64,000 nt of DNA from Duganella sacchari (GTDB lineage Bacteria > Pseudomonadota > Gammaproteobacteria > Burkholderiales > Burkholderiaceae_D): assembly GCF_900143065.1 (NCBI RefSeq), contig NZ_FRCX01000018.1:1-64000 (forward strand), written 5' to 3'. The notes under the pieces are model-generated. The model did no database searches. It saw nothing but the letters and a program-made list of their open reading frames with translations, and was not told the DNA's origin. The translations under genes and the position numbers were made by a program. Of the stretch, positions 1 through 64,000 are shown in pieces. Position 1 is the stretch's first letter; every line of letters starts with the position of its first letter.

Positions 1-20
1 AACTGTTTGACTGCATTCAT
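1..20 (-). CDS. flp: Flp-type prepilin, only the first six codons inside the window
   Basis: An ATG at 20 reading left gives MNAVKQ, identical to the start of the complete prepilin at 464-631, and the 5' flank matches too (leader inverted repeat, -10 box, paired dyads). The gene continues beyond the window start, so only its N-terminus is seen. By analogy it is a structural subunit of a Tad/Flp pilus and the first gene of a third pilin module. Confidence 0.8.
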
Positions 21-61
21 GATGAACTCCGTAAGTTAGTTGAGAGAGTGGATGACTTCAA

Positions 62-84
62 CTAAAACGGGGTTCAGGTTTTAG
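62..84 (-). other. Inverted repeat in the 5' leader of the partial Flp module
   Basis: CTAAAAC (62-68) and GTTTTAG (78-84) form a perfect 7-bp stem with a 9-nt loop, about 40 nt upstream of the pilin start. The same element lies before the 464-631 pilin (673-695) and is degraded before the 2337-2504 pilin. It is probably an mRNA leader hairpin affecting stability or translation; that role is inferred. Confidence 0.5.
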
Positions 85-118
85 GTACTGCGTTGTTTCT
101 GTACTGCCGATGAAAGAC

Positions 119-181
119 ATTCTACGCGTGCCGTCGCCAGCAAACATCCGACAAACGTCACTTTGTTCGATGACATTTGTC
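119..181 (-). promoter_or_regulatory. Flp module promoter, copy A: -10 box plus two GAC-N4-GTC dyads
   Basis: On the minus strand a TAGAAT -10 box (119-124) is preceded, after exactly 25 bp, by GACAAACGTC (150-159) and, 22 bp further, by GACATTTGTC (172-181). There is no good -35 hexamer at the expected place. Box sequences and spacing are identical in copies B and C. The dyads would be centred near -42 and -64, a class II activator geometry. The likely activator is the NarL-type regulator encoded at 2743-3402 (inference). Confidence 0.6.
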
Positions 182-194
182 ACGCCTGACATGC

Positions 195-220
195 AAAAAA
201 AATCCGGGCCGAAGCCCGGA
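195..220 (-). terminator. Intrinsic terminator of Flp module B
   Basis: Minus strand: stem TCCGGGC / GCCCGGA with a 4-nt loop followed by eight T residues. It lies about 36 nt after the stop of the 257-424 pilin and upstream of the copy A dyads, so it insulates the two pilin modules. Confidence 0.85.
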
Positions 221-256
221 CAAATACTAAGGAGCTTACTACGAGGAGACTGTGAA

Positions 257-424
257 TCAGGAGGACTTGATGAGGCCCGAAATGTAGGTCAGCGAAGCGG
301 TCAGCTTTGGTCCCAGGATCGCCAGGCCAGCGGTAATCGCAGCGGCGATGGCGGCGGCCATCAGGGCGTATTCGATGGCGGTGATGCCGTCTTCGTCGCG
401 GATGAAATGTTTGATTGCGTTCAT
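257..424 (-). CDS. flp: Flp-type prepilin, second gene of module B
   Basis: A 55-residue class IVb prepilin, missed by a 60-residue ORF cutoff. The short basic/acidic leader MNAIKHFIRDEDG ends in Gly, followed by ITAIEYALMAAAIAAA. This is the G-x4-EY processing motif of Flp/Tad pilins, cut by a TadV-type prepilin peptidase and followed by the hydrophobic assembly helix. The tail ends LIKSS, as in all copies. A GGAGA ribosome site precedes ATG 424. It lies 39 nt downstream of the 464-631 pilin, so the two are probably co-transcribed and end at the terminator at 195-220. It is almost identical to the pilin at 2134-2301, the same position in module C. Confidence 0.92.
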   Translation of the reverse strand: MNAIKHFIRDEDGITAIEYALMAAAIAAAITAGLAILGPKLTASLTYISGLIKSS

Positions 425-463
425 GATGCGTCTCCTTGAGAGATAGTCAATGTTGTGCGGGGA

Positions 464-631
464 TTACGACGATTTGATCAGACCGGAGATGTAGGTCAGC
501 GAGGCGGTGATCTTTGGTCCCAGGATCGCCAGGCCGGCGGTGATCGCGGCGGCGATGGCGGCTGCCATCAGGGCGTACTCGATAGCGGTGATGCCAGCTT
601 CGTCGTTGATGAACTGTTTGACTGCATTCAT
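464..631 (-). CDS. flp: Flp-type prepilin, first gene of module B
   Basis: A 55-residue prepilin beginning MNAVKQFINDEAG, with the processing site after Gly13 and ITAIEY following. It has the same hydrophobic helix and LIKSS end as its paralogues, and ILGPKITASL rather than ILGPKLTASL. It shares its first six residues with the truncated pilin at 1-20 and is the promoter-proximal gene of module B (promoter 744-806). Expected role: pilus subunit of a Tad adhesion pilus, assembled from the inner membrane after leader cleavage. That function is known for the family; which paralogue dominates the filament cannot be told from sequence. Confidence 0.92.
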   Translation of the reverse strand: MNAVKQFINDEAGITAIEYALMAAAIAAAITAGLAILGPKITASLTYISGLIKSS

Positions 632-672
632 GATGAACTCCGTAAATTAGTTGAGAGAGAGGGTGGCTTCAA

Positions 673-695
673 CTAAAACGGGGTTCAGGTTTTAG
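673..695 (-). other. Inverted repeat in the 5' leader of module B
   Basis: CTAAAAC (673-679) and GTTTTAG (689-695), with the same 9-nt loop as the copy at 62-84, lie about 42 nt upstream of ATG 631. The repeat is conserved along with the promoter, suggesting a leader RNA hairpin. Confidence 0.5.
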
Positions 696-743
696 GTACT
701 GCGTGTACGACTCGGTGCTACTTGTGTGCTGCCGATGAAAGAC

Positions 744-806
744 ATTCTACGCACCCCAACGCCAAGAGACATCGGACAAACGTCACGATTTGCAGTGACA
801 TTTGTC
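744..806 (-). promoter_or_regulatory. Flp module promoter, copy B
   Basis: TAGAAT -10 box at 744-749, 25-bp gap, GACAAACGTC at 775-784, GACATTTGTC at 797-806 (22-bp repeat distance). The inferred start site near 737 gives a leader of about 105 nt. The distal dyad overlaps the stop codon (805-807) of the upstream hydrolase gene, so transcription of that gene runs into this operator. Confidence 0.6.
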
Positions 807-1977
807 ACCCTGCATTTACGTGCAGCGTAGTCTGTGTCTTGCACCTCATCCGGTTAGCCAGTGCCCCTGGAACGGCTTCGCCAATGGTCCAGAAACCATT
901 GTTGTAGTTCCAGAGGGGCGCCGGCCTTTCCGGTGTATTCCTGCGTATCAGGTTTTTAATGTCAACCAGTAGCGGCAAGGCTTCCGCAAAATAGGCATGG
1001 GCCGGGATATCGTCTGGAATAAACGACACGACGTTGTCGATCCCTTTAATCATGACCTGTGGCACATCGCCGCAACCCACGCGCGGATAGGCGTGCACCA
1101 GCCCTGAGGCGTGTACCGCATAGTCATAGGGCGACAAATACACTGTGGTCCGCTGCGCCACTTTGAGATAGTTGGGACCGAGTTGCGCGAACAGGTCACG
1201 GTCAACGTCTGCGGCGGCCAGAATAATCTGACCGAATTGCATGTGCTGTGCTGCCGAGGCATTTTCCAGGCTGGCCACGATGGTGCGCAGTAAGGCGCGG
1301 TTTCCCATGCTGTGAGCGATCACATGGACTTGGCGCGTACCTGCACCTTGTATCACGCTTTGCAGAAAAGTCCGAAGATAGATTTCGCTGGCGTCGACAG
1401 TGGCCTCATCGACGGTGTACTGATCAATTGAACTCCGCGCGGCCCACGAAAAAAATATCATATTGTTTTCCGGGACATCCAGGTCCGCGCCGATTTGCGC
1501 CGCGCGAATCGCCGCATCATTGAAAGAGTTATTAAAGCCATGGATAAAAACCACAACATAGTCAGATTGGGTCTGGCGGATGTTGCTCAGGCTGCGTTGC
1601 ATCAGCCCTACGAAGTCGTCCTGACTGCGTAAGGGGGTGATCTCTTGCACGGACAGATGGGTATCGCTGCGCCACGGCCAGATGGCTTTCTTTCCAAGCG
1701 AGCCCGTGACATGACCTTTGGGAATCTTGACCATCACTTTGCCATAGTGAACCTGTACATCGCGCTGATCCGAATAAGTACCGTCGCCTGAGGGCGCTCT
1801 GGTGGTGCCATACAACACCGGATATTGACGGTCTTCCTTGGTCTCTTCGGCGGATACGGTTGCCGGGGGCGTGAGGGAGGCTAATTCGGCGCTGGAGATT
1901 TCGCGTGTGCCGAGCGTGCTGCAGCCGGCAAGCACGGTCGTACTGACTGCCAAGATGAGACGCACCAGGTACCCCAT
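805..1977 (-). CDS. DUF900-type alpha/beta hydrolase, lipoprotein
   Basis: A 390-residue protein with a lipoprotein signal (TTVLAGC, Cys19), predicted to be anchored to an envelope membrane. The central region has the serine-hydrolase pattern: strand VVVFIHGFNNSF, then the nucleophile elbow HVIAHSMGN around residue 220, as in the DUF900 (COG4782) family. The substrate is unknown; esterase or lipase-like activity is likely. GGGAG six bases before ATG 1977 supports the start. It lies in the same orientation between two pilin modules, about 107 bp after the terminator of module C, and its stop codon falls inside the distal dyad of promoter B. I know of no established link between this family and Tad pili, so it may simply have been trapped between duplicated modules. 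Confidence 0.85.
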   Translation of the reverse strand: MGYLVRLILAVSTTVLAGCSTLGTREISSAELASLTPPATVSAEETKEDRQYPVLYGTTRAPSGDGTYSDQRDVQVHYGKVMVKIPKGHVTGSLGKKAIWPWRSDTHLSVQEITPLRSQDDFVGLMQRSLSNIRQTQSDYVVVFIHGFNNSFNDAAIRAAQIGADLDVPENNMIFFSWAARSSIDQYTVDEATVDASEIYLRTFLQSVIQGAGTRQVHVIAHSMGNRALLRTIVASLENASAAQHMQFGQIILAAADVDRDLFAQLGPNYLKVAQRTTVYLSPYDYAVHASGLVHAYPRVGCGDVPQVMIKGIDNVVSFIPDDIPAHAYFAEALPLLVDIKNLIRRNTPERPAPLWNYNNGFWTIGEAVPGALANRMRCKTQTTLHVNAG

Positions 1978-2083
1978 GATTATTCTCCCGATTTATTATG
2001 GATTTGTTTTTACTGGCGAGCCCCATCATAGTATGAATAATAAGATGGAAAACTCACCAATATTTTCAGGGAGAAGTAGCACC

Positions 2084-2110
2084 AAAAAAAATCCGGACCA
2101 GGTCCGGATT
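2084..2110 (-). terminator. Intrinsic terminator of Flp module C
   Basis: Minus strand: ATCCGGACC, one-nucleotide loop, GGTCCGGAT, then eight T residues. It lies 24 nt after the stop of the 2134-2301 pilin. The stem is nearly the same as the terminator of the response-regulator gene at 2696-2721. Confidence 0.85.
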
Positions 2111-2133
2111 CAAGCAGGGGGGCAGGGCGGTGA

Positions 2134-2301
2134 TTACGACGACTTGATCAGGCCCGAAATGTAGGTCAGCGAGGCGGTCAGCTTGGGACCCAGCACCGCT
2201 ACACCAGCGGTGACTGCGGCGGCGATGGCGGCTGCCATCAGGGCGTATTCGATGGCGGTGATGCCGTCTTCGTCGCGGATGAAGTGTTTGATTGCGTTCA
2301 T
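2134..2301 (-). CDS. flp: Flp-type prepilin, second gene of module C
   Basis: A 55-residue prepilin with the leader MNAIKHFIRDEDG, identical to the second gene of module B, followed by ITAIEYALMAAA. It differs in the middle (AAVTAGVAVLGPKLTA instead of AAITAGLAILGPKLTA). It has the G-x4-EY processing motif and the LIKSS tail, and a GGGAG ribosome site precedes ATG 2301. It is co-oriented 35 nt after the 2337-2504 pilin and followed by a terminator, so it forms a two-gene unit. Confidence 0.92.
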   Translation of the reverse strand: MNAIKHFIRDEDGITAIEYALMAAAIAAAVTAGVAVLGPKLTASLTYISGLIKSS

Positions 2302-2336
2302 GATGCGTCTCCCTCTGTGTGGTCAGTGTGTTTGAA

Positions 2337-2504
2337 TTACGACGATTTGATCAGGCCGGAAATATAGGTCAGCGAGGCGGTGATCTTCGGCCCCAGGATG
2401 GCCAGGCCGGCGGTGATCGCGGCGGCGATGGCGGCGGCCATCAGGGCATACTCAATCGCGGTGATGCCAGCGTCGTCGTGGATGAAATTTTTGACTGCGT
2501 TCAT
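2337..2504 (-). CDS. flp: Flp-type prepilin, first gene of module C
   Basis: A 55-residue prepilin beginning MNAVKNFIHDDAG, then ITAIEYALMAAA with the same assembly helix as its paralogues and ILGPKITASL near the end. It is the promoter-proximal gene of module C (promoter 2610-2672, leader about 100 nt). The first-gene type (MNAVK...KITASL) and second-gene type (MNAIKHF...KLTASL) are preserved across modules B and C, so a two-gene unit, not single genes, was duplicated. Confidence 0.92.
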   Translation of the reverse strand: MNAVKNFIHDDAGITAIEYALMAAAIAAAITAGLAILGPKITASLTYISGLIKSS

Positions 2505-2609
2505 GATGGACCTCGTTTAAGTAATTGGTGTGAGAAGACTGGGTGGCAGCGGCTTTATCTAAAACGGGGTCCGGGTTTCATTGCTACGTTTGTGCTGCCG
2601 ATGTAAGAC

Positions 2610-2672
2610 ATTCTACGCACCACACTGTCACGGCACAGCGGACAAACGTCCTGATCTGCGGTGACATTTGTC
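2610..2672 (-). promoter_or_regulatory. Flp module promoter, copy C
   Basis: TAGAAT -10 box at 2610-2615, 25-bp gap, GACAAACGTC at 2641-2650, GACATTTGTC at 2663-2672, again 22 bp apart. Sequence between the boxes has diverged from copies A and B while boxes and distances have not. The site lies just downstream of the response-regulator gene, which reads in the same direction and is separated from it by a terminator. Confidence 0.6.
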
Positions 2673-2695
2673 ACCAATTCTCACACTCTGCAGGC

Positions 2696-2721
2696 AAAAA
2701 AAATCCGGACACGGTCCGGAT
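2696..2721 (-). terminator. Intrinsic terminator of the two-component operon
   Basis: Minus strand: ATCCGGACC-GT-GTCCGGAT followed by eight T residues, about 20 nt after the response-regulator stop and before the copy C dyads. Confidence 0.85.
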
Positions 2722-2742
2722 GGCATGGGAGCCTGGCGACGG

Positions 2743-3402
2743 TTAAGCCGTCATGCCGTGCTTGGTGGCATACACATACAGCTCCAGCCGGTTGGCCACG
2801 CCGAGCTTCTGGTAAATCGTGGTCAGGTTGTTGCGCAGCGTGGGTTCGGCAATGAACAGCTTGGAGGCCAGCTCCTTGTTGGGCGCGCCATTGCCTTCCA
2901 CCACCACGGCGACGATCTTGCGTTCCTTGGGCGTCAGCGAGGCGATGCGCGCCGCTTCCGGATCCGCCTTGGGCGGCGCCGACAGCTGGCCCAGCAGCGC
3001 GTTCATGAGTACCGGATCGAGGCAAGTCTCGCCGCGCGACACGGCGCGGATACTATTCAGCACCACATCGGCCGGCGCTTCCTTGCTGACCACGCCGCGC
3101 GCGCCCAGCTTGACCGCCTGCGTCAGCAAGCCCTGGTCGCGGTTGCCGCTGAGGATCATGACCTTGGCGCCGCTCGCTTGCAGCAACTGCGGCAGAATCT
3201 CGATCGAGCTGCGGCCCTCCAGGTCGAGGTCGAGCACGATCACATCGGGCTTCAAGGCGCCGCCCTCCTGCAGCGCGGTGTCGTTGTTGTGGGCAGTGCC
3301 GACCAGTTGCAGATCGTCGCCGCCGCCCTCGATGAGCTTTTCCAGGCCCCACAGCATGGTCTTGTGGTCGTCTACCAGCATGATGCGGATAGGAGTCGTC
3401 AT
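2743..3402 (-). CDS. NarL/FixJ-family response regulator
   Basis: A 219-residue protein. The receiver domain occupies roughly residues 5-120, with the acidic pair D11/D12, phosphoacceptor D58 (VIVLDLDLEG) and a conserved Lys in GVVSKEAP. A LuxR-type HTH spans about 150-215 (LTPKERKIV through ANRLELYVYA). It starts 16 nt after the stop of the sensor kinase with GAGG before the ATG, so the two form one operon. The operon sits between Flp prepilin modules and the TadE/TadG genes, so the likely job is control of pilus expression. The paired GAC-N4-GTC dyads before each pilin module are candidate binding sites; that link is inferred from position. Confidence 0.9.
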   Translation of the reverse strand: MTTPIRIMLVDDHKTMLWGLEKLIEGGGDDLQLVGTAHNNDTALQEGGALKPDVIVLDLDLEGRSSIEILPQLLQASGAKVMILSGNRDQGLLTQAVKLGARGVVSKEAPADVVLNSIRAVSRGETCLDPVLMNALLGQLSAPPKADPEAARIASLTPKERKIVAVVVEGNGAPNKELASKLFIAEPTLRNNLTTIYQKLGVANRLELYVYATKHGMTA

Positions 3403-3418
3403 AGTGTGCCTCGGTCAG

Positions 3419-5104
3419 TTATACCGGGATGGCGATGCTGACGGCAGTGTAGCCAGAAGCCGAACAGTCAATCGCAATGGTCCCGCCCAGCGCAGCAGTG
3501 CGCTCGGCCAGCGATCCAGGCAGGAATGGGGCCGATGGACCTTCAGGGCTTTCGTTTTCGATGCGTATCCGCAGCTGGCCGTCAGCGTTGCTCAGGCTGA
3601 TCAGCCCCGTGCGGGCACGGGTATGTTTACGTATATTGTGCATGCCTTCATTCACGATCTGGAACACTTCCGCCGCCAGCCGGTCGCTGATGGTCAGGCC
3701 ATCCTCGGCCTGTATCGTAATCTGGATATCGTAGAACTCTTGCACCTGCTGCGCCTGCCGGCGCAAGGCCACCAGCAGTTCCGCATCGGTGGTGGCCGCG
3801 CCTTGCCGCACATTGCGCGCAAACTGCCGCATATCACCGATGACCTGGGTGGTCATGTCGAGCAGTTTATCAAGTTCCGCAGACACCGGGTGGTCCGCCT
3901 GCAAAGATTGCCGCACCGCGCTGATGCCATGCCGCAGTCCGATATACGGCTGGATGGTGGTGTCGTGCAGGTCGCGCGCGATCTTCTGCCGCTCGCGGAA
4001 GGCGGCGTCCGAGGCCAGCCGGTCGAGCAGCACGATGTTCTCGATGACGGGAAACACCTGCGCGGCCAACTGTTGCAAAAATACCGCATCGGCGCGGCTG
4101 AAGCGGTGCTGGTCCGACACCACGTAAATCCGTCCTTCCCCCTTGCGCAAGGGCAGCGGCGCGCTGACGAAGGAACTGGCATCGAGCAAGTCGATGAGCT
4201 GTTCCACCTGCTCCGGCGGCAACGGCTGCCAGCGCGTGGCGTCCGGCGCGCGCTGGCGCGACTCCAGCGAGCCAGGCAAGCGCGGATGCAGCGCGGCCGC
4301 ATACTGCACCAGCGCCTGCGGCGCAAACACCAGCAGCGGCGCGGCCGCGCCTTCCGGCAGGCGCGCCAGCGAGGTGCGGCCGTCCGGCGCACCGGACGAA
4401 TGCAGCTGCCACAGCTCATCCGGCCCGTCGCGCATGAGCAGCACGCAATTGCTGGCGTGGTAGAAGTCGCGCGTCTGGATCAGCATGGTGGCAATGGTCT
4501 GGTCGACGCCGAAGCGCGGATTCGACAGCCGGCTCACATCGCGCAGCAGGCGCAGCCGGCGCCGCTGGGCCACGCCCGTGCCGCCCCAGTAGGCGATCAT
4601 GTAGCCGAGCGCCAGCACAAACGCGGTGCGCAGCAGCAGGTGGCCTTCGTTGATATTGCTGTCGGACAGCCAGGTGGCAAACGCCAGGGCCAGCGTGGCG
4701 CCCAGCGTGATGCGCGCGCCTTCGTCAAAGCCCCACTGGAACGAGGCGGTCAGGATTACAAAAAAGAAGAACGGAAAGAAGAAGCTGTTGCCGCCGCCGG
4801 TGCAGTACACCATGAGCGCATACCAGCCGAGGTCGATCCAGTACACCGCCTTGCCATGCCAGAACGGATTGCGGTGGCGCCGCGCGGCCAGCAGCAGCGT
4901 CAGGCTGTGCAGCAGATAGGCGCCAAAGATCAGGGAGCTCAGCAAGGTACGCTCGCCGTAGCGGTTGCCCAGCTCGCCCGGCGCCACAAACAGCGTCAGG
5001 ATCGCCGTCAACGCCAGCACCAGCCGCATGACAAACACCATGGACGCGCCGACGGCGTCGCCGCCCGTGCGTGTAGCGTTGGCCCTGCTGCTGTCTGCTA
5101 TCAC
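3419..5104 (-). CDS. Membrane sensor histidine kinase, NarL-partner type
   Basis: About 561 residues. The N-terminal half has several hydrophobic segments (for example RLVLALTAILTLFV and a Phe-rich SFFFPFFFFVILTA) compatible with about six membrane helices. A GAF-like region follows, then a HisKA_3 dimerisation helix with the phosphoacceptor in ARDLHDTTIQPYIGL, and a short ATPase domain (EGMHNIRKHT). I chose GTG 5104 because GGAG lies eight bases upstream. A longer frame to GTG 5167 has no ribosome site, and ATGs further in would cut close to the first helix. Divergent from the TadE gene and co-transcribed with the response regulator. The signal sensed is unknown. Confidence 0.87.
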   Translation of the reverse strand: MIADSSRANATRTGGDAVGASMVFVMRLVLALTAILTLFVAPGELGNRYGERTLLSSLIFGAYLLHSLTLLLAARRHRNPFWHGKAVYWIDLGWYALMVYCTGGGNSFFFPFFFFVILTASFQWGFDEGARITLGATLALAFATWLSDSNINEGHLLLRTAFVLALGYMIAYWGGTGVAQRRRLRLLRDVSRLSNPRFGVDQTIATMLIQTRDFYHASNCVLLMRDGPDELWQLHSSGAPDGRTSLARLPEGAAAPLLVFAPQALVQYAAALHPRLPGSLESRQRAPDATRWQPLPPEQVEQLIDLLDASSFVSAPLPLRKGEGRIYVVSDQHRFSRADAVFLQQLAAQVFPVIENIVLLDRLASDAAFRERQKIARDLHDTTIQPYIGLRHGISAVRQSLQADHPVSAELDKLLDMTTQVIGDMRQFARNVRQGAATTDAELLVALRRQAQQVQEFYDIQITIQAEDGLTISDRLAAEVFQIVNEGMHNIRKHTRARTGLISLSNADGQLRIRIENESPEGPSAPFLPGSLAERTAALGGTIAIDCSASGYTAVSIAIPV

Positions 5105-5456
5105 TGCGGTGTCTCCTGCATACAAGCAAACTAAACGAAGTAGCGATTCGATAGTTGTTGCGAACACAATCGAGTCTACGCAGTCGTCGCTGCAATGTCT
5201 AGCCGGAGCATGGTACGCTGCACCTAGGATTCACGCCCGTCCCTGGCGGGCGCCATGTTTTTGATGCCTTTAAAGAACATTAAATAACTAGGCGAAAGAA
5301 AATGAATCGCGTTAGAATCACTTACCGTCACCTCATTCCTGTGGCGCTGCCGCCGGCCCATTGCGCGCCGGACAGCCCGACGACAGTGCCGCGCCATCTG
5401 CGCTTCCGCCTGTGTTTCCCTGTTTTGCAACCCGACCGTCTCACGGACGCAACATC
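5105..5456. other. Intergenic region between the sensor kinase and TadE genes
   Basis: Divergent control region of about 350 bp with AT-rich patches (5265-5300). A TAGAAT hexamer at 5313-5318 could be a -10 box for the TadE operon but lacks a recognisable -35. I found no GAC-N4-GTC pair like those before the pilin genes, and no gene. Confidence 0.4.
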
Positions 5457-5930
5457 ATGAATGTGCCTGCCTTCCTGCGCCGCCAACGTGGCTCGGCTGT
5501 CGTCGAGATGGCCATTGTTGCGCCGGTCGCCTTCCTGCTGCTGATCGGCGTGATCGAGTACAGCATCCTGTTCTACACCACGCTGGCGATGCAGTACGCG
5601 GTGCGCGAAGGTGCACGCTACGCCATCACCGGCCGCACCGACAAGGACCCGGCCACCAGCAACCAGCAACGCTACCTGGCCGTGATCCAGGCCATCAAGA
5701 GCAATTCGATGGGCATGTACGACAGCGTCAATCCGGTGATCTCGGTCAACGGCACCAGCTACGCCAGCAGCAGCGCGTATTCCGCCACCATGTTCGGCAA
5801 CGCCGGCGACATCGTGGTGCTGCGCCTGGACTGCACCTGGAAGCTGGCGACGCCGATCGTCGCGGCCTTTTTCCCGAATGGCGAATACAAGTTCACCGTG
5901 GCCGCCACCATGCAGAACGAGGCCTTCTGA
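5457..5930 (+). CDS. tadE: TadE-family minor pilin / pilus assembly protein
   Basis: 157 residues from ATG 5457 (MNVPAFLRRQ); a frame open to 5361 adds an unlikely leader. The pattern RGSAVVEMAIVAPVAFLLLIGVIEY matches TadE-like pseudopilins: a short basic leader, a Glu in the first turn of one hydrophobic helix, then the exported REGARYA motif. The protein is expected to be a minor pilin-like component of the Tad machine. Its stop overlaps the next start (ATGA), indicating translational coupling. Confidence 0.85.
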   Translation: MNVPAFLRRQRGSAVVEMAIVAPVAFLLLIGVIEYSILFYTTLAMQYAVREGARYAITGRTDKDPATSNQQRYLAVIQAIKSNSMGMYDSVNPVISVNGTSYASSSAYSATMFGNAGDIVVLRLDCTWKLATPIVAAFFPNGEYKFTVAATMQNEAF

Positions 5931-6553
5931 TGCCACGCCTGCCGCCCCGCCAGCGCCGCCAGGGCATCGCCGCCGTCGAGTTCGCGCTGCTGCTGCCGAT
6001 CCTGCTGGTGCTGCTGATTGCGCTGCTGGACATGGCGCGCGGGCTGCAGGCCAATATGATCCTGGTTAACCTGAGCCGCGAAGGCGCCAACCTGGCCTCG
6101 CGCGGCAAGCTGCAGCTGTCGGACAACGCCCAGACCATCATCGGCCAGGTCGCGGCCTCGGCGCCGCCGCTGGACATGAACAAGCTGGGCATGATCTACA
6201 TTACCCGCATCATGGGATCGACCTCGGGCGGCACCACCAAAAGCATCGTGCTGGAGCAGTACCGCTGGGACGACAGCGTCAACAACCGCGGCTACCGCGT
6301 CAGCAGCTATGCCCCGGCCAGCAAGATATGGTCATGCGCCAACTGGGCCAGCGGCACGGCCGGCACCTGCGTGGTGCCGAGCGGCAGCAACGCGCCCGTG
6401 GTGTCCATGATGAGCGGCCAGCTGCTCGATGGCGAAGTGATTTATGTGGTCGAGGTCTACTACAAGTTCAACATGCTGTTCCAGACCTTTACCTTCGGCA
6501 GCTTCAGCACGCCCACGCTGGGGCCGGAGTTCTACTCGATGACGGTGTTCTGA
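5930..6553 (+). CDS. Second TadE-like pilus assembly protein
   Basis: 207 residues. RQGIAAVEFALLLPILLVLLIALLD is a TadE-type N-terminal helix with its Glu, followed by an exported domain containing REGANLAS, which parallels REGARYA of the preceding gene. The tail is longer than in TadE, so it may play the TadF role. Its start overlaps the TadE stop by one base, and the tadG-like start follows its own stop after one base. Confidence 0.82.
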   Translation: MPRLPPRQRRQGIAAVEFALLLPILLVLLIALLDMARGLQANMILVNLSREGANLASRGKLQLSDNAQTIIGQVAASAPPLDMNKLGMIYITRIMGSTSGGTTKSIVLEQYRWDDSVNNRGYRVSSYAPASKIWSCANWASGTAGTCVVPSGSNAPVVSMMSGQLLDGEVIYVVEVYYKFNMLFQTFTFGSFSTPTLGPEFYSMTVF

Positions 6554-6554
6554 C

Positions 6555-7907
6555 ATGGCTACTACCCTGCAACGCCAGCGCGGCGGCATCACCGTGATGG
6601 TCATTATCTCGCTGACCACCTTGCTGGCCGTGGTCGGCCTGGCGTTCAGCGCCGGCATGAGCTATATCGTCAAGGCCAAGCTCAACGCCGCCACCGACGC
6701 CGCCGGCCTGGCCGCCGCGCGCGCCATCAGCAACGGCGCCAACCAGAGCGAGCAGACCGCCAACGCCAAGGCCGCCGCCCAGCGCTTCTTCTACGCCAAC
6801 TTCCCGGCCAACTACCTGATGTCCAGCGCCACGCTGAACGATGTCGGCGTCTCCTTCAGCGGCAGCGAAGTGACGATTACCGTCAGCGCCTCGGCCACCA
6901 TGCCGACCGCGCTGTTTGGCGGCTTCAATACCGGGCCCATGTCGCCCGGCGTGCTCACGGAAACCAAGCGCAAGGACCTGGACATGATCCTGGTCATGGA
7001 CACCTCCGGCTCGCTGGCCGGCTCGGCGGCCAATGTGCGCAGCTCGGCAGTCACCTTCCTGGGCCAGTTCAACAGCGACCGCGACCGCGTGGGCCTGGTG
7101 CACTTTGCGTTTGGCTCCATCGTTGACGACGCCATCCGGCCGATTGCGCGCGGCTTCGACCGCACCACCATGACCAACCACATCAAGGCCTTCTCGTTCA
7201 GCGGCGCCACCGCGTCGGCGGAGGGTATGTACACCGCGCGCCAGCAGATCAACAGCGTGCCGACGGCCAACCTCAACCGCTCGAACCTGCGCGTGATCGT
7301 ATTCTTCTCGGACGGGGCGCCCAACTCCATCGGCGCTTACCTGAACTGGAAGACGGCCGGCACCTGCACCCAGCCCGGCGTGGTCTACACCGACGACGAC
7401 GGCTCGGGTGCCCCGGCCGGCCTGTTCAAGCTGGACCAGCAATATGACGACATCGGCGGCAACTGCACACCGTCCGACTTGCCCAGCAAGGTGACCTCGT
7501 TGCCGGACTGGTACAACGCACGCAACCCGGCGACGTCGCCCAACGATCCCACGCTGCGCGAGTTCCCCATCGTCACCACCTCACCGCGGGTGGTGACCAA
7601 TGCGCTGACCTACGCCAATGTCAACCGCGCCGCGCGCAACCTGGTGGAAGCGATGGCGTCGAAATCGCGCGACGAAGGGATTTATGTGTTTACGCTGGGG
7701 CTGGGGTCCAGCCTCAAAATCGCCACCGGCTATGATGGCGAAAAAGGCGAGGACACCCTCAAATGCATGGCCAACACCGTCGATGCGCCGGCGCGCTGCT
7801 TCAACGCCGCCAAGCCGGTCGGCGTGTACTGCTTTGCCGCCACCCAGGCCGACCTGACGCCATGCTTCTCAAAGCTGGCGTCCGCCATCCTGCGCATCTC
7901 CAAATAG
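6555..7907 (+). CDS. tadG: TadG-like protein with a von Willebrand factor A domain
   Basis: 450 residues. One N-terminal membrane helix (GGITVMVIISLTTLLAVVGLAFS) is followed by an Ala-rich stretch typical of TadG (DAAGLAAARAI). A vWA domain from about residue 137 has the MIDAS sequence DTSGS and a later SDGAP acidic loop. TadG proteins are membrane-anchored components of the Tad secretion system, and vWA domains bind metal and protein ligands. Several Cys residues in the C-terminal half could form disulfides. Last gene of the plus-strand pilus operon; it ends directly at a long palindrome. Confidence 0.85.
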   Translation: MATTLQRQRGGITVMVIISLTTLLAVVGLAFSAGMSYIVKAKLNAATDAAGLAAARAISNGANQSEQTANAKAAAQRFFYANFPANYLMSSATLNDVGVSFSGSEVTITVSASATMPTALFGGFNTGPMSPGVLTETKRKDLDMILVMDTSGSLAGSAANVRSSAVTFLGQFNSDRDRVGLVHFAFGSIVDDAIRPIARGFDRTTMTNHIKAFSFSGATASAEGMYTARQQINSVPTANLNRSNLRVIVFFSDGAPNSIGAYLNWKTAGTCTQPGVVYTDDDGSGAPAGLFKLDQQYDDIGGNCTPSDLPSKVTSLPDWYNARNPATSPNDPTLREFPIVTTSPRVVTNALTYANVNRAARNLVEAMASKSRDEGIYVFTLGLGSSLKIATGYDGEKGEDTLKCMANTVDAPARCFNAAKPVGVYCFAATQADLTPCFSKLASAILRISK

Positions 7908-7997
7908 TTCGGGGTCAGTGCCGACATTCGGACACGGGCTCGGCCGTAGCAGCCGCTACGGTCGAGCCCGTGTCCGAATGTCGGCACTGACCCCGAA
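7908..7997. repeat. Long palindrome, element 1 of the GGGGTCAG family
   Basis: Arms 7908-7950 and 7955-7997 (43 bp each) are complementary at all but one position, which forms a G-T pair, around a 4-nt loop. Order in the arm: TTC, GGGGTCAG, 14-bp segment TGCCGACATTCGGA, CACGGGCTC, GG, CCGTAGC. It begins on the base after the tadG stop and ends 15 bp before the stop of the convergent gene. Two relatives lie at 13351-13441 and 34106-34196, also between convergent genes. It may be a bidirectional terminator or a mobile palindromic element of REP/MITE type. Confidence 0.9.
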
Positions 7998-8011
7998 CTG
8001 GGAGGGGGGCC

Positions 8012-8665
8012 TTACTTGCGCACGTAGGAGGTCAGCTCCCAGCTGTCGCGGTTGTAGATGCGGCCTTGCCAGTCGGTGTCGCGGTAATCGAGCTTGACGA
8101 AGTTGTTCAGCTCCGGCACGAACCACACGGTTTCCGTGAGCTGGCCGCTGCCGTTCTTGGTGAACGTGTCCTGGGCGCTGTAGGTGGCTTCCACCACGAT
8201 TTTCAGCGCATCAAATTCGCCGGCCGGCACTTTGACCTTTTCCCAGTCCAGCACCTTGCCCTTGATCTGGTAGCGCCAGTTCTTGCCCTGCTTGGGGTTG
8301 TTGCCGGTGACATCGCTGTTCCATTCCTTGCCCGGCGCCAGCGGGAAAGCGTAGCGCGCAAACGACGGCGCAAAGTGCATGGCGCCGCGGTCGACCGGAT
8401 TCATTTCCGGACTGAACAGCTGGGTGCTGATCAGGGCGCCGCTGGCAGCGCGCTTGACGTCAACGTGGATGCCATTCTCATCCACGGCCGTCACTTCCAT
8501 CCGATTGGTGTTGCCTTTCACACCCTTCCAGACATCGGTGTACTGGTAGGTCCACGAATCACCGACGGCAGGGGCCGGGGACGATACCGATTCGCGGCTG
8601 CCCGCCTGCGCCAGGGCGCACGGCAGGATGAAACAGAGCACTGCAAACGAACGTTTGATGGTCAT
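8012..8665 (-). CDS. Exported protein of unknown function
   Basis: 217 residues with a clear Sec signal peptide (MTIKRSFAVLCFILPCALAQAGS). The mature part begins around PAVGDSWTYQYTD and is rich in beta-type sequence with several Trp residues (KEWNSDV, KNWRYQI, LDWEKVKVPAGEFDALKIVVEATY). I do not recognise a named family; the pattern resembles periplasmic beta-sandwich proteins of the DUF3108-like kind. AAGGAG precedes ATG 8665. It is monocistronic, convergent with tadG across the palindrome. Confidence 0.75.
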   Translation of the reverse strand: MTIKRSFAVLCFILPCALAQAGSRESVSSPAPAVGDSWTYQYTDVWKGVKGNTNRMEVTAVDENGIHVDVKRAASGALISTQLFSPEMNPVDRGAMHFAPSFARYAFPLAPGKEWNSDVTGNNPKQGKNWRYQIKGKVLDWEKVKVPAGEFDALKIVVEATYSAQDTFTKNGSGQLTETVWFVPELNNFVKLDYRDTDWQGRIYNRDSWELTSYVRK

Positions 8666-8747
8666 GCTGTCTCCTTTGTTGTGATTTGTTTATTGACTAT
8701 ATCGCCAACATTGAAAGAGTGCTAGTAGCAGTGCAGCAAAAAATAAT

Positions 8748-8857
8748 GATTAGGAGTCTTGATTAATTATGCCGAAGTGATATGCTTCGCTCTCGGCAAC
8801 GGCGCATGCAGCGCCGTTTTTCAGATGTAATATATTTAGGAATCCTAATCAATAAAG
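8748..8857. promoter_or_regulatory. Inverted GATTAGGA motifs upstream of an exported-protein gene
   Basis: A GATTAGGAGTC-like sequence near 8748 and the reverse complement of a GATTAGGATTCC-like sequence at about 8838-8855 flank the roughly 90 bp before the 8865 gene. This could be an operator pair, but two copies are weak evidence. Confidence 0.25.
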
Positions 8858-8864
8858 GCATGGT

Positions 8865-9608
8865 ATGAAAATTATTCCGCTCATCGCAGCAACAGTTTTG
8901 AGTGTTTGGGCACTGGCGGCACAGGCCCATGACGAGCACAAGGGGGGCATCGCCACCACCTCGGCGCCGGCGGTCAAGGCGCCGTTTGACATCGTCCACA
9001 CCAAGATCACGACCGAAGGCAACCTGGCCATCTTCCACATGGCCGTCTCGGGCAAGGCCGGCCAGTCCAAACCGGGCAAAACCGGCAAGCTGGCGGGCAG
9101 CAGCGTGTTTTCCTATGTGTGGCCGACCACCATCGACCCGTCCGTGGTGGGCTTCGATAAGGGCGCCGGCATCCTGGCCTTTGCCGTGACCTCGCACCCG
9201 GATTTCGACGACACCCCGCTGTACGATGAAAACGGCGACGGCATCCTCGGCAACGACGGCGATGTGTGGCACTCGCACTGGGTGGTGCTGAAACCGGACG
9301 ACAGCTGCGGCAAGGGCGCACTCAAGGTGGTCGACATCCCCGAAGGCAGCAAGCCGAAACTGCCGCGCACCTGGCCCGGCCTGCCGCTGCTCATCGACAG
9401 CCCCGGCTACACGCCCGTGTTCAAGGGCCAGACGGTGGAAGTGAAAGTGCCGTTTGACGACATCGGCGTGGTGCATGCGTCCGGCTTTGACGGCGTGACG
9501 GCGGCATTGCGCGTCAATGCCAGCGTGCACAATCCCTTGCTGTGCGTGGTCGATGTCTTCAAGGTTGCTTCCGGCAAGCTCAGCCTGCCGGGCAAGGTCA
9601 ACCAGTAA
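8865..9608 (+). CDS. Exported protein of unknown function
   Basis: 247 residues with signal peptide MKIIPLIAATVLSVWALAAQAHD. The mature protein carries a block YDENGDGILGNDGD that resembles a calcium-binding or loop-rich acidic segment, and several His residues (HDEHKGG, HSHW) that could bind metal. No family recognised. AAAGG lies just upstream of ATG 8865. It ends one base before the stop of the convergent LysR gene. Confidence 0.75.
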   Translation: MKIIPLIAATVLSVWALAAQAHDEHKGGIATTSAPAVKAPFDIVHTKITTEGNLAIFHMAVSGKAGQSKPGKTGKLAGSSVFSYVWPTTIDPSVVGFDKGAGILAFAVTSHPDFDDTPLYDENGDGILGNDGDVWHSHWVVLKPDDSCGKGALKVVDIPEGSKPKLPRTWPGLPLLIDSPGYTPVFKGQTVEVKVPFDDIGVVHASGFDGVTAALRVNASVHNPLLCVVDVFKVASGKLSLPGKVNQ

Positions 9609-10508
9609 TCACCAGCGCATGGTCTGGATGAAGTCGACAAACGCCCGCAGCGGTGCGGGCAGGTAGCGGCGGCCCGGATAGTACAGCATCGGTCCCTGGA
9701 AGGCTGGCCACCAGCGTTCCAGCACCGGCACCAGCTCGCCGCGGTCGAAGTAGGGCTGCAGCCAGTCTTCAAACAGGTAGACCAGTCCTGCGCCGCCCAC
9801 CGCCACATCGACTTTCAGATCGGCCGCCGCGCCGAGGTTGACGATGAGCGGGCCGCTGGGCTCGATCACCACCTTCTTGCCCTTGTGCTCGAACTCCCAC
9901 GGCGGCATGGTGCCGCTGTTGAAACGGCCGCGCAGGCAGATGTGGTGCAGTAGGTCTTCCGGCTTTTTCGGCGTGCCGTGTTCCTGCAGGTAGGCGGGCG
10001 CGGCGGCCAGGGCAAAGCGCTGCTCGCGCGGGCCGATCGGCATGGCCACCATGTCCTGCTCCATGCGTTCACCGTAGCGGATGCCGGCATCGCAGCCGGT
10101 GCGCAGCAGATCGACAAAGCTGTCGTCCACAATCACCTCCAGCGTGATGTCGGGGTAGGCCTTGTGAAACGGCGGCAGGATGCGCGGCAGCACCAGCTTG
10201 GAGGCACTGGTCGGCACATTCAGGCGCAGCCGTCCGGCGGGGCGGTCGCGGAAGCCGTTGACCACATCCATGGCCGTGGTCACCGCATCCAGCGCGGGCG
10301 TGAGCTGCTCCAGCAGGCGCTGCCCGGCATCGGTGGCAGCCACGCTGCGCGTGGTCCGGTGCAGCAGACGGACACCGAGGCCCGCTTCCAGCCGGCGTAC
10401 CGCTTCGCTCAATTGCGACGGGCTGTTGCCGGTCTTGCGCGCCGCCTCGCGAAAGCCGCCGTTTCTCGCGACGGCGACAAACGCGCCGACATCCTGTAAA
10501 TCCGCCAT
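9609..10508 (-). CDS. LysR-family regulator, divergent from a pyridoxal-reductase-like gene
   Basis: 299 residues from ATG 10508 (MADLQDVGAFVAVARNGGF); AGGA lies ten bases upstream. An earlier ATG at 10562 would run through the operator region. An N-terminal winged HTH (FREAARKTGNSPSQLSEAVRRLEAGLGVRLL) is followed by a substrate-binding domain beginning near PAGRLRLNVP. Transcribed divergently from the aldo/keto reductase with a palindrome between, so it probably controls that gene and itself. Confidence 0.9.
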   Translation of the reverse strand: MADLQDVGAFVAVARNGGFREAARKTGNSPSQLSEAVRRLEAGLGVRLLHRTTRSVAATDAGQRLLEQLTPALDAVTTAMDVVNGFRDRPAGRLRLNVPTSASKLVLPRILPPFHKAYPDITLEVIVDDSFVDLLRTGCDAGIRYGERMEQDMVAMPIGPREQRFALAAAPAYLQEHGTPKKPEDLLHHICLRGRFNSGTMPPWEFEHKGKKVVIEPSGPLIVNLGAAADLKVDVAVGGAGLVYLFEDWLQPYFDRGELVPVLERWWPAFQGPMLYYPGRRYLPAPLRAFVDFIQTMRW

Positions 10509-10526
10509 GGGTGATTGTCCTGTTTT

Positions 10527-10564
10527 TCGCACAAGCTGTGCGATTGTGCTGTATTGTCGCACAG
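10527..10564. promoter_or_regulatory. Probable LysR operator between divergent genes
   Basis: TCGCACA-AGC-TGTGCGA (10527-10543) is a perfect inverted repeat, and a further TCGCACA half site lies at 10558-10564. It sits in the 106-bp gap between the LysR gene and the reductase gene, 18 bp upstream of the LysR start. Confidence 0.6.
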
Positions 10565-10614
10565 CGCAAACGCTCCTAGACTGTGTCCATCAACCCGTCT
10601 AAAGGAGAAACACA

Positions 10615-11469
10615 ATGCGTACTTTCCAACTTGGTGACCTGACTGTCAAGCGCATGGGCTACGGCGCCATGCAACTGGCTGGCCCGCACGCGTTTGGCGC
10701 GCCGCAAAACCGCGAGGAAGCACTGGCGGTGCTGCGCGAAGCGGTCGAGAGCGGCGTCAACCACATCGACACCAGCGATTTTTACGGTCCCCACATCACC
10801 AACCAGCTGATCCGCGAAGCGCTGCATCCGTATGCCGACGACCTGGTCATCGTCACCAAGCTGGGCGCACTGCGCGGCGCGGATGCGGCGTGGCTGCCGG
10901 CGCAGTCGCCGCAGCAACTGGAATCGGCCGTGCACGACAACCTGCGCAACCTGGGCCTGGACGTGCTGGACGTGGTGAACATGCGCCTGATGTTTGATGT
11001 GATGAACCCGGCTGAAGGCGATATCGAAGCGCACATCACCACGCTGGCGGAACTGCAGCAGCGCGGCCTGATCCGCCACATCGGCCTCAGCAACGCGACC
11101 GCGCAGCAGGTCAGGCAGGCACGCGGCATCGCCAACATCGTCTGCGTGCAAAACCACTACAACCTGGTCCATCGTCACGACGACGCCCTGATCGATGAAC
11201 TGGCCAAGGCGGGCATCGCCTACACGCCGTTCTTCCCGCTGGGTGGCTTCTCGCCGCTGCAATCGACGATCCTGGCCGAGGTGGCCGCTGAGCTGGACGC
11301 GACGCCGATGCAGACGGCGCTGGCCTGGCTGCTGCAACGTTCGCCGAATCTGCTGCTGATCCCCGGCACCTCGTCGCGTACCCATTTGCGCCAGAACCTG
11401 GCCGCCGCCGAGCTGGTACTGCCACCGGAGGCCGTGAGCAAGCTAAATAGTGTGATTACCTCAGTATAA
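10615..11469 (+). CDS. pdxI: Aldo/keto reductase, pyridoxal reductase (PdxI/YdbC) type
   Basis: 284 residues. Long stretches match what I recall of Escherichia coli YdbC/PdxI, including GYGAMQLAGP, NHIDTSDFYGPH, AVHDNLRNLGLDVLDVVN and LAWLLQRSPN. Catalytic Asp and Tyr are in HIDTSDFYGP and the Lys in VIVTKLGA. The family reduces pyridoxal to pyridoxine with NADPH; substrate identity here is inferred from similarity. AGGAG precedes ATG 10615. The divergent LysR gene is the likely regulator. Confidence 0.85.
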   Translation: MRTFQLGDLTVKRMGYGAMQLAGPHAFGAPQNREEALAVLREAVESGVNHIDTSDFYGPHITNQLIREALHPYADDLVIVTKLGALRGADAAWLPAQSPQQLESAVHDNLRNLGLDVLDVVNMRLMFDVMNPAEGDIEAHITTLAELQQRGLIRHIGLSNATAQQVRQARGIANIVCVQNHYNLVHRHDDALIDELAKAGIAYTPFFPLGGFSPLQSTILAEVAAELDATPMQTALAWLLQRSPNLLLIPGTSSRTHLRQNLAAAELVLPPEAVSKLNSVITSV

Positions 11470-11491
11470 GAAAAGTCGTTTCATAATACGG

Positions 11492-11523
11492 GATGCGGCA
11501 TGGTGGACTGCCGCATCTTTTTT
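11492..11523 (+). terminator. Intrinsic terminator after the aldo/keto reductase
   Basis: Stem GATGCGGC / GCCGCATC with a 10-nt loop followed by six T residues, 23 nt after the stop codon. Confidence 0.85.
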
Positions 11524-11604
11524 CTCATTTTTTGAAAAGGCGTTTCGTATAGCAAAAAACCATATCTATCTAATTGAAAAATAAGGAATTAAATTAAGTT
11601 ATAT

Positions 11605-11618
11605 GTCTTATATAAGAC
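11605..11618. promoter_or_regulatory. Palindrome upstream of isocitrate lyase
   Basis: GTCTTATATAAGAC is a perfect 14-bp dyad in an AT-rich intergenic region, 95 bp before the aceA start, with TTGGTGCAA right after it. It is probably an operator for a glyoxylate or central-carbon regulator. Nothing else recognisable lies between 11524 and 11712. Confidence 0.5.
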
Positions 11619-11712
11619 TTGGTGCAACGCATCAGAATGGCCTACTATTTAGTCATGCAGTTCGGCACTCGAAGACTTACTAATTCCGCTTTTTTCTTTT
11701 AGGAGATACACC

Positions 11713-13296
11713 ATGTCCCAGTACCAAGACGACATCAAGGCAGTTGCTGGTTTGAAAGAGCAACAAGGTTCTGCCTGGAACGCCATCAATCCCGAGTCCG
11801 CCGCCCGCATGCGCGCCCAGAACAAATTCAAGACCGGTCTGGACATCGCCAAGTACACCGCCAAGATCATGCGCGCCGACATGGCTGCCTACGATAAAGA
11901 CCCATCGAAATACACCCAGTCGCTGGGCTGCTGGCACGGTTTCATCGGCCAGCAAAAAATGATCTCGATTAAAAAACACTTCAACAGCACCGACCGCCGC
12001 TACCTCTACCTGTCGGGCTGGATGGTGGCCGCGCTGCGTTCGGAATTCGGCCCGCTGCCAGACCAGTCGATGCACGAAAAGACCGCCGTATCGGCACTGA
12101 TCAAAGAGCTGTACACCTTCCTGCGCCAGGCCGATGCGCGCGAACTGGGCGGCCTGTTCCGCCAGCTGGACGCCGCTGAAGGCAGCGCCAAAGCCGCGAT
12201 CCAGGACAAGATCGACAACCACGTGACCCACGTGGTGCCGATCATCGCCGACATCGACGCCGGTTTCGGCAACGCCGAAGCGACCTACCTGCTGGCCAAG
12301 CAATTCATCGAAGCAGGCGCCTGCTGCATCCAGATCGAAAACCAGGTATCGGACGAGAAGCAGTGCGGCCACCAGGACGGCAAAGTCACCGTGCCGCACG
12401 AAGACTTCCTGGCCAAGATCCGCGCGATCCGCTACGCCTTCCTGGAACTGGGCGTGGACGACGGCATCATCGTCGCCCGTACCGACTCGCTGGGCGCCGG
12501 CCTGACCAAGCAGATCGCCGTGACCAAGGAGCCAGGCGACCTGGGCGACCAATACAACGCCTTCCTCGATTGCGACGAAGTGTCGGCCGATGCACTGGGC
12601 AATGGCGACGTCATCATCAAACGCGAAGGCAAACTGCTGCGTCCTAAACGCCTGCCAAGCAACCTGTTCCAGTTCCGTTCGGGTACCGGCGAAGCACGCT
12701 GCGTACTGGACTGCATCACCTCGCTGCAAAACGGCGCCGACCTGCTGTGGATCGAAACCGAAAAACCACACATCGCCCAGATCGGCGGCATGGTCAGCGA
12801 AATCCGCAAAGTGATCCCGAACGCCAAGCTGGTGTACAACAACAGCCCATCGTTCAACTGGACCCTGAACTTCCGCCAGCAAGTCTACGATGCCTTCAAA
12901 GCCGAAGGCAAAGACGTGTCGGCCTACGAGCGCGCCCAGCTGATGAGCGTGGAGTACGACACCACCGAACTGGCGATTGCAGCGGACGAAAAAATCCGCA
13001 CCTTCCAGGCGGACGCCGCCCGTGAAGCCGGCATCTTCCACCACCTGATCACGCTGCCGACCTACCACACCGCCGCGCTGTCGACCGACAACTTGGCCAA
13101 GGACTACTTCGGCGACCAGGGCATGCTGGGCTACGTGGCTGGCGTCCAACGCAAAGAGATCCGTCAAGGCATCGCCTGCGTCAAGCACCAGAACATGTCC
13201 GGTTCGGACATCGGCGACGACCACAAAGACTACTTCAGCGGCGATGCAGCGCTGAAAGCCGCCGGCAAAGACAACACCATGAACCAGTTCCACTAA
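11713..13296 (+). CDS. aceA: Isocitrate lyase, long form
   Basis: 527 residues, the length of the long beta/gammaproteobacterial form. It catalyses isocitrate to glyoxylate plus succinate, the first step of the glyoxylate shunt used on acetate and fatty acids. The active-site signature is present as EKQCGHQDGK (Cys218, His220), the QCGH variant I recall for this subclass. IIADIDAGFGNAEATY and WIETEKPH hold metal and substrate ligands. TAGGAG lies eight bases before the ATG. Monocistronic, with a palindrome upstream and a strong terminator downstream. Confidence 0.96.
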   Translation: MSQYQDDIKAVAGLKEQQGSAWNAINPESAARMRAQNKFKTGLDIAKYTAKIMRADMAAYDKDPSKYTQSLGCWHGFIGQQKMISIKKHFNSTDRRYLYLSGWMVAALRSEFGPLPDQSMHEKTAVSALIKELYTFLRQADARELGGLFRQLDAAEGSAKAAIQDKIDNHVTHVVPIIADIDAGFGNAEATYLLAKQFIEAGACCIQIENQVSDEKQCGHQDGKVTVPHEDFLAKIRAIRYAFLELGVDDGIIVARTDSLGAGLTKQIAVTKEPGDLGDQYNAFLDCDEVSADALGNGDVIIKREGKLLRPKRLPSNLFQFRSGTGEARCVLDCITSLQNGADLLWIETEKPHIAQIGGMVSEIRKVIPNAKLVYNNSPSFNWTLNFRQQVYDAFKAEGKDVSAYERAQLMSVEYDTTELAIAADEKIRTFQADAAREAGIFHHLITLPTYHTAALSTDNLAKDYFGDQGMLGYVAGVQRKEIRQGIACVKHQNMSGSDIGDDHKDYFSGDAALKAAGKDNTMNQFH

Positions 13297-13316
13297 TCCG
13301 GTTCCGCCCCAACCAG

Positions 13317-13342
13317 GCCCGCCACTTCGGCGGGCTTTTTTT
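13317..13342 (+). terminator. Intrinsic terminator of aceA
   Basis: GCCCGCC / GGCGGGC stem with a 5-nt loop and seven T residues, 20 nt after the stop. Confidence 0.9.
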
Positions 13343-13350
13343 ATAATAAC

Positions 13351-13441
13351 TCCGGGGTCAGGTCCGTCATTGCTACACGAGCTCGACACTAACGCGGCGC
13401 TACGGCTGAGGGCGTGTAGAAATGACGGACCTGACCCCGGA
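13351..13441. repeat. Long imperfect palindrome, element 2 of the GGGGTCAG family
   Basis: It starts TCCGGGGTCAG and ends CTGACCCCGGA. The 14-bp variable segment is GTCCGTCATTGCTA, matched in the other arm with one mismatch, followed by CACGAGCTC, a decayed form of the constant CACGGGCTC. The centre (13388-13411) has lost much pairing. It lies between the aceA terminator and the stop of the convergent NAD(P)-binding gene. Its decay compared with the copies at 7908 and 34106 suggests an older insertion. Confidence 0.85.
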
Positions 13442-13449
13442 TTCCTTGT

Positions 13450-14055
13450 TTATGCGGACACTACAGGCGCCTGGCCGGTGAATTGTCCGCTGACTGCTTC
13501 CTGCAAAATAAAGGCAGCGAGATCGGCGCGCGATAATTTGCTGGTGCAGCCCGGCTGCAAATCTGTGCCGACGCGATAGCGGCCCGTCTGCGCGCCATTG
13601 CTCAGCATCGGTGGCCGCACCAGTGTCCAGCGCATGCCGCTGTGACGGACCAATACTTCCATCGCGTCCTTGTCGCGCATTTTGCGGGCGATGACTTTGC
13701 GGATCAGGCGAATGAAGGTGGAGTCCTGCGCGCTCTCCAGTGCGCCATACGCGCTGAGGGCAATCAGCCGCTGCGTGCCTGTCGCGTTCATCGCCTGCAG
13801 GATGCTTTGCATGCCGTTGCTGCAAACCGGCGCTGGATCACCGCTGCGCATGCCGAGCACGCTGATGACCACATCCGCTCCTTGCACCACGGATTGCATC
13901 GCTTCCGCTTGGTTCAGATTGCCGATGACGATATGCGCTCCCGGCAAGCTGCTCGCAGTCCTCGCCAGGGCCGTGACTTCATGCCCGGCTTGCACAGCCT
14001 GCTCAACCAGATGGCGGCCTGTTGCGCCGGTGGCGCCGAAGATAGCCAGTTTCAT
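13450..14055 (-). CDS. NAD(P)-binding protein of the atypical SDR / NmrA type
   Basis: 201 residues from ATG 14055. Rossmann nucleotide-binding start KLAIFGATGATGRHLVEQA with the GxxGxxG glycines, then DVVISVLG and a Tyr-containing segment (LSAYGALESA). Family members are NAD(P)H-dependent reductases or redox sensors; substrate unknown. The start overlaps the stop of the upstream phosphatase-like gene (ATGA), so the two are translationally coupled. Likely under the divergent TetR regulator. Confidence 0.85.
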   Translation of the reverse strand: MKLAIFGATGATGRHLVEQAVQAGHEVTALARTASSLPGAHIVIGNLNQAEAMQSVVQGADVVISVLGMRSGDPAPVCSNGMQSILQAMNATGTQRLIALSAYGALESAQDSTFIRLIRKVIARKMRDKDAMEVLVRHSGMRWTLVRPPMLSNGAQTGRYRVGTDLQPGCTSKLSRADLAAFILQEAVSGQFTGQAPVVSA

Positions 14056-14834
14056 TGCGCTTCTCCCAGGACGGCAACGGCGGCGGCGGTCAGTCCCGGC
14101 GCGCTGGCCAGGAAGGCGCTGCTGCTGGTATGCCACGGTGCGCCGTGCAGATCGGTGATGCTGCCGCCAGCTTCGGCGACCAGCAAGGCGCCTGCCATGA
14201 GTCCTGAACGGACCTGGCTGTGTTGCCAGAACACGTCCTGGCTGCCGGACGCCACATGGATCAGCTGTAGCGTGGCCGGCACGGACACGCGTACCACCAG
14301 CGCCGCTTGCAGCATGGCGCTCACGGCCGATCCGATGCGCTGATAGGTTGCCGCGCCTTCGTCCGGGGTGGCTTGGCCCGTGCCCACCATGGCGGCCCGC
14401 AATTCGGTTTTCTGCGACGCCTGCAGGCGCCTGCCGTTGAGATGGGCGCCGCCGCCTGCGCTGGCGGTGTAGACGTCGCCTGTCATCGGCAGATAGACGG
14501 CTGTCAGCACTGGCGCATTGTCGCGCACCAGTGTGGCGGTGACACTCCATTCGCCGAGTCCGTGGATATGGTTGATCGCGCCTTCGACAGGATCGACCAC
14601 CCACCATTCGCCGCCGGGCAAGGCGCCGCTGCCGCTTTCGTCTTCGTCCCAGCGGGCAGCAGGGAAGACTGGCGATAGCTGCGCGCGCAGAATCCGCATG
14701 GAGATGTCGTCGTTGGCCTGGATCAGGCCGACAATGTCTTGACGGTCTTGCGGACGGGAGGTGATGGTGAAACGGGATTTGATGGCGTCACCTGCGGCCT
14801 GGACTGCGGCGACGACTTGATTGAGCTGATGCAT
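14052..14834 (-). CDS. Inositol monophosphatase-like protein with altered metal ligands
   Basis: 260 residues with the overall layout of the IMPase superfamily. The usual DPxDGT motif is DPVEGA here (Asp81, Glu84). In the C-terminal block the usual WDxAAG before EAGG reads QVRSGLMAG, lacking the Trp-Asp. Either it is a divergent subfamily with different metal use or a catalytically poor relative. Function unknown. First gene of a two-gene unit transcribed away from a TetR gene across a perfect dyad operator. Confidence 0.75.
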   Translation of the reverse strand: MHQLNQVVAAVQAAGDAIKSRFTITSRPQDRQDIVGLIQANDDISMRILRAQLSPVFPAARWDEDESGSGALPGGEWWVVDPVEGAINHIHGLGEWSVTATLVRDNAPVLTAVYLPMTGDVYTASAGGGAHLNGRRLQASQKTELRAAMVGTGQATPDEGAATYQRIGSAVSAMLQAALVVRVSVPATLQLIHVASGSQDVFWQHSQVRSGLMAGALLVAEAGGSITDLHGAPWHTSSSAFLASAPGLTAAAVAVLGEAQ

Positions 14835-14893
14835 AAGTGGACTCCTGAATGCGTCCAGAGACTGGAATTAGCTCTTGACGTGGTCAGGAAATA

Positions 14894-14913
14894 ATATGAG
14901 CATAAGCTCATAT
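14894..14913. promoter_or_regulatory. TetR operator overlapping the regulator's start codon
   Basis: ATATGAGC-ATAA-GCTCATAT is a perfect inverted repeat. Its last two bases are the first two of the TetR ATG (14912-14914), and it lies 60 bp from the divergent phosphatase-like gene. Binding would block both directions. Confidence 0.7.
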
Positions 14914-15544
14914 GAACAACTCGCAATCCCGCAAGGCTGCCGCGCGCGGCCTGGCGCCAAGAAAGGCGCCATCCCAGTCCCGTTCCGCGCAGACGGTGGA
15001 GACGATATTGGAGGGGGCAGCTCACATTTTGGAGCAGCTCGGGCTGGAAGGCTACACCACCAATGCCATCGCGGCCAAGGCGGGCGTCAGCATCGGCTCG
15101 CTGTATCAGTACTTCCCCAGCAAGGATGCTGTCACCATCGCGCTGATCGAGCGCGAGTCGTCCGAACTGGTGCGGGAAGCCAAGGCAGCCTTGCTCGGCG
15201 ACGACCGGCGCAGCGCCCTGCGCCAGCTGATCGAGATTGCCGTGCGCTACCAGCTGCGCCGTCCCAGACTGGCAAAGCTGCTGGACTTTGAACAGGACCG
15301 GCTGGCGCCCCTGCTGCCAACCTCCGGCAACGTCGCTACCCTGCACACCGCGCTGGTCGACTTCCTGAACGGCTGGCCAGGCGCCAGCGCCCGCCAGCCG
15401 CAAGTCGCCGCATCTGACCTGATGGCGATCATGAGCGCTCTGACCGACAGCGCTGGCCGCAGGGGGACAATGGATGCGGCAAAACTGGCCAACAGCATTG
15501 AAGGCGCCGTGCTGGGCTATCTCGCCGAAACGACCACCGGCTGA
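14912..15544 (+). CDS. TetR-family regulator
   Basis: 210 residues. An N-terminal TetR HTH spans residues about 25-70, with the recognition region GYTTNAIAAKAGVSIGSLYQYFPSKDA split over helices 2-4. The C-terminal ligand domain is unassigned. No Shine-Dalgarno is visible before ATG 14912 because the operator dyad runs up to and into the start codon, so the mRNA may be leaderless. The 3' end overlaps the convergent LysR gene by 28 bp. Confidence 0.88.
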   Translation: MNNSQSRKAAARGLAPRKAPSQSRSAQTVETILEGAAHILEQLGLEGYTTNAIAAKAGVSIGSLYQYFPSKDAVTIALIERESSELVREAKAALLGDDRRSALRQLIEIAVRYQLRRPRLAKLLDFEQDRLAPLLPTSGNVATLHTALVDFLNGWPGASARQPQVAASDLMAIMSALTDSAGRRGTMDAAKLANSIEGAVLGYLAETTTG

Positions 15545-16437
15545 TCGGTGGGGGCGAGGATGCTCGTGAGTTCTTCGTAGAGGAAGCTGGTCAGCGCCTT
15601 GATGCGGGCGGTGTCTTTGAGGTCGCGATGGGTAAGTAGCCACAGGCCGGTATCAAAACGCGGGTCTGGTTCGGTGATGCGTTGCAGACGGCGGTCATTG
15701 TCGGCGAGGTGACACAGGAGTGGCGCCATGCCGAGGCCTTCGCGCGTGGCGTCGGCCATCGCCAGCAGGCTGTCGACGCGCATGCGGACGCGTTCGGGCG
15801 GCACTGTCTGCGCCAGCCAGCGCGCCTGCTCCAGGTGCGCCAGCGTGTCGTCCAGTCCTATCCATTCATGCGCGGCCCAGTCGTCTGTGGCGATGCCGCG
15901 TTTGACGGACGCTTTCAGATAGCTGCGCGAGGCGTAGATGGCGCTGGAGAGTTTGCCCAGCTTGCGGCCGACCAGCGTGTCGGGCGGTGTATTGGACGGC
16001 CGCAGTGCGACGTCGGCTTCGCGCCGGTTCAGATTCAGGAAGGCATTGTTCATCACCAGTTGCAGACGCACGCCGGGATGCAGCTGCTGGAAGCGCGCCA
16101 GGGCCGGCATCAGCATGCTGCGCGCCAGCGTATCGGTGGTGGTGATGCGGATTTCTCCGCTCAATTCCTGATCGTGTCCGCCGACCGCGCTGTGTGCTGC
16201 CGCGATCTGTTCATCCACGCCTGCCAGACGCGCCTGTAATGTCTCGCCCGCGGCTGTCATGACGTAGCCGGACTGGAAGCGTTCGAACAGGCGCGTGCCG
16301 AGCGCGCGCTCCAGGCTGTCCAGCCGGCGCAGTACGGTGGAGTGATTGACGTCCAGCGCACGCGCGGCTGCGGACACGCTGCCCGCCCGTGTCATGGCCA
16401 CGAAACAGCGTAGATCTTCCCAATCCAGGTTATGCAT
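15517..16437 (-). CDS. LysR-family regulator, divergent from a GST operon
   Basis: 306 residues. The HTH (GSVSAAARALDVNHSTVLRRLDSLERALGTRLFERF) with recognition residues around NHSTVLRRLD is followed by a substrate-binding domain starting near LSGEIRITTTDTLA. It is the solo-type LysR often found divergent from small stress or detoxification operons, here the GST-SMR-methyltransferase unit. The gap of 90 bp is AT-rich and probably holds both promoters. Confidence 0.88.
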   Translation of the reverse strand: MHNLDWEDLRCFVAMTRAGSVSAAARALDVNHSTVLRRLDSLERALGTRLFERFQSGYVMTAAGETLQARLAGVDEQIAAAHSAVGGHDQELSGEIRITTTDTLARSMLMPALARFQQLHPGVRLQLVMNNAFLNLNRREADVALRPSNTPPDTLVGRKLGKLSSAIYASRSYLKASVKRGIATDDWAAHEWIGLDDTLAHLEQARWLAQTVPPERVRMRVDSLLAMADATREGLGMAPLLCHLADNDRRLQRITEPDPRFDTGLWLLTHRDLKDTARIKALTSFLYEELTSILAPTDQPVVVSAR

Positions 16438-16527
16438 TTTTGCGGAATGATTTGGTGAATTTCGCTAATTTTAATGCGTTTTCACACGGGGCATACTGGC
16501 TTCATCCAATCACGAAGGAGCTTGACC

Positions 16528-17136
16528 ATGATGACCCTGTACACCGCCAACACGCCCAACGGCCAGAAGGCCACGATTGCCTTGCAAGAGCTGGAACTGG
16601 CCTGCGAGGTGCGTCTGCTGAATCTCGGCGCCGGCCAGCAGCACGCGCCCGAGTTTGTGGCGATGAGCCCCAATCACAAAATTCCGCTGCTGGTAGACGA
16701 TGGCCAGGCGATCTTTGAATCCGGCGCCATCCTGATTCATCTGGCTGACAAGGCAGGCCGCCTGCTGCCGAAAGATGGCGCGGCACGCAGCACGGTGCTG
16801 CAATGGCTGTTCCTGCAGGTGGCGAGCGTGGGGCCGATGCTGGGCCAGTTGTGGTGGTTCCGCCATGCGTGCACCGAGCGTAATGAACAGGCGCTGGACC
16901 GCTACGGTAACGAAGTGCGCCGCCTGTACGGCGTGTACGAACAGCGCCTGGCCAGCAGCGCCTATCTTGCGGGTGACGATTACAGCATCGCCGATATCGC
17001 TACCTGGCCGTGGCTGGCGTCGCACACGGAGCTGGGGCTGGACATGACGGCCTATCCCGCCATCTCGGCATGGCTGGCGCGGATCGCGCAGCGCCCGGCG
17101 ACGGTACGCGGCATGGCGATCGCGAAAGGAGACTGA
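16528..17136 (+). CDS. Glutathione S-transferase family protein
   Basis: 202 residues from ATG 16528, with AAGGAG eight bases upstream; an in-frame earlier start at 16474 lacks a ribosome site. N-terminal thioredoxin-like domain with TPNGQKATIALQEL and the glutathione gamma-Glu contact FESGAILIHLADKAG, then an all-helical domain with the N-capping box DDYSIADIATWPW. It resembles nu-class/YfcG-like GSTs with disulfide-reductase activity; the substrate is not evident. First gene of a three-gene unit; the next start follows one base after its stop. Confidence 0.88.
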   Translation: MMTLYTANTPNGQKATIALQELELACEVRLLNLGAGQQHAPEFVAMSPNHKIPLLVDDGQAIFESGAILIHLADKAGRLLPKDGAARSTVLQWLFLQVASVGPMLGQLWWFRHACTERNEQALDRYGNEVRRLYGVYEQRLASSAYLAGDDYSIADIATWPWLASHTELGLDMTAYPAISAWLARIAQRPATVRGMAIAKGD

Positions 17137-17137
17137 G

Positions 17138-17461
17138 ATGGCCTGGCTGATCCTGCTGGCCGCTGCGCTGGTGGATATCGCCATGGCGGTGGCGCTGAAA
17201 TATGCGGAAGGCTGGACGCGCTTCTGGCCCAGCGTCGCCGGCCTGGTCTTTGCCAACGGCGCCATCGTATTGCTGACGATCGCGCTCCGGCAGCTGCCAG
17301 TCGGGACGGCGTTTGCGATCTTCACCGGCGTGGGCGCGGCGGGTATTGCCTTGATCGGCATGGTCACGTTCGGCGACAGCGCCAGCCCGCTGCGGCTGTT
17401 GTTGATCGCGACAATTATCGCTTGCATCGCCGGCCTGAAATGGACGGCAGGAGTAAGATAG
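17138..17461 (+). CDS. SMR-family small multidrug/guanidinium transporter, Glu replaced by Asp
   Basis: 107 residues with four hydrophobic helices, the size and layout of SMR transporters. ALKYAEGWTRFWPS and LPVGTAFAIFTGVGAAG are typical of the SugE/Gdx branch. The essential membrane Glu of helix 1 (residue 13 in SugE/Gdx, 14 in EmrE) is Asp13 here (ALVDIAMAVALKY). Asp at this site usually alters proton coupling, so activity may differ. Translationally coupled to the GST gene. Confidence 0.85.
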   Translation: MAWLILLAAALVDIAMAVALKYAEGWTRFWPSVAGLVFANGAIVLLTIALRQLPVGTAFAIFTGVGAAGIALIGMVTFGDSASPLRLLLIATIIACIAGLKWTAGVR

Positions 17462-17505
17462 CGCAGCCGCGTAATGTGCGCGGAAAATCAGGAAAGGTCA
17501 GATCC

Positions 17506-18291
17506 ATGAAAACTGTATTGTTCTTGAAGTCTGCGCTCGCCACGCTGGCGGTCGCGCCCTTGCTGTTGTCCATGCCCGCGCAGGCGCAAGCGCCTTCGCC
17601 CGCTGTCGCCGCGGCGGTTGCCGACAAAACGCGGCCGGAAAAAGACACCCAGCAGGATGCGATTCGCCGTCCGGCGGAGCTGATCGCCTTCGCCAACATC
17701 AAGCCGGGCGATGTGGTGATGGATGTGTGGCCGGGCGGCGGTTACTGGTCGCGTGTGTTCTCCACGCTGGTCGGACCGAAAGGCAAGGTGTACGCGTACG
17801 TGCCGGCTGAAATCACCGGCTTCAAGTCCGACCCGCTGGCATTGGCGAAAGCGATTCCCGCCGAGCCAGGCCACGGCAATGTGGAAGCGATTTCCTACCC
17901 GGCCGCCGAGCAGCCGCAGTCCGATATGTTCAACAAGGTGGATGTGGTCTGGACGTTTGAGAACTACCATGACCTGTACGACAGCTTCATGAAAGGCGCC
18001 GACGTCAACGCCTTCAACCAGGCTGTCTTCAAGCGCCTGAAACCGGGCGGCTACTACATCATCGTCGACCATGCTGCGGTTGCAGGCACGGGCTTGAAGC
18101 ACACGGAAGATCTGCACCGTATCGATCTGGCGACCGTCAAGGCGGAAGTGCAGAAGGCAGGCTTTGTGCTGGACGGCGAATCCAGCGTGCTGGCCATCCC
18201 TGGCGATGACCACCTGCTCAAAGTGTTCGATCCCGCAGTACGCGGCAAGACCGACCGCTTTGTACTGCGCTTCAAAAAGCCGTCACGTTAA
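17506..18291 (+). CDS. Exported SAM-methyltransferase-like protein (COG4798 type)
   Basis: About 261 residues from ATG 17506. It begins with a Sec signal peptide (TLAVAPLLLSMPAQAQA), unusual for a methyltransferase. The Rossmann motif I region is DVVMDVWPGGGYWSRVFSTLVGPKG, matching exported predicted methyltransferases. KVDVVWTFENYHDLYD and FKRLKPGGYYIIVDHA are motif II/III-like. A longer frame to 17422 would overlap the SMR gene. The methyl acceptor is unknown. Third gene of the GST operon, after a 44-bp gap. Confidence 0.82.
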   Translation: MKTVLFLKSALATLAVAPLLLSMPAQAQAPSPAVAAAVADKTRPEKDTQQDAIRRPAELIAFANIKPGDVVMDVWPGGGYWSRVFSTLVGPKGKVYAYVPAEITGFKSDPLALAKAIPAEPGHGNVEAISYPAAEQPQSDMFNKVDVVWTFENYHDLYDSFMKGADVNAFNQAVFKRLKPGGYYIIVDHAAVAGTGLKHTEDLHRIDLATVKAEVQKAGFVLDGESSVLAIPGDDHLLKVFDPAVRGKTDRFVLRFKKPSR

Positions 18292-18609
18292 GATAGGGGA
18301 AACTAATGCGGCGGAGGGTTTGCAAACCCTCCAGCTGCAACACTGGATACGGGCAGCGACAAGGCAAGCGACCCCGCCATTGAAAAGCGGCGCGCAAAAG
18401 CACTGGCGGTGAAGGACTGGATCATGCGTGAGCTGATTGACGACTACCGCGACTAGATCATGGTTGGCCTGGTAGTGAGTACGCAAAAGGGCTATGGCCG
18501 CAACCTGATTCGCATAGAGTCCCGCCTAGGCGCGTATATGGCGACGCAGGTAGTGACTAGTTCGCTTACTATCGATAATGGCGGCAAGCGAATTTGAACG
18601 GATAGCGCA
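18292..18609. other. Intergenic accessory stretch with a palindrome and short coding remnants
   Basis: A perfect 20-bp palindrome, GGAGGGTTTG-CAAACCCTCC (18313-18332), lies 22 bp after the methyltransferase stop; it has no T-run. A frame without a start reads TLDTGSDKASDPAIEKRR and on to LIDDYRD-stop at 18456, which looks like genuine protein sequence but is too short to identify. A 45-codon ATG frame (18460-18597, MVGLVVSTQKGYGR...) follows. Either may be debris of an inserted element; neither is called as a gene. Confidence 0.35.
18568..18585. repeat. Inverted repeat flanking the first Imm52-like gene (left copy)
   Basis: ACTATCGATAATGGCGGC at 18568-18585 recurs as its exact reverse complement at 19433-19450. 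The two 18-bp copies bracket the gene at 18610-19341 and each lies next to a near-identical 87-bp direct repeat. They mark the ends of a duplicated or rearranged unit. Confidence 0.7.
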
Positions 18610-18672
18610 CTAAAACTTCGTCACAAACTCCCTCAGCGTTGGAAGCAGGTCCTGGTCCACAAGCCGGGTTTC
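18586..18672. repeat. 87-bp direct repeat, copy 1 (3' end of Imm52-like gene)
   Basis: 18586-18672 matches 19458-19544 at all but one position. It covers the last 21 codons of the two paralogous genes and 24 bp of downstream flank. Upstream of it the genes diverge strongly. Confidence 0.85.
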
Positions 18673-19341
18673 TATGGCGTTTGCCTTCTTCACGTGTTCT
18701 GGGGCATTCACATCGAACGTGTCAGCGACCGTTACGATTAAGGTTCCTTGTTGCTTTTTCCCTTTGTCGTCCATGATGGGAATTACATGGGCCGCTTCCG
18801 GCACCTGTGCTGCCATGACCGTGTAGGGCAGGTAAATCATCCAGCCTGCCGATGGGCGATCTGGGAATATTTTTTTGTCGCTATAGTCATCTGGGTCAAC
18901 CTGTACAAGCATGGGCCTCCAGATAGCGATAATTGTTTGTACCAGCTTCACGACATTGCGGTAGTCTTTTAGTGCGGCGATACCCTTGCTGCTGAAGTCC
19001 AGATTGGAAGGGATGTAGCCGGTGTCCAGAGTTGTGGTGAAGGCCATTCCACCTTCGCCCTCTGTTCCGTTCCAGACGCCCAGATTTCTGAGGTCTGAAG
19101 CAAGATTGGCTTTGTCCGCCTTCGCCATGGCAATTGCCGCAGTGCTCGGACCTCCGTCGCTGAATGCTTTGTTCAGGCGCGAGTTTGCCTCTGTGTCGGC
19201 AGGGGGGAACCATTCGTCGAGTGGCACGTTTATAGTCTCAAGAAACTTGGCAAGCCTCCAAAGGCTTTCATAGTGTTCCTCGATGGTGGGTAAGCTGGCA
19301 CCTGCTCGAAAGTTCGCGCTAATTGTCAGATATTGGCTCAT
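18610..19341 (-). CDS. Imm52-like immunity protein, copy 1
   Basis: 243 residues, no signal peptide or membrane helix, so cytoplasmic. Features that I recall from the Imm52 family of polymorphic-toxin immunity proteins: an N-terminal SANFRAG segment, WFPPAD, a GVWNG block, GWMIYLP, QVPEA, and the C-terminal ETRLVDQDLLP. The role would be neutralising a cognate toxin, probably one delivered by a neighbouring cell. No toxin, VgrG or Rhs gene is next to it, so it looks like an orphan immunity gene. Base composition is more AT-rich than in neighbouring genes, hinting at transfer. Confidence 0.65.
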   Translation of the reverse strand: MSQYLTISANFRAGASLPTIEEHYESLWRLAKFLETINVPLDEWFPPADTEANSRLNKAFSDGGPSTAAIAMAKADKANLASDLRNLGVWNGTEGEGGMAFTTTLDTGYIPSNLDFSSKGIAALKDYRNVVKLVQTIIAIWRPMLVQVDPDDYSDKKIFPDRPSAGWMIYLPYTVMAAQVPEAAHVIPIMDDKGKKQQGTLIVTVADTFDVNAPEHVKKANAIETRLVDQDLLPTLREFVTKF

Positions 19342-19432
19342 GGCGTTAAAAACGTAGTGATGGGAGGAATTGAGCCTCGAATCTCTTGCTGAAGTAAGAA
19401 TGGCTCAAGGGCTAACAGCTGACTAACGAAAA

Positions 19433-19450
19433 GCCGCCATTATCGATAGT
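19433..19450. repeat. Inverted repeat flanking the first Imm52-like gene (right copy)
   Basis: Exact reverse complement of 18568-18585, situated eight bases before the second copy of the 87-bp direct repeat. Confidence 0.7.
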
Positions 19451-19457
19451 CAGCGCT

Positions 19458-19544
19458 AAGCGAATTTGAACGGATAGCGCACTAAAACTTCGTCACAAAC
19501 TCCCTCAACGTTGGAAGCAGGTCCTGGTCCACAAGCCGGGTTTC
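19458..19544. repeat. 87-bp direct repeat, copy 2
   Basis: Same sequence as 18586-18672 with one substitution. It covers the 3' end of the second Imm52-like gene. Confidence 0.85.
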
Positions 19545-20213
19545 GATAGCGTTTGCTTTTTTTACGTGGTCTGAATTATCGACATCGAATGTGTCCGTGG
19601 TCGTAATGATCAAGGTGCCTTGGTGCTTCTTACCATCGGCAGCCATGATTGGAACGATCTGTGCTGCTTCCGGCACTTGTTTTGCGCTTACCTCAAACGG
19701 GAGATAAATCATCCATCCCACCGGCGGGCGATCAGGGAATATTCGGTGCTTGCTGTACCCGCTGGGTGCCACTTTTACTAACATAGGATTCCATATGGTG
19801 ATCACAGCTTTAACGAGCGTGACCACATTCCTATAGTCGATAAATTCGGTAACCGCATCGGCGCTAAAATCCAGATCTGATGGAATGCGGCTGGTATTAT
19901 AGGTCGCCGTGTATGCTATTGCACCCTCGTCATCCTTACCATTCCAGACCCCCAGTGTACGAAGATCGGATGCGCGACTGCCCTTGTCAATCTTCGCTAG
20001 CGCGAGTGCAGCAGGGCTGACCCCACTGGGAAAAAATGCCTGGTTTAACAAGGAGTTTGCCTCCGTGTCCGCTGGCGGGAACCAACCGTTGATCGGTTGG
20101 CCCACTGTTTCCAGAGATTTGGCGAGCTTCCACAGATCATTGTACTGGTCGTCGATTGATGGAAGACTGGTGCCAGTCCGAAAGTTTGCGCTAACAGCGA
20201 GATAGAGACTCAT
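19482..20213 (-). CDS. Imm52-like immunity protein, copy 2
   Basis: 243 residues from ATG 20213 (MSLYLAVSANFRTG); an ORF open to 20267 adds residues not matched in copy 1. It shares the WFPPADTEANS, LGVWNG, FPDRP-x-GWMIYLP and QVPEAA blocks with copy 1, but the body is clearly diverged while the last 21 codons are nearly identical in DNA. Such tandem immunity paralogues usually protect against different variants of one toxin. Spacing to copy 1 is 140 bp. Confidence 0.65.
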   Translation of the reverse strand: MSLYLAVSANFRTGTSLPSIDDQYNDLWKLAKSLETVGQPINGWFPPADTEANSLLNQAFFPSGVSPAALALAKIDKGSRASDLRTLGVWNGKDDEGAIAYTATYNTSRIPSDLDFSADAVTEFIDYRNVVTLVKAVITIWNPMLVKVAPSGYSKHRIFPDRPPVGWMIYLPFEVSAKQVPEAAQIVPIMAADGKKHQGTLIITTTDTFDVDNSDHVKKANAIETRLVDQDLLPTLREFVTKF

Positions 20214-20505
20214 GGGGGTAAATGCGTAACAATGAGTAGTAGGGTCTTTGGCGAGTACGGCGCCCAAGTACGCGCGTAGGGCACTGAGCTTACTTCTTTT
20301 CGACGGTGGACTTCCAATACGGGGCGTTTAAGTGGGAAGAACCACGAATCGCCACTGTGTGCGAATTTCGGTAGATTCGGAAGGGAAGGAGGGACCCAAG
20401 CAGCTACACCAAATCGTGCCGCAGGTCCCGTCGCTGTTCTGCTTTATCCCCGTTATATGTTGTCCCGCTAGTTCAATGGTGGGGTCTAAATCTAAGGGTA
20501 GTATG
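20214..20505. other. Intergenic region without a supported gene
   Basis: About 290 bp between the Imm52-like gene and the end of rng. There are frames without starts on the minus strand (one ends in APYWKSTVEKK near 20290) but nothing I can identify. No terminator with a T-run was seen for rng. Confidence 0.35.
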
Positions 20506-21972
20506 TCACATCAAAATCACGTCGTACTGCTCCTGATGGTAGCTGTTTTCGACTTGTAGCGAGATCTTCTTGCCGATGAAGTCACCCAGCATCGCAAGGT
20601 GCTGGGATTCCTCTTCCAGGAACATGTCCACCACTTCCTGCGAGGCGAGGATGCGGAATTCGCGTGGGTTGAACTGCTTGGCTTCACGCAGCAGCTCGCG
20701 CAGGATTTCGTAGCAGATGGTGCGCGAGGTTTTGACCTGGCCACGGCCATTGCATGCGGGGCAGGGCTCGCACAGGATGTGCGCCAGCGATTCGCGCGTG
20801 CGCTTGCGCGTCATTTCCACCAGGCCCAGTGCCGAGAAGCCGCTCACCGACACCTTGGTGCGGTCGCGCGACAGGGCTTTCTTCAACTCCGCCAGCACCG
20901 CGTTGCGATGCTCGGTGTTTTCCATGTCGATGAAGTCGAGGATGATGATGCCGCCCAGATTGCGCAGACGCAGCTGGCGCGCAATCGCGTGCGCCGCTTC
21001 CAGGTTGGTCTTGAAAATCGTGTCCGCGAAATTGCGGCCTCCGACAAAACCGCCCGTGTTGACGTCGATGGTGGTCATGGCCTCGGTCTGATCGACGATC
21101 AGGTAGCCGCCGGATTTCAGGTCCACGCGGCGGCCCAGCGCGCGCAGGATTTCCTCTTCCACGCCGTACAGGTCAAACAGCGGACGTTCGCCCGTGTAGT
21201 GGTGCAGCCGTGGCAGCACGCCCGGCGTGTAAGCCTGGCCGAACTCCTGCAGGTTCACATAGTTTTCGCGCGAGTCGACCTGGATGGTGGCCGTTTCGTC
21301 GTGCACGAAGTCGCGCAGCACGCGCTGCGCCAGGCTCAAGTCCTGATGCAGCAAGGTGGTGGCAGGCCTGGTGCGTGCGCCGTGGGTGATGGCGGCCCAG
21401 GTCTTGCGCAGGTATTCGACGTCGGCGGCGATGTCGGAGTCCGACGCATCTTCCGCCTGCGTACGTACGATGTAGCCGCCTTTTTCTTCCTTCGGCAGCA
21501 GGTTTTGCAGGCGCGTGCGCAGCGCTTCGCGGTCCGCTTCCTTTTCAATTTTCTGCGAGATGCCGATGTGGCCATCCTGCGGCAGGTAGACCAGCATGCG
21601 GCCGGCGATCGAGATCTGCGTCGACAGGCGCGCGCCCTTGGTGCCGATCGGGTCTTTGATGACCTGGACTGTCAGCACCTGGCCGTCGAACAGGGTTTTT
21701 TCAATCGGTGTGGGCGGCGTGTTGCTGGCGCCGTCGTGCGACCGCGCTTCCCAGATATCCGCCACGTGCAGGAACGCCGCGCGCTCCAGGCCGATGTCGA
21801 TAAAGGCCGATTGCATGCCGGGCAGTACCCGCACGACCTTGCCGGAGTAGACGTTGCCAGCCAGGCCTCGGGTGAGGGTACGCTCGATGTGGAGTTCCTG
21901 CACGGCGCCCTGCACGATGAGGGCGACGCGGGTTTCCTGCGGAGTGATATTGATCAGGATATCTTCATTCAT
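20506..21972 (-). CDS. rng: Ribonuclease G
   Basis: About 488 residues from ATG 21972 (MNEDILINITPQETRVALI), the usual RNase G start. The S1 RNA-binding domain (GNVYSGKVVRVLPGMQSAFIDIGLERAAFLH) has an internal extension. The catalytic core includes TIDVNTGGFVG and ILDFIDM with the metal-binding Asp residues, and the zinc-link CEPCPACNGRG. The enzyme matures 16S rRNA and degrades mRNA. Last gene of the long minus-strand operon, 20 bp after maf. Confidence 0.95.
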   Translation of the reverse strand: MNEDILINITPQETRVALIVQGAVQELHIERTLTRGLAGNVYSGKVVRVLPGMQSAFIDIGLERAAFLHVADIWEARSHDGASNTPPTPIEKTLFDGQVLTVQVIKDPIGTKGARLSTQISIAGRMLVYLPQDGHIGISQKIEKEADREALRTRLQNLLPKEEKGGYIVRTQAEDASDSDIAADVEYLRKTWAAITHGARTRPATTLLHQDLSLAQRVLRDFVHDETATIQVDSRENYVNLQEFGQAYTPGVLPRLHHYTGERPLFDLYGVEEEILRALGRRVDLKSGGYLIVDQTEAMTTIDVNTGGFVGGRNFADTIFKTNLEAAHAIARQLRLRNLGGIIILDFIDMENTEHRNAVLAELKKALSRDRTKVSVSGFSALGLVEMTRKRTRESLAHILCEPCPACNGRGQVKTSRTICYEILRELLREAKQFNPREFRILASQEVVDMFLEEESQHLAMLGDFIGKKISLQVENSYHQEQYDVILM

Positions 21973-21992
21973 GCCCCGATCATACACGGGCC

Positions 21993-22613
21993 TCAGGGCA
22001 GGGGCAAACCCGCCTGACGCAGCAGTTGCACGGTTTCGTAGATGGGCAGGCCCATGATGCCGGAATGGCTGCCGGCGATGTGTTCGATGAATTGCGCCGC
22101 CGGGCCTTGAATGCCGTAGCCGCCGGCTTTGTCGTATGGCTCCGAGGAGGCGCAGTAGGCCGCTATGGCCGCCGGTGACAGCACGCCAAAGCGCACCTCC
22201 GACACCTGCGTGATCTGGCCCGAGAACGAGGGCGACGCCACCGCAATCGACGTCAGCACCTGGTGCGTGCGGCCCGACAGCTGCTGCAGCATGGCGCTGG
22301 CTTCGGCCGGATTGGCCGGCTTGCCGAGAATCGCGCCATCGATGGTGACGGTGGTGTCGGCCGACAGCACGGCGCGCGGCGCCATGCGGCGTTTCACCAC
22401 CAGGTCTGCGGCAAACGCCGCCTTCTCACGCGCCACGCGGGCGACATAATCGAGCGGCGCTTCGCCGGCATGCACTTCTTCGGTGACGTCGGCGCCACGC
22501 GGGCCGTCGCTGCGCAGCAGCAGCAATTCAAAGTCGATGCCGACCTGGCGCAGCAGCTCGCGGCGCCGCGGACTTTTTGAGGCGAGATAGATCTTCTTTT
22601 CGACCGGCTTCAT
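21993..22613 (-). CDS. maf: Maf family nucleotide pyrophosphatase
   Basis: 206 residues. YLASKSPRRRELLRQVGI is the Maf signature, and SADTTVTIDGAILGKP holds the catalytic Asp and Lys. EPYDKAGGYGIQG completes the active site. The family hydrolyses dTTP, UTP or modified pyrimidine nucleotides to monophosphates. The SADTTV form suggests the YhdE-like dTTP/UTP group. Lies between rlmH and rng, a common betaproteobacterial arrangement. Confidence 0.93.
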   Translation of the reverse strand: MKPVEKKIYLASKSPRRRELLRQVGIDFELLLLRSDGPRGADVTEEVHAGEAPLDYVARVAREKAAFAADLVVKRRMAPRAVLSADTTVTIDGAILGKPANPAEASAMLQQLSGRTHQVLTSIAVASPSFSGQITQVSEVRFGVLSPAAIAAYCASSEPYDKAGGYGIQGPAAQFIEHIAGSHSGIMGLPIYETVQLLRQAGLPLP

Positions 22614-22624
22614 GTCGTTATGTT

Positions 22625-23095
22625 TTAAACGCGGTGATAAGGGTGGTTCTGCGTAATGGTCCAGGCACGGTACAGCTGCTCTGCCAGCATCACGCGCACC
22701 ATACCATGCGGCAGCGTCATACTGGAAATCCGTATCAAACCTTCCGCGCGCGCCTTCAGCGCAGGATCGAGACCGTCGGCGCCGCCGATCAGGAAGGCCG
22801 TGTCGCGGCCGTCCTGCTGCCAGGCTTCCAGCTGCTGCGACAGGCCCACCGAGGTGAGGTCCTTGCCGCGTTCATCGAGCGCAATGATGCGCACCGATTT
22901 CGGCAAGGCCGCTTCGATGCGCTCACGCTCCAGCGCCATGGCGGTAGCCGCAGTCTTGCTGCCCGAACGTTCGACCGGCTTGATTTCCTTGAGCACGATC
23001 TTCAGTTCCGGCGGCATGCGCTTTACATACTCGGCGTAGCCGGTTTCGATCCAGGCCGGCATTTTATGGCCGACCGCAGCGATGATCAGCTGCAT
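22625..23095 (-). CDS. rlmH: 23S rRNA pseudouridine-1915 N3-methyltransferase
   Basis: 156 residues, the standard length. SPOUT fold with the deep-knot SAM site [10 protein letters not shown] and the C-terminal [18 protein letters not shown] signature, ending HPYHRV as usual for RlmH. It methylates pseudouridine 1915 in helix 69 of 23S rRNA on assembled ribosomes. Located 6 bp after rsfS, consistent with the widespread rsfS-rlmH pair. Confidence 0.96.
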
Positions 23096-23101
23096 ACAGA
23101 T

Positions 23102-23785
23102 TTACTCAGCCGCTTTTTTGATACGCTTGATGACGGTCTTGGCCGGCGCTTCTTCCGCCTTCGGCTTGGCTGCGCGTGGCTTTGGTGCTGCTTTCAGTGC
23201 TTTGACGGCTGCGACGGTGGCCTTTGGCGCACCGACCTTGATCTTCTTGCCAGCTGGGACGGCGGCCGGTTTGGCAGCGGCTTTCTTGGCGGTGGTGGTG
23301 GCTTTTGCAGCAGCCGGCTTGCGCGCGGTGGTCTTCTTTTCGATCACGGCTTCAGCGGCAACCGCCTTTTTACCAGCGGCCAGGTGGCTGCTGATCTTCT
23401 TCGGTGCGTCGGCTTCTTCGCCTTCCTTGGTCGACTTGCGCTTGGCGGCGCCCAGTTTGACCGGCTTGTCGCCCCAGATTTCTTCCAGGCGGTAGTAGGC
23501 GCGGATTGGCGCTTGCATGATGTGGACGATGATGTCACCCAGGTCGACCAGCACCCATTCACCGGTGTCCTCGCCTTCCATGCCGTAGACTTCGCCGCCG
23601 GCGGCTTTGACCTTGTCGCGTACCGAGGCGGCCAGCGCCTTGGTCTGGCGGTTCGAGGTACCGGAAGCGATCGCGATGCGGTCGAACAGGCTGGTCAGGT
23701 GGGTGGTGTCGAACAGGGCGATGTCTTGGGCTTTAACGTCTTCGAGAGCGTCAACGACCAGGGTTTGCAGTTTTTTGATGTCCAT
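23102..23785 (-). CDS. rsfS: Ribosome silencing factor RsfS with a long basic C-terminal tail
   Basis: 227 residues, about twice the usual length. Residues 1-115 are a normal RsfS domain (ALEDVKAQDIALFDT, SGTSNRQTKALA, GEWVLVDLGDIIVHIM, YYRLEEIWGD), which binds uL14 and blocks subunit joining during starvation. The rest, about 110 residues, is a Lys/Ala/Pro tail with histone-H1-like repeats (KKAAAKPAA, AAPKPRAAKPK). Such a tail should be disordered and bind nucleic acid. One base overlaps nadD. Confidence 0.94.
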   Translation of the reverse strand: MDIKKLQTLVVDALEDVKAQDIALFDTTHLTSLFDRIAIASGTSNRQTKALAASVRDKVKAAGGEVYGMEGEDTGEWVLVDLGDIIVHIMQAPIRAYYRLEEIWGDKPVKLGAAKRKSTKEGEEADAPKKISSHLAAGKKAVAAEAVIEKKTTARKPAAAKATTTAKKAAAKPAAVPAGKKIKVGAPKATVAAVKALKAAPKPRAAKPKAEEAPAKTVIKRIKKAAE

Positions 23786-24444
23786 TAGCTTTTGTATAGA
23801 TGGTGTTGTTCAATATAGTCTAGCACTAGCGGCGGGATAAGCGAGTTTGCCTGTTCCCCCCGTTGTAATGCCGCACGTATCTGGGTAGCGGAGATATCCA
23901 CCGCGAAGTCTTGTGCCAGATAAGTCAGACCATGCGGCGTGTTACGGATTTGTTCAGGCGTCGCCAATCGCTTGGAAAACGCCTCTGCCACCGCTGGCGG
24001 CAAGCCAGCAGTCGCAAGGTTATAGCCGGGGCGCGCAGCCACGCAGATATGCGCGTAGCTGAACAACGCCTGCCATTCGTGCCAGGTGTCGAGCCGCTGC
24101 AACTGGTCGGCGCCCATCAGGAAGGCGATGGATGCCTGCGGCCCCAATTCGTCGCGCACATTGCGCAGCGTATCGATGGTGTAGGTGGCCAGCCCCTGGG
24201 CGCCACGCGCGATTTCCTGCATGTCCACCGCCACGCTGAACGGCTGGCCGGCAAACGCCAGCGCCACCATGTCGGCGCGTTGCTGCGACGAGGCTTTCAG
24301 CGTGGCTTTCTGCCACGGCAGTCCGGTAGGGATCACGCGCAACTGGTCGACCTGCAGCAGATTGGCGAAATACCCGCCCAACGCGACGTGACCTAGATGC
24401 ACCGGATCGTAGCTGCCTCCCAGCAGTGCGATGCGGTATGCCAT
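23785..24444 (-). CDS. nadD: Nicotinate-nucleotide adenylyltransferase
   Basis: 219 residues. The nucleotidyltransferase motif GGSYDPVHLGHVALG with its two His residues lies at the N-terminus, and DISATQIRAAL (the ISST-type motif) near the end. It converts nicotinate mononucleotide and ATP to deamido-NAD in NAD biosynthesis. The nadD-rsfS-rlmH order is common in proteobacteria; the stop overlaps rsfS by one base. Confidence 0.96.
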   Translation of the reverse strand: MAYRIALLGGSYDPVHLGHVALGGYFANLLQVDQLRVIPTGLPWQKATLKASSQQRADMVALAFAGQPFSVAVDMQEIARGAQGLATYTIDTLRNVRDELGPQASIAFLMGADQLQRLDTWHEWQALFSYAHICVAARPGYNLATAGLPPAVAEAFSKRLATPEQIRNTPHGLTYLAQDFAVDISATQIRAALQRGEQANSLIPPLVLDYIEQHHLYKS

Positions 24445-24446
24445 CG

Positions 24447-25361
24447 TTATGCAGCGAGCCAGTCGCGGTGCGGCAGGAAGTCGGTGTACAGCGCCGCTTC
24501 CGGCGAGCCGTCTTCAGGTTCCCAGCGATAGCGCCATTTCACGATCGGCGGCATCGACATCAGGATGGCTTCGGTACGGCCGCCTGATTGCAGGCCAAAC
24601 AGCGTGCCACGGTCGAATACCAGGTTGAATTCGACATAGCGGCCGCGCCGGTAAGCCTGGAAGTCGCGTTCGCGCTCGCCGTAAGGCGTGTCCTTGCGCG
24701 ACGTCAGGATGGGCAGGTAAGCCTTGAGGAAGGCATCGCCGACGCTTTGCGTCATGGCGTAGCTTTGCTCGAAGCCTGCGTCGTTGTAGTCATCAAAGAA
24801 GATGCCGCCTACGCCGCGGGCTTCCTGGCGGTGCTTCAGGTAGAAATACCCGTCGCACCATTTCTTGAACCGGTCATGCAGGTCTTCGCCAAACGGCGCC
24901 AACGCGTCACGGCAGGTTTGATGGAAGTGTTTGACGTCTTCCTGGTTGCCGTAATAGGGCGTCAGGTCCATGCCGCCGCCAAACCACCACACCGGCTCGC
25001 CTGCAGCATTGGTGGTGCTGAAGAAGCGCACATTCATATGCACCGTCGGCGCGTACGGATTGCGCGGGTGGATCACCAGCGACACGCCCATGGCTTCCCA
25101 TGGATTGCCGCCGATATCCGGGCGGTGCGCTGCGGCCGATGGCGGCAGCTTGGCGCCCAGCACGTGCGAGAAATTCACCCCGCCGCGCTCAATCACATTG
25201 CCTTCTTCGACCAGACGTGAAATCCCGCCGCCGCCTTCGGCGCGCTGCCACTCATCGCGCAGGAAGGATTTGCCGTCGACGGCTTCCAGCGCTTGCACGA
25301 TGCGGTGTTGCAGATCGAGCAGCCAGGCTTTGACTGCTGCGGTGTCCGGGGCGGAAGACAT
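24447..25361 (-). CDS. hemF: Aerobic coproporphyrinogen III oxidase
   Basis: 304 residues. Signatures [28 protein letters not shown] and [11 protein letters not shown] are those of oxygen-dependent HemF, which oxidatively decarboxylates coproporphyrinogen III to protoporphyrinogen IX in heme synthesis. Sits between purD and nadD with gaps of 1-2 bp. Confidence 0.97.
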
Positions 25362-25362
25362 C

Positions 25363-26631
25363 TCAGTGTTTCAGACCGCGCCAGCCGATATCGCGGCGGC
25401 ACTGCATGCCTGCAAAGCTGATCTGGTCGACCGCTTCGTAAGCCTGTTTCTGCGCCAGCTTGACGCTGTCGCCCAGGCCGACCACGCACAGCACGCGGCC
25501 ACCGGTCACTTGCAGCTGGCCGTTCACGTCGGCGGTGCCAGCGTGGAAGGTCACCGATTCCGGCGTTTCGGCCGGGATGCCTTCGATCACAGCGCCTTTT
25601 TGCGGCGTGTCCGGATAGCCTTCAGCAGCCAGCACCACGCCAACGGCGGTGCGGCGGTCCCATTCCAGTTCGATCTGGTCCAGCGTGCCGTTGACGGCAT
25701 GTTCCATCACCGCCACCAGGTCGGTCTTCAGACGCGACATGATAGGCTGGGTTTCCGGATCGCCCATGCGGCAGTTGAATTCCAGCGTGCGCGGATTGCC
25801 GGCAGCGTCGATCATCAGGCCGGCGTACAGGAAGCCGGTAAAGACGATGCCGTCCTTCGCCATGCCGGCGATGGTCGGGTTGATGATCTCGCGCATCACG
25901 CGTGCATGCATCGCCGGCGTCACGATCGGGGCAGGGGAGTAGGCGCCCATGCCGCCCGTGTTCGGGCCTTCGTCGTTGTCCTTGAGGCGCTTGTGATCCT
26001 GGCTGGTGGCCAGCGGCAGAATGTTTTTGCCATCGCACATGACGATGAAGCTGGCTTCTTCGCCAGCCAGGAATTCTTCAATCACGATACGCGCGCCGGC
26101 GTCGCCGAAGCGGTTGTCGGCCAGCATATCGTCCACCGCGCGGTGGGCTTCTTCCAGCGACAATGCCACCACTACGCCTTTGCCGGCAGCCAGGCCGTCG
26201 GCCTTGATGACGATAGGTGCGCCGTTGGCGTCGATGTAGGCGTGTGCTTGCGCCACGTCCGAGAAGGTCTGGTATTTGGCAGTCGGAATGCCGTGACGGT
26301 GCATGAAGGCCTTGGCGAAGTCTTTCGACGACTCCAGCTGCGCCGCTTCCCTGGTCGGGCCGAATACTTTCAGGCCGCGCGCGCGGAACAGGTTGACGAT
26401 GCCGCCAGCCAGCGGGGTCTCCGGACCGACCACGGTCAGGCTGATGCCTTCGCTTTCCACGAAGTTGGCCAGTTCGAGCAGGTCGGTGATGTTGACGTTG
26501 ACCAGGCGCGCGTCGCGCGCGGTGCCGCCGTTACCCGGGGCCACGTACACCATCTGAATGCGCTCGGACTGCGCCAGTTTCCAGGCCAGTGCATGTTCAC
26601 GGCCGCCGGAGCCGACTACCAAAATTTTCAT
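25363..26631 (-). CDS. purD: Phosphoribosylamine-glycine ligase
   Basis: 422 residues, full length. Starts [19 protein letters not shown], with an ATP-grasp domain including [16 protein letters not shown] and the GARS signature [11 protein letters not shown]. It joins glycine to phosphoribosylamine in purine synthesis. Six bp after yebC and one bp before hemF, so probably co-transcribed. Confidence 0.97.
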
Positions 26632-26637
26632 AAGTCC

Positions 26638-27363
26638 TCAGTCTTCGATTTCAACGTTGGAATACACTTCCTGCACATCGTCCAGGGCTTCCAGCGCGTC
26701 CAGCAGCTTCTGCATCTTGACCGCGTTGTCGCCGGTGACGCTGGTAACGGCATCCGGCTTCATGATGATCTCGGCCACTTCAGCCTTGAAGCCCTTGGCT
26801 TCCAGCGCATCTTTGACGCCAGCGAAATCGTGCGGACCGCACAGCACTTCAATGCCGCCTTCTTCATCGGTGACGATGTCTTCGGCGCCAGCTTCCAGCG
26901 CGGCTTCCATCAGCGCGTCTTCATTGGTGCCCGGCGCGAACAGGAACTGGCCGCAGTGCTTGAACATGAAGGCCACCGAGCCTTCATTGCCCATATTGCC
27001 GCCGTTCTTGTTGAAGGCGTTGCGGACTTCAGCCACGGTACGTACGCGGTTGTCGGTCATGCAGTCGACGATGATGGCGGCGCCGCCGATGCCGTAGCCT
27101 TCGTAGCGCACCTCTTCATACGAGGCGCCGTCTTCGCCGCCGGTGCCGCGCGTGATCGCGCGTTGCACGTTATCCTTCGGCATATTGGCGTCGGCCGCCT
27201 TGTCGATGGCCAGACGCAGGCGCGGGTTGGAGGTGATGTCGCCGCCACCCATGCGTGCAGCAACGGTAATTTCCTTGATCAGGCGAGTCCAGATCTTGCC
27301 GCGTTTCGCGTCAGTTGCTGCTTTTTTGTGCTTGATGTTGGCCCATTTGCTGTGTCCAGCCAT
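26638..27363 (-). CDS. yebC: YebC/PmpR family protein
   Basis: 241 residues. [20 protein letters not shown] is the invariant start of the family, with [12 protein letters not shown] and [18 protein letters not shown] further on. YebC proteins were described as DNA-binding regulators, and recent work links family members to translation of proline-rich stretches. The latter could matter in a genome with (Thr-Pro)n chitinase linkers, but that is only a thought. First gene of the minus-strand housekeeping operon. Confidence 0.95.
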
Positions 27364-27436
27364 GTTCGGTCTTCCTTCGACGGTGTTTCGCTCGTTAAGC
27401 GTTGATAATCGTTGGTGCTGCGGTGAGGGCGGTATT

Positions 27437-28546
27437 CTAGCATAGGGGCCGGGCCAAAACTTTTTCCATCACCTCTGGCAGGCCGATTTTGTCGACCCAG
27501 TCGCCGAATTGCCTGACATGGATAACGGTGCTGTTTTCGCGGTCGATCGGCACCCATTCCGGGTTGTTCTGGCGCATCAGGGCAATCACCGGCACGTGCA
27601 CCGCATTCGCCAGGTGCATCACGGCAGTTTCCACCGTCACGATCAGGCTGCACAGGCTCAGGATGGCCGGCAGCTGGAAGAAGTTGTCGACGGCAGAGAA
27701 CAAATGGGTGCCTGGCATGGCCATCTTGTCGTACAGCGCCTGGGCGGCCGGCAGTTCTTCCGGCACAACGTTGATAATAAAGCCAGCATCCTGCCATGAC
27801 GCGTGGCTGCGCATTTCCTCGATCAGCGCGAACACGCGTTCCAGCGGCCAGCAGCGTTCCTCGCCTTTGGAATAGGCGTTGACGAAGACTACCTTGGCAC
27901 CCAGCTTCCAGTCCGCCAATTGCTGGCGCGCGTAATCCATCCACTGGTCCGGAATGTGGATGTCGGGGTAGCGGTCCTGCGGCGGGATGCTGAGGCCAAA
28001 GGCGCTGGTGAACCACTGCGCGTAGATGTCGCTTACATGCGGCACGTTGGCTTCCTGCGATTCATACAGCGGAATGGTGGCGTTGAACTTGAGGATGCTG
28101 AGGATCTTGGACAGCTCGAAGAAACGGTACTTGTGTTTTTTCAGGCCGACGATATAACCGCGCGGGCTGATCTCGCGCGCCAGCCGCGCGTAGCGGTGGC
28201 AGGCCATGTGGGTGAACGACACCACCAGCGGATAGTCCTCGCGCTGCGCAGCGGCGATGGATTGCGCATACAGCGCCGGGCTGTAGGTCTCGGTATAGGT
28301 CTTGTCGATGTAGGGGCTGGCGGCAAGCCAGTCAAACAGTGAGTAGTTTTTCAGATGCGGCCACTCGGCCGGGTTATCCGTGCGCCGCCGCTCGTCCACC
28401 CACAGGTCGATCGCCAGATGCGGATACGCGCGCTTCAGTGCGCGAAAACACATTTGCATGTAGGTGAAATCGCCGATGGCCATGTGGGTGATCACCAGGA
28501 TTTTTTTCGCTTGCGCGAGCTGCGGTGCAGAAATTAATTGTTTCAT
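27437..28546 (-). CDS. Glycosyltransferase family 9 protein (heptosyltransferase-like)
   Basis: About 369 residues from ATG 28546 ([15 protein letters not shown]). N-terminal Rossmann start [23 protein letters not shown] and the C-terminal donor site with [20 protein letters not shown] resemble ADP-heptose transferases such as WaaC/WaaF. Conserved GD in MAIGDF is present. Probably adds a sugar to LPS core or a related glycan in the cytoplasm; acceptor unknown. Stands alone, divergent from the PhoD-like gene. Confidence 0.85.
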
Positions 28547-28741
28547 TTTCAATAAGTCGTAAAGCGAAATCGCGTCGAGCTTGCCAGCATTTGAGATTAT
28601 TGCATACTGGGAAACAAGTTAAAGTGTGTTAAGAATGACTTAAAGTTGCTTATAGAGGAGCTCCTCCACTTTTTGTAGAGAAGCTGTCATATCCTCCTGC
28701 TACGGTTTACCTTTTGACATCATCGTAGTACGGGAGCAGAC

Positions 28742-31252
28742 ATGGATCGACGGCAGTTTCTGAAGTTCGGCAGCTTTATCACGGTATCGGCAGCATCGGG
28801 GATGGGCCTGACGGCCTGCGGTGGCAGCGACAGCGCGCCCGCTAGCGGCTTGCCGCCAGCCAGCGGCGCCTGGAAATTCCCACAGAGTGTGGCTTCGGGA
28901 GATCCGCGTCCGGACAGCATCCTGCTGTGGACGCGCGCCGTGCAAGCCTCGGCCGACGCGGTGGCCGTCGCCACGGGCAGCGACGCCTCCATCCGCCTGA
29001 TTGTGACGTCTGTCGACAACAGTGCTGCGCTGGGCAGTAACAAAGAGTTAAGCGGCGCCACGGTGGCCGATGTGAGCCTGCCGCTGCAAGTCCAGTACGA
29101 CAACACCATCCGCCACAAGCTGACCGGCCTGACCGCCGGCACCACCTACTACTACCAGTTCATCGCGGGCGACAACCGCTCCAACGTCGGCCGCTTCAAG
29201 ACCGCGCCAGCCGTGGATGCGGACGTCTCGCAGCTGCAGTTCGTCTACATGACCTGCCAGGACTGGAGCGTCAACCACTGGGGCGCGATGTCGTCCATCG
29301 CTGCCGAGAACCTGGACTTCATCGTCCACCTGGGCGACTATATCTACGAGACCGTCGGCGACGACTTCCAGCTGGGCGCGGTGGAAAGCCGCCACGACAC
29401 GCTGGTGCTGCCGGACGGCCTTTACAAGAGCGGCAACGCGGGCGCCAAGTACGCCAACTCGCTGGCCGACTACCGCTACCTGTACAAGAAATACCGCACC
29501 GATACGCGCCTGCAGGCGCTGCACGAGCGCTTCGCCTTTATCGCCATCTGGGACGACCACGAGTTCTCCGACGATGCGTGGCAAGATGCGCAGACCTACG
29601 ACAACAGCTTCAACGCGGACGGCTCGGACCTGCACCAGCCTTCGCGTCGCCGCAACGCCAACCAGGCCTGGTTTGAATTCATGCCGGCCGATGTCTCGCT
29701 GGATGCGGCCAACACCACCTTCCAGAACATCAAGATCTACCGCGACTTCCAGTTCGGCAAGCTGATGCAGCTGGTGATGACCGACGAGCGCCTGTATCGC
29801 GCCGACCACATCATTCCGGAATCGGCGATCAATCCTGCCACCGGCAAACCGCTGGGCCGCATCGGCTCGCGCTACCTGGTGCCGCAAGACCTGTTCAACT
29901 CGGTGGAAGCGCAGAAGATGGCCGGCGCCGAAACCATCGGCCTGGACCCGCTGACCACCGCCACCATGCTGGGCAATACCCAGCGCCAGTGGTGGATGGA
30001 CAAGATGAAGGCCGCTACCTCGACCTGGAAAGTGTGGGGCAACGAAGTGTCGCTGCTGCGCATGGGCCTGAATGGTGTGGACGCAATTGCCACGTTGCTG
30101 GCCCTGAACGCGGTGACCACGCTGGCTACGTCGGTGGGCACCACTGCTGCTGCGGCTGGCGGCAATTTTGCAGTGGCTGGCGCCATCGTTGCTGCGGTGA
30201 CCGCTGGTGCTTCCGCCGCAGTGGCGCAAGCAGGCGCGGTGGCGATTGCTACTGCTGCCGCGACTGGCGGCGCAGCCGATGCGCAAGCTGCCGCTGGCGT
30301 AAAAGCCGGCCTGAGCACCGCCCAGGCGACGATTGCGGTGGGCACCTTTGCCAAAGTGGCGGCCGCTGCCTCGGCCGGCCAGACCGGCGCGGCGCTGGCG
30401 GCCGTTGCTGGCCAGACCATCGCGTTTGGCTACATCAAACCGGACGTGCAGGCCAAGAAAGCGGATTCGGTGTTCGTGGCCGCATCGGGCAAGAAAGACG
30501 CGCTGTCGGCGTTCTTCACCAAATTCCTGTTCAACTGCGACCAGTGGGACGGCTATAACAGCGAACGCAAGGCGCTGATGTCGCACCTGAAAACCAACAA
30601 CGTCGGCAACGTCGTGGCGATTACCGGCGACATCCACTCCTTCTTCGCCGGCACCGTCAACGATGATTTCGATGCAGCCAATGGCGGCACGCCTGTGATG
30701 GTGGACCTGGTATCGGCCGGCATCAGCTCGGATTCGTTCTTCAGCTACCTGCGCGATGCGGCCTCGACGCTGGGCGACATCAGCACGCTAGTGTCCTACC
30801 CGCTGGCCGTACCGGTGCCGGGCCTGGGCACGGTCAACCTGAGCTTCAACCTGCTCGACTATACCATGGGCAAGGCAGTACCGACGGCGGCCTCGCTGGC
30901 CGAACAGACCCGCGTGCAGCTGCGCGGTGCGCTGGCGGTCAAAGGTGTGCCTGAAGCGCAACTGGATGCCACGGTCGGCGCCGTGCTGACCGGTCTGCAA
31001 GCCAACAGCGACTTCAACACCAGCCTGCTGGGACTGGCGCAGCAACTGGCATCGCTGGGCAATAACCCGTGGCTCAAGCACCTGAACACGGACGCCCAGG
31101 GCTACACGCTGGTGACGCTGACCCCGGGCAAGATGACCGCCCAGTTCCGCCAGGTGAACAAGCTGGTCGGCACCACCGCGCCAGGCACCATCGTTGCCCG
31201 CACCACTACCGCGACGGTGACGGCGGGTTCGCCTTCTGTAGCGATCAGCTAA
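28742..31252 (+). CDS. phoD: PhoD-like alkaline phosphatase/phosphodiesterase with two large inserts
   Basis: 836 residues, long for the family. A Tat-type signal (MDRRQFLKFG) leads to a lipobox LTAC, so it is a Tat-exported lipoprotein. An N-terminal Ig-like domain (FPQSVASGDPRPDSILLWTR) precedes the metallophosphatase core: CQDW, HLGDYIYE (His196, Asp199), IWDDHEFSDD (His273) and GDIHSFF (His632). Between WKVWGNEVSLL and FNCDQWDGY, normally close together, lies about 140 Ala/Gly-rich hydrophobic residues (roughly 440-580). A second extra stretch of about 110 residues separates SDSFFSYL from NPWLKHLNT. The core should be active on phosphodiesters; the inserts have no assigned role. Confidence 0.9.
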   Translation: MDRRQFLKFGSFITVSAASGMGLTACGGSDSAPASGLPPASGAWKFPQSVASGDPRPDSILLWTRAVQASADAVAVATGSDASIRLIVTSVDNSAALGSNKELSGATVADVSLPLQVQYDNTIRHKLTGLTAGTTYYYQFIAGDNRSNVGRFKTAPAVDADVSQLQFVYMTCQDWSVNHWGAMSSIAAENLDFIVHLGDYIYETVGDDFQLGAVESRHDTLVLPDGLYKSGNAGAKYANSLADYRYLYKKYRTDTRLQALHERFAFIAIWDDHEFSDDAWQDAQTYDNSFNADGSDLHQPSRRRNANQAWFEFMPADVSLDAANTTFQNIKIYRDFQFGKLMQLVMTDERLYRADHIIPESAINPATGKPLGRIGSRYLVPQDLFNSVEAQKMAGAETIGLDPLTTATMLGNTQRQWWMDKMKAATSTWKVWGNEVSLLRMGLNGVDAIATLLALNAVTTLATSVGTTAAAAGGNFAVAGAIVAAVTAGASAAVAQAGAVAIATAAATGGAADAQAAAGVKAGLSTAQATIAVGTFAKVAAAASAGQTGAALAAVAGQTIAFGYIKPDVQAKKADSVFVAASGKKDALSAFFTKFLFNCDQWDGYNSERKALMSHLKTNNVGNVVAITGDIHSFFAGTVNDDFDAANGGTPVMVDLVSAGISSDSFFSYLRDAASTLGDISTLVSYPLAVPVPGLGTVNLSFNLLDYTMGKAVPTAASLAEQTRVQLRGALAVKGVPEAQLDATVGAVLTGLQANSDFNTSLLGLAQQLASLGNNPWLKHLNTDAQGYTLVTLTPGKMTAQFRQVNKLVGTTAPGTIVARTTTATVTAGSPSVAIS

Positions 31253-31262
31253 CTGCTACCCC

Positions 31263-31294
31263 GGACGCGCTGCTGGCATGCCGGCAGCGCGTCC
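31263..31294. terminator. GC-rich hairpin after the PhoD-like gene
   Basis: GGACGCGCTGC / GCAGCGCGTCC arms with a 10-nt centre, about 10 bp after the stop. There is no T-run, so it may be a Rho-assisted terminator or an mRNA-stabilising hairpin. Confidence 0.45.
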
Positions 31295-31363
31295 ACGGAG
31301 CTGACCCCGCCTTGCCGGGGTGGCCGTCAGCAACCATTCCCGTTTGCCCGTACAATCTTGCGT

Positions 31364-32269
31364 ATGGACAAAAGCATCACACACGGCGGGTTGACGCGGG
31401 CGGCTTTTCTGAGCGGGTTGGGGATCGCGGTAGGCGGTTCGGTTCTGTTTTCTACCAAGGCCATCGTCGCCAAGCTGCTATACCGCTATCACATCGATGC
31501 GGTAACGCTGATTGCCTTCCGCATGTTGTTCTCGCTGCCGGTGTTTGCCGCGGTCGCGCTCTGGAAGATGCGGACCGGGGCCCCGCTCAGCACCAGCGAC
31601 CGCTGGCGCATCCTCGGCCTCGGCCTGGTCGGCTACTATCTCTCCAGCTTTCTTGATTTCCTCGGCCTGCAATACATCTCGGTCGGTCTTGAGCGGCTGA
31701 TCCTGTTCCTGACGCCGACCTTTGTGCTGCTCATCAGCTCCACCTTCCTCAAGCAGCACATCAGCCGCAAGCAGTGGATGGCGCTGCTGACGTCCTACTG
31801 CGGCATCGTGCTGGTATTTCTGCACGACCTGCAAGGCGGCCGCAACGTCGTGCTGGGTGCCGCGCTTGTTACCGGCTCGGCCGCCGCTTACGCTGCCTAT
31901 CTGCTGCTGTCGGGCGAAATGGTAAAACGATTAGGATCATTACGGCTGGTGTCCTATGCCATGTGCGTGTCCACCGTCGCCTGCGTGGGCCAGTTCTTCC
32001 TGCTGCGCCCAGCGGAACTGCTGCTGCAACCGCTGCCCGTGTATGCCCTGTCGCTGACCAACGGCCTGCTGTGCACCGTCGCGCCCGTGTTCATGACCAT
32101 GATCGCCGTCGAACGCATCGGCGCGGGCACCGCCTCGCAGGCTGGTATGATCGGCCCGGTTTCCACGCTGTTCCTGGGCGCGCTGCTGCTGGGCGAGCCC
32201 GTCACCTCCTGGCAGCTGGGCGGCACCGCCCTGGTGTTGGCCGGGATCTATCTGCTGTCTAAAAAATAA
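31364..32269 (+). CDS. EamA/DMT-family transporter
   Basis: About 301 residues from ATG 31364 (MDKSITHGGLTRAAFLSGLG). Ten hydrophobic segments in two EamA repeats; the first ends near YCGIVLVFLHD, the second near LVLAGIYLLSKK. Family members export amino acids, metabolites or drugs; substrate unknown. The mgsA start follows 9 bp after its stop. Confidence 0.88.
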   Translation: MDKSITHGGLTRAAFLSGLGIAVGGSVLFSTKAIVAKLLYRYHIDAVTLIAFRMLFSLPVFAAVALWKMRTGAPLSTSDRWRILGLGLVGYYLSSFLDFLGLQYISVGLERLILFLTPTFVLLISSTFLKQHISRKQWMALLTSYCGIVLVFLHDLQGGRNVVLGAALVTGSAAAYAAYLLLSGEMVKRLGSLRLVSYAMCVSTVACVGQFFLLRPAELLLQPLPVYALSLTNGLLCTVAPVFMTMIAVERIGAGTASQAGMIGPVSTLFLGALLLGEPVTSWQLGGTALVLAGIYLLSKK

Positions 32270-32278
32270 GGGATCTAC

Positions 32279-32662
32279 ATGAAATTCCGTATCGCGCTCA
32301 TCGCCCACGATAAGAAAAAAGACGACATGATCGCCCTGGCCGGTGAATACAAGGCCTTCCTCTCGACCTGCGCGCTGGTCGCCACCGGCACCACGGGCGG
32401 CCGCCTGGCCAACGAGCTGGGCCTGGAGGTCGACCGCAAGCATTCCGGCCCGTTCGGCGGCGACTTGCAGATCGGCTCCCTGCTGGTCGAGGGCATGATC
32501 GATGCGGTGATCTTCCTGCGCGACCCGATGACGCCGCAGCCGCACGAGCCCGACATCAACGCCCTGGTGCGCGCCTGCGACGTGCACAATACGCCGTGCG
32601 CGACCAACGTGTCGTCCGCACATCTGGTACTGTCTCAGCTTCAGCAACAAGCGGCCAAATAA
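32279..32662 (+). CDS. mgsA: Methylglyoxal synthase
   Basis: 127 residues, typical short form. All family motifs are present: [21 protein letters not shown] (phosphate loop), [13 protein letters not shown] with the catalytic Asp, and [12 protein letters not shown] with the active-site His. It converts dihydroxyacetone phosphate to methylglyoxal and phosphate, a glycolysis bypass under phosphate limitation. The quinone reductase 12 bp downstream may help handle reactive carbonyls. Confidence 0.95.
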
Positions 32663-32674
32663 ACGGAGGCAATC

Positions 32675-33649
32675 ATGGTCAAGGCAATCCGCATGCAGCG
32701 CGTGGGCGGTCCGGAAGTGATGGAACTGGTGGACGTCGACCTGCCGCCACCCGGCCCCGGCGAAGTGCGGATGCGCCATGAAGCCATCGGCCTCAACTAC
32801 ATCGACGTCTACCACCGCACCGGCCTCTATCCGCAACCGATGCCCGGCGCGCTGGGCGTGGAGGGCGCTGGCGTGGTGGAAGAAGTGGGCGAGGGCGTTA
32901 CCCACCTCAAGGTCGGCGACCGCGTGGCCTATGGTGGCCGCCCGCTGGGCGCCTACTCGCAAGCGCGCAACATCCCCGCCGCGCAGCTGCTGGTGCTGCC
33001 CAAGCAAATTGAATTTGACACCGCCGCCGCGATGATGCTGCAAGGACTGACGGTGCAGTACCTGTTCCACCGCACCGTGCCGCTGAAAGCGGGCGACACT
33101 ATCCTGTTCCACGCGGCAGCGGGCGGCGTCGGCCTGATCGCCTGTCAATGGGCGCGCGTGATGGGCGTGAACCTGATCGGCACCGTCGGCTCGGAAGAGA
33201 AAGCCGCGCTGGCCATCGAAAACGGCGCCAGCCACGTCATCAACTACAACCAGGAAAATTTCACCGAGCGCGTGAAGGAACTCACCGACGGCAAAGGCGT
33301 GAGCGTGGTGTACGACTCGATCGGCAAAGACACCTTCATCGGCTCGCTGGACTGTTTGCAGCCGCTGGGCATGATGGTCAGCTTTGGCAATGCATCCGGC
33401 CCCGTGCTGCCGTTTGGCTTGAATGAACTGGCCAGCCGCGGCTCGCTGTTCGTCACCCGCCCATCGCTGATGGCTTACACCGCCAAACGTGAAGACCTGG
33501 AAGCCTCGGCCCGTTCGCTGTTCGGCGTGGTCAGCAGCGGCGAAGTCAAAATCGACATCCGCCAGCGCTACGCCCTTGCCGACGTCCAGCAAGCCCACCG
33601 CGACCTGGAAGCGCGCAAGACCACCGGCTCCACCATCCTGCTGCCATGA
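32675..33649 (+). CDS. qor: NADPH:quinone oxidoreductase, zinc-free MDR family
   Basis: 324 residues. The N-terminal GroES-like domain (GLNYIDVYHRTGLYP, GVEGAGVVEEVGEGV) and Rossmann motif FHAAAGGVGLIACQWA match Qor/zeta-crystallin proteins. It lacks zinc-ligand Cys clusters. It reduces quinones or alpha,beta-unsaturated carbonyls with NADPH. Twelve bp after mgsA; its stop overlaps the next start (ATGA). Confidence 0.93.
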   Translation: MVKAIRMQRVGGPEVMELVDVDLPPPGPGEVRMRHEAIGLNYIDVYHRTGLYPQPMPGALGVEGAGVVEEVGEGVTHLKVGDRVAYGGRPLGAYSQARNIPAAQLLVLPKQIEFDTAAAMMLQGLTVQYLFHRTVPLKAGDTILFHAAAGGVGLIACQWARVMGVNLIGTVGSEEKAALAIENGASHVINYNQENFTERVKELTDGKGVSVVYDSIGKDTFIGSLDCLQPLGMMVSFGNASGPVLPFGLNELASRGSLFVTRPSLMAYTAKREDLEASARSLFGVVSSGEVKIDIRQRYALADVQQAHRDLEARKTTGSTILLP

Positions 33650-34101
33650 GCGAGCGCGTGGCGGAAGACGAAAGCGAAAACGGCGACCTGACCGACCTGC
33701 TGAGCGAAACCCGGATCCTGCTGCCGGGTGCGCAGATGCTGTCGGCCTTCCTCATCATCCTGCCATTCAACGGCGGCTTCGCCCAGATCGACCATACCGA
33801 AAAGCTGCTGTTCCTGGCCACCTTCTTTTTTTCGCTGACCAGCCTGGTGCTACTGAGCGCCCCGGCGATCCAGCACAGGCTGCTGCGGCCGTTAAAAGAC
33901 CGTGCCCGCTTCAAGCATGTCGCCACACGCCAGGTGGTGGCAGGCGCTTTCACGCTGGCCATCGCACTGGTGCTGGGAACGGAACTGGTGATATCGGAAG
34001 TGTTTGGCGCCACCGTCGGACTGATCATGGCAGCGCTGATGGCAAGCTTGATCCTCTGCGCCTGGTGGCTGCTGCCACTGTACCTCAAGCGCAGATTCTA
34101 A
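33646..34101 (+). CDS. DUF6328-type inner-membrane protein
   Basis: 151 residues. An acidic N-terminus (ERVAEDESENGDL) is followed by four hydrophobic helices: MLSAFLIILPF, LLFLATFFFSLTSLVLL, VVAGAFTLAIALVLG and VGLIMAALMASLILCAWWLL. LLSETRILLPGAQMLSAFL resembles DUF6328 proteins. No function known. Overlaps the quinone reductase gene by four bases; a perfect palindrome starts five bases after its stop. Confidence 0.75.
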   Translation: MSERVAEDESENGDLTDLLSETRILLPGAQMLSAFLIILPFNGGFAQIDHTEKLLFLATFFFSLTSLVLLSAPAIQHRLLRPLKDRARFKHVATRQVVAGAFTLAIALVLGTELVISEVFGATVGLIMAALMASLILCAWWLLPLYLKRRF

Positions 34102-34105
34102 AACC

Positions 34106-34196
34106 ATCCGGGGTCAGTTCTTGCAATCCAACACGGGCTCTGCCGTAGCGACGCTACGGCAGAGCCCGTGTTGGATTGCAAGAACTGACCCCGGAT
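34106..34196. repeat. Perfect 45-bp-arm palindrome, element 3 of the GGGGTCAG family
   Basis: Arms 34106-34150 and 34152-34196 are exact reverse complements around one base. Order: ATCC, GGGGTCAG, variable 14-bp TTCTTGCAATCCAA, CACGGGCTC, TG, CCGTAGC, G. The constant blocks match element 1 at 7908-7997, but the 14-bp segment is different and still perfectly mirrored. It fills the gap between convergent genes ending at 34101 and 34206. Confidence 0.92.
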
Positions 34197-34205
34197 TTCG
34201 GGATT

Positions 34206-34883
34206 TCAGCCCGCTTTAGGCGCAGCCTTGGTCTCGACCGTCTCGGTCTTCGGCTCGATGGTGATGTCGATGTTACGCGGCACGCCGTTCTGGCCAGGGA
34301 AGCCGGTGAACGCGCTTTGCACCAGCGCCGGCATCACGTGCGGCGTCGCTTGCACGGTGCTGGTGTTTTGCACCGTAACGTCATACAGCTTGCGGCCCGA
34401 GGTGTTGTTGATGGTCACGCGCAGCTGGCGCTGATACTGGTGCTTGACGCGCTCTTCCACATAGGTCGGGCCGAAACGCCATGGGTCGTAGTAGAACGGA
34501 CGATAGGCCCAGCGCGAATAACCCCAGCCATAGTAAGGCCGGCCAAAGCCGGGACCCCAGTACGGCCCCATGAACGGATCATCCGCCTGCAGCACGCGTA
34601 CCGGATGGTCGATCGTGAAGAACTTCATGCCAACGAGCAACTTCGGCTGCTGGTTATCGCTAACCTGGTGGAAGCCCAGCTTGCCCAGCTCATTGGCGAC
34701 CAGCACCTGGTAATTGCGGAATTCCAGCGTATCGTCGGCGCCCTGTGGCGCTTCAAACGCATAGGCTTTATCCTGGATGTCGGCCGGCCAGTCGTTGAAC
34801 GCGGTCACATTGCTATGGATGGTGGTGGCGCAGCCGCTCAACAGCATGACGGCGGCAGTCGCCAAAGTGGCGAGATATTTCAT
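34206..34883 (-). CDS. DUF4136-type lipoprotein
   Basis: 225 residues. Lipobox LLSGC at Cys18; Ser after the likely lipidated region suggests outer-membrane sorting. The middle has a Gly/Tyr/Trp-rich stretch (WGPGFGRPYYGWGYSRWAYRP) and the protein follows the DUF4136 pattern with AYAFEAPQG and ELGKLGFHQV. The C-terminus is extended by a charged tail (EPKTETVETKAAPKAG). Function unknown, envelope located. Confidence 0.82.
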   Translation of the reverse strand: MKYLATLATAAVMLLSGCATTIHSNVTAFNDWPADIQDKAYAFEAPQGADDTLEFRNYQVLVANELGKLGFHQVSDNQQPKLLVGMKFFTIDHPVRVLQADDPFMGPYWGPGFGRPYYGWGYSRWAYRPFYYDPWRFGPTYVEERVKHQYQRQLRVTINNTSGRKLYDVTVQNTSTVQATPHVMPALVQSAFTGFPGQNGVPRNIDITIEPKTETVETKAAPKAG

Positions 34884-35090
34884 GATGATGCCCTCTCAGG
34901 TAAGACGGTATTTCCAGAACTAAGTGTATGACGCACGTCTGGTGCTTGCTCGATTATTACAGAATGTTACCGCATCGTGGAAAGCAGCAACTTACAGCTA
35001 TGTAAGCTTTGGCAAGAATGACAATTTGCGCATCAGCCCGCACTGGTATTGGTAAAATAAGCCTTTGCCTCCGTCCTTACCGAGCCTCCA

Positions 35091-37733
35091 ATGCGCACAG
35101 ACAGCAGCCCAACGACGATTTTCCGCAAAGATTACACCCCTCCGGCCTACCTGGTGGACACCGTAGAACTGGGTTTCGACCTGGCGCCGGCGCGCACCAT
35201 CGTCGCCAACCGCATTACCCTGCGCCAGAACCCGGCGTCGAAGAGCCATGACATCGTGCTGCACGGCGAAGAAATCGAACTGGTCCAAGTGCGCCTCAAC
35301 GGCAAACTGCTGGGCAATGCCGACTACGACCTGAGCGCCTCCACGCTGACCATCCCCGATGCGCCCGCCGACGTGGTGCTGGAGATTGAAACCCTGTGCG
35401 CCCCGGTCGAGAACACCACGCTGTCCGGCCTGTACGTCTCGAACGGCAATTTCTTCACCCAGTGCGAGGCCGAAGGCTTCCGCCGCATCACCTTCTTCCC
35501 GGACCGCCCGGACGTGATGGCCAAGTACACCGTGATGCTGCGCGCCGACAAGGCTGCCTATCCGGTGCTGCTGTCCAACGGTAACCTCATCGAAGAAGGC
35601 GATCTGGACGATGGCCGCCACTACGCCAAGTGGGAAGACCCGTTCAAAAAGCCGTCCTACCTGTTCGCGTTGGTCGCGGCCAGGCTGGTCTGCCAGGAAG
35701 AGCAGTTCACGCTGGCCGATGGCCGCGAAGTGCTGCTGCAAGTGTGGGTGGAAGAGGGCAACCTCGACAAGACCGACTACGCCATGCAGTCGCTGAAGAA
35801 CTCCATCCGCTGGGACGAAGAACGCTTCGGCCTGGAGCTGGACCTGGACCGCTTCATGATCGTTGCCGTGGGCGACTTCAACATGGGCGCGATGGAAAAC
35901 AAGGGTCTGAACATCTTCAACACCAAGTTCGTGCTGGCCAATCCGCGTACCGCCACCGACATCGACTACGCCGGCATTGAAGCCGTGGTCGGCCACGAAT
36001 ACTTCCACAACTGGACCGGCAACCGCGTGACCTGCCGCGACTGGTTCCAGCTGTCGCTCAAAGAAGGCCTGACCGTATTCCGCGACCAGGAATTCAGCGC
36101 CGACATGATCGGCACCGACAGCGGCCGCGCCGTCACCCGCATCGACCAGGTACGCACGCTGCGCCAGGCCCAGTTCCCGGAAGACGCCGGCCCGATGTCG
36201 CATCCGGTACGCCCGGACTCCTTCGTCGAGATCAACAACTTCTACACCGTCACCGTGTACGAAAAAGGCGCTGAAGTCGTACGCATGTACCAGACCCTGC
36301 TGGGCCGCGACGGCTTCCGCAAAGGCATGGACCTGTACTTCGAACGCCACGACGGCCAGGCCGTTGAATGCGACGACTTCCGCGCCGCCATGGCTGACGC
36401 CAACCAGCGCGACCTGACCCAGTTCGAACGCTGGTACTCGCAAGCCGGCACGCCAGTCGTCAGCGCGCGCACGCGCTACGATGCCGTCAAACGCAACTTC
36501 GACATCATCCTGTCGCAGCGCGTGCAGGCCGACCAGCAGCCGTTCCACATTCCCGTTGCCGTCGGCCTGCTGGACGCCAACGGCAAGGACCTGCCACTGA
36601 CACTGGAAAACGGCAAGCATGCCAAAGGCGCCACCACCGTGGTGCTGGAACTGACCGAGCAAGAGCAGATCTTCCGCTTCCGTAACGTCGACGACCGTCC
36701 AACGCCATCCATCCTGCGCGACTTCTCGGCGCCGGTGATACTCGAATACGATTACACCGACGACGAACTGCTGCACCTGTTCAGCCATGACAGCGACCCG
36801 GTCAACCGCTGGGAAGCCGGCCAGCGCCTGGCGATGGAACGCCTGCTCAAGCTGACCGCGCAAGTGGCAGCCCATGGCGACGCCCACCTGAAACTGGACA
36901 ACACCTTCATCAACGCCATGCGCGCCGTGCTGACCGACGACACGCTGGACCCGGCCTTCCGCGAACTGGCGCTGATCCTGCCATCAGAAACCATCATCGC
37001 CGAGCAGATGGACGTGGTGGATCCGCAAGCCATCCACACCGCGCGCCAGTTCATGCGCCGCACCATCGGCGCCGCCTTGAAGACCGAACTGCTGGCGCAA
37101 TACCACGCCAACCAGACGCCAGGCGACTACAGCCCGGATGCCCTGTCGGCCGGCAAGCGCGCGCTGAAAAACCTGTGCCTGTCCTACCTGATGGTGGCGC
37201 CGGAACTGGCCGAACTCAAACTCGCCCAGCAGCAGTTTGAAAACGCCACCAACATGACCGACCGCTCGGCCGCACTGGTCGCCATGATCCACAGCGGCGC
37301 CGAAGCAGGCCCGTACCTGAAGGCGTTCTACAACGACTTCGACAACGAAGCACTGGTCATCGACAAATGGTTCGCCATGCAGGCATCCGCCCCCACCACC
37401 AACGTGGCTGCGATCCGTAAGCTGATGGAGCACCCAGCCTTCACGCTGAAAACGCCGAACCGCGCACGTTCGCTGATCTTCAACTTCACCGGCGCCAACC
37501 CGTCGCAATTCCATGCGGCCGATGGTAGCGCATATGAATTCTGGGCCGAATACGTGATCAAGCTCGATGCGATCAACCCGCAAGTGGCAGCCCGCCTGGC
37601 GCGCGCCATGGACCGCTGGCGCCGTTACGCGCCGGCGCTGCAGGCCAAGATGAAACAGGCCTTGGAAAAAGTCGCCGCCCGCAAGCTGTCGAACGACGTG
37701 TCGGAAGTGATCACCAAGGCACTGGCCAACTAA
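35091..37733 (+). CDS. pepN: Aminopeptidase N
   Basis: 880 residues, the normal length. M1 metallopeptidase with substrate motif GAMENKG, zinc site H302-E303-x-x-H306 plus E325 (HEYFHNW ... SLKEGLT). It trims N-terminal residues from cytoplasmic peptides. No signal peptide. fbp follows after 22 bp. Confidence 0.97.
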
Positions 37734-37755
37734 TTACAATCAACCAAGGGTACAC

Positions 37756-38760
37756 ATGAAACGAGTCAGCCTCACACAATATCTGGTGGAAGAGCAGCGC
37801 CTCCACAACTCGATCCCGGCCGAACTGCGCCTGCTGATCGAAGTGGTGGCACGCGCCTGCAAAACCATCAGTCACTCGGTCGGCAAAGGCGCGCTGGGCG
37901 AAGTGCTCGGCTCCGCCGACACCGAAAACATCCAGGGCGAAGTGCAGAAGAAACTGGACATCATCTCCAACGAAATTCTGCTCGAGGCCAACGAGTGGGG
38001 CGGCCACCTGGCAGCGATGGCATCGGAAGAAATGGAATCCATCCACCCGATTCCAAACCGCTATCCAAAAGGCGAATACATGCTGCTGTTCGACCCACTG
38101 GACGGCTCCTCCAACATCGACGTCAACGTCTCCATCGGCACCATCTTCTCCGTGCTGAAAGCACCGGAAGGCATGGATCAGCCGACCGAAGCAGACTTCA
38201 TGCAGGCAGGCTCCAAACAGGTCGCCGCCGGCTACGCCGTGTACGGCCCGCAGACCATGCTGGTGCTCACCACCGGCAATGGCGTCAACTGCTTCACGCT
38301 GGACCGCGAGATGGGTTCGTGGGTACTCACCCAGCGCGACATGCAGATCCCGGCGAAGACCAAGGAATTCGCCATCAACATGTCCAACCAGCGCCACTGG
38401 CACCCACCGGTGCAGCGCTACATCAGCGAACTGCTGGCCGGCGACACCGGCCCACGCGCCACCAACTTCAACATGCGCTGGATCGCCTCGATGGTCGCCG
38501 ACGTGCACCGCATCCTGAACCGCGGCGGCATCTTCATGTACCCGGCCGACCTGCGCGACACCTCCGTGCCAGGCAAACTGCGCCTGATGTACGAAGCCAA
38601 CCCGATGGCCTTCATCGTCGAACAGGCAGGCGGCGCGGCCACCGACGGCAAACAGCGCATCATGGACATCCAGCCGACCAAACTGCACCAGCGCGTGCCG
38701 GTGTTCCTGGGCTCGCGTGATGAGGTAGCCGTGGTCACCAGCTACCATCAAGAGGGCTGA
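37756..38760 (+). CDS. fbp: Class I fructose-1,6-bisphosphatase
   Basis: 334 residues, full length. Metal-binding motif [20 protein letters not shown], a Glu-rich [10 protein letters not shown] segment and the C-terminal [19 protein letters not shown] are diagnostic. It dephosphorylates fructose-1,6-bisphosphate in gluconeogenesis, complementing the glyoxylate shunt enzyme AceA in this window for growth on two-carbon substrates. Probably in one unit with pepN. Confidence 0.97.
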
Positions 38761-38866
38761 AAAGCTTAAAAACCGCAGAAAGCAATGCCATTTTTGCACG
38801 CTAGACTGAAAATAATGGTTTTGGGACTAGCGTGCGAGGATGGGCTTTGTTAGAATGCGGGTCGTC

Positions 38867-38942
38867 GCCGCTTTAGCTCAGTTGGTAGAGCAGTTCATTC
38901 GTAATGAAAAGGTCGCCAGTTCGATTCCGGCAAGCGGCACCA
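38867..38942 (+). tRNA. tRNA-Thr (anticodon CGT)
   Basis: 76 nt with encoded CCA. Acceptor stem GCCGCTT / AAGCGGC, D stem GCTC/GAGC with AGTTGGTA loop, anticodon arm TTCAT-TCGTAAT-GAA presenting CGT, and TTCGATT in the T loop. The T stem has one A-C mismatch. A TAGAAT -10-like hexamer lies about 10 bp upstream. The accessory patch after it suggests it may have served as an integration target, but no duplicated 3' end was seen. Confidence 0.95.
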
Positions 38943-38975
38943 GAACACAGCAGTAAAATGCTTCAAGAAGTCGGA

Positions 38976-39010
38976 AAACCCGCTCCTGTCATAGGGAAGC
39001 GGGTTTTTTT
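38976..39010 (+). terminator. Intrinsic terminator after tRNA-Thr
   Basis: AACCCGCT / AGCGGGTT stem with a 13-nt loop and a run of seven T residues, about 35 nt after the tRNA. Confidence 0.88.
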
Positions 39011-39145
39011 ATCTTCTATATCCGTCGGCGTACCATGAAATCTCCGACAAATGAGGACAAAATTGGCGTCAGGTTGACCTGCTCAATGCTGCGAATTGGA
39101 AGTGTGTTGTTAGAGAAATATAGCTCAGACTGACGTCAAGCTTCA

Positions 39146-39385
39146 TCAAACTCTGCCATTTGTTAGAGCAACTTTCCAGCGCCGTTCAAGGGCTTCAATA
39201 CTTGGCCAATTGGTCGGGTCAGTGGGCATGGTAAGTGCTTTGCCATGCAGGTTTGCATAGCTTGACTGGCGTAGCGGTGGGGCTAAGACGACAGTAAGTG
39301 TTTCCGGGCAAATCGACAACAAGCCCAAGTCGAAAAGCGTATGAATGTCCGCCCTAAGAAGGATGAGATATCGCGAATGCCTTGG
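39146..39385 (-). pseudogene. C-terminal remnant of an HNH endonuclease
   Basis: An open frame of 79 codons with no valid upstream start; an in-frame TAG lies at 39386-39388. It reads [20 protein letters not shown], then [25 protein letters not shown] and PS-x-EALERRW. This matches the C-terminal part I know from restriction-type HNH endonucleases (the [11 protein letters not shown]-x-ID and L-x-G-K/R-x-L-x-x-P blocks). The catalytic HNH region, which would lie upstream, is missing. It is the trace of a nuclease-bearing element near tRNA-Thr. Confidence 0.65.
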
Positions 39386-39461
39386 CTAAATCGCTTCCCA
39401 CCGCCTTGGCCTTCACCATGCCCCAAATGAATTAGGCTTCCCTCCAGTTAAATGGCGGGAT

Positions 39462-39863
39462 TTGCCGACCAAGGAAATCAATTCGGAAGATCGTTATAAA
39501 AATGGGTATGACGCGACCTATTACATCGTCTTTGAAGGAAAGGAGTTTGGCTATGCGGAGAAAGGAGAGTCAAAAGCCATTCTTTATGATCGCAACATTT
39601 ATCCGATCAAGTTGGCTCAGGCGCTTCCTGGATTTGAGATAAGGCCTACGGAACTGGATCCCTTTTCAGCACAGTGGGGGATAGTCACCGATGCCGGCCT
39701 TCGCTATCTTTGCGTCAGCTTTCCTTTTGGTGTTTTGGGCCAAAGCGGAAGTTTTCAGACGAACAGAAGCGCGTACTTGATGCCGCTTGGCAGCGAACAT
39801 CGGCAGAGAGCTCTCTTCTACGCGACCGGAAACATTGGTTCTCTTTATCCCAAGGATCGGTAA
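39462..39863 (+). CDS. Hypothetical protein, possibly 5'-truncated
   Basis: 133 residues from TTG 39462; the frame is open back to 39390 (LGFPPVKWRDLP...) but has no ATG. The sequence has normal protein character: YDATYYIVFEGKEFGYAEKG, then LRYLCVSFPFGVLGQSGSF and FYATG near the end. No family recognised and no membrane segment. Lack of a good start or ribosome site and the neighbouring HNH remnant suggest a fragment of a transferred gene. Composition is more AT-rich than its neighbours. Confidence 0.45.
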   Translation: MPTKEINSEDRYKNGYDATYYIVFEGKEFGYAEKGESKAILYDRNIYPIKLAQALPGFEIRPTELDPFSAQWGIVTDAGLRYLCVSFPFGVLGQSGSFQTNRSAYLMPLGSEHRQRALFYATGNIGSLYPKDR

Positions 39864-39942
39864 CTGGAATCGGGCCGGCCAAGGTACAAAAATAGATCAT
39901 TAAGCGCGCGGTATCGTAAAAAAATAATGGCGCTCAGGTGTT

Positions 39943-39980
39943 ACGTTGGCCCGTCCATCAGACGATGGCCGGGCCAACGT
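39943..39980 (-). terminator. Hairpin downstream of the DUF4142 gene
   Basis: ACGTTGGCCCG / CGGGCCAACGT, an 11-bp stem with a 16-nt loop, directly after the stop of the minus-strand DUF4142 gene. A T-run on the minus strand appears only about 25 nt later, so it is an imperfect intrinsic terminator. Confidence 0.6.
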
Positions 39981-39986
39981 ATCCAA

Positions 39987-40499
39987 TTATTGAAGCTTGG
40001 CGTTGAGCTTCTTGGCCATCTCTTCATGGTGGCCAACGGTGGGCTCCAGCTTGCTTGCCAGCGCCTTCACGTCCGCATCTTTCGCATTCGCGATATCCTT
40101 TTTCAGCGCGGCGTGCACTTTGGTGTGATCGGCTACGCCTGCTTTGCTGACATATTGCTTGTCGAATGCTGCGCCGGACAGTTTTTGTAACTCGTCCGCC
40201 ATCTTCTTGTGCTCGGCATCCGTGTCGGATGGTAGCGTGATGTTCTTTGCGGCCGCGACTTTTTTGGTTTCATCCAGACCTTTGCTGTGGTCGTCAATCA
40301 TCATCTGGGCAAATGCTTTGACGTCGGCATTGCTGCTTTTATCGAGTGCGATCTTACCGGCGGCGACTTCGGCGATGTTTGCCTGGGCGATTGCGACCAG
40401 GCGGTCGGCATCGGCTTTGGCGATGGTGGTTTGTGCGGACGCGACATTGGCGATGGCGAAGCTGGTGGCCAGAATGGCGTATAGGCGAGTGCGGTGCAT
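39987..40499 (-). CDS. DUF4142 exported protein
   Basis: 170 residues from ATG 40499 with GGAG nine bases upstream; signal peptide MHRTRLYAILATSFAIANVASA. The mature part is a ferritin-like helical bundle of the DUF4142 type: DADRLVAIAQANIAEVAAGKIAL, ADVKAFAQMMIDDHSKG, HTKVHAALKKDI. Members are periplasmic, with no settled function and occasional links to stress. Stands alone. Confidence 0.85.
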   Translation of the reverse strand: MHRTRLYAILATSFAIANVASAQTTIAKADADRLVAIAQANIAEVAAGKIALDKSSNADVKAFAQMMIDDHSKGLDETKKVAAAKNITLPSDTDAEHKKMADELQKLSGAAFDKQYVSKAGVADHTKVHAALKKDIANAKDADVKALASKLEPTVGHHEEMAKKLNAKLQ

Positions 40500-40639
40500 G
40501 AGGTTCTCCAGTGTGAGCAGGAATAGCCGTAAGAAATAAAAACTGCACATTAACGGCAAGGCTTTAATGTGCAGTCATCTTTCTTCGTTTCCTGCCGACA
40601 GACTGTGCGGCACTTCGCTTACTGCGAAAGCGAGACAGG

Positions 40640-41848
40640 TCAGAACGGCCGCGCTTCGATGCGCCGTTCGACAAAATCGGCTGTCCGGCAACGATAGGTG
40701 AAGGTGGTTGCTGTGGCAGAGGAGGCCACTTCAAGTGTGCCGCCGTGCGACACGGCGATTTCTGATGCGATGAACAGGCCCAGTCCCAGTCCTTCGCTGA
40801 CGTTGGCCGTAGTGGACTTCCAAAACGGTTTAAATAGTTTAGCTTGTATGTCTTCTGGTATCGCTGTTCCGCTATTGGTAATGGCCAGTTCGAAAATACC
40901 GTTCGCTATCTTTGCGTTCACATACACCGGCGCAGCCTGGTTGCCGTGAACAATCGCATTTTTCAACAGATTGGATAACAGTTGCACCATGCGTTGGCCG
41001 TCACACAGCAGGCTGATGTCGGCAGGGATGTCTGAGACGATTTCGTGGCCAGGATAGACCCCGCGCAATTCCTCGACCGCCTGGTAGAGGAACTCCGCCA
41101 CGCTTTTTTCATGGCGGATATTGAGGGAGATGCCGCCGCCCATCCTTCCGCGGGTAAAGTCGGTGACATCGTCGATGAGCGCGGCAATGCGCTGTACACT
41201 GCGCTGCATGATCGCTAACAATGGGGCAATCGCTGGCGGTGCTTGCTGCTTCAAAATCTCGGTGCCATTGCTGATGGTGCTGAGCGGGGTGCGGATGTCG
41301 TGCCCCAGCATGGCGATGAATTGCTCACGCAGTTTTGAGGTTTCCTTCTCATCGCTCAGGGCAGTCTGTGTCGTTCGCATGGCGCTCTCTGCGGCGAGTT
41401 GGCGGCTGATGAGTTCGGCGAACAAGGATAAGGTCTTGGTCGTCGAGCTTTGCGTCAGCTCTGCCTTGTTCGGGTCGAGCCCGCATAAGGTACCGAAGTA
41501 CTCGCCGCTGGGCCTGTGGAGTGGAATCGAAAAATAACTCTGGAATCCGTAAATCCGTGGTGTCTTATGGTCGCAGTATTGCGCGCTATCCCGCACCGAA
41601 TCGATAATGATGGCGGCATTGGTATCCCGGACTTCTTCGCACAGCGTGGTGGTGACGTCCAGCGCATCGCCCACTTTGAGTCCGAAGCCGAGTTTGTCTA
41701 ACACGGCACACGTATGCCAGGAGTTAGCGGTGACTCGGGCCACGCACACAAAACCCAGGCCGGTGATTTCTGAAACAGCCTCGAGAATGGTCGGCACAGC
41801 AGCGATCTTTTCGACTGCAGCAATATCTTTTTCAAGTGACAGGGTCAT
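40640..41848 (-). CDS. Soluble GAF-domain sensor histidine kinase
   Basis: 402 residues without membrane helices. An N-terminal GAF domain (about 20-160, FVCVARVTANSWHTCAVLD ... PLHRPSGEYFGTLCGLDP) is followed by HisKA with FIAMLGHDIRTPLSTI and a HATPase domain (NLLKNAIVHGN, LGLGLFIASEIAVSHGGTLEV). A cytoplasmic sensor; ligand unknown. No adjacent response regulator, so an orphan kinase. Similar kinases act in light or redox networks, but nothing here proves it. Confidence 0.9.
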   Translation of the reverse strand: MTLSLEKDIAAVEKIAAVPTILEAVSEITGLGFVCVARVTANSWHTCAVLDKLGFGLKVGDALDVTTTLCEEVRDTNAAIIIDSVRDSAQYCDHKTPRIYGFQSYFSIPLHRPSGEYFGTLCGLDPNKAELTQSSTTKTLSLFAELISRQLAAESAMRTTQTALSDEKETSKLREQFIAMLGHDIRTPLSTISNGTEILKQQAPPAIAPLLAIMQRSVQRIAALIDDVTDFTRGRMGGGISLNIRHEKSVAEFLYQAVEELRGVYPGHEIVSDIPADISLLCDGQRMVQLLSNLLKNAIVHGNQAAPVYVNAKIANGIFELAITNSGTAIPEDIQAKLFKPFWKSTTANVSEGLGLGLFIASEIAVSHGGTLEVASSATATTFTYRCRTADFVERRIEARPF

Positions 41849-42082
41849 CGGATTCTTTCTGCCGTTGGGTTACCCCAAGTAGTGTCCAGGCTTCTGGGAG
41901 TGGGGGGCATGGTGCGGCCATGGGAGGCAACGCGATAGTGTACATCACAAGCCAGTCGTACCACTCCACCAGCGAGGGCCTTGCTCCGATATAAAATAAA
42001 TTCTTTCCACCATGTGTGAACTGACGTACTGAGGAATGCCCGCAGCCCGCCGATAATAAGGGTTTATACAGCGGGGCAGCCT
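41849..42082. other. Intergenic region, no gene seen
   Basis: Between the orphan kinase and the first tiny-protein gene. It holds an AT-rich stretch at 41988-42005 that may carry a promoter; otherwise nothing recognisable. Confidence 0.3.
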
Positions 42083-42349
42083 ATGAATGCGAACCTCATC
42101 CCTGAGCGGAACGCAGGCGAACCCGATCGGCGTCACGATGGTCCGGTTGAAACGATCGATGCAGCGGTGGTGCTGGCGTCAGTTGATGGCGTCGGACCCG
42201 CTCTGGATTACATGTCCACCAACGGTATTCCTCACGCGACAGCGCTACGCGTCCTGGCTGGCCCGCTATATCACCGGCAGCCAGACATGCAAACCATCGG
42301 CACGGTTCTGGATCAGATTTCTGCGAAAAAGCGTGGCCGGGCGAGCTGA
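42083..42349 (+). CDS. Tiny protein with a YM-x-GIP-RVL motif, family member 1
   Basis: 88 residues. The C-terminal half contains YMSTNGIPHATALRVLAGP, which lines up without gaps with three other small proteins in this window (42383, 43233, 48672). The N-terminus is polar and unrelated. No signal or membrane segment. Possibly a small helical DNA- or protein-binding module; no Pfam family comes to mind. GGGG lies about 7 bases before the ATG. Confidence 0.6.
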   Translation: MNANLIPERNAGEPDRRHDGPVETIDAAVVLASVDGVGPALDYMSTNGIPHATALRVLAGPLYHRQPDMQTIGTVLDQISAKKRGRAS

Positions 42350-42382
42350 GCTCGCGCCGATAAGCGCCTTCTCACACCGGCT

Positions 42383-42571
42383 TCATCCGGTTCTGAAATA
42401 GCTGCGCCGATAAGTTGGCCCGATCAAGACGCGTTCTGACACGTCGCGTGATATCCCTCGACGGTGCATATAGTAAAGTGCCGCGCCCATGCCTGACTGT
42501 CTGGCCAGCCAAATAGCGTTCTCCACCACCATGGCGGCGTCAGCGCGCTCGCGTCGCTCAAAGAAAGTCAT
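42383..42571 (-). CDS. Tiny protein with a YM-x-GI-RVL motif, family member 2
   Basis: 62 residues from ATG 42571 (MTFFERRERADAAMVVENA), with GGGG six bases upstream; another ATG is two codons earlier (42577). The shared block is YMHRRGISRDVSERVLIGP, followed by TYRRS. It is convergent with member 1, 33 bp apart, so the two form a tail-to-tail pair of paralogues. Confidence 0.6.
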   Translation of the reverse strand: MTFFERRERADAAMVVENAIWLARQSGMGAALYYMHRRGISRDVSERVLIGPTYRRSYFRTG

Positions 42572-42852
42572 CCGCATCCCCTTTTATTCCTGGTAATGAG
42601 CCCACTTTAAGAGGTGACGCGCAGTCAATCTGTTAGCTAATGCATATAGTGCTCGCTACAGCGCATATAGAATCGGTCGGCAGACTACAACCAGTTGTTA
42701 GTCGCCGGCAGTACTGTAAGTCTCTACACCTCGCTGCACATCGTCGGCGATTTTATCGCGGTGCTGGATGCGAGCTTGATACAAACGCTGAATCTGCTGT
42801 GGCACAGGCAAGGTACGCACACACCTGACGTTTTCTACGTTCACCTGGCGGA
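42572..42852. other. Intergenic region, no supported gene
   Basis: About 280 bp between small genes. Two CATATAG repeats (near 42642 and 42663) are the only notable pattern; overlapping frames here have no ribosome site and look random. Confidence 0.3.
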
Positions 42853-43128
42853 TCAGGTGTTATTAGCGGCGGGTTCAAAGCGCGGCAAGCGCGCCAGCGG
42901 ATGAGTGTTGATGATGGCGGAGATGCGATACAGTTCGCTGATGGCGGGAAGGACATACTCATCAATGGGATGGTCAAGCCGCCAGTGTTCGATAATCTCC
43001 AGCCGGCGCGCCGGATCGCAAGTGAAGGACGACTCGATCCCGACGATGTAATCGACCATCGCGATATGCCTGAAGTCATGCGCAATGTCGCGCACCCTGT
43101 CAGCCAGCAGTAAATCAAACTTGTCCAT
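42853..43128 (-). CDS. Hypothetical protein
   Basis: 91 residues from ATG 43128 (MDKFDLLLADRVRDIAHDF); a textbook GGAGG six bases upstream decides the start over a frame open to 43164. Predicted helical and soluble, with ARRLEIIEHWRLDHPIDEYVLPAI in the middle. No family recognised. Divergent from tiny-protein member 3. Confidence 0.6.
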   Translation of the reverse strand: MDKFDLLLADRVRDIAHDFRHIAMVDYIVGIESSFTCDPARRLEIIEHWRLDHPIDEYVLPAISELYRISAIINTHPLARLPRFEPAANNT

Positions 43129-43232
43129 CGAGACCTCCGTGAGGGCGGTGAAACACAGTAACACACATATGTGGAATCGTTACTGCTATTGGCGTGCGGC
43201 GCTTTGCAAGAAGTGCTAGGTAGGAAGCTGAC

Positions 43233-43541
43233 ATGGGTGTATTGTCTGCTTTGAATTGGATGACGTTCGCCAATCGTGACTGGTGTACTACTTGCGGCAA
43301 GAAAATGAATGAGCGTCAAAAGCGGTCTGATGAATGTATGGCAAATGCAGTCGAGCGCGGCATCAATATCCTGGCCGTACGCAACCGCACACTGGCACAC
43401 AACTACATGCAATACAAACGGGTTCCCGCAGCAGTGATCGCGCGCGTACTCGATCCCACATTGCCCCGACGCACCGCCAGCGCTGAGCAGGCGGTTTCCG
43501 AAGCGCTTATCCCCTTGCCGGCGAGTGATAAGAACGCATAG
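43233..43541 (+). CDS. Tiny protein with a YM-x-VP-RVL motif, family member 3
   Basis: 102 residues from ATG 43233, supported by AGGAAG five bases upstream; ATG 43305 is an alternative. The block YMQYKRVPAAVIARVLDPT followed by LPRR aligns with members 1, 2 and 4. The N-terminal extension carries a Cys pair (CTTC) absent from the others. It precedes the diguanylate cyclase gene by 44 bp in the same direction. Confidence 0.6.
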   Translation: MGVLSALNWMTFANRDWCTTCGKKMNERQKRSDECMANAVERGINILAVRNRTLAHNYMQYKRVPAAVIARVLDPTLPRRTASAEQAVSEALIPLPASDKNA

Positions 43542-43585
43542 CAGAACAATGATCGGCCTGCGCGACGGCAATTTGGGAGGCAGCC

Positions 43586-44656
43586 ATGACGAATAAACCT
43601 GTGAAAGTGCGACAACTGAGCCCGGTGCAGTTGCGCATCCTGCTGACGCTGTCACGTGAACTGCTGCAGACGGATGACGTCAGCAGTTCGCTGGGCCTGG
43701 TCGGGCGCGTGCTGGTGGAAGTGATGTCGCCGGACTCGGCCTTGCTGCTGCTGCAGGACGAGCGACTCGATGTGGTCTGCTTTGACCGGCGTGGCGTAGC
43801 CCATCCTGCAGGACAGGATCATATGCTGTACCCGACGGCTGCGGCCTTGTTGTCGGGCACGCGTCATGCCGCAGCGGACATGCGCGATCAGGCGTCGCCG
43901 GTACACATCGGACCGGGCACACTGGCGGTGGCGGTGCCGGCCCATGCGGCGGTGGCGGTACTTGCGGTTTCCTGGACAAACGACCTGGCGTCCACGGCGC
44001 CAGAAAAATGCGGCCCGCTTCTGACGTATATCCTGGAGTTGGCAGCGGCGGCGCTGGGCAAGATTGCGGCGCGCAGTTCGCTCGAGCAGTTGCTGTGGCA
44101 GCAGCGCGAGCAAATCGCCAGTTCTTCCATGGCGCATGCCGCCGAGCTGGAGCGCCGTGAGCAGGCGGTTACCGACCTACGCGTGCTGGCGCTGACCGAC
44201 GTCCTGACGGGGCTGTACAATCGCCGCGGCTTCTTCATGCAGGCGGAGCAGATCTTCAAGGTGGCACAGCGCAAGCGTGCCGACAGCGCGGTCATTTTCG
44301 CGGACATCGATGGCCTCAAGCACGTTAATGATGAGCTCGGGCACGATACCGGTGACGCCCTGATACGGGATGCGGCGTCGGTCTTCCGCCAGTCGTTCCG
44401 TGAAGCGGACGTGGTATCCCGTCTGGGCGGCGACGAGTTCGTCGCCTATACCCTGGACGATGCGCGGCCCGAAATCATCCTGCAGCGTATCCGCGACAAC
44501 CTGCATGCCTTTAACCTGATGCAGGAGCGGCCGTATGCCGTGGCGATCAGTGCCGGTATCGTGCGGTGTGAGCCTGGCGGCAAGCAGGCTTTGTCGGATT
44601 ATGTGTTGCAGGCGGATGAGCAAATGTACGCTGAAAAGCGTAGCCGGTTGCACTAG
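43586..44656 (+). CDS. GAF-GGDEF diguanylate cyclase
   Basis: 356 residues. The N-terminal region (about 25-165) looks like a degenerate GAF domain. A coiled linker (LEQLLWQQREQI ... ELERREQAVTDLRV) leads to a full GGDEF domain with LTDVLTGLYNRRGF, ADIDGLKHVND and the active-site GGDEF. An inhibitory I-site READ lies five residues before it, so product inhibition is expected. It makes cyclic-di-GMP from GTP. No transmembrane segment. Output could feed pilus or adhesion control, but no direct link is visible. Confidence 0.93.
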   Translation: MTNKPVKVRQLSPVQLRILLTLSRELLQTDDVSSSLGLVGRVLVEVMSPDSALLLLQDERLDVVCFDRRGVAHPAGQDHMLYPTAAALLSGTRHAAADMRDQASPVHIGPGTLAVAVPAHAAVAVLAVSWTNDLASTAPEKCGPLLTYILELAAAALGKIAARSSLEQLLWQQREQIASSSMAHAAELERREQAVTDLRVLALTDVLTGLYNRRGFFMQAEQIFKVAQRKRADSAVIFADIDGLKHVNDELGHDTGDALIRDAASVFRQSFREADVVSRLGGDEFVAYTLDDARPEIILQRIRDNLHAFNLMQERPYAVAISAGIVRCEPGGKQALSDYVLQADEQMYAEKRSRLH

Positions 44657-44961
44657 ACCAGCATCAGCCCCACCAGTTCGCGTGCGCGCAGGCATTGCTG
44701 GTCGCCCGCTTCCACACTGCGGCAGGTGCTGGAGCGCGCCGGGTAGATATTGCAGCTGACGCACTCGCCAACCTCGCCCTCGAGCGCAACGCAGCGCACC
44801 GGCGATTGCAGCGTGCCTTTCATCGCAACGTGATACGGCGATACGGGCGTGACCAGCTGCTCGGGCACCGTGCCTTCCGGATGGGCGGTGGTCTCGCTCC
44901 AGTAGAAGCTGACGCGGAACACCGCGCAGCAGGCGCCGCAGGATTGGCAGTCGAAGCTCAT
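44653..44961 (-). CDS. YkgJ-family cysteine-cluster protein
   Basis: 102 residues. The CxxCxxCC cluster CQSCGACC lies at the N-terminus, with further Cys in CVSCNIYPARSSTC and QQC, the pattern of putative Zn/Fe-S binding YkgJ proteins. Function unknown. Its ATG overlaps the stop of the upstream LysR gene (44958-44960), indicating co-translation, and its end overlaps the convergent GGDEF gene by four bases. Confidence 0.85.
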   Translation of the reverse strand: MSFDCQSCGACCAVFRVSFYWSETTAHPEGTVPEQLVTPVSPYHVAMKGTLQSPVRCVALEGEVGECVSCNIYPARSSTCRSVEAGDQQCLRARELVGLMLV

Positions 44962-45920
44962 CCGCTTATTTTGGTCAGGCTGTGCAACGGACCGATGTCG
45001 CCACCCGCCATGCTGTGCGACAGCGTATGCATATCGACCTCCAGCCGCTTGCGCATGGCGCCCAGCATCATGCCGACGAACGAGGACGCCGGTTGTCCGG
45101 CCGGCTGCACGGTCAGCGAAGTATAGGTCAGCTGTTCAGAGAAGGGCCGGAACACCAGCCCTGCATGCAGGTAATCATACGCGGTCACGGGGTTGACGAT
45201 GGCCACGCCTACCTTGTTGCGTACCAGTTCGCACTGGCTGATGGTGAACGGACATTCCACCACCGTGCGCAGCTCGACGCCGTGGTTGCGGCAGATGCGG
45301 TCCAGCCGCAGGCTGACGCTATCCTCGGGATTCAGGGCGATAAAGGGATGCTTGCCCAGCATGGCGGGCGTAATGCGCTTGTGCCGTGCCAGTGCGTGGC
45401 CTTGCGGCAGCGCCACCACGCCGAAGTAATGGGCGAACAGGGTAGCTTCGATGCCGTTGGTGGAGACATCGTCCGCCACCACGCCTAATTCGGCCTCGTT
45501 GCTGAGCAGGCATTTGCGGACGTCGGCCGATCCCATAATCTGTAGTGATACCAGCGTGCGTTCGCGCTCGCGCGACAGGTCGGCCAGCACGCGCGGCAGG
45601 AAGCCGACGCCAACGCCGGGGAAGCTGGCGATGCGTACGCGGCCGACGCCGAACTGGCGCAGCGCGCGCAGGCGTTGTTCAATCACCTCCATGCCGACGA
45701 AGTGGCGGTCCACTTCTTTCAGCAGCGCCTGCGCCTCCTGTGTGGGCAGCAGTTTGCCGGCGCTGCGCTGAAACAGCGCGAGTCCGGCGGACTGCTCCAG
45801 CCGGCGCAACGATTGGCTGATGGCCGGCTGGCTCATGTTCATGAGCCTGGCGGCCTTGGTGGCGGACCCTGTGGTCATCACAACGCGGAAGATCTCGATT
45901 TCCCGGCTCAGCATGTGCAT
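44958..45920 (-). CDS. LysR-family regulator, divergent from a class V aminotransferase
   Basis: 320 residues. HTH GSATKAARLMNMSQPAISQSLRRLEQSAGLALFQR, then a substrate domain starting near GVGRVRIASFPGVG. It resembles LysR members of the amino-acid/opine catabolism group that sit beside PLP enzymes. The divergent aminotransferase gene is the likely target; the gap is 102 bp. Confidence 0.88.
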   Translation of the reverse strand: MHMLSREIEIFRVVMTTGSATKAARLMNMSQPAISQSLRRLEQSAGLALFQRSAGKLLPTQEAQALLKEVDRHFVGMEVIEQRLRALRQFGVGRVRIASFPGVGVGFLPRVLADLSRERERTLVSLQIMGSADVRKCLLSNEAELGVVADDVSTNGIEATLFAHYFGVVALPQGHALARHKRITPAMLGKHPFIALNPEDSVSLRLDRICRNHGVELRTVVECPFTISQCELVRNKVGVAIVNPVTAYDYLHAGLVFRPFSEQLTYTSLTVQPAGQPASSFVGMMLGAMRKRLEVDMHTLSHSMAGGDIGPLHSLTKISG

Positions 45921-45987
45921 AACTAAAATTTATGGAATGATAAATAATAGCCGATGCACGGACCTTGTGCTTCTTTATACTTGTCGC

Positions 45988-46006
45988 ATCAATCAATCAA
46001 TCAATC
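45988..46006. repeat. Short tandem (AATC) repeat in the aminotransferase leader
   Basis: ATC followed by four AATC units, ending 16 bp before the aminotransferase ATG. Length change here would alter the distance between promoter and ribosome site. Confidence 0.6.
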
Positions 46007-46022
46007 TCTGGAAGAGGCGGGC

Positions 46023-47219
46023 ATGAACGAACATCAAGCGGACCGGCACAAACTGTTGGCGCCGGACTGGGAGCGGATCGCACAGAGTTACGACGTCGCC
46101 AGCGATTTCATCAATCTGGAAAACGGCTACTTCGGCATCATGGCGCGCCCGGTGGCGGAGGAGTTCAAGCGCAATATCGATTATCTGACGCGTTACAGCT
46201 CCTATCATCTGCGCCGCAAGTTTGACCGGGCCGGCGTCGACCAGATTCGTACCGAGCTGGCGGCGCGTACCGGTGTCGCGATGGAGGAACTGGCGCTCAC
46301 GCGTGGTGCGACGGAGTCGCTGCAAAACCTGATCTGCAATTACCGCCTGCTCAAACAGGGCGACACGGTCATGTACGCCAATCTGGATTACGACGCCATG
46401 CAGTACGCGATGAACGATCTGGCGCAACGGCATAACGCCAAGGTGGCGGTGGTGCAGATACCGGAACCGGTGTCGCGCCAGCTGGCCATCGATGTGTATG
46501 AGAAGGCACTGCGCCAGCATCCGCGCACCCGCTTGCTGCTGCTCACTCACCTCAATCACCGCACCGGTTTGGTGTTGCCGGTGGCGGAGATCGTCAAGCT
46601 GGCCAAGTCGCGCGGTGTTGATGTGATTGTGGATGTGGCGCAGTCCTGGGGGCAGCTGGATTACAAGCTGCCGGACCTGGGCGCAGACTTCGTGGGCACG
46701 AATTTGCACAAGTGGGTGGGCGCGCCTTTAGGTACGGGCTTTCTGTACATTTGCAAGGAACGGCTGGCGGATATCGGCGTGGAGCGGGGCGACGAAGATC
46801 ACCCGGCGACCGACATCCTGTCACGCGTGCATTCGGGGACGGTAAATGCGGCCGCGCTGATGACGATACCGGCGGCACTCAAGCTGCATGATGAAATCGG
46901 TGTGGCGAATCGGGGGCGCCGTTTGTGCGAGCTGCGTGACTACTGGGTGCATCAGGTACGCGATGTGCCGAATGTGGAGATTCTCACGCCGGATGAAGCG
47001 GGCAGTTATGGCGCGCTGACATCCTTCCGCGTGCGCGGACACACAACGTTTGAAGCGAACAATGCGCTGGTGGACCGCCTGATGGAGCAGTACGGCATCT
47101 TCACCGTGGCGCGCAAGGGACCCGTGGGTGGCAGCGTCATCCGCGTTACGCCCGGGCTCTTCACGCGCACCGCCGATCTCGACAAACTGGTCGGCGCGAT
47201 CCGTGAGCTGGCTGCCTGA
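46023..47219 (+). CDS. Class V PLP-dependent aminotransferase (isopenicillin-N-epimerase-like)
   Basis: 398 residues from ATG 46023 (MNEHQADRHKLLAPDW) with GAGG upstream; a longer frame to 45954 would start in the tandem repeat region. Family features: LTRGATESLQNLI, VDVAQSWGQLDYKLPDLGADFVGTNLHKWVGAPLG with the PLP Lys in HKW, and VRVTPGLF-like RVTPGLFTRTADLD. Similar to CefD/cysteine desulfurase-like epimerases; substrate unknown. Divergent LysR gene. Confidence 0.88.
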   Translation: MNEHQADRHKLLAPDWERIAQSYDVASDFINLENGYFGIMARPVAEEFKRNIDYLTRYSSYHLRRKFDRAGVDQIRTELAARTGVAMEELALTRGATESLQNLICNYRLLKQGDTVMYANLDYDAMQYAMNDLAQRHNAKVAVVQIPEPVSRQLAIDVYEKALRQHPRTRLLLLTHLNHRTGLVLPVAEIVKLAKSRGVDVIVDVAQSWGQLDYKLPDLGADFVGTNLHKWVGAPLGTGFLYICKERLADIGVERGDEDHPATDILSRVHSGTVNAAALMTIPAALKLHDEIGVANRGRRLCELRDYWVHQVRDVPNVEILTPDEAGSYGALTSFRVRGHTTFEANNALVDRLMEQYGIFTVARKGPVGGSVIRVTPGLFTRTADLDKLVGAIRELAA

Positions 47220-47309
47220 CGCGCTGGCGGCTTACTGATGAGTAGTGCGCGGCTATTTCTTTAAATGATGTACATTGTTTTTATAACATCATTCTAGAAG
47301 GATGTCCCG

Positions 47310-47999
47310 ATGAAATATACCGCCACCGTCGCGGCCATGATGCTGGCCGCGCTGCTTTCCGCTTGCCACAAAAAAGAGAAGACCGAAGAGCCGCCGGCCG
47401 CTGCCACGCCTGCCCCGGCGCCAGCGGCCGCACCAGCGGCGCCGGCGCCGGCGCCTGCCGCCGACCCGACACCCGAACAGCAGGAGCTGGCGAAGAAAAA
47501 GTCCCTGCTTGAATACGGTGTGATGGAAGACAAATACCTCAACGATCCGCGCGGCCAATGGGCGACGGACGCCAAAGCCAGCTCGGTCTTCGGTGACGAC
47601 AACGGCCGCAAGCCGAGCGAAAGCAATCTGCCCGTCCGCGCCACCGGCGCCGCGGACGATCACAGCTGGACCAACAACAATATCGATAAAGGTTTCGACT
47701 GGCTGGAGCTGAGCTATGCCAAGCCGGTCAATGCTACCGAAGTGCGCGTGGTGCTGCCGGGCGGTAAAGGCGCGGAGGCCATCAACAAGGTCGAGCTGCA
47801 AGACACCGACGGCAAATGGAACACGGTCTGGGAAGGCATGAGCGAAGTGAAGCGCGATCAGCGCGGCAGCCGTACCTGGTTTGTCCGCACCTTTGACAAG
47901 ACCGCGTACAAGGTCAAGGGCGTCAAGATCACGCTGGCGAACAATCTCCAGCGCGAGTACAAAGAGGTCGACGCGGTGCAACTGGTCGGCGACCAGTAA
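47310..47999 (+). CDS. Lipoprotein with an Ala/Pro linker and a discoidin-like domain
   Basis: 229 residues. Lipobox LLSAC at Cys19, then an Ala/Pro linker (residues about 28-53) and a beta-rich C-terminal domain (WATDAKASSVFGD ... WLELSYAKPVNATEVRVVLPG ... KGVKITLANN) resembling F5/8-type carbohydrate-binding folds. It probably displays a ligand-binding domain at the cell surface or in the periplasm. Name based on fold-like pattern only. Confidence 0.75.
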   Translation: MKYTATVAAMMLAALLSACHKKEKTEEPPAAATPAPAPAAAPAAPAPAPAADPTPEQQELAKKKSLLEYGVMEDKYLNDPRGQWATDAKASSVFGDDNGRKPSESNLPVRATGAADDHSWTNNNIDKGFDWLELSYAKPVNATEVRVVLPGGKGAEAINKVELQDTDGKWNTVWEGMSEVKRDQRGSRTWFVRTFDKTAYKVKGVKITLANNLQREYKEVDAVQLVGDQ

Positions 48000-48017
48000 G
48001 CAGGCTATCATCACGGC

Positions 48018-48671
48018 ATGAACAGAAAAATGCTTGCCGTGGCTGGTGTGGCGGCTGTGTTTGGCGCGATCAATTTTGCGAGCCGGGCACAGTCAGGACA
48101 GTCGCCTCAGCCTTACTACAAATCGCTGGTCAGCTCGCCCACCTGCATGCAGCCGCAATGGCCCAGGGAAGCGCTGCGCTACGAGATCGATGGCACCACC
48201 ATCGTGCGTTTTGAAATCGGTCTGGACGGCAAAGTGATCCACCCGGCGGTAGCCCAAAGCAGCGGCTGGAAGATACTGGATGACGCCGCTGTGCATGGCT
48301 TGTCGCAATGCCTGTTCCAGGCCAATCTGGACGAAGCGAAAAGCGGCCAGCAACTGCCGTTGAAATTTGTCTGGTCGTTCAGCGACGCGCCGGCCGCGCG
48401 GCCGCTGCTGGTGGCGGACAGCTGCCAGCCATCGACGCGCTTTGCGCGTTTCAGCCAGTCAGACCGCCGCGCTAGCGGGGGCGATGGCGTGCTGCTGCGC
48501 TTCATCGTGAATGCCGAAGGTACGCCGCAGCGCATCGTTGCCGAACCCGGCGCGCAGCAGGAAGTCGCCGACGCGGCGGTTCAATATCTGCAAGGCTGCC
48601 GCTTCGCCCACGACGCAGGCGTAACGGGGCCGCGCACCGACACGGCCTATGGCCGGGTGCAGCTGCAATAA
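48018..48671 (+). CDS. Exported TonB C-terminal-domain protein
   Basis: 217 residues. Signal peptide (MLAVAGVAAVFGAINFASRAQS), then QWPREALRYEIDGTTIVRFEIGLDGKVIHPAVAQSSGWKILDDAAV, a clear TonB-C fold pattern. A second, weaker copy follows (GVLLRFIVNAEGTPQRIV ... DAAVQYLQGCRF). It lacks the Pro-rich spacer and N-terminal anchor of true TonB, so it is not an energy transducer in the normal sense; perhaps a periplasmic binding protein. It starts 18 bp after the preceding lipoprotein gene. Confidence 0.78.
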   Translation: MNRKMLAVAGVAAVFGAINFASRAQSGQSPQPYYKSLVSSPTCMQPQWPREALRYEIDGTTIVRFEIGLDGKVIHPAVAQSSGWKILDDAAVHGLSQCLFQANLDEAKSGQQLPLKFVWSFSDAPAARPLLVADSCQPSTRFARFSQSDRRASGGDGVLLRFIVNAEGTPQRIVAEPGAQQEVADAAVQYLQGCRFAHDAGVTGPRTDTAYGRVQLQ

Positions 48672-48857
48672 TCAGCGCAAGTCTTCGGCCCGGCGTTTCT
48701 CAGGTTCGCTCAGCACGCGGGCGATGACCGGCAAGGGCACACCTGCGTCTTCCAGAAATTCGGCCGCCATTTCGCGGCCTTGCTTCTCAGCCATGGCAAT
48801 CCCTGCATTGACCGCGACCGCCTTGGTGCGGTCGGGGCGTGAGCGTCGTTCGATCAT
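48672..48857 (-). CDS. Tiny protein with an FL-x-GVP-RVL motif, family member 4
   Basis: 61 residues from ATG 48857 (MIERRSRPDRTKAVAV), fixed by AGGAGG seven bases upstream; a longer frame to 48947 lacks one. The block FLEDAGVPLPVIARVLSEP followed by EKRR aligns with the three small proteins at 42-43.5 kb; VIARVL is identical to member 3. Mostly helical, charged, cytoplasmic. Its stop abuts the stop of the TonB-C gene. Confidence 0.65.
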   Translation of the reverse strand: MIERRSRPDRTKAVAVNAGIAMAEKQGREMAAEFLEDAGVPLPVIARVLSEPEKRRAEDLR

Positions 48858-48900
48858 GGTGATACCTCCTGTCTGAGCCAAGACAGTATCACAAATGCAA

Positions 48901-49311
48901 TTACGATGCGCTGACGGTACTGGTTTGCTCGCGCTTTTCCATGGCATTGTGGACGGCCGCCAGGATGCGTTCCAGATTGGCTGGCTTGATCACATGCTCG
49001 TCAAAGCCGGTATCAATCACCCTCTGGCGCGTCACCACATCGCCCCAGGCAGTGAAGGCGATCAGCGCGACCTGGTCGAAGTCCGGCACCGCACGCAGCG
49101 CGGCGGCTACCTGGTAGCCGTCCATGCCGGGCATGCCCAGATCGAGCAGAATGGCATGCGGCTCGAAGGTGCGCGCCGCGTCCAGGCCGGGCAGGCCGCC
49201 ATAGGCGACGGCGGTCTGGTAACCGTGCAGTTCAAGCAGTTCCGCCGAAATGTCTGCGGCTTCGGTGTTGTCGTCTACGACTAAAATACGTTTGGAAGTG
49301 GTCTGGTCCAT
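48901..49311 (-). CDS. Single-domain (CheY-like) response regulator
   Basis: 136 residues from ATG 49311 (MDQTTSKRILVVDD). A receiver domain only: acidic pair in VVDDNTEAAD, phosphoacceptor Asp in AILLDLGMPGMDGYQV, conserved Thr/Ala in IAFTAWG and Lys in VIKPAN. No output domain, so it acts by binding a partner or in a phosphorelay. No kinase adjacent. Confidence 0.9.
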   Translation of the reverse strand: MDQTTSKRILVVDDNTEAADISAELLELHGYQTAVAYGGLPGLDAARTFEPHAILLDLGMPGMDGYQVAAALRAVPDFDQVALIAFTAWGDVVTRQRVIDTGFDEHVIKPANLERILAAVHNAMEKREQTSTVSAS

Positions 49312-49507
49312 GATAATGAACGAAAAGTAACATGACGTTCGGCTGGGTCCAGGCCGGGGGAGAGATGGCGCGCGGGTAGGGGGCACGCAGGGGAGGGGCC
49401 ATATTGGCTTTCCTGTCGTTAATTATAGTTGGATTTTCGCCGTTTGCTTGAAGAAATATGTATCTGTCTCCAAATTGTCCACAGACCTCATGGAAAAGGA
49501 ATCGAAT

Positions 49508-50011
49508 ATGACGACAACAACGGAAACGGCCATCCTGGCCGGCGGCTGCTTCTGGGGCGTGCAGGACCTGGTCCGCAAGATGCCTGGCGTACTGACAACC
49601 CGGGTCGGCTACAGCGGCGGCGACGTGCCGAACGCGACCTACCGCAATCATGGCACCCATGCCGAGGCGATTGAAATTGTGTTTGATCCGGCGGTGCTCA
49701 GCTACCGCAAGATCCTGGAATTTTTCTTCCAGATTCACGATCCGAGCACCCGCAACCGGCAGGGCAATGACATCGGTTCGAGCTATCGCTCTGCAATTTT
49801 TTATTCCAATGAGCAACAGAAGGCCGTGGCGGAAGATACCATTGCCGACGTCAATGCATCCGGCTTGTGGCCTGGCAAGGTGGTGACGGAACTGGCGCCG
49901 GCAGGGCCGTTCTGGCAGGCCGAGCCTGAGCATCAGGACTATCTGGAACGCATTCCGAATGGCTACACCTGCCATTATGTACGTCCCGACTGGGTACTTC
50001 CCAAGCGTTAA
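49508..50011 (+). CDS. msrA: Peptide methionine-S-sulfoxide reductase A
   Basis: 167 residues from ATG 49508 with AAAGGA upstream; a frame open to 49448 lacks support. The catalytic [11 protein letters not shown] motif, [21 protein letters not shown] and [18 protein letters not shown] are standard MsrA. It reduces methionine-S-sulfoxide in damaged proteins. [11 protein letters not shown] holds the recycling Cys region. No signal peptide, so cytoplasmic. Confidence 0.95.
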
Positions 50012-50121
50012 AAACGGCGTGTAAACAAGGACTTAGGATTCAGAAGGTATTCGGAAGGAAAGTTTCTGGCGGCAGACCTACAGTGAGAGCCATGTTTCAC
50101 CTCTTCACGTTAGGAAATGCC

Positions 50122-50520
50122 ATGAGTCAGTTATTTGCTGCCGTTTATGAAATCCAAAGCGCTACCATCGGCCGTCCGATGTTGCGTCTGAACCTGGTCG
50201 TTAATCGCGACAATGCCAGCGTGGTGGGCACCGCCACGCTGGAAAGCGTCACCGGCGATGTGCATGAAATGTCGGTACGCGGCCACCTCATGGAAATCGA
50301 AGGCGATGCGCCGCTGGAGGCGATTGTGCTGGCCGGTACGCCACCGGTATTTGCCGTGCTTGACGAAGAACCGACCTCCTTCCAGCTACTCATGGTATTG
50401 CCGACTGCCTGGAAAAATGGCCAGGCCTGTTTCAAAATGAGTATTGGAAAGCTTTACCCTCGTATCGTCGATATCCGCGATGGCATCGCCCGCGCTGTTT
50501 TACCGGAAGCAGCGTACTGA
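50122..50520 (+). CDS. Hypothetical protein, DUF1842-like
   Basis: 132 residues from ATG 50122 (MSQLFAAVYEIQSATIGRP), AGGA seven bases upstream. All-beta pattern: PMLRLNLVVNRDNASVVGTATLESVTGDVHEMSVRGHLMEIEG resembles the DUF1842 fold, but I am not certain. No signal sequence. Function unknown; it lies alone before the chitinase operon. Confidence 0.6.
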   Translation: MSQLFAAVYEIQSATIGRPMLRLNLVVNRDNASVVGTATLESVTGDVHEMSVRGHLMEIEGDAPLEAIVLAGTPPVFAVLDEEPTSFQLLMVLPTAWKNGQACFKMSIGKLYPRIVDIRDGIARAVLPEAAY

Positions 50521-50820
50521 CGTTTGTAGATACCACTTTTGTCTCCCTTCAAATTGGTACTCACTTTTGTTGTGGAATGCGTAACGTATCGCATTTCATG
50601 GTGGGTACCAATCTTTTCTATACAAGCTTGGTAAAGCTGTTAGTGAGCACTCACATTTCGTGACCTAATCTATAAGCAATCTTTCCAGAAAAACTGTTCT
50701 CTCAACGAAACTGGTATTTGAGTGCACGCAATTTACAAAACCACTTGACTACCACTTTCCCAAGGTGGATTCTGAAAAAATAACAAAAAATGCAGTTCAC
50801 ACCCACCGGAAGGAGAGACG
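50521..50820. promoter_or_regulatory. Control region of the chitinase operon
   Basis: 300 bp, AT-rich compared with its neighbours, without a gene. ATTGGTAC (50553-50560) and GTACCAAT (50605-50612) form an inverted repeat. Several CCACTTT / CTCACTTT / CTCACATTT words recur. This probably holds the promoter and chitin- or GlcNAc-responsive sites; no assigned binding protein. Confidence 0.4.
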
Positions 50821-52530
50821 ATGAAACATGCAGTTAAGGGGAACGCGGCCGTTATGGGCCTGATTGCCAGCATGCTGGCAGCTTGCGGAGGGGGCGGCGA
50901 TGCCGACACCTCCAGTTCAAAAATGAAATTGCTGGGCGCCGCAGTACAGGGCGCAGAAACCACCGCGGCGGCGGCGTGTCCAGCCTGGTCATCCACAGCG
51001 ATCTATACGGTCGGCATGTGCGTGACCTACAACGGCAAGACCTACACCGCCAAGTGGTGGACGCAGAATAACGTGCCAGGCACGGAAGAATGGGGACCAT
51101 GGGCGGTGAGCGCCACGCCGCCAACGCCGACACCCACTCCGACGCCGACACCTACTCCGACGCCAACGCCTACACCGACGCCAACGCCAACGCCGACGCC
51201 GACGCCAACGCCAACGCCAACGCCAACGCCAACCGGCGGCCGTGAGATCGGTTCATACTTCGCGCAATGGGGCGTGTACGGCCGCAGCTACGAAGTGGCT
51301 GACATCCACACCACCAAGACGCCGGTCAACGGCGTGCAGACCAGCGTTGCCGACCAGCTCACGTTCATCAACTACGCCTTCGGCAATACCTACGCCAAAA
51401 ACGGCGGCTACGAGTGCGATATGGTCACGCGTACCGAAGTCGGCAACGACAATCCGACCTCGCCTGCAGCGGGTACCGGCGGCGACGCGTATGCCGACTA
51501 CCAGCGCTCGCCGGGCCGTACGGTCAATGGTCAGGCGGTACCGTGGGACGCTCCGCTCAGCGGCAATTTCCTGCAACTGAAGCTGCTGAAAGCCGCGCAC
51601 CCGAACCTGAAAGTGTTCATCTCGCTGGGCGGCTGGAGCTGGTCGAAAAACTTCTCGGCCGCAGCCAAGACTGACGCGCTGCGCAAGCAGCTGGCCAAGT
51701 CCTGCGTGAAGCTGTTCATCGCCGGCGACCTGCCGGTACAGGATGGACGCGGCGGCGCTGGCTCAGCCAAAGGCGTGTTTGACGGTATCGACATCGACTG
51801 GGAATACCCGGGCGGTGGCGGCCAGCCATACAACACGGCGGACGCGGTCAACGACAAGCACAACTTCACGCTGCTGATGCAGGAGTTCCGCGCGCAGCTG
51901 GATGCGCAAGGTGCGACTGACGGCAAGCGCTATCTGCTCACCGCCGCCATCGGCGCCGGCACCGAGAAGATCGCGCAGACCGAACCAGCCCTGTACTCGC
52001 AATACATGGACTGGGTCAATCTGATGACCTATGACTTCCACGGCGGCTGGGAAACCACCACCAACTTCCACGCACCGCTGTACCACGATCCGGCTGATCC
52101 ATCGACCGGCGTGCTGGCCAAGTACAACACCAACGACGCCATCACGGCGCTGGTGGCGGCCGGTATGCCGAAGAACAAGATCCTGCTGGGCGTACCGTTC
52201 TACGGGCGTGGCTGGAAAGGCGTAGCGGCTGGCCCTAATGCCAACGGCCTGTATCAGAGCACCACCGGACCGGCCGCGGGTACCTACGAGGGGGGCATCG
52301 ATGACTACAAGGTCCTGGTCAACAAGTCCGGTTCGCGCTGGTACCACCCCGTCACCAAACAACTGTTCCTGTACACTGGCACGGGAGAATGGTGGAGCTA
52401 CGATGATCCGACTGTCATCGCGACCAAGATGCAGTACATGCGCGATCAAGGCCTGCGCGGCGCCTTCTCCTGGGAGCTCGATGGCGACGCCAGCGGCGCT
52501 TTGACTAGCGAAGTGTGGAAAGGACGATAA
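50821..52530 (+). CDS. GH18 chitinase, lipoprotein with CBM5/12
   Basis: 569 residues. A signal with lipobox SMLAAC (Cys21) makes it a predicted lipoprotein. CBM5/12 chitin-binding module at about 56-96 (WSSTAIYTVGMCVTYNGKTY, AKWWTQNNVPG, EEWGPW), then a (Thr-Pro)n linker (about 100-137) and a GH18 barrel. Catalytic DxxDxDxE is D321-G-I-D324-I-D326-W-E328. It hydrolyses beta-1,4-linked GlcNAc polymers with retention. First gene of a four-gene chitin operon; three bp separate it from the next gene. Confidence 0.95.
   Translation: MKHAVKGNAAVMGLIASMLAACGGGGDADTSSSKMKLLGAAVQGAETTAAAACPAWSSTAIYTVGMCVTYNGKTYTAKWWTQNNVPGTEEWGPWAVSATPPTPTPTPTPTPTPTPTPTPTPTPTPTPTPTPTPTPTPTGGREIGSYFAQWGVYGRSYEVADIHTTKTPVNGVQTSVADQLTFINYAFGNTYAKNGGYECDMVTRTEVGNDNPTSPAAGTGGDAYADYQRSPGRTVNGQAVPWDAPLSGNFLQLKLLKAAHPNLKVFISLGGWSWSKNFSAAAKTDALRKQLAKSCVKLFIAGDLPVQDGRGGAGSAKGVFDGIDIDWEYPGGGGQPYNTADAVNDKHNFTLLMQEFRAQLDAQGATDGKRYLLTAAIGAGTEKIAQTEPALYSQYMDWVNLMTYDFHGGWETTTNFHAPLYHDPADPSTGVLAKYNTNDAITALVAAGMPKNKILLGVPFYGRGWKGVAAGPNANGLYQSTTGPAAGTYEGGIDDYKVLVNKSGSRWYHPVTKQLFLYTGTGEWWSYDDPTVIATKMQYMRDQGLRGAFSWELDGDASGALTSEVWKGR
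51118..51232 (+). repeat. Hexanucleotide repeat encoding the (Thr-Pro)n linker of chitinase 1
   Basis: About nineteen tandem ACN-CCN units, many ACGCCA or ACGCCG. A near-identical tract at 53831-53965 lies in the third gene. Such tracts can slip or recombine. Confidence 0.85.
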
Positions 52531-52533
52531 ACG

Positions 52534-53550
52534 ATGAACCGTCATGGTGCCGTACCGCAGACCGACGTCAATGACTCATGGCGTGGCTGGATCGCCGAGA
52601 ACCTGATACTCGGCGGCCATCCGGAGACGCTGGTCGGCATCATGGTCCAATCGGGCATTGTTGAATCGTCGGCGCGCGCGGAGGTCGATGCCGCGCTGCG
52701 CAGCCCTTACCTGCGGGGCGTATCGCGTCTGCACAACCGGCTGGCCAAGCGTGACTGGGTGCTCGGCATCCAGTCGCGCCTGAACCAGCTGGCGCAGTAC
52801 GAGGTGCCGCGCAGGGAGCGGCTGTCCGGCGAGGTGTTCCTCAACGAGCACTATCGGCGCAATCAGCCGGTCATCATCACCGGCATGCTGGATGATTGCG
52901 CGGCCCGCAGCCGCTGGACTTTCGACTACCTGGCCGCCCAGCTGGGCGACCGGGAGGTGGAAGTGCAGTTTGGCCGCAACGCCGATCCCGACTACGAATT
53001 AAACAGCATGTCGCACAAGCGCCGCATGCCTTTTGGCGAGTACGTTGCGATGGTGCGCGACGCAGGCGTCACCAACGATTTCTACATGACCGCCAATAAC
53101 GACGGTCACAATCGCGATGCCTTGCGTGAGCTGATGAGCGATCTGCCGCCGCTGACCGAGTATCTGCAGGAAGGCAGCAACGGCTTTTTCTGGTTTGGCC
53201 CTGCTGGAACGATCACGCCGTTCCACCACGACCTGACCAACAACTTCATGATCCAGATAGCAGGGCGTAAAAAGGTGCGGCTCATCGCGCCTTGCGACAC
53301 GCCCAAGGTGTACAACCAGCGTCACTGTTTTTCGCCGGTCGATGGACGCAACATCGACCTGCAGCGCTTTCCGATGATGGCAGACGTGCCAGTCATCGAC
53401 TGCGTGCTGGAACCGGGCGAGATCCTGTTCCTGCCAGTGGGCTGGTGGCATTTTGTAGAAGCACTCGATGTAACCATCACGGTCTCGACTACCCACTTCA
53501 AGTGGGATAACGACTTCTATACGCATTACCCGAGAAATCAAGACTTCTAA
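52534..53550 (+). CDS. JmjC/cupin-8 family Fe(II)/2-oxoglutarate hydroxylase
   Basis: 338 residues. A helical N-terminal part is followed by a cupin-8 domain: the HxD iron motif is H231-x-D233 (TPFHHDLTNNFMIQIAG) and the distal His is H306 (LPVGWWHFVEAL). NQPVIITGML and FWFGPAGTITPFHHD are typical of bacterial JmjC-type protein hydroxylases. It should be a cytoplasmic oxygenase hydroxylating a protein or peptide side chain. The gene sits between two chitinase genes with gaps of 3 and 12 bp and its own AAAGGA site, so it is part of the chitin operon. The link to chitin use is unexplained. Confidence 0.9.
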   Translation: MNRHGAVPQTDVNDSWRGWIAENLILGGHPETLVGIMVQSGIVESSARAEVDAALRSPYLRGVSRLHNRLAKRDWVLGIQSRLNQLAQYEVPRRERLSGEVFLNEHYRRNQPVIITGMLDDCAARSRWTFDYLAAQLGDREVEVQFGRNADPDYELNSMSHKRRMPFGEYVAMVRDAGVTNDFYMTANNDGHNRDALRELMSDLPPLTEYLQEGSNGFFWFGPAGTITPFHHDLTNNFMIQIAGRKKVRLIAPCDTPKVYNQRHCFSPVDGRNIDLQRFPMMADVPVIDCVLEPGEILFLPVGWWHFVEALDVTITVSTTHFKWDNDFYTHYPRNQDF

Positions 53551-53562
53551 AAGGGGACAAAA

Positions 53563-55935
53563 ATGAAGCAAAATCTTTTGATGCTGACGCTAGTCGGCAG
53601 CACTCTGGCCGCCTGTGGTGGCGGCAATGGCACCACCGACGCACCCGCCGGCAAGACGCTCGGCGGCGTACGCATGGGCGCCGCTGCCGCGACTTGCGAT
53701 GCCTGGAGCTCAACGGCCGTCTACACCGCCGGCATGTGCGTGACCTACAACGGCAAGACCTATAGCGCCAAATGGTGGACGCAGAATAACGTGCCGGGCT
53801 CGGAAGAATGGGGGCCATGGGCGCTGCAAACCACGCCAACCCCGACGCCGACTCCAACGCCGACTCCAACGCCAACGCCTACACCAACGCCTACACCAAC
53901 GCCAACTCCGACGCCTACACCTACACCAACTCCGACACCTACGCCGACGCCGACGCCGACACCAGTCGCGTGCCGTCCGGATGGCCTGACCACGCCGGTG
54001 CCGAACGTGAACTACTGCGGCGTCTACGACACCAATGGCCGCGAGAAGCTGGCCAATGGCCTGAACCGCCGCATCGTCGGCTACTTCACCAGCTGGCGCA
54101 CCGGCGCGGGCAATACGCCGTCCTATCTGGTGCCGAACATCCCATGGGACAAAGTCACCCACATCAACTACGCCTTTGCCTCGGTCGGCACCGACGCCAA
54201 GGTGCAACTGGCCAGTGGCGCCAACAACCCGGACACGGGCCTGACCTGGCCTAACATTCCGGCCGCCGCCATGGATCCGTCCTTGCCGTACAAGGGCCAC
54301 TTCAACCTGCTGTCGCAATACAAGAAGCGCTACCCTGGCGTGAAAGTGATGCTGTCGGTAGGTGGCTGGGCAGGCAGCGGCGGCTTCTATGGCGCTACCA
54401 CCAACACGGATGGCTCGGTGAACACCGCAGGCATCAACACCCTGGCCGATTCCATGGTCGCGGTGCTGCGCCAGTACACCTTCTTCGATGGTATCGACAT
54501 CGACTACGAGCATCCGACCACCAACGATGAAGCAGGCAATCCGCTCGACTTCCCGACCAGCAAACCGCGCCTCGCCGGTCTGATGAAAGGCTATAACGCG
54601 CTGCTGAAAACCGTGCGTGAAAAGCTCGACAACGCCGCTGTCGCGGACCACAAGTACTACATGCTGACCATCGCCGGTTCGGCCTCGGGCTGGATCTTGC
54701 GCGGAGAAGAAAACCTCTCCGGCCTCAAGTACCTCGACTACGCCAGCCTGATGTCCTACGATCTGCACGGTGGCTGGAACCAGTACGTCGGCCCGAACGC
54801 ACCACTGTTCGATGATGGCAACGACGCTGAACTCCGCGCCGGCAACGCCTACAGCTACGGCGGCATCGGCTACCTCAACGTCGACTGGGCTTACCGCTAC
54901 TACCGCGGCGCACTGCAGGCGGGACGCATCAACATCGGCGTGCCGTACTACACGCGTGGCTGGAAGGATGTCACTGGCGGCACCAATGGCCTGTGGGGCA
55001 CCTCGCCAATCGTCACCAGCACCGTCACCTGCGCTGGCGTAAAAACCTGCGGCACCGGTGCGGTCGGCATCGACAACGTCTGGTATGACCTGGATACGAC
55101 CGGCAAGCCGGTACCGGGCGGTGGCAATCCGCTGTGGCATGCGCTGAACCTGCAAAACGCCATTGTGCCTGACTACCTGGATGCCTACGGCGTTACCGAG
55201 AAGACCATCACCGGCACCTACACGCCGAACTACAGTTCCACCATGGCTGCACCGTGGCTCTGGAACGCGACGCGCAAGGTGTTCCTGTCGGTTGAAACCG
55301 CACAGTCGATTGCTGCCAAAACGCAGTACATCATCGACAACGGCATCGGCGGCATCATGATCTGGGAGCTGGCTGGCGACTATGGCTGGGACGCAGGCAA
55401 GAACGCCGGCAAAGGCGAGTACTTCATGGGTTACACGCTGACCACCAACATCTACAACGCCTTCAAGACCGCCAGTGCCTATGGTGCGGTACGGGCCGAG
55501 TCGGTGATCCCGGCCAGCAGCGCCAAAGTCAGCATCGCGCTCGGTGGCTGGAAGCTGGGCGACAGCAACTATCCGATCAACCCTGTCATGACCGTCACCA
55601 ACAACACGACGGTCACCATACCGGGCGGCTCGGTGGTGGAGTTTGACTATCCCGTGTCGGCGCCTGCCAACATGAGCGACCAGTCGGGTTATGGGCTGAC
55701 CGTGACCAAGGCCGGTTACTCGGGGCCGAACAACATCGGCGGCTTCAAGGCCAACTTCAATCACGCCAAGTTCACCATTCCGACGTGGCAGTCGCTGGCC
55801 CCTGGCGCCTCGGTGTCGCTGACGCTGAACTATTCGCTGCCGATCTCCGGGCCATCCGCCTACGTGATCACGGTGAACGGCACGCGCTACGCGCTGAGCG
55901 AAGAGTATCCTGACCTGCCGGTCTTGCTGAAGTAA
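53563..55935 (+). CDS. Large GH18 chitinase, lipoprotein with CBM5/12 and C-terminal domain
   Basis: 790 residues. Lipobox STLAAC (Cys19), a CBM5/12 close to that of chitinase 1 (YTAGMCVTYNGKTYSAKWW), a (Thr-Pro)n linker (about 90-134), then GH18 with D309-G-I-D312-I-D314-Y-E316. The C-terminal 140 residues (SIALGGWKLGDSNYP ... GPSAYVITVNGTRY) look like the ChiC-type domain found after some GH18 barrels. The catalytic half is only distantly like chitinase 1, so the two probably differ in exo/endo preference. Third gene of the operon. Confidence 0.94.
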   Translation: MKQNLLMLTLVGSTLAACGGGNGTTDAPAGKTLGGVRMGAAAATCDAWSSTAVYTAGMCVTYNGKTYSAKWWTQNNVPGSEEWGPWALQTTPTPTPTPTPTPTPTPTPTPTPTPTPTPTPTPTPTPTPTPTPTPVACRPDGLTTPVPNVNYCGVYDTNGREKLANGLNRRIVGYFTSWRTGAGNTPSYLVPNIPWDKVTHINYAFASVGTDAKVQLASGANNPDTGLTWPNIPAAAMDPSLPYKGHFNLLSQYKKRYPGVKVMLSVGGWAGSGGFYGATTNTDGSVNTAGINTLADSMVAVLRQYTFFDGIDIDYEHPTTNDEAGNPLDFPTSKPRLAGLMKGYNALLKTVREKLDNAAVADHKYYMLTIAGSASGWILRGEENLSGLKYLDYASLMSYDLHGGWNQYVGPNAPLFDDGNDAELRAGNAYSYGGIGYLNVDWAYRYYRGALQAGRINIGVPYYTRGWKDVTGGTNGLWGTSPIVTSTVTCAGVKTCGTGAVGIDNVWYDLDTTGKPVPGGGNPLWHALNLQNAIVPDYLDAYGVTEKTITGTYTPNYSSTMAAPWLWNATRKVFLSVETAQSIAAKTQYIIDNGIGGIMIWELAGDYGWDAGKNAGKGEYFMGYTLTTNIYNAFKTASAYGAVRAESVIPASSAKVSIALGGWKLGDSNYPINPVMTVTNNTTVTIPGGSVVEFDYPVSAPANMSDQSGYGLTVTKAGYSGPNNIGGFKANFNHAKFTIPTWQSLAPGASVSLTLNYSLPISGPSAYVITVNGTRYALSEEYPDLPVLLK
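53831..53965 (+). repeat. Hexanucleotide repeat encoding the (Thr-Pro)n linker of chitinase 2
   Basis: About twenty-two tandem ACN-CCN units, with mixed third bases (ACGCCT, ACACCA, ACTCCG). Same type as 51118-51232, about 2.7 kb apart in direct orientation, so a crossover would delete the hydroxylase gene and fuse the chitinases. Confidence 0.85.
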
Positions 55936-55947
55936 GGGGAGGGCGAG

Positions 55948-57366
55948 ATGAAGAACCATTTCATACTCGCCTCGCTGACCGCTGTACTGCTCACCGCCTG
56001 TGGCGGTAGCAGCAGCGATCAGGCGAGCAGCGCGTCGCCACGCCTGCTGATGGGCGGCGTGGCTGGCGTGGCGGCGGCATCTTGCCCGGCATGGAGCGCT
56101 ACTGCGGTCTATACCGCTGGCAGCTGCGCCATCTACCAGGGCAAGCAGTACGAAGCCAAGTGGTGGGTGCAAGGCACCGTGCCGAATGCAGGTGACCAGT
56201 GGGGGCCATGGAAGTACGTTGGCGACGCCACCAACCCGCCAACCGATCCGACCACACCGACCACGCCAGGTGGCGTGCCGACCAAGGCGCAGGCGGAAGC
56301 GCGGGAGGCGGATCTCACCAACAATGACTTCTTCCGCAAGGTCAAAGCCTCGATCCGCACGCTGGACAACGCACTGGTGGACGCTGTCGCACCCGGCGCG
56401 TCGGGCAACCCGGCCAACGTCAAGCGTGTGGAACGGTTGCTGAGCTCCGCCAAGTGGGACTACTACTTCGGCATCCGCGAGCCAAGCTACACCTACACCC
56501 GCTTCCTGCAGGCGGTCGCCAAGTTCCCGGCAGTGTGCGGAGACTACACGGATGGCCGCGATGCGGATGCCATCTGCCGCCACTCGCTGGCAACCATGTT
56601 CGCCCACTTCGCACAGGAGACGGGCGAGCACAATGCCAGCCTGCCGATTCCGCAGTGGCGCCAGGGCCTGAAGTATTTGCGGGAACTGGGCTGCGATGAA
56701 AACGGTACGGGCTGCGGCTACAACACCGAGTGCGCCGATCCGGTATTCAATGCCGTCTGGACTTGCGGGAAGAACGCCGACGGCAGCTACAAGAAGTATT
56801 ACGGGCGCGGCGCCAAGCAGCTCTCGTACAACTACAACTACGGGCCGTTCTCGCAGGTGATGTACAACGGCGACCAGTCGGTGCTGCTGAAGAATCCCGA
56901 CCTGGTGGCGTCCACGTGGCTGAACCTGGCCTCGGCGACGTTCTTCTTCGTCTATCCACAACCACCCAAGCCATCGATGCTGCATGTGCTGGATGGGACC
57001 TGGGTGCCGAATGCGGCGGATAATGCAGCGGGAGCGGGTAACAACTTCGCCACCACCATCATGATTATCAACGCCGAATGCGGTACGGGCACGGAGAAGC
57101 CGGCAGCGCAGAACCGCATCGACTACTACAAGCAGTTCGCGGCGGATCTGGGATGGAATGTGGGGAGTGAACAGCTGTCGTGCGCCAGCATGCAGCGTTT
57201 CAACTCAAGCAGTTCGGCGGCCTACAACATCTACTGGGAGAAGAACTGGAACACTGGCGGCGATTACCAGTGCCAGCTCGTGAGCTACCAGACGCCGTAC
57301 AGCGCCCTCATCGCCGGCAACTACACCAAGTGCGTTGAGAAGAACTGGAACGTCACGCTGAAGTAA
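55948..57366 (+). CDS. GH19 chitinase, lipoprotein with CBM5/12
   Basis: 472 residues. Lipobox VLLTAC (Cys19), CBM5/12 (WSATAVYTAGSCAIYQGKQYEAKWW), a short Pro/Thr linker, then a GH19 domain. The catalytic Glu lies in HFAQETGEH (Glu224), with KYYGRGAKQLSYNYNYG, the GH19 substrate-binding signature. The inverting GH19 class is typical of plants and some actinobacteria and proteobacteria and attacks fungal walls well. Last gene of the operon, 12 bp after the second GH18 gene. Confidence 0.94.
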   Translation: MKNHFILASLTAVLLTACGGSSSDQASSASPRLLMGGVAGVAAASCPAWSATAVYTAGSCAIYQGKQYEAKWWVQGTVPNAGDQWGPWKYVGDATNPPTDPTTPTTPGGVPTKAQAEAREADLTNNDFFRKVKASIRTLDNALVDAVAPGASGNPANVKRVERLLSSAKWDYYFGIREPSYTYTRFLQAVAKFPAVCGDYTDGRDADAICRHSLATMFAHFAQETGEHNASLPIPQWRQGLKYLRELGCDENGTGCGYNTECADPVFNAVWTCGKNADGSYKKYYGRGAKQLSYNYNYGPFSQVMYNGDQSVLLKNPDLVASTWLNLASATFFFVYPQPPKPSMLHVLDGTWVPNAADNAAGAGNNFATTIMIINAECGTGTEKPAAQNRIDYYKQFAADLGWNVGSEQLSCASMQRFNSSSSAAYNIYWEKNWNTGGDYQCQLVSYQTPYSALIAGNYTKCVEKNWNVTLK

Positions 57367-57409
57367 GGTTGTACAATCGACTGGCCGACATTGCTCACGG
57401 AGGCCAGTC

Positions 57410-58141
57410 ATGCCCATGCACTATCTGCGGACCTACGCCGGTCCGCACCGTACCGACATCAGCAACCGCCGCCTTGGCCGTTCGCTTGCCTTCGTGGCTG
57501 GCGCGGTCAACGCAGGCGGTTTTTTCGCTGTGGGACAGTACACGTCGCATATGTCCGGGATCGTGTCGGCGTTGGCGGACAACCTGGCGCTGGGCCAACT
57601 GGCCCTGTTGTGGGCGGGACTGGCGTCGCTGGCGGCATTCTTCATGGGCGCCGCCACGTCGGCCATCCTGATTAACTGGGGACGCCGGCACGACGCCCAC
57701 AGCCGTTACGCCTTGCCCTTGCTGCTGGAGGCAACGCTGCTGCTGGTGTTCGGGCTCATGGGCGCCCAACTCGCATCGCAGGGACATATCGCCGGCACTG
57801 TCGCTTTGCTGTGCTACGTGATGGGTTTGCAGAACGCCATCGTCACCAAGGCGTCGCGTGCGGAGATCCGCACCACGCACGTGACGGGCCTCGTGACCGA
57901 TATCGGCATCGAACTGGGCAAGCTGGCTTACTGGAATCGCGATAGCATCGCCGGCCGCGTCACAGCCGACCGTCAGCGTCTGGCGCTACTGAGCTCCCTG
58001 CTGGCGATGTTCCTGTGCGGCGGCATAGCCGGCGCTTTCGGCTTTAAATACCTGGGCTTTATCGCCACTGTGCCACTGGCGTTGGTGTTGCTACTGTTGG
58101 CGATCGTGCCGCTGTTTGACGACGTGCGTGCCAACCGATAA
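57410..58141 (+). CDS. DUF1275 (YoaK-type) membrane protein
   Basis: 243 residues with about six hydrophobic helices and the YoaK signature AGAVNAGGFFAVGQYTSHMSG near the N-terminus; LQNAIVTKASRAEIRTTHVTG later. Uncharacterised inner-membrane family. 43 bp after the GH19 gene and 18 bp before the TetR gene, so possibly read-through from the operon. Confidence 0.88.
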   Translation: MPMHYLRTYAGPHRTDISNRRLGRSLAFVAGAVNAGGFFAVGQYTSHMSGIVSALADNLALGQLALLWAGLASLAAFFMGAATSAILINWGRRHDAHSRYALPLLLEATLLLVFGLMGAQLASQGHIAGTVALLCYVMGLQNAIVTKASRAEIRTTHVTGLVTDIGIELGKLAYWNRDSIAGRVTADRQRLALLSSLLAMFLCGGIAGAFGFKYLGFIATVPLALVLLLLAIVPLFDDVRANR

Positions 58142-58159
58142 GTGGTCTATACTTGGCGG

Positions 58160-58855
58160 ATGACTGAAACCGCTACCATCCCCGTAGACAATCACCAGAA
58201 GCGCGCCGGTATCGAACGGCGCGAACGTACCAGGGCACTCATGATCCGCAGCGCCATCGGCGTGTTTGCCCAGCTAGGCCCGGATGCACCCGTGATTGAC
58301 GACTTCATCGCCGCCGCCGGTGTCGCGCGTGGCACTTTTTACAATTATTTCAAGACCACCCACGAGCTGCTGGCGGCCGTCACGGCGGAGCTCAACGAAG
58401 AGGTGCTGGGCATGGTCGATCCGCACGTGCTGCGCTACGACGATCCGGCCGAACGCTTCTGCATCGGTACGCGTTTGTACGTACATTTCGCGCTGCGCTA
58501 TCCGGTGTGGGGCGCCTTCCTGACGCGCATCGGTCCTGCCCATGCGGTGCGCGGCCGCCGGCTGGACCGCTTCCTCACGCGCGACCTGGAGCTGGGCATC
58601 GCCAATGGCCGCTTTGCCGCCGGCAGCGCGCTGGTGGTGCGGGACATGATACTGGGTTCAGTTTTCTTCGGCATCGAGACCTTGCTGACCGAAGGTGGCA
58701 GCAGCCAGCATATCGAAGACATGCTGTTCACCGTACTGCGCGGCATCGGACTGGCGACGGAAGAAGCCCGGCGCATCGCCTGTATGCCGCTGCCGGAGAT
58801 CGGCCCGGTGTCGTCTCCCGTCTTCGCCACGTTAAAGACAGCTCAGGATAACTGA
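58160..58855 (+). CDS. TetR-family regulator
   Basis: About 231 residues from ATG 58160 with GGCGG close upstream; GTG 58142 is an alternative. HTH around residues 20-65 (PVIDDFIAAAGVARGTFYNYFKTTHELL). The C-terminal domain is a helical ligand pocket (YVHFALRYPVWGAFLTRIG). Placed 18 bp after the DUF1275 gene; the two probably form a unit. Confidence 0.86.
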   Translation: MTETATIPVDNHQKRAGIERRERTRALMIRSAIGVFAQLGPDAPVIDDFIAAAGVARGTFYNYFKTTHELLAAVTAELNEEVLGMVDPHVLRYDDPAERFCIGTRLYVHFALRYPVWGAFLTRIGPAHAVRGRRLDRFLTRDLELGIANGRFAAGSALVVRDMILGSVFFGIETLLTEGGSSQHIEDMLFTVLRGIGLATEEARRIACMPLPEIGPVSSPVFATLKTAQDN

Positions 58856-58942
58856 TGTGGTCTTGCTCATCTGTGCGCCATACCGGAATGGGAATTGATA
58901 TCATTGGTGCCTGCTAACTTCGGCTAATTCCGACTCTACGCT

Positions 58943-61153
58943 ATGTCACAGGCCATCGCCACCACTGCAATCGACATCACCAGCTGCGAGCAGGAGCCTA
59001 TCCGCACGCCGGGAGCGATCCAGCCGCACGGCTTTTTGCTGGCGCTGGATGCGCAGGGCGTCGTGGTGCAGGCCAGCGATAATCTGGCGCAGTTCACCGG
59101 CGTGGCGCCAGAACAGGCGCTGGGGCGTCCCCTGGCCGAGGTGATCGGCCCCGCCGCCAATATGCTGGCGCTGCAGCTGGAGGAGCCGCTGCGCGAACGG
59201 CCTAGCTACCTGGCGACCGTGCGCCTTGGCGAACAGCCCTATGAGGTGCTGGCCCATGCGGGCGACCAGCTGGCGATACTGGAGTTTGAGCCGGGGGCCG
59301 GCGCGGGTCTCCAGCATTTATACCCGCTGGTGGGCGACTTCCTCAACAAGATCAGCGAAGCCGATTCCATCGTGGCGCTGTGCCGCCTTGCCGCCGCCGA
59401 AATCCGTGCCTTGACCGGTTACGGCCGGGTGCTGGTGTACAGCTTTGACGAAGAGGGCCATGGCAACGTGCTCGCCGAATGCCTGGCCGATGGCTATGAA
59501 AGCTATCTGGGCCAGCGCTTCCCGGCCGGCGATATTCCGCGCCAGGCGCGCGAGCTGTATGTGGCCAACCGCATCCGCATGATCCAGGACGCCAACTACA
59601 CGCCTTCGCGGTTGACGCCCGCCGATAATCCGGTGAGCGGCAAGGTCAGCGACCTGTCGTTTGCCGCCTTGCGCAGCGTGTCGCCGGTCCACCTGCAATA
59701 CATGCGCAATATGGGCACCCTGGCCTCGATGTCGGTGTCAATCGTGATCAAGGGGCATTTGTGGGGATTGATCTCCTGCCACCACGCCGAACCGCGCCCG
59801 CTGAGTTTCCATCAGCGTAGCGTGTGCGAACAGCTGGGACAAATTCTTTCGCTCCACATCCGCAACCGCAGCGATGCCGATGAGCTGCAGTTCCGCCTTG
59901 AAGTGCGGCGCGCCATGGTGCGCGTGCTGGGCGGCCTGACGCAGGGCACGGATTTCATCGACAACCTGCGCAGCGTGCTGCCCGAGCTGTTGCACTTTGC
60001 CCGCGCGGGCGGCGTCGCCGTGGTGGTCGAGGACCGGCTCGTCACCTTTGGCGACACGCCCACCGATGACCAGATACGCGCGCTCACACAATGGCTGGCG
60101 GCCAATGTGCAGGACGACATCTTTCACAGCGCGCACCTGAGCGAACGTTATGCGCCGGCGGCGGAATTCAGCGACAGTGCCAGCGGCCTGATGGCGATGC
60201 CGATTTCGCGCATCCACCAGCACTATCTGCTGTGGTTCCGTCCCGAGCACGTGTACAATATCGACTGGGCTGGCCGCCCGGACAGCAAGCAGGGGGGCGC
60301 CGCCCAGCTGTCGCCGCGCACCAGCTTCCAGCTGTGGCGCCAGACCATACACGGCACCAGCGCGCCGTGGCGCGAGGCGGAACTGGAGCTGGCACTGGAG
60401 TTCCGGGGCGCGCTGCTGGGCATTGCGCTGGAACGCGCCGAGCAGATGGCCGACCTGGCCGAAGAACTGGGCCGCGCCAACAAGGAGCTGGAGGCGTTCT
60501 CGTATTCGGTATCGCACGATTTGCGCGCGCCCTTGCGTCACATCGTCGGCTTCTCCGACCTGCTCATGGAGACGGCCGGCAGCGATAACCCGGAACGGCG
60601 CCAGCGCTTCCTGGCCAACATCAAGGACGCGGCGCGCCTGGCCGGCAAGCTGGTGGACGATCTGCTGAGTTTTTCGCAGATGGGCCGCGCGGCGCTGCAC
60701 CCCATCCGTTTCAGCATGCGCGACATGGTCCAGGGCTGCATCGACAAACTGGCGCCCGATCTGCCGCCGCACCGCATCAACTGGGAAATTGAACCGCTGC
60801 CGGAGGTCATGGGCGACCCTGCCTTCCTCCAGTTGGCGTTGCTTAACCTGCTGTCCAACGCCGTGAAATTTACGGGCAACGCAAATCCTGCCGTCATCCG
60901 CATCAGCAGCGAGCAACTGCCGGGCGAGACGGTATTTCATGTGGCCGACAATGGTGTCGGCTTCAACATGGAGTATGTCCATAAGCTGTTTGGCGTCTTC
61001 CAGCGCCTGCATCGCATGGAAGATTTCCAGGGCACCGGCATCGGCCTGGCCAATGTGCGCCGCATCGTCGAGCGCCATGGCGGCCGTGTCTGGGCCAACT
61101 CCGTGCCGGGCGAGGGAGCGACGTTCTCCTTCGCCTTGCCTAATCCTGACTAA
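58943..61153 (+). CDS. bphP: Bacteriophytochrome histidine kinase
   Basis: 736 residues, PAS-GAF-PHY-HisKA-HATPase. Cys15 (ITSCEQEPI) is the biliverdin attachment site of BphPs. The GAF motif usually read as P-x-SDIP is PAGDIP here (residues 194-199), with Asp197 kept and Ser replaced by Gly. PHY domain around 330-500, phosphoacceptor His525 in YSVSHDLRAPLRHI, then an HATPase (LLNLLSNAVKFTGN, GTGIGLANVRRIV). A red/far-red light switch signalling by phosphotransfer. Overlaps no gene; the response regulator starts 15 bp after its stop. Confidence 0.95.
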   Translation: MSQAIATTAIDITSCEQEPIRTPGAIQPHGFLLALDAQGVVVQASDNLAQFTGVAPEQALGRPLAEVIGPAANMLALQLEEPLRERPSYLATVRLGEQPYEVLAHAGDQLAILEFEPGAGAGLQHLYPLVGDFLNKISEADSIVALCRLAAAEIRALTGYGRVLVYSFDEEGHGNVLAECLADGYESYLGQRFPAGDIPRQARELYVANRIRMIQDANYTPSRLTPADNPVSGKVSDLSFAALRSVSPVHLQYMRNMGTLASMSVSIVIKGHLWGLISCHHAEPRPLSFHQRSVCEQLGQILSLHIRNRSDADELQFRLEVRRAMVRVLGGLTQGTDFIDNLRSVLPELLHFARAGGVAVVVEDRLVTFGDTPTDDQIRALTQWLAANVQDDIFHSAHLSERYAPAAEFSDSASGLMAMPISRIHQHYLLWFRPEHVYNIDWAGRPDSKQGGAAQLSPRTSFQLWRQTIHGTSAPWREAELELALEFRGALLGIALERAEQMADLAEELGRANKELEAFSYSVSHDLRAPLRHIVGFSDLLMETAGSDNPERRQRFLANIKDAARLAGKLVDDLLSFSQMGRAALHPIRFSMRDMVQGCIDKLAPDLPPHRINWEIEPLPEVMGDPAFLQLALLNLLSNAVKFTGNANPAVIRISSEQLPGETVFHVADNGVGFNMEYVHKLFGVFQRLHRMEDFQGTGIGLANVRRIVERHGGRVWANSVPGEGATFSFALPNPD

Positions 61154-61168
61154 GAAACAGAAACGCCT

Positions 61169-61624
61169 ATGTTGAAACCTATCTTGCTGGTCGAAGATAA
61201 CCCGCACGACCTTGAACTGACATTGATCGCGTTGGAGCGCAGCCAGCTGGCCAACGAAGTGATCGTGGTGCGCGATGGCGCCGAAGCGCTCGATTACCTG
61301 CATTCGCGCGGCGCCTACGCCAGCCGCGAACAGGGCAATCCGGCCGTGGTGCTGCTGGACCTGAAGCTGCCCAAAGTGGACGGCCTGGAAGTGCTGGCGC
61401 AGATCCGCGGCACCGGTTCATTGAAAAGCATGCCGGTGGTGATGCTGACTTCTTCCAAGGAGGAGCAGGATCTGGTGCGCAGCTATGAACTGGGCGTGAA
61501 TGCTTACGTGGTCAAGCCCGTCGACTTTTCGGAGTTTGTACGCGCCATCGCGGACCTGGGCATCTTCTGGGCGGTGCTCAATGAGCCACCGCCAGGATCG
61601 CACCGTTACATCAAGCCGCAGTAG
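61169..61624 (+). CDS. Phytochrome-associated single-domain response regulator (Rcp1-like)
   Basis: 151 residues. A receiver domain only: ILLVEDNPHDLEL, phosphoacceptor Asp in VVLLDLKLPKVDGLEV, VVMLTSSKEEQD, and Lys in YVVKPVDFSEF. The long insert after helix 2 and the AYVVKPVDF end are typical of partners of phytochrome kinases. Immediately follows bphP, so the cognate receiver is very likely this one. Its 3' end overlaps the convergent hybrid kinase by 14 bp. Confidence 0.92.
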   Translation: MLKPILLVEDNPHDLELTLIALERSQLANEVIVVRDGAEALDYLHSRGAYASREQGNPAVVLLDLKLPKVDGLEVLAQIRGTGSLKSMPVVMLTSSKEEQDLVRSYELGVNAYVVKPVDFSEFVRAIADLGIFWAVLNEPPPGSHRYIKPQ

Positions 61625-63227
61625 TGGAGCGGCGCCGCAGCAGGTGGCGGATGCGCGCGCTCATCGTCTCGGCGTTGTAGGGCTTTTGCAGCAGGTGCAC
61701 GCCTGGCGGCAGCTTGCCGTCGTGCGCCAGTACGCCTTCCGCATAGCCGGAGGTGAACAGCACTTGCGCCTGCGGCTGCAGGCGGCGTACCAGTTCGCTC
61801 AATTGCAGGCTGCTGATACGGCCTGGCATGATGACGTCGGTGAACAGCAGGTCAATGCGCGTACCGCTTTCCAGCATCTGTGCCGCTTGCTCCGCATCGG
61901 CAGCGCTGAGCACCTCATAGCCCAGCGCCGATAGCAGGTCGACGGTGGCGGTGCGCACGTCTTCCTCATCTTCCACCACCAGGATGGTTTCCACGCCGCT
62001 GGTCAACGGCGGCGGCGCGGGGTGAGTGTCCGTCGCCAGCGCGCCGTGGCTGCGCGGCAGGCAGATTTGCACGCAGGTGCCTTGCTTCACCACGCTTTGC
62101 AGCGCGATCTCGCCACCGGACTGCTTGACGAAGCCATACGCCATGCTCAGCCCCAGGCCCGTGCCCTGGCCGGTGGGCTTGGTGGTGAAGAAGGGCTCGA
62201 AAGCGCGCTGCATCACTTCTGCCGACATGCCGCAGCCGGTGTCGGCAATCTCAATCAGCACATAATCCTTGTCGCGGTTGCCCTCCGAGCCGGGCAGCTG
62301 TGAGCCGGCCGGCAGATTGCGGGCGCGGATGGTCAGTGTGCCTTCGCCGTCCATGGCGTCGCGCGCGTTGATGGCGAGATTGAGGATGACGTTATTGAGC
62401 TGGCCGACGTCAACCTCGGTATTCCACAACTGTGGCGCGATGTCGGTCTGCACCACGGCGCGCGGCCCCAGCACGCGGCGCAGCATGTCCTGGATGTCCG
62501 CCAGCAGCGGTGACAGTGCGGCCACCGTGTTTTGCAGCGGCTGGCGGCGCGCGAAAGCCAGCAGGTGCGCTGCCAGCTGGGCGCCGCGCTCGACGCCGTT
62601 CTGCGCGTTGCGGATGCGTTCCATGCCGCGCGCATTGACGCCGCCCGTCATCTGCAGCAGGTGCAGATTGCCGGCGATGATTTGCAGGACATTGTTGAAG
62701 TCATGTGCCACGCCCCCGGTCAGCTGGCCGATGGCTTCCATTTTCTGCGACTGGTGCAGGGCGGCCTGGCTGGCGCGCAGTTCCTCTTCGCGCTGGCGCA
62801 GTTCGAGGAAGGCGGCATCACGCTGCAGGCGGGCCTGGTAAGCGGTGCTGTGATAGCGGATGCGTGCCTCCAGCTCGCGCGCGTCCGGCCATTTGACCAG
62901 GTAGTCGTTGGCGCCCAGCGTAAAGGCGCGGGCCTTGATATCGGCGTTATCCTCGGAGGACAGTAGGATGATGGGCACATGTTCGGTGTCCGGCTGCGCG
63001 CGCAGCATGCGGATCACGTCAAAGCCGTCCGCACCGGGCATGCGCAGGTCGACCAGCACCACCGTCGCCTGGATTTCACGGCACAGCGCGACCGCCTGTG
63101 ACGCATCGTGGTGGTAGCGCAGGCGTATCCCGGGCTGGTGTGACAGATGGTAGCCGATCAAATCCTCGGCCATGGCCTCGTCGTCTATCAGCAATACGGA
63201 GCAATGAAGGGAGAGCGTATCGTTCAT
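61611..63227 (-). CDS. Hybrid sensor kinase REC-HisKA-HATPase-REC
   Basis: 538 residues, no membrane helices. An N-terminal receiver (VLLIDDEAMAED, Asp in VVLVDLRMPGADGF), a coiled stretch (LRQREEELRASQAALHQSQKM), HisKA with GGVAHDFNNVLQIIAG, an HATPase (LNLAINARDAMDGEG, GTGLGLSMAYGFV) and a second receiver (VVEDEEDVRTATV, Asp in LLFTDVIMPG). With receivers at both ends it can take phosphate from another kinase, making it a candidate downstream node of the phytochrome system. Convergent with bphP-RR, divergent from heme oxygenase. Confidence 0.93.
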   Translation of the reverse strand: MNDTLSLHCSVLLIDDEAMAEDLIGYHLSHQPGIRLRYHHDASQAVALCREIQATVVLVDLRMPGADGFDVIRMLRAQPDTEHVPIILLSSEDNADIKARAFTLGANDYLVKWPDARELEARIRYHSTAYQARLQRDAAFLELRQREEELRASQAALHQSQKMEAIGQLTGGVAHDFNNVLQIIAGNLHLLQMTGGVNARGMERIRNAQNGVERGAQLAAHLLAFARRQPLQNTVAALSPLLADIQDMLRRVLGPRAVVQTDIAPQLWNTEVDVGQLNNVILNLAINARDAMDGEGTLTIRARNLPAGSQLPGSEGNRDKDYVLIEIADTGCGMSAEVMQRAFEPFFTTKPTGQGTGLGLSMAYGFVKQSGGEIALQSVVKQGTCVQICLPRSHGALATDTHPAPPPLTSGVETILVVEDEEDVRTATVDLLSALGYEVLSAADAEQAAQMLESGTRIDLLFTDVIMPGRISSLQLSELVRRLQPQAQVLFTSGYAEGVLAHDGKLPPGVHLLQKPYNAETMSARIRHLLRRRSTTAA

Positions 63228-63326
63228 GGGGAGCGCAAGTATAGATATACCGATTCTACCTGAGCACGCCTCAAGGGCGCGCGCGGTACGGTTATGTTAA
63301 ATTGCCAGACTCAGTTAATCAGGGGA

Positions 63327-63908
63327 ATGACGTTGGATGTATTGACCGCCTTGCGCGCAGCGACCGCGCAGCGCCACGCAGAACTGGACACGCGCACGCC
63401 GCTGGCCGCGCCGGAGCCGGATCTGCGCGCCTACCGCAACCACTTGCAATTGCTGGAAGCGTGGCTGGCGCCGATCCACGCGTGGCTGCTGGCAGCGCCG
63501 CTGCCGCACCTGCAACGGCGCGATTATCTGAGCCTGATCCAGTCCGACCTTGCGCACCCGGCGTTGCAGGGCGTAGCGGCGGCGCCGGCTCTGGCGGACG
63601 CGGAACCCTGGCCGCAGCAGGAGAGCGAGGCATACCGCTGGGGCGTGGCGTATGTGATCGAGGGATCGCAGCTGGGCGGCGCGGTGCTGTACAAGCACCT
63701 GCGAGAGCGGCTGGCGCCGCACCCGTTGGAATATCTGCGCGGCGGGGGTAACCCCGGTCCGCGCTGGCAGCAGTTTTTGACTGCCTTGCGTGGCGCCGTG
63801 GTGACGGCGCCGCAGATCGAAGACGCCTGCCGGGGCGCCCGGCAGGCATTCGACAGCCTGATCGCGCTGCTTAATAGCTCGTCAGAGGAGACGGCTGGCC
63901 GCCCTTGA
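63327..63908 (+). CDS. bphO: Heme oxygenase (BphO type)
   Basis: About 193 residues. The proximal heme His is in RAATAQRHAELD near the N-terminus, and VIEGSQLGGAVLYKHL matches the distal helix Gly-rich motif of bacterial heme oxygenases. It opens heme to biliverdin, the chromophore of the phytochrome encoded nearby. The start is unsure: AGGGG lies only one base before ATG 63327, so TTG 63333 (seven-base spacing) may be used; a frame open to ATG 63294 has no ribosome site. Its 3' end overlaps a convergent gene by 38 bp. Confidence 0.85.
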   Translation: MTLDVLTALRAATAQRHAELDTRTPLAAPEPDLRAYRNHLQLLEAWLAPIHAWLLAAPLPHLQRRDYLSLIQSDLAHPALQGVAAAPALADAEPWPQQESEAYRWGVAYVIEGSQLGGAVLYKHLRERLAPHPLEYLRGGGNPGPRWQQFLTALRGAVVTAPQIEDACRGARQAFDSLIALLNSSSEETAGRP

Positions 63909-64000
63909 AGGTGAAGATGGTCACTGGCGACTGCTTCATGTCGCCCTTGGCATCAAATGCGTACACACCGGCCACGCCCTGATACGAAGCGCCGCTGATG
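63871..64000 (-). CDS. Periplasmic branched-chain amino acid-type ABC substrate-binding protein, C-terminus
   Basis: 42 codons visible, running off the window end. The sequence ISGASYQGVAGVYAFDAKGD continuing to PVTIFTFKGGQP is the C-terminal pattern of LivK-type binding proteins (usually GVTG-x-x-x-FDA-x-GD). The rest, including the signal peptide, lies outside. It ends inside the heme oxygenase gene. Confidence 0.8.
   Translation of the reverse strand, partial: ISGASYQGVAGVYAFDAKGDMKQSPVTIFTFKGGQPSPLTSY

Follow-up and report, generated by a model that had tools for sequence, protein, structure and literature searches.

The window, that is, the whole stretch of 64,000 nucleotides analysed from contig NZ_FRCX01000018.1 of Duganella sacchari, begins with Flp pilin units of a tad cluster, and all features described here are located on its minus strand. 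One unit (B) consists of two flp genes (464-631 and 257-424, both with Flp_Fap matches), after which a terminator-like hairpin is predicted at 202-221. The next (C) contains two further flp genes (2337-2504 and 2134-2301, both open reading frames with an Flp motif, the latter also with a Flp_Fap match) and is followed by a similar predicted hairpin at 2089-2111. A third predicted hairpin of this type (2703-2721) lies in the interval between the promoter region of unit C and the gene for a response regulator (2743-3402), next to which is the gene for a HisKA_3 histidine kinase (3419-5167). The two-component genes are situated within the tad cluster, between the flp units and tadE, in a neighbourhood that is the same in L063-L082. 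The regulator combines a receiver domain (Response_reg, E = 1.3e-15) with a C-terminal LuxR/GerE helix-turn-helix (GerE, E = 1.4e-11), as in the NarL/FixJ family, and VraR, NarL and DevR were among the best matches in a structural-database search. HisKA_3 was the sole Pfam match of the kinase, and no haem-type sensor was apparent.

The pilin units are preceded by pairs of GAC-N4-GTC dyads with centres 22 bp apart, and a -10-like hexamer follows 25 nt beyond the nearer dyad. In unit A, the flp pair of which lies beyond the contig break, the distal dyad GACAAATGTC is located at 172-181, the proximal dyad GACGTTTGTC at 150-159 and TAGAAT at 119-124; the corresponding positions are 797-806, 775-784 and 744-749 in unit B and 2663-2672, 2641-2650 and 2610-2615 in unit C. 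This arrangement, first described in a sequence-only reading of the window, is exact at all three sites (150-181, 775-806 and 2641-2672), with a chance expectation of 0.00 in 100 shuffles. The genome scan suggested there yielded more than the three pairs noted: the 6.68-Mb genome contains five copies of GACAAACGTC-N12-GACATTTGTC, of which three are in the window and two at the end of contig C31 (170736-170767 and 170993-171024). All five pairs, read on the minus strand, are upstream of Flp pilin genes and have the hexamer at the same distance, but in one of the five it is CACAAT instead of TAGAAT. Allowing up to 3 mismatches still gave five pair sites versus 0 for a reversed-pattern control, and the 12-mer TGACANNTGTCA is found in the genome exclusively at these sites. 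Since the final 95 bases of C31 are identical to window positions 1-95, and since a single stretch holds the regulator, the flp units and tadV in nine relatives (L063-L071), the two contigs very probably adjoin.

Conservation around the pairs was quantified over 51 distinct contexts, which were left of 53 after exclusion of one read in reverse and one whose -10 is TATCAT. The 20 dyad columns carried 1.50-1.96 bits, whereas columns 37-52 were free (0.00-0.63 bits), and the N12 spacer was kept in 44 of the 45 contexts with exact boxes. The suggestion that the sequence between the boxes has drifted thus applies to columns 37-52 but not to spacer columns 10, 11, 15, 17 and 21 (1.26-1.96 bits), nor to a G.TG directly past the near dyad (1.56-1.96 bits). 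Together, the genome counts and this footprint reject a chance origin of the pairs. The window units are clearly paralogous, and the likeness of their sites could be a mere trace of recent duplication of a pilin module. This is refuted by the footprint, in which dyads and spacing stay fixed beside free columns in contexts from many species; moreover, the pair is retained by a second type of pilin, diverged in its gene and its -10, and other genera retain the distal palindrome with symmetric changes, which leaves duplication with next to no probability. Each dyad of a pair is also an inverted copy of its partner, and the segment 182-149 scored as terminator-like, but a hairpin or terminator reading was rejected because the pair precedes the -10 and the spacing is lost in other genera. 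A search of window positions 1-3000 against Rfam with E up to 1 gave six matches, none above the gathering score.

No consensus sigma-70 promoter was found at the pair sites, in agreement with the earlier claim that a fitting -35 is missing. However, the invariant TG of the footprint coincides with the -35 location given a 17-bp spacer (767-772 in unit B, a predicted position), so a degenerate -35 may be present. Counted from a predicted transcription start, the geometry of the dyads fits class II activation as well as the tandem sites of DevR-type regulators. The GAC-N4-GTC core also matches the DevR consensus. We consider it likely that the adjacent two-component system activates flp with the paired dyads as its operator, as the sequence-only reading had proposed with dimers near -42 and -64. 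The kinase would phosphorylate the regulator, one dimer of which would occupy the near-perfect distal palindrome GTGACAAATGTCAC, centred at about -64.5, and help a second dimer, two helical turns away, to bind the proximal site RTGACGTTTGTC, which is less symmetric and centred at about -42.5. The proximal dimer would adjoin the degenerate -35 and recruit the sigma-70 RNA polymerase to TAGAAT. Because each of the five pilin units has its own copy of the operator, one signal would switch them on jointly.

The closest parallel for such an arrangement is DevR/DosR of Mycobacterium tuberculosis, a regulator of the NarL subfamily whose promoters are reported to have closely packed boxes, with the proximal box over the -35 and cooperative filling of the weaker second site (PMC3029386); cooperativity at the Duganella pair would be analogous. 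The two differ in phylum, targets and flanking letters, the targets seen in Duganella being Flp pilins. In an alignment, the recognition helix AEPTLRNN corresponds to AEKTVKNY of DevR, in which Lys179, Lys182 and Asn183 are reported to touch bases (PMC4082495). The aligned residues are P, R and N, with only the Asn kept and Lys182 replaced by Arg, and the regulator is therefore not a DevR/DosR orthologue in the sense of retaining all three contacts.

Control of a tad locus by an adjacent two-component system is already known. PprAB, encoded in the flp-rcp-tad locus of Pseudomonas aeruginosa, is described as an activator of that locus (PMC3510237), but the predicted PprB site is GGCTAATAC-like rather than a GAC dyad (PMC6821963), which excluded it as the identity of our dyads, and PprB is also reported to target non-pilus genes such as those for CupE fimbriae. 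In Pectobacterium, the adjacent system ECA0785-ECA0786 is reported as required for full flp/tad expression, yet its regulator has an OmpR (COG0745) domain, and the terms 'binding site', 'motif' and 'promoter' are absent from the main text of that paper (PMC3767616). By analogy, a two-component system can also act negatively on flp: in Burkholderia dolosa, deletion of fixLJ was reported to raise flp expression, directly or not (PMC5234846). The regulator could accordingly bind the dyads and repress flp, the dimer at -42.5 beside the -35 position blocking the polymerase. The basal promoter is poor, with no consensus match at the sites, which suits an activated promoter, and PprAB acts positively; repression is therefore improbable.

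The distribution of the pairs was examined in 60 Duganella genomes, in which regulator orthologues were sought among at most 50 scored candidates per genome. At least three pairs at 0-2 mismatches were present in exactly the 10 genomes with a regulator orthologue of 87-100% identity, and no real pair in any of the 22 genomes without an orthologue, which favours the proposal of a dimeric regulator with the adjacent NarL-type protein as the candidate. Lone matches at 3 mismatches carry no meaning, since the reversed control also gave such matches in 8 of the 60 genomes. As flp genes occur in 60/60 genomes, the operator does not simply accompany flp genes. Strict pairs were missing from four of the six genomes with a regulator of 76-82% identity and from all 22 with one of 50-67%, so the motif is in part absent from genomes that retain the two-component pair, an outcome that the sequence-only reading had named as evidence against it. 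In the six genomes at 76-82%, the proximal element occupies its usual position with changed letters, and the distal palindrome is mostly farther upstream. Two clean dyads 22 bp apart are therefore the form of a single Duganella clade. Some relatives also carry the operator at flp genes distant from the cluster: the 11 inspected pairs of this kind, at nine loci (L083-L091), are 157-176 nt ahead of the flp start, and the 19-kb stretches around them contain no homologue of the regulator, TadV, the ATPase, CpaB or TadE at 1e-10.

The same distribution fits any regulator borne by the cluster, since operator and regulator are linked. Of the 22 genomes that lack the regulator, 21 showed just one homologue of the cluster ATPase, for which reason the entire cluster is probably absent from them, and co-occurrence cannot separate the regulator from its neighbour genes. 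The operator may thus belong to another regulator of the tad cluster, such as a 468-aa ATPase-like protein, or to an unlinked factor associated with the cluster. The gene for the ATPase-like protein lies between tadV and cpaB, and an N-terminal winged helix in the product is our guess from its sequence. Its closest copies (90-93%) are found in the same nine relatives as the operators, so that the co-occurrence test does not discriminate here. However, contig C24, where the ninth flp gene is located and the operator is absent, also encodes an ATPase homologue (43% identical) at a distance of about 0.8 kb from that gene, and such homologues occur in 60/60 genomes. Pfam gave only a sub-threshold AAA_16 match for the 468-aa protein, and the GAC-N4-GTC form with its tandem placing suits a NarL/DevR-type regulator. 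We regard this alternative as unlikely, though not negligible.

In Oxalobacteraceae genera other than Duganella, the palindrome of the distal box mostly survives, its base changes being symmetric, and it lies at a greater distance upstream of a proximal element that is degenerate. Beyond the core Duganella clade, the 22-bp pairing is lost and the proximal element does not form a clean dyad. Of 45 loci examined, no site was obtained in L134, L136 or L138, and L125, in which no proximal element was found, was set aside; the remaining 41, with a spurious site in L145 retained, contributed 26 distinct 14-mers, in which 57 of 78 flanking pairs were complementary versus a shuffle mean of 39.3. This was equalled or exceeded in 1 of 20,000 shuffles, which treat related sequences as independent. 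Sites were chosen by best-matching flanks, and these 41 loci yielded identical sites when the most upstream candidate was taken; the latter procedure omitted 12 of 66 loci, found no site in two more, and differed from the distal dyad in Duganella L106, L112 and L113. The distance from palindrome to proximal element, measured in 32 of the 41 loci, falls into two classes one helical turn apart: 23 loci at 55-56, five at 65-66 and four at 63 or 68, where the pattern ended 3 nt off GATG and hand correction gives 65-66. Many of the loci compared come from genomes of the genus survey, and the two sets are hence not independent. The symmetric changes favour an operator for a dimeric regulator. Joint change of a recognition residue and the half-site was rejected as proof of binding, the 51 rows giving one or two independent contrasts, which is too few.

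Quorum sensing is another candidate for control of these promoters, through JqsR at the JAI-1 motif TTGA-N6/7-TCAA, which like the dyads is a palindrome upstream of regulated genes: in Janthinobacterium HH102 the Flp cluster is reported as lower in a JAI-1 synthase mutant and is marked as motif-bearing (PMC5080296). Several Janthinobacterium promoters also have CTGATGTAGATCAA, one letter from the motif, right after the proximal element. However, the JAI-1 palindrome differs from the GAC dyads and is missing from the operators in window 1-5300 and L006 9700-11561, each of which contains it once (at 436 and 11291, respectively), in both cases between two flp genes. That it controls the promoters instead of the local system is extremely improbable, although it could act additionally.

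In the open-licence literature searched, we found no description of this operator among the matches listed; those listed for the four 10-mers as text were unrelated by title, and little beyond quorum sensing was found on the control of Tad/Flp pili in Oxalobacteraceae. For these pilin genes, the paired dyads would thereby define an explicit operator that stands out almost without background in the genome. More tentatively, and with rather less than even confidence, the regulon may consist of pilins only: a dedicated two-component system would drive numerous pilin cassettes by means of a portable module made up of distal palindrome, proximal site, -10 and leader. In some Duganella, this module would have spread together with flp to sites distant from the tad cluster, and across Oxalobacteraceae the palindrome and the recognition helix would have changed together. 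Because the 12-mer is confined to pilin promoters in this genome, the regulon is predictable from sequence, and a simple flp reporter allows a search for the signal to which the kinase would respond. The palindromes and recognition helices of the different genera form a series that lends itself to testing how DNA is read by NarL-type regulators.

We scanned the 6.68 Mb genome, in which the window begins contig C32, for the proposed operator, a pair of GAC-N4-GTC dyads with centres 22 bp apart. The three pairs GACAAACGTC-N12-GACATTTGTC that the sequence-only reading had placed in the window were confirmed (150-181, 775-806 and 2641-2672, units A, B and C); in minus-strand orientation each is GACAAATGTC-N12-GACGTTTGTC-N25-TAGAAT and points to flp genes. 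At up to three mismatches the pair occurred in five places, with no match to the reversed pattern at the same threshold, and the 12-mer TGACANNTGTCA was confined to these same places. Contig C31 carries the other two near its terminus, its final 95 bases being identical to window 1-95, and in nine relatives (L063-L071) a single stretch carries the regulator, the flp units and tadV. The five sites correspond to five pilin units: three flp pairs, one flp gene on its own ahead of tadV and the tad operon, and a unit with a second pilin type (GATLLEYAL), where CACAAT replaces TAGAAT. Downstream of unit B and of unit C there is a terminator-like hairpin, and another separates operator C from the regulator gene. 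Units B and C flank a gene (805-1977, minus) for a DUF900 alpha/beta-hydrolase whose start is lipoprotein-like. The Flp family search counted nine matches in the genome (seven among the matches listed). Eight flp ORFs are inside the operator units and one other is on contig C24, which lacks the 12-mer over its whole length; no operator site was found upstream of the plus-strand tadE-tadF-tadG genes.

The footprint was derived from 51 distinct contexts, after removal from 53 of one reverse reading and one context with TATCAT. It consists of TGACAAATGTCAC, a spacer in which A15 and A17 are conserved, RTGACGTTTGTC, G.TG, 16 near-free columns of 0.00-0.63 bits and TAGAATG; the spacer is 12 nt long in 44 of 45 exact-box contexts and 13 in one. 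That the similarity of the pairs is a mere trace of duplication is extremely improbable. With the -10 box placed at -12 to -7, the distal dyad would be centred at -64.5 and the proximal one at -42.5, and the invariant TG would be inside a -35 position spaced 17 bp from that box. We consider it probable that a DevR-like class II activator acts from two sites, of which the distal one is strong and the proximal one weaker. Repression of flp through the dyads is an unlikely reading, for which an excerpt of PMC5234846 offers a parallel, Burkholderia dolosa having shown increased flp after deletion of fixLJ. The flp leaders share a ACCTAAAACCTGAACCCCGTTTTAGTTGA-like stretch with the potential to form a 7-bp hairpin (window 61-110 and 661-720, minus; L072-L077, L083-L091), with z -2.6 for the consensus alone and 5 of 200 shuffles equally good; the stem is lost in the unit C leader (2505-2600, z -0.62).

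Across 60 genus genomes, including the window's own, the pair was matched at up to three mismatches in 15 and the reversed control in 8. At least three sites with 0-2 mismatches were present in ten genomes, exactly those with an 87-100% identical regulator. The expectation that relatives keeping the two-component pair would keep the motif thus held for strict pairs at this identity and largely failed below it: among six genomes with a 76-82% regulator the pair was degenerate in two (G030, G039) and absent by this pattern in four, and the 22 with a 50-67% homologue held no real pair, only stray three-mismatch matches (G047, G053). The 22 genomes lacking a homologue at E<=1e-35, with at most 50 candidates scored per genome, likewise yielded nothing beyond one such match (G003). 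Genes for flp were present in all 60 genomes, as was a homologue of the cluster ATPase, single-copy in 21 of the 22 regulator-less genomes and in two copies in G006; thus the operator tracks this cluster rather than flp as such, and co-occurrence by itself cannot separate the regulator from its cluster neighbours. In the window's genome a second ATPase (43%; C24 88904-90172) adjoins the C24 flp gene, which suggests that an additional tad-like locus lacking the operator is probably a general feature. Use of the operator by a different cluster regulator is possible, if rather doubtful, one candidate being the cluster ATPase, a 468-aa ATPase-like protein encoded between tadV and cpaB (8293-9699, minus, of the own-genome stretch L006), the sole Pfam match of which is sub-threshold.

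The proposed regulator (2743-3402, minus) contains receiver and GerE domains, is similar to VraR, NarL and DevR, and has its closest named relatives in Duganella. Its helix AEPTLRNN aligns to AEKTVKNY of DevR, for which an excerpt of PMC4082495 gives Lys179, Lys182 and Asn183 as base contacts. Half-sites were TGAC where the residue aligned to Lys179 is P (26/30), H (28/34) or A (2/2), GGAC or GTAC where it is R (25/26) and GTAC where it is Q (10/12). Since each multi-row residue forms one group in the tree, leaving one or two independent contrasts, this apparent association is a lead that falls short of proof.

Nine loci remote from the regulator (L083-L091) contained eleven further pairs, each 157-176 nt ahead of an flp gene (for example L088 8504 and 9853, L089 9108, L090 9200 and L091 9542), and their 19-kb stretches held no homologue of the regulator, TadV, ATPase, CpaB or TadE at 1e-10. 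Two of these pairs are on the regulator's contig in G007, about 2.5 Mb away; all others are on contigs other than the regulator's. Several Duganella thus have flp cassettes with their own operator distant from any tad gene, a dispersal of pilin genes along with the promoter. In the loci examined, an Flp motif lay within 330 nt of 54 of the 57 sites with up to three mismatches, the exceptions being window 150 (gene beyond the contig break), the G047 stray and a symmetric G035 site read in reverse.

Where the regulator is followed by an flp gene in Massilia, Pseudoduganella, Rugamonas and Janthinobacterium, most loci have a palindrome with the core AC-N4-GT between the two: AGGACATATGTCCT or GGTACAAATGTACT in Massilia, GTGACACTTGTCAC in two other Massilia and ATGACAATTGTCAC or AGTACAAATGTACT in Janthinobacterium. 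None was found in L138, and the match in L145 is spurious. The 41 loci, of which four are Duganella, supplied 26 distinct 14-mers, and in these 57 of 78 outer pairs were complementary (shuffle mean 39.3; 1 of 20,000 shuffles as high, kinship ignored). Downstream follows an asymmetric proximal element that ends at or near GATG, about 20 nt ahead of a -10-like hexamer. The distance from palindrome to GATG end was 55-56 nt in 23 loci and about 65-66 nt in 9 (32 of 41 measurable; four of the nine hand-corrected by 3 nt), two classes differing by one helical turn; the value for the window's clade is 32. In the Duganella with a 76-82% regulator the distal palindrome is followed by a weak middle site and then by a proximal site resembling GTGACATCYGTC, which lies 25 nt from the -10 and is altered in D. 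aceris (L116); G030 and G039 each have a single promoter with the 22-bp spacing. In many of L118-L131, L135 and L138, mostly Massilia, inspection by eye shows a short ORF with a GTG start, coding for a small membrane-type protein, between promoter and flp, the position at which Duganella carries the second pilin type.

Palindromes like CTGATGTAGATCAA or TTGATGCAAATCAA directly follow the proximal element in L140-L143, L146-L148, L150, L151, L155, L156 and L115, and resemble FNR boxes. They are also similar to the JAI-1 motif of PMC5080296, and quorum sensing as described there, acting in place of the local system, is a very remote prospect. The JAI-1 form TTGA-N7-TCAA also occurs between both flp genes of two units (window 436-450; L006 from 11291), with no match in unit C.

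As these plans differ in other genera and in the 76-82% Duganella, paired clean dyads at 22 bp are a single clade's form of a broader promoter plan. Literature searches of open-licence papers did not find the operator itself. Adjacent two-component systems are already known to control flp/tad, according to excerpts on Pseudomonas aeruginosa (PMC3510237) and Pectobacterium (PMC3767616); the operator described here is unusually clean and widely kept.
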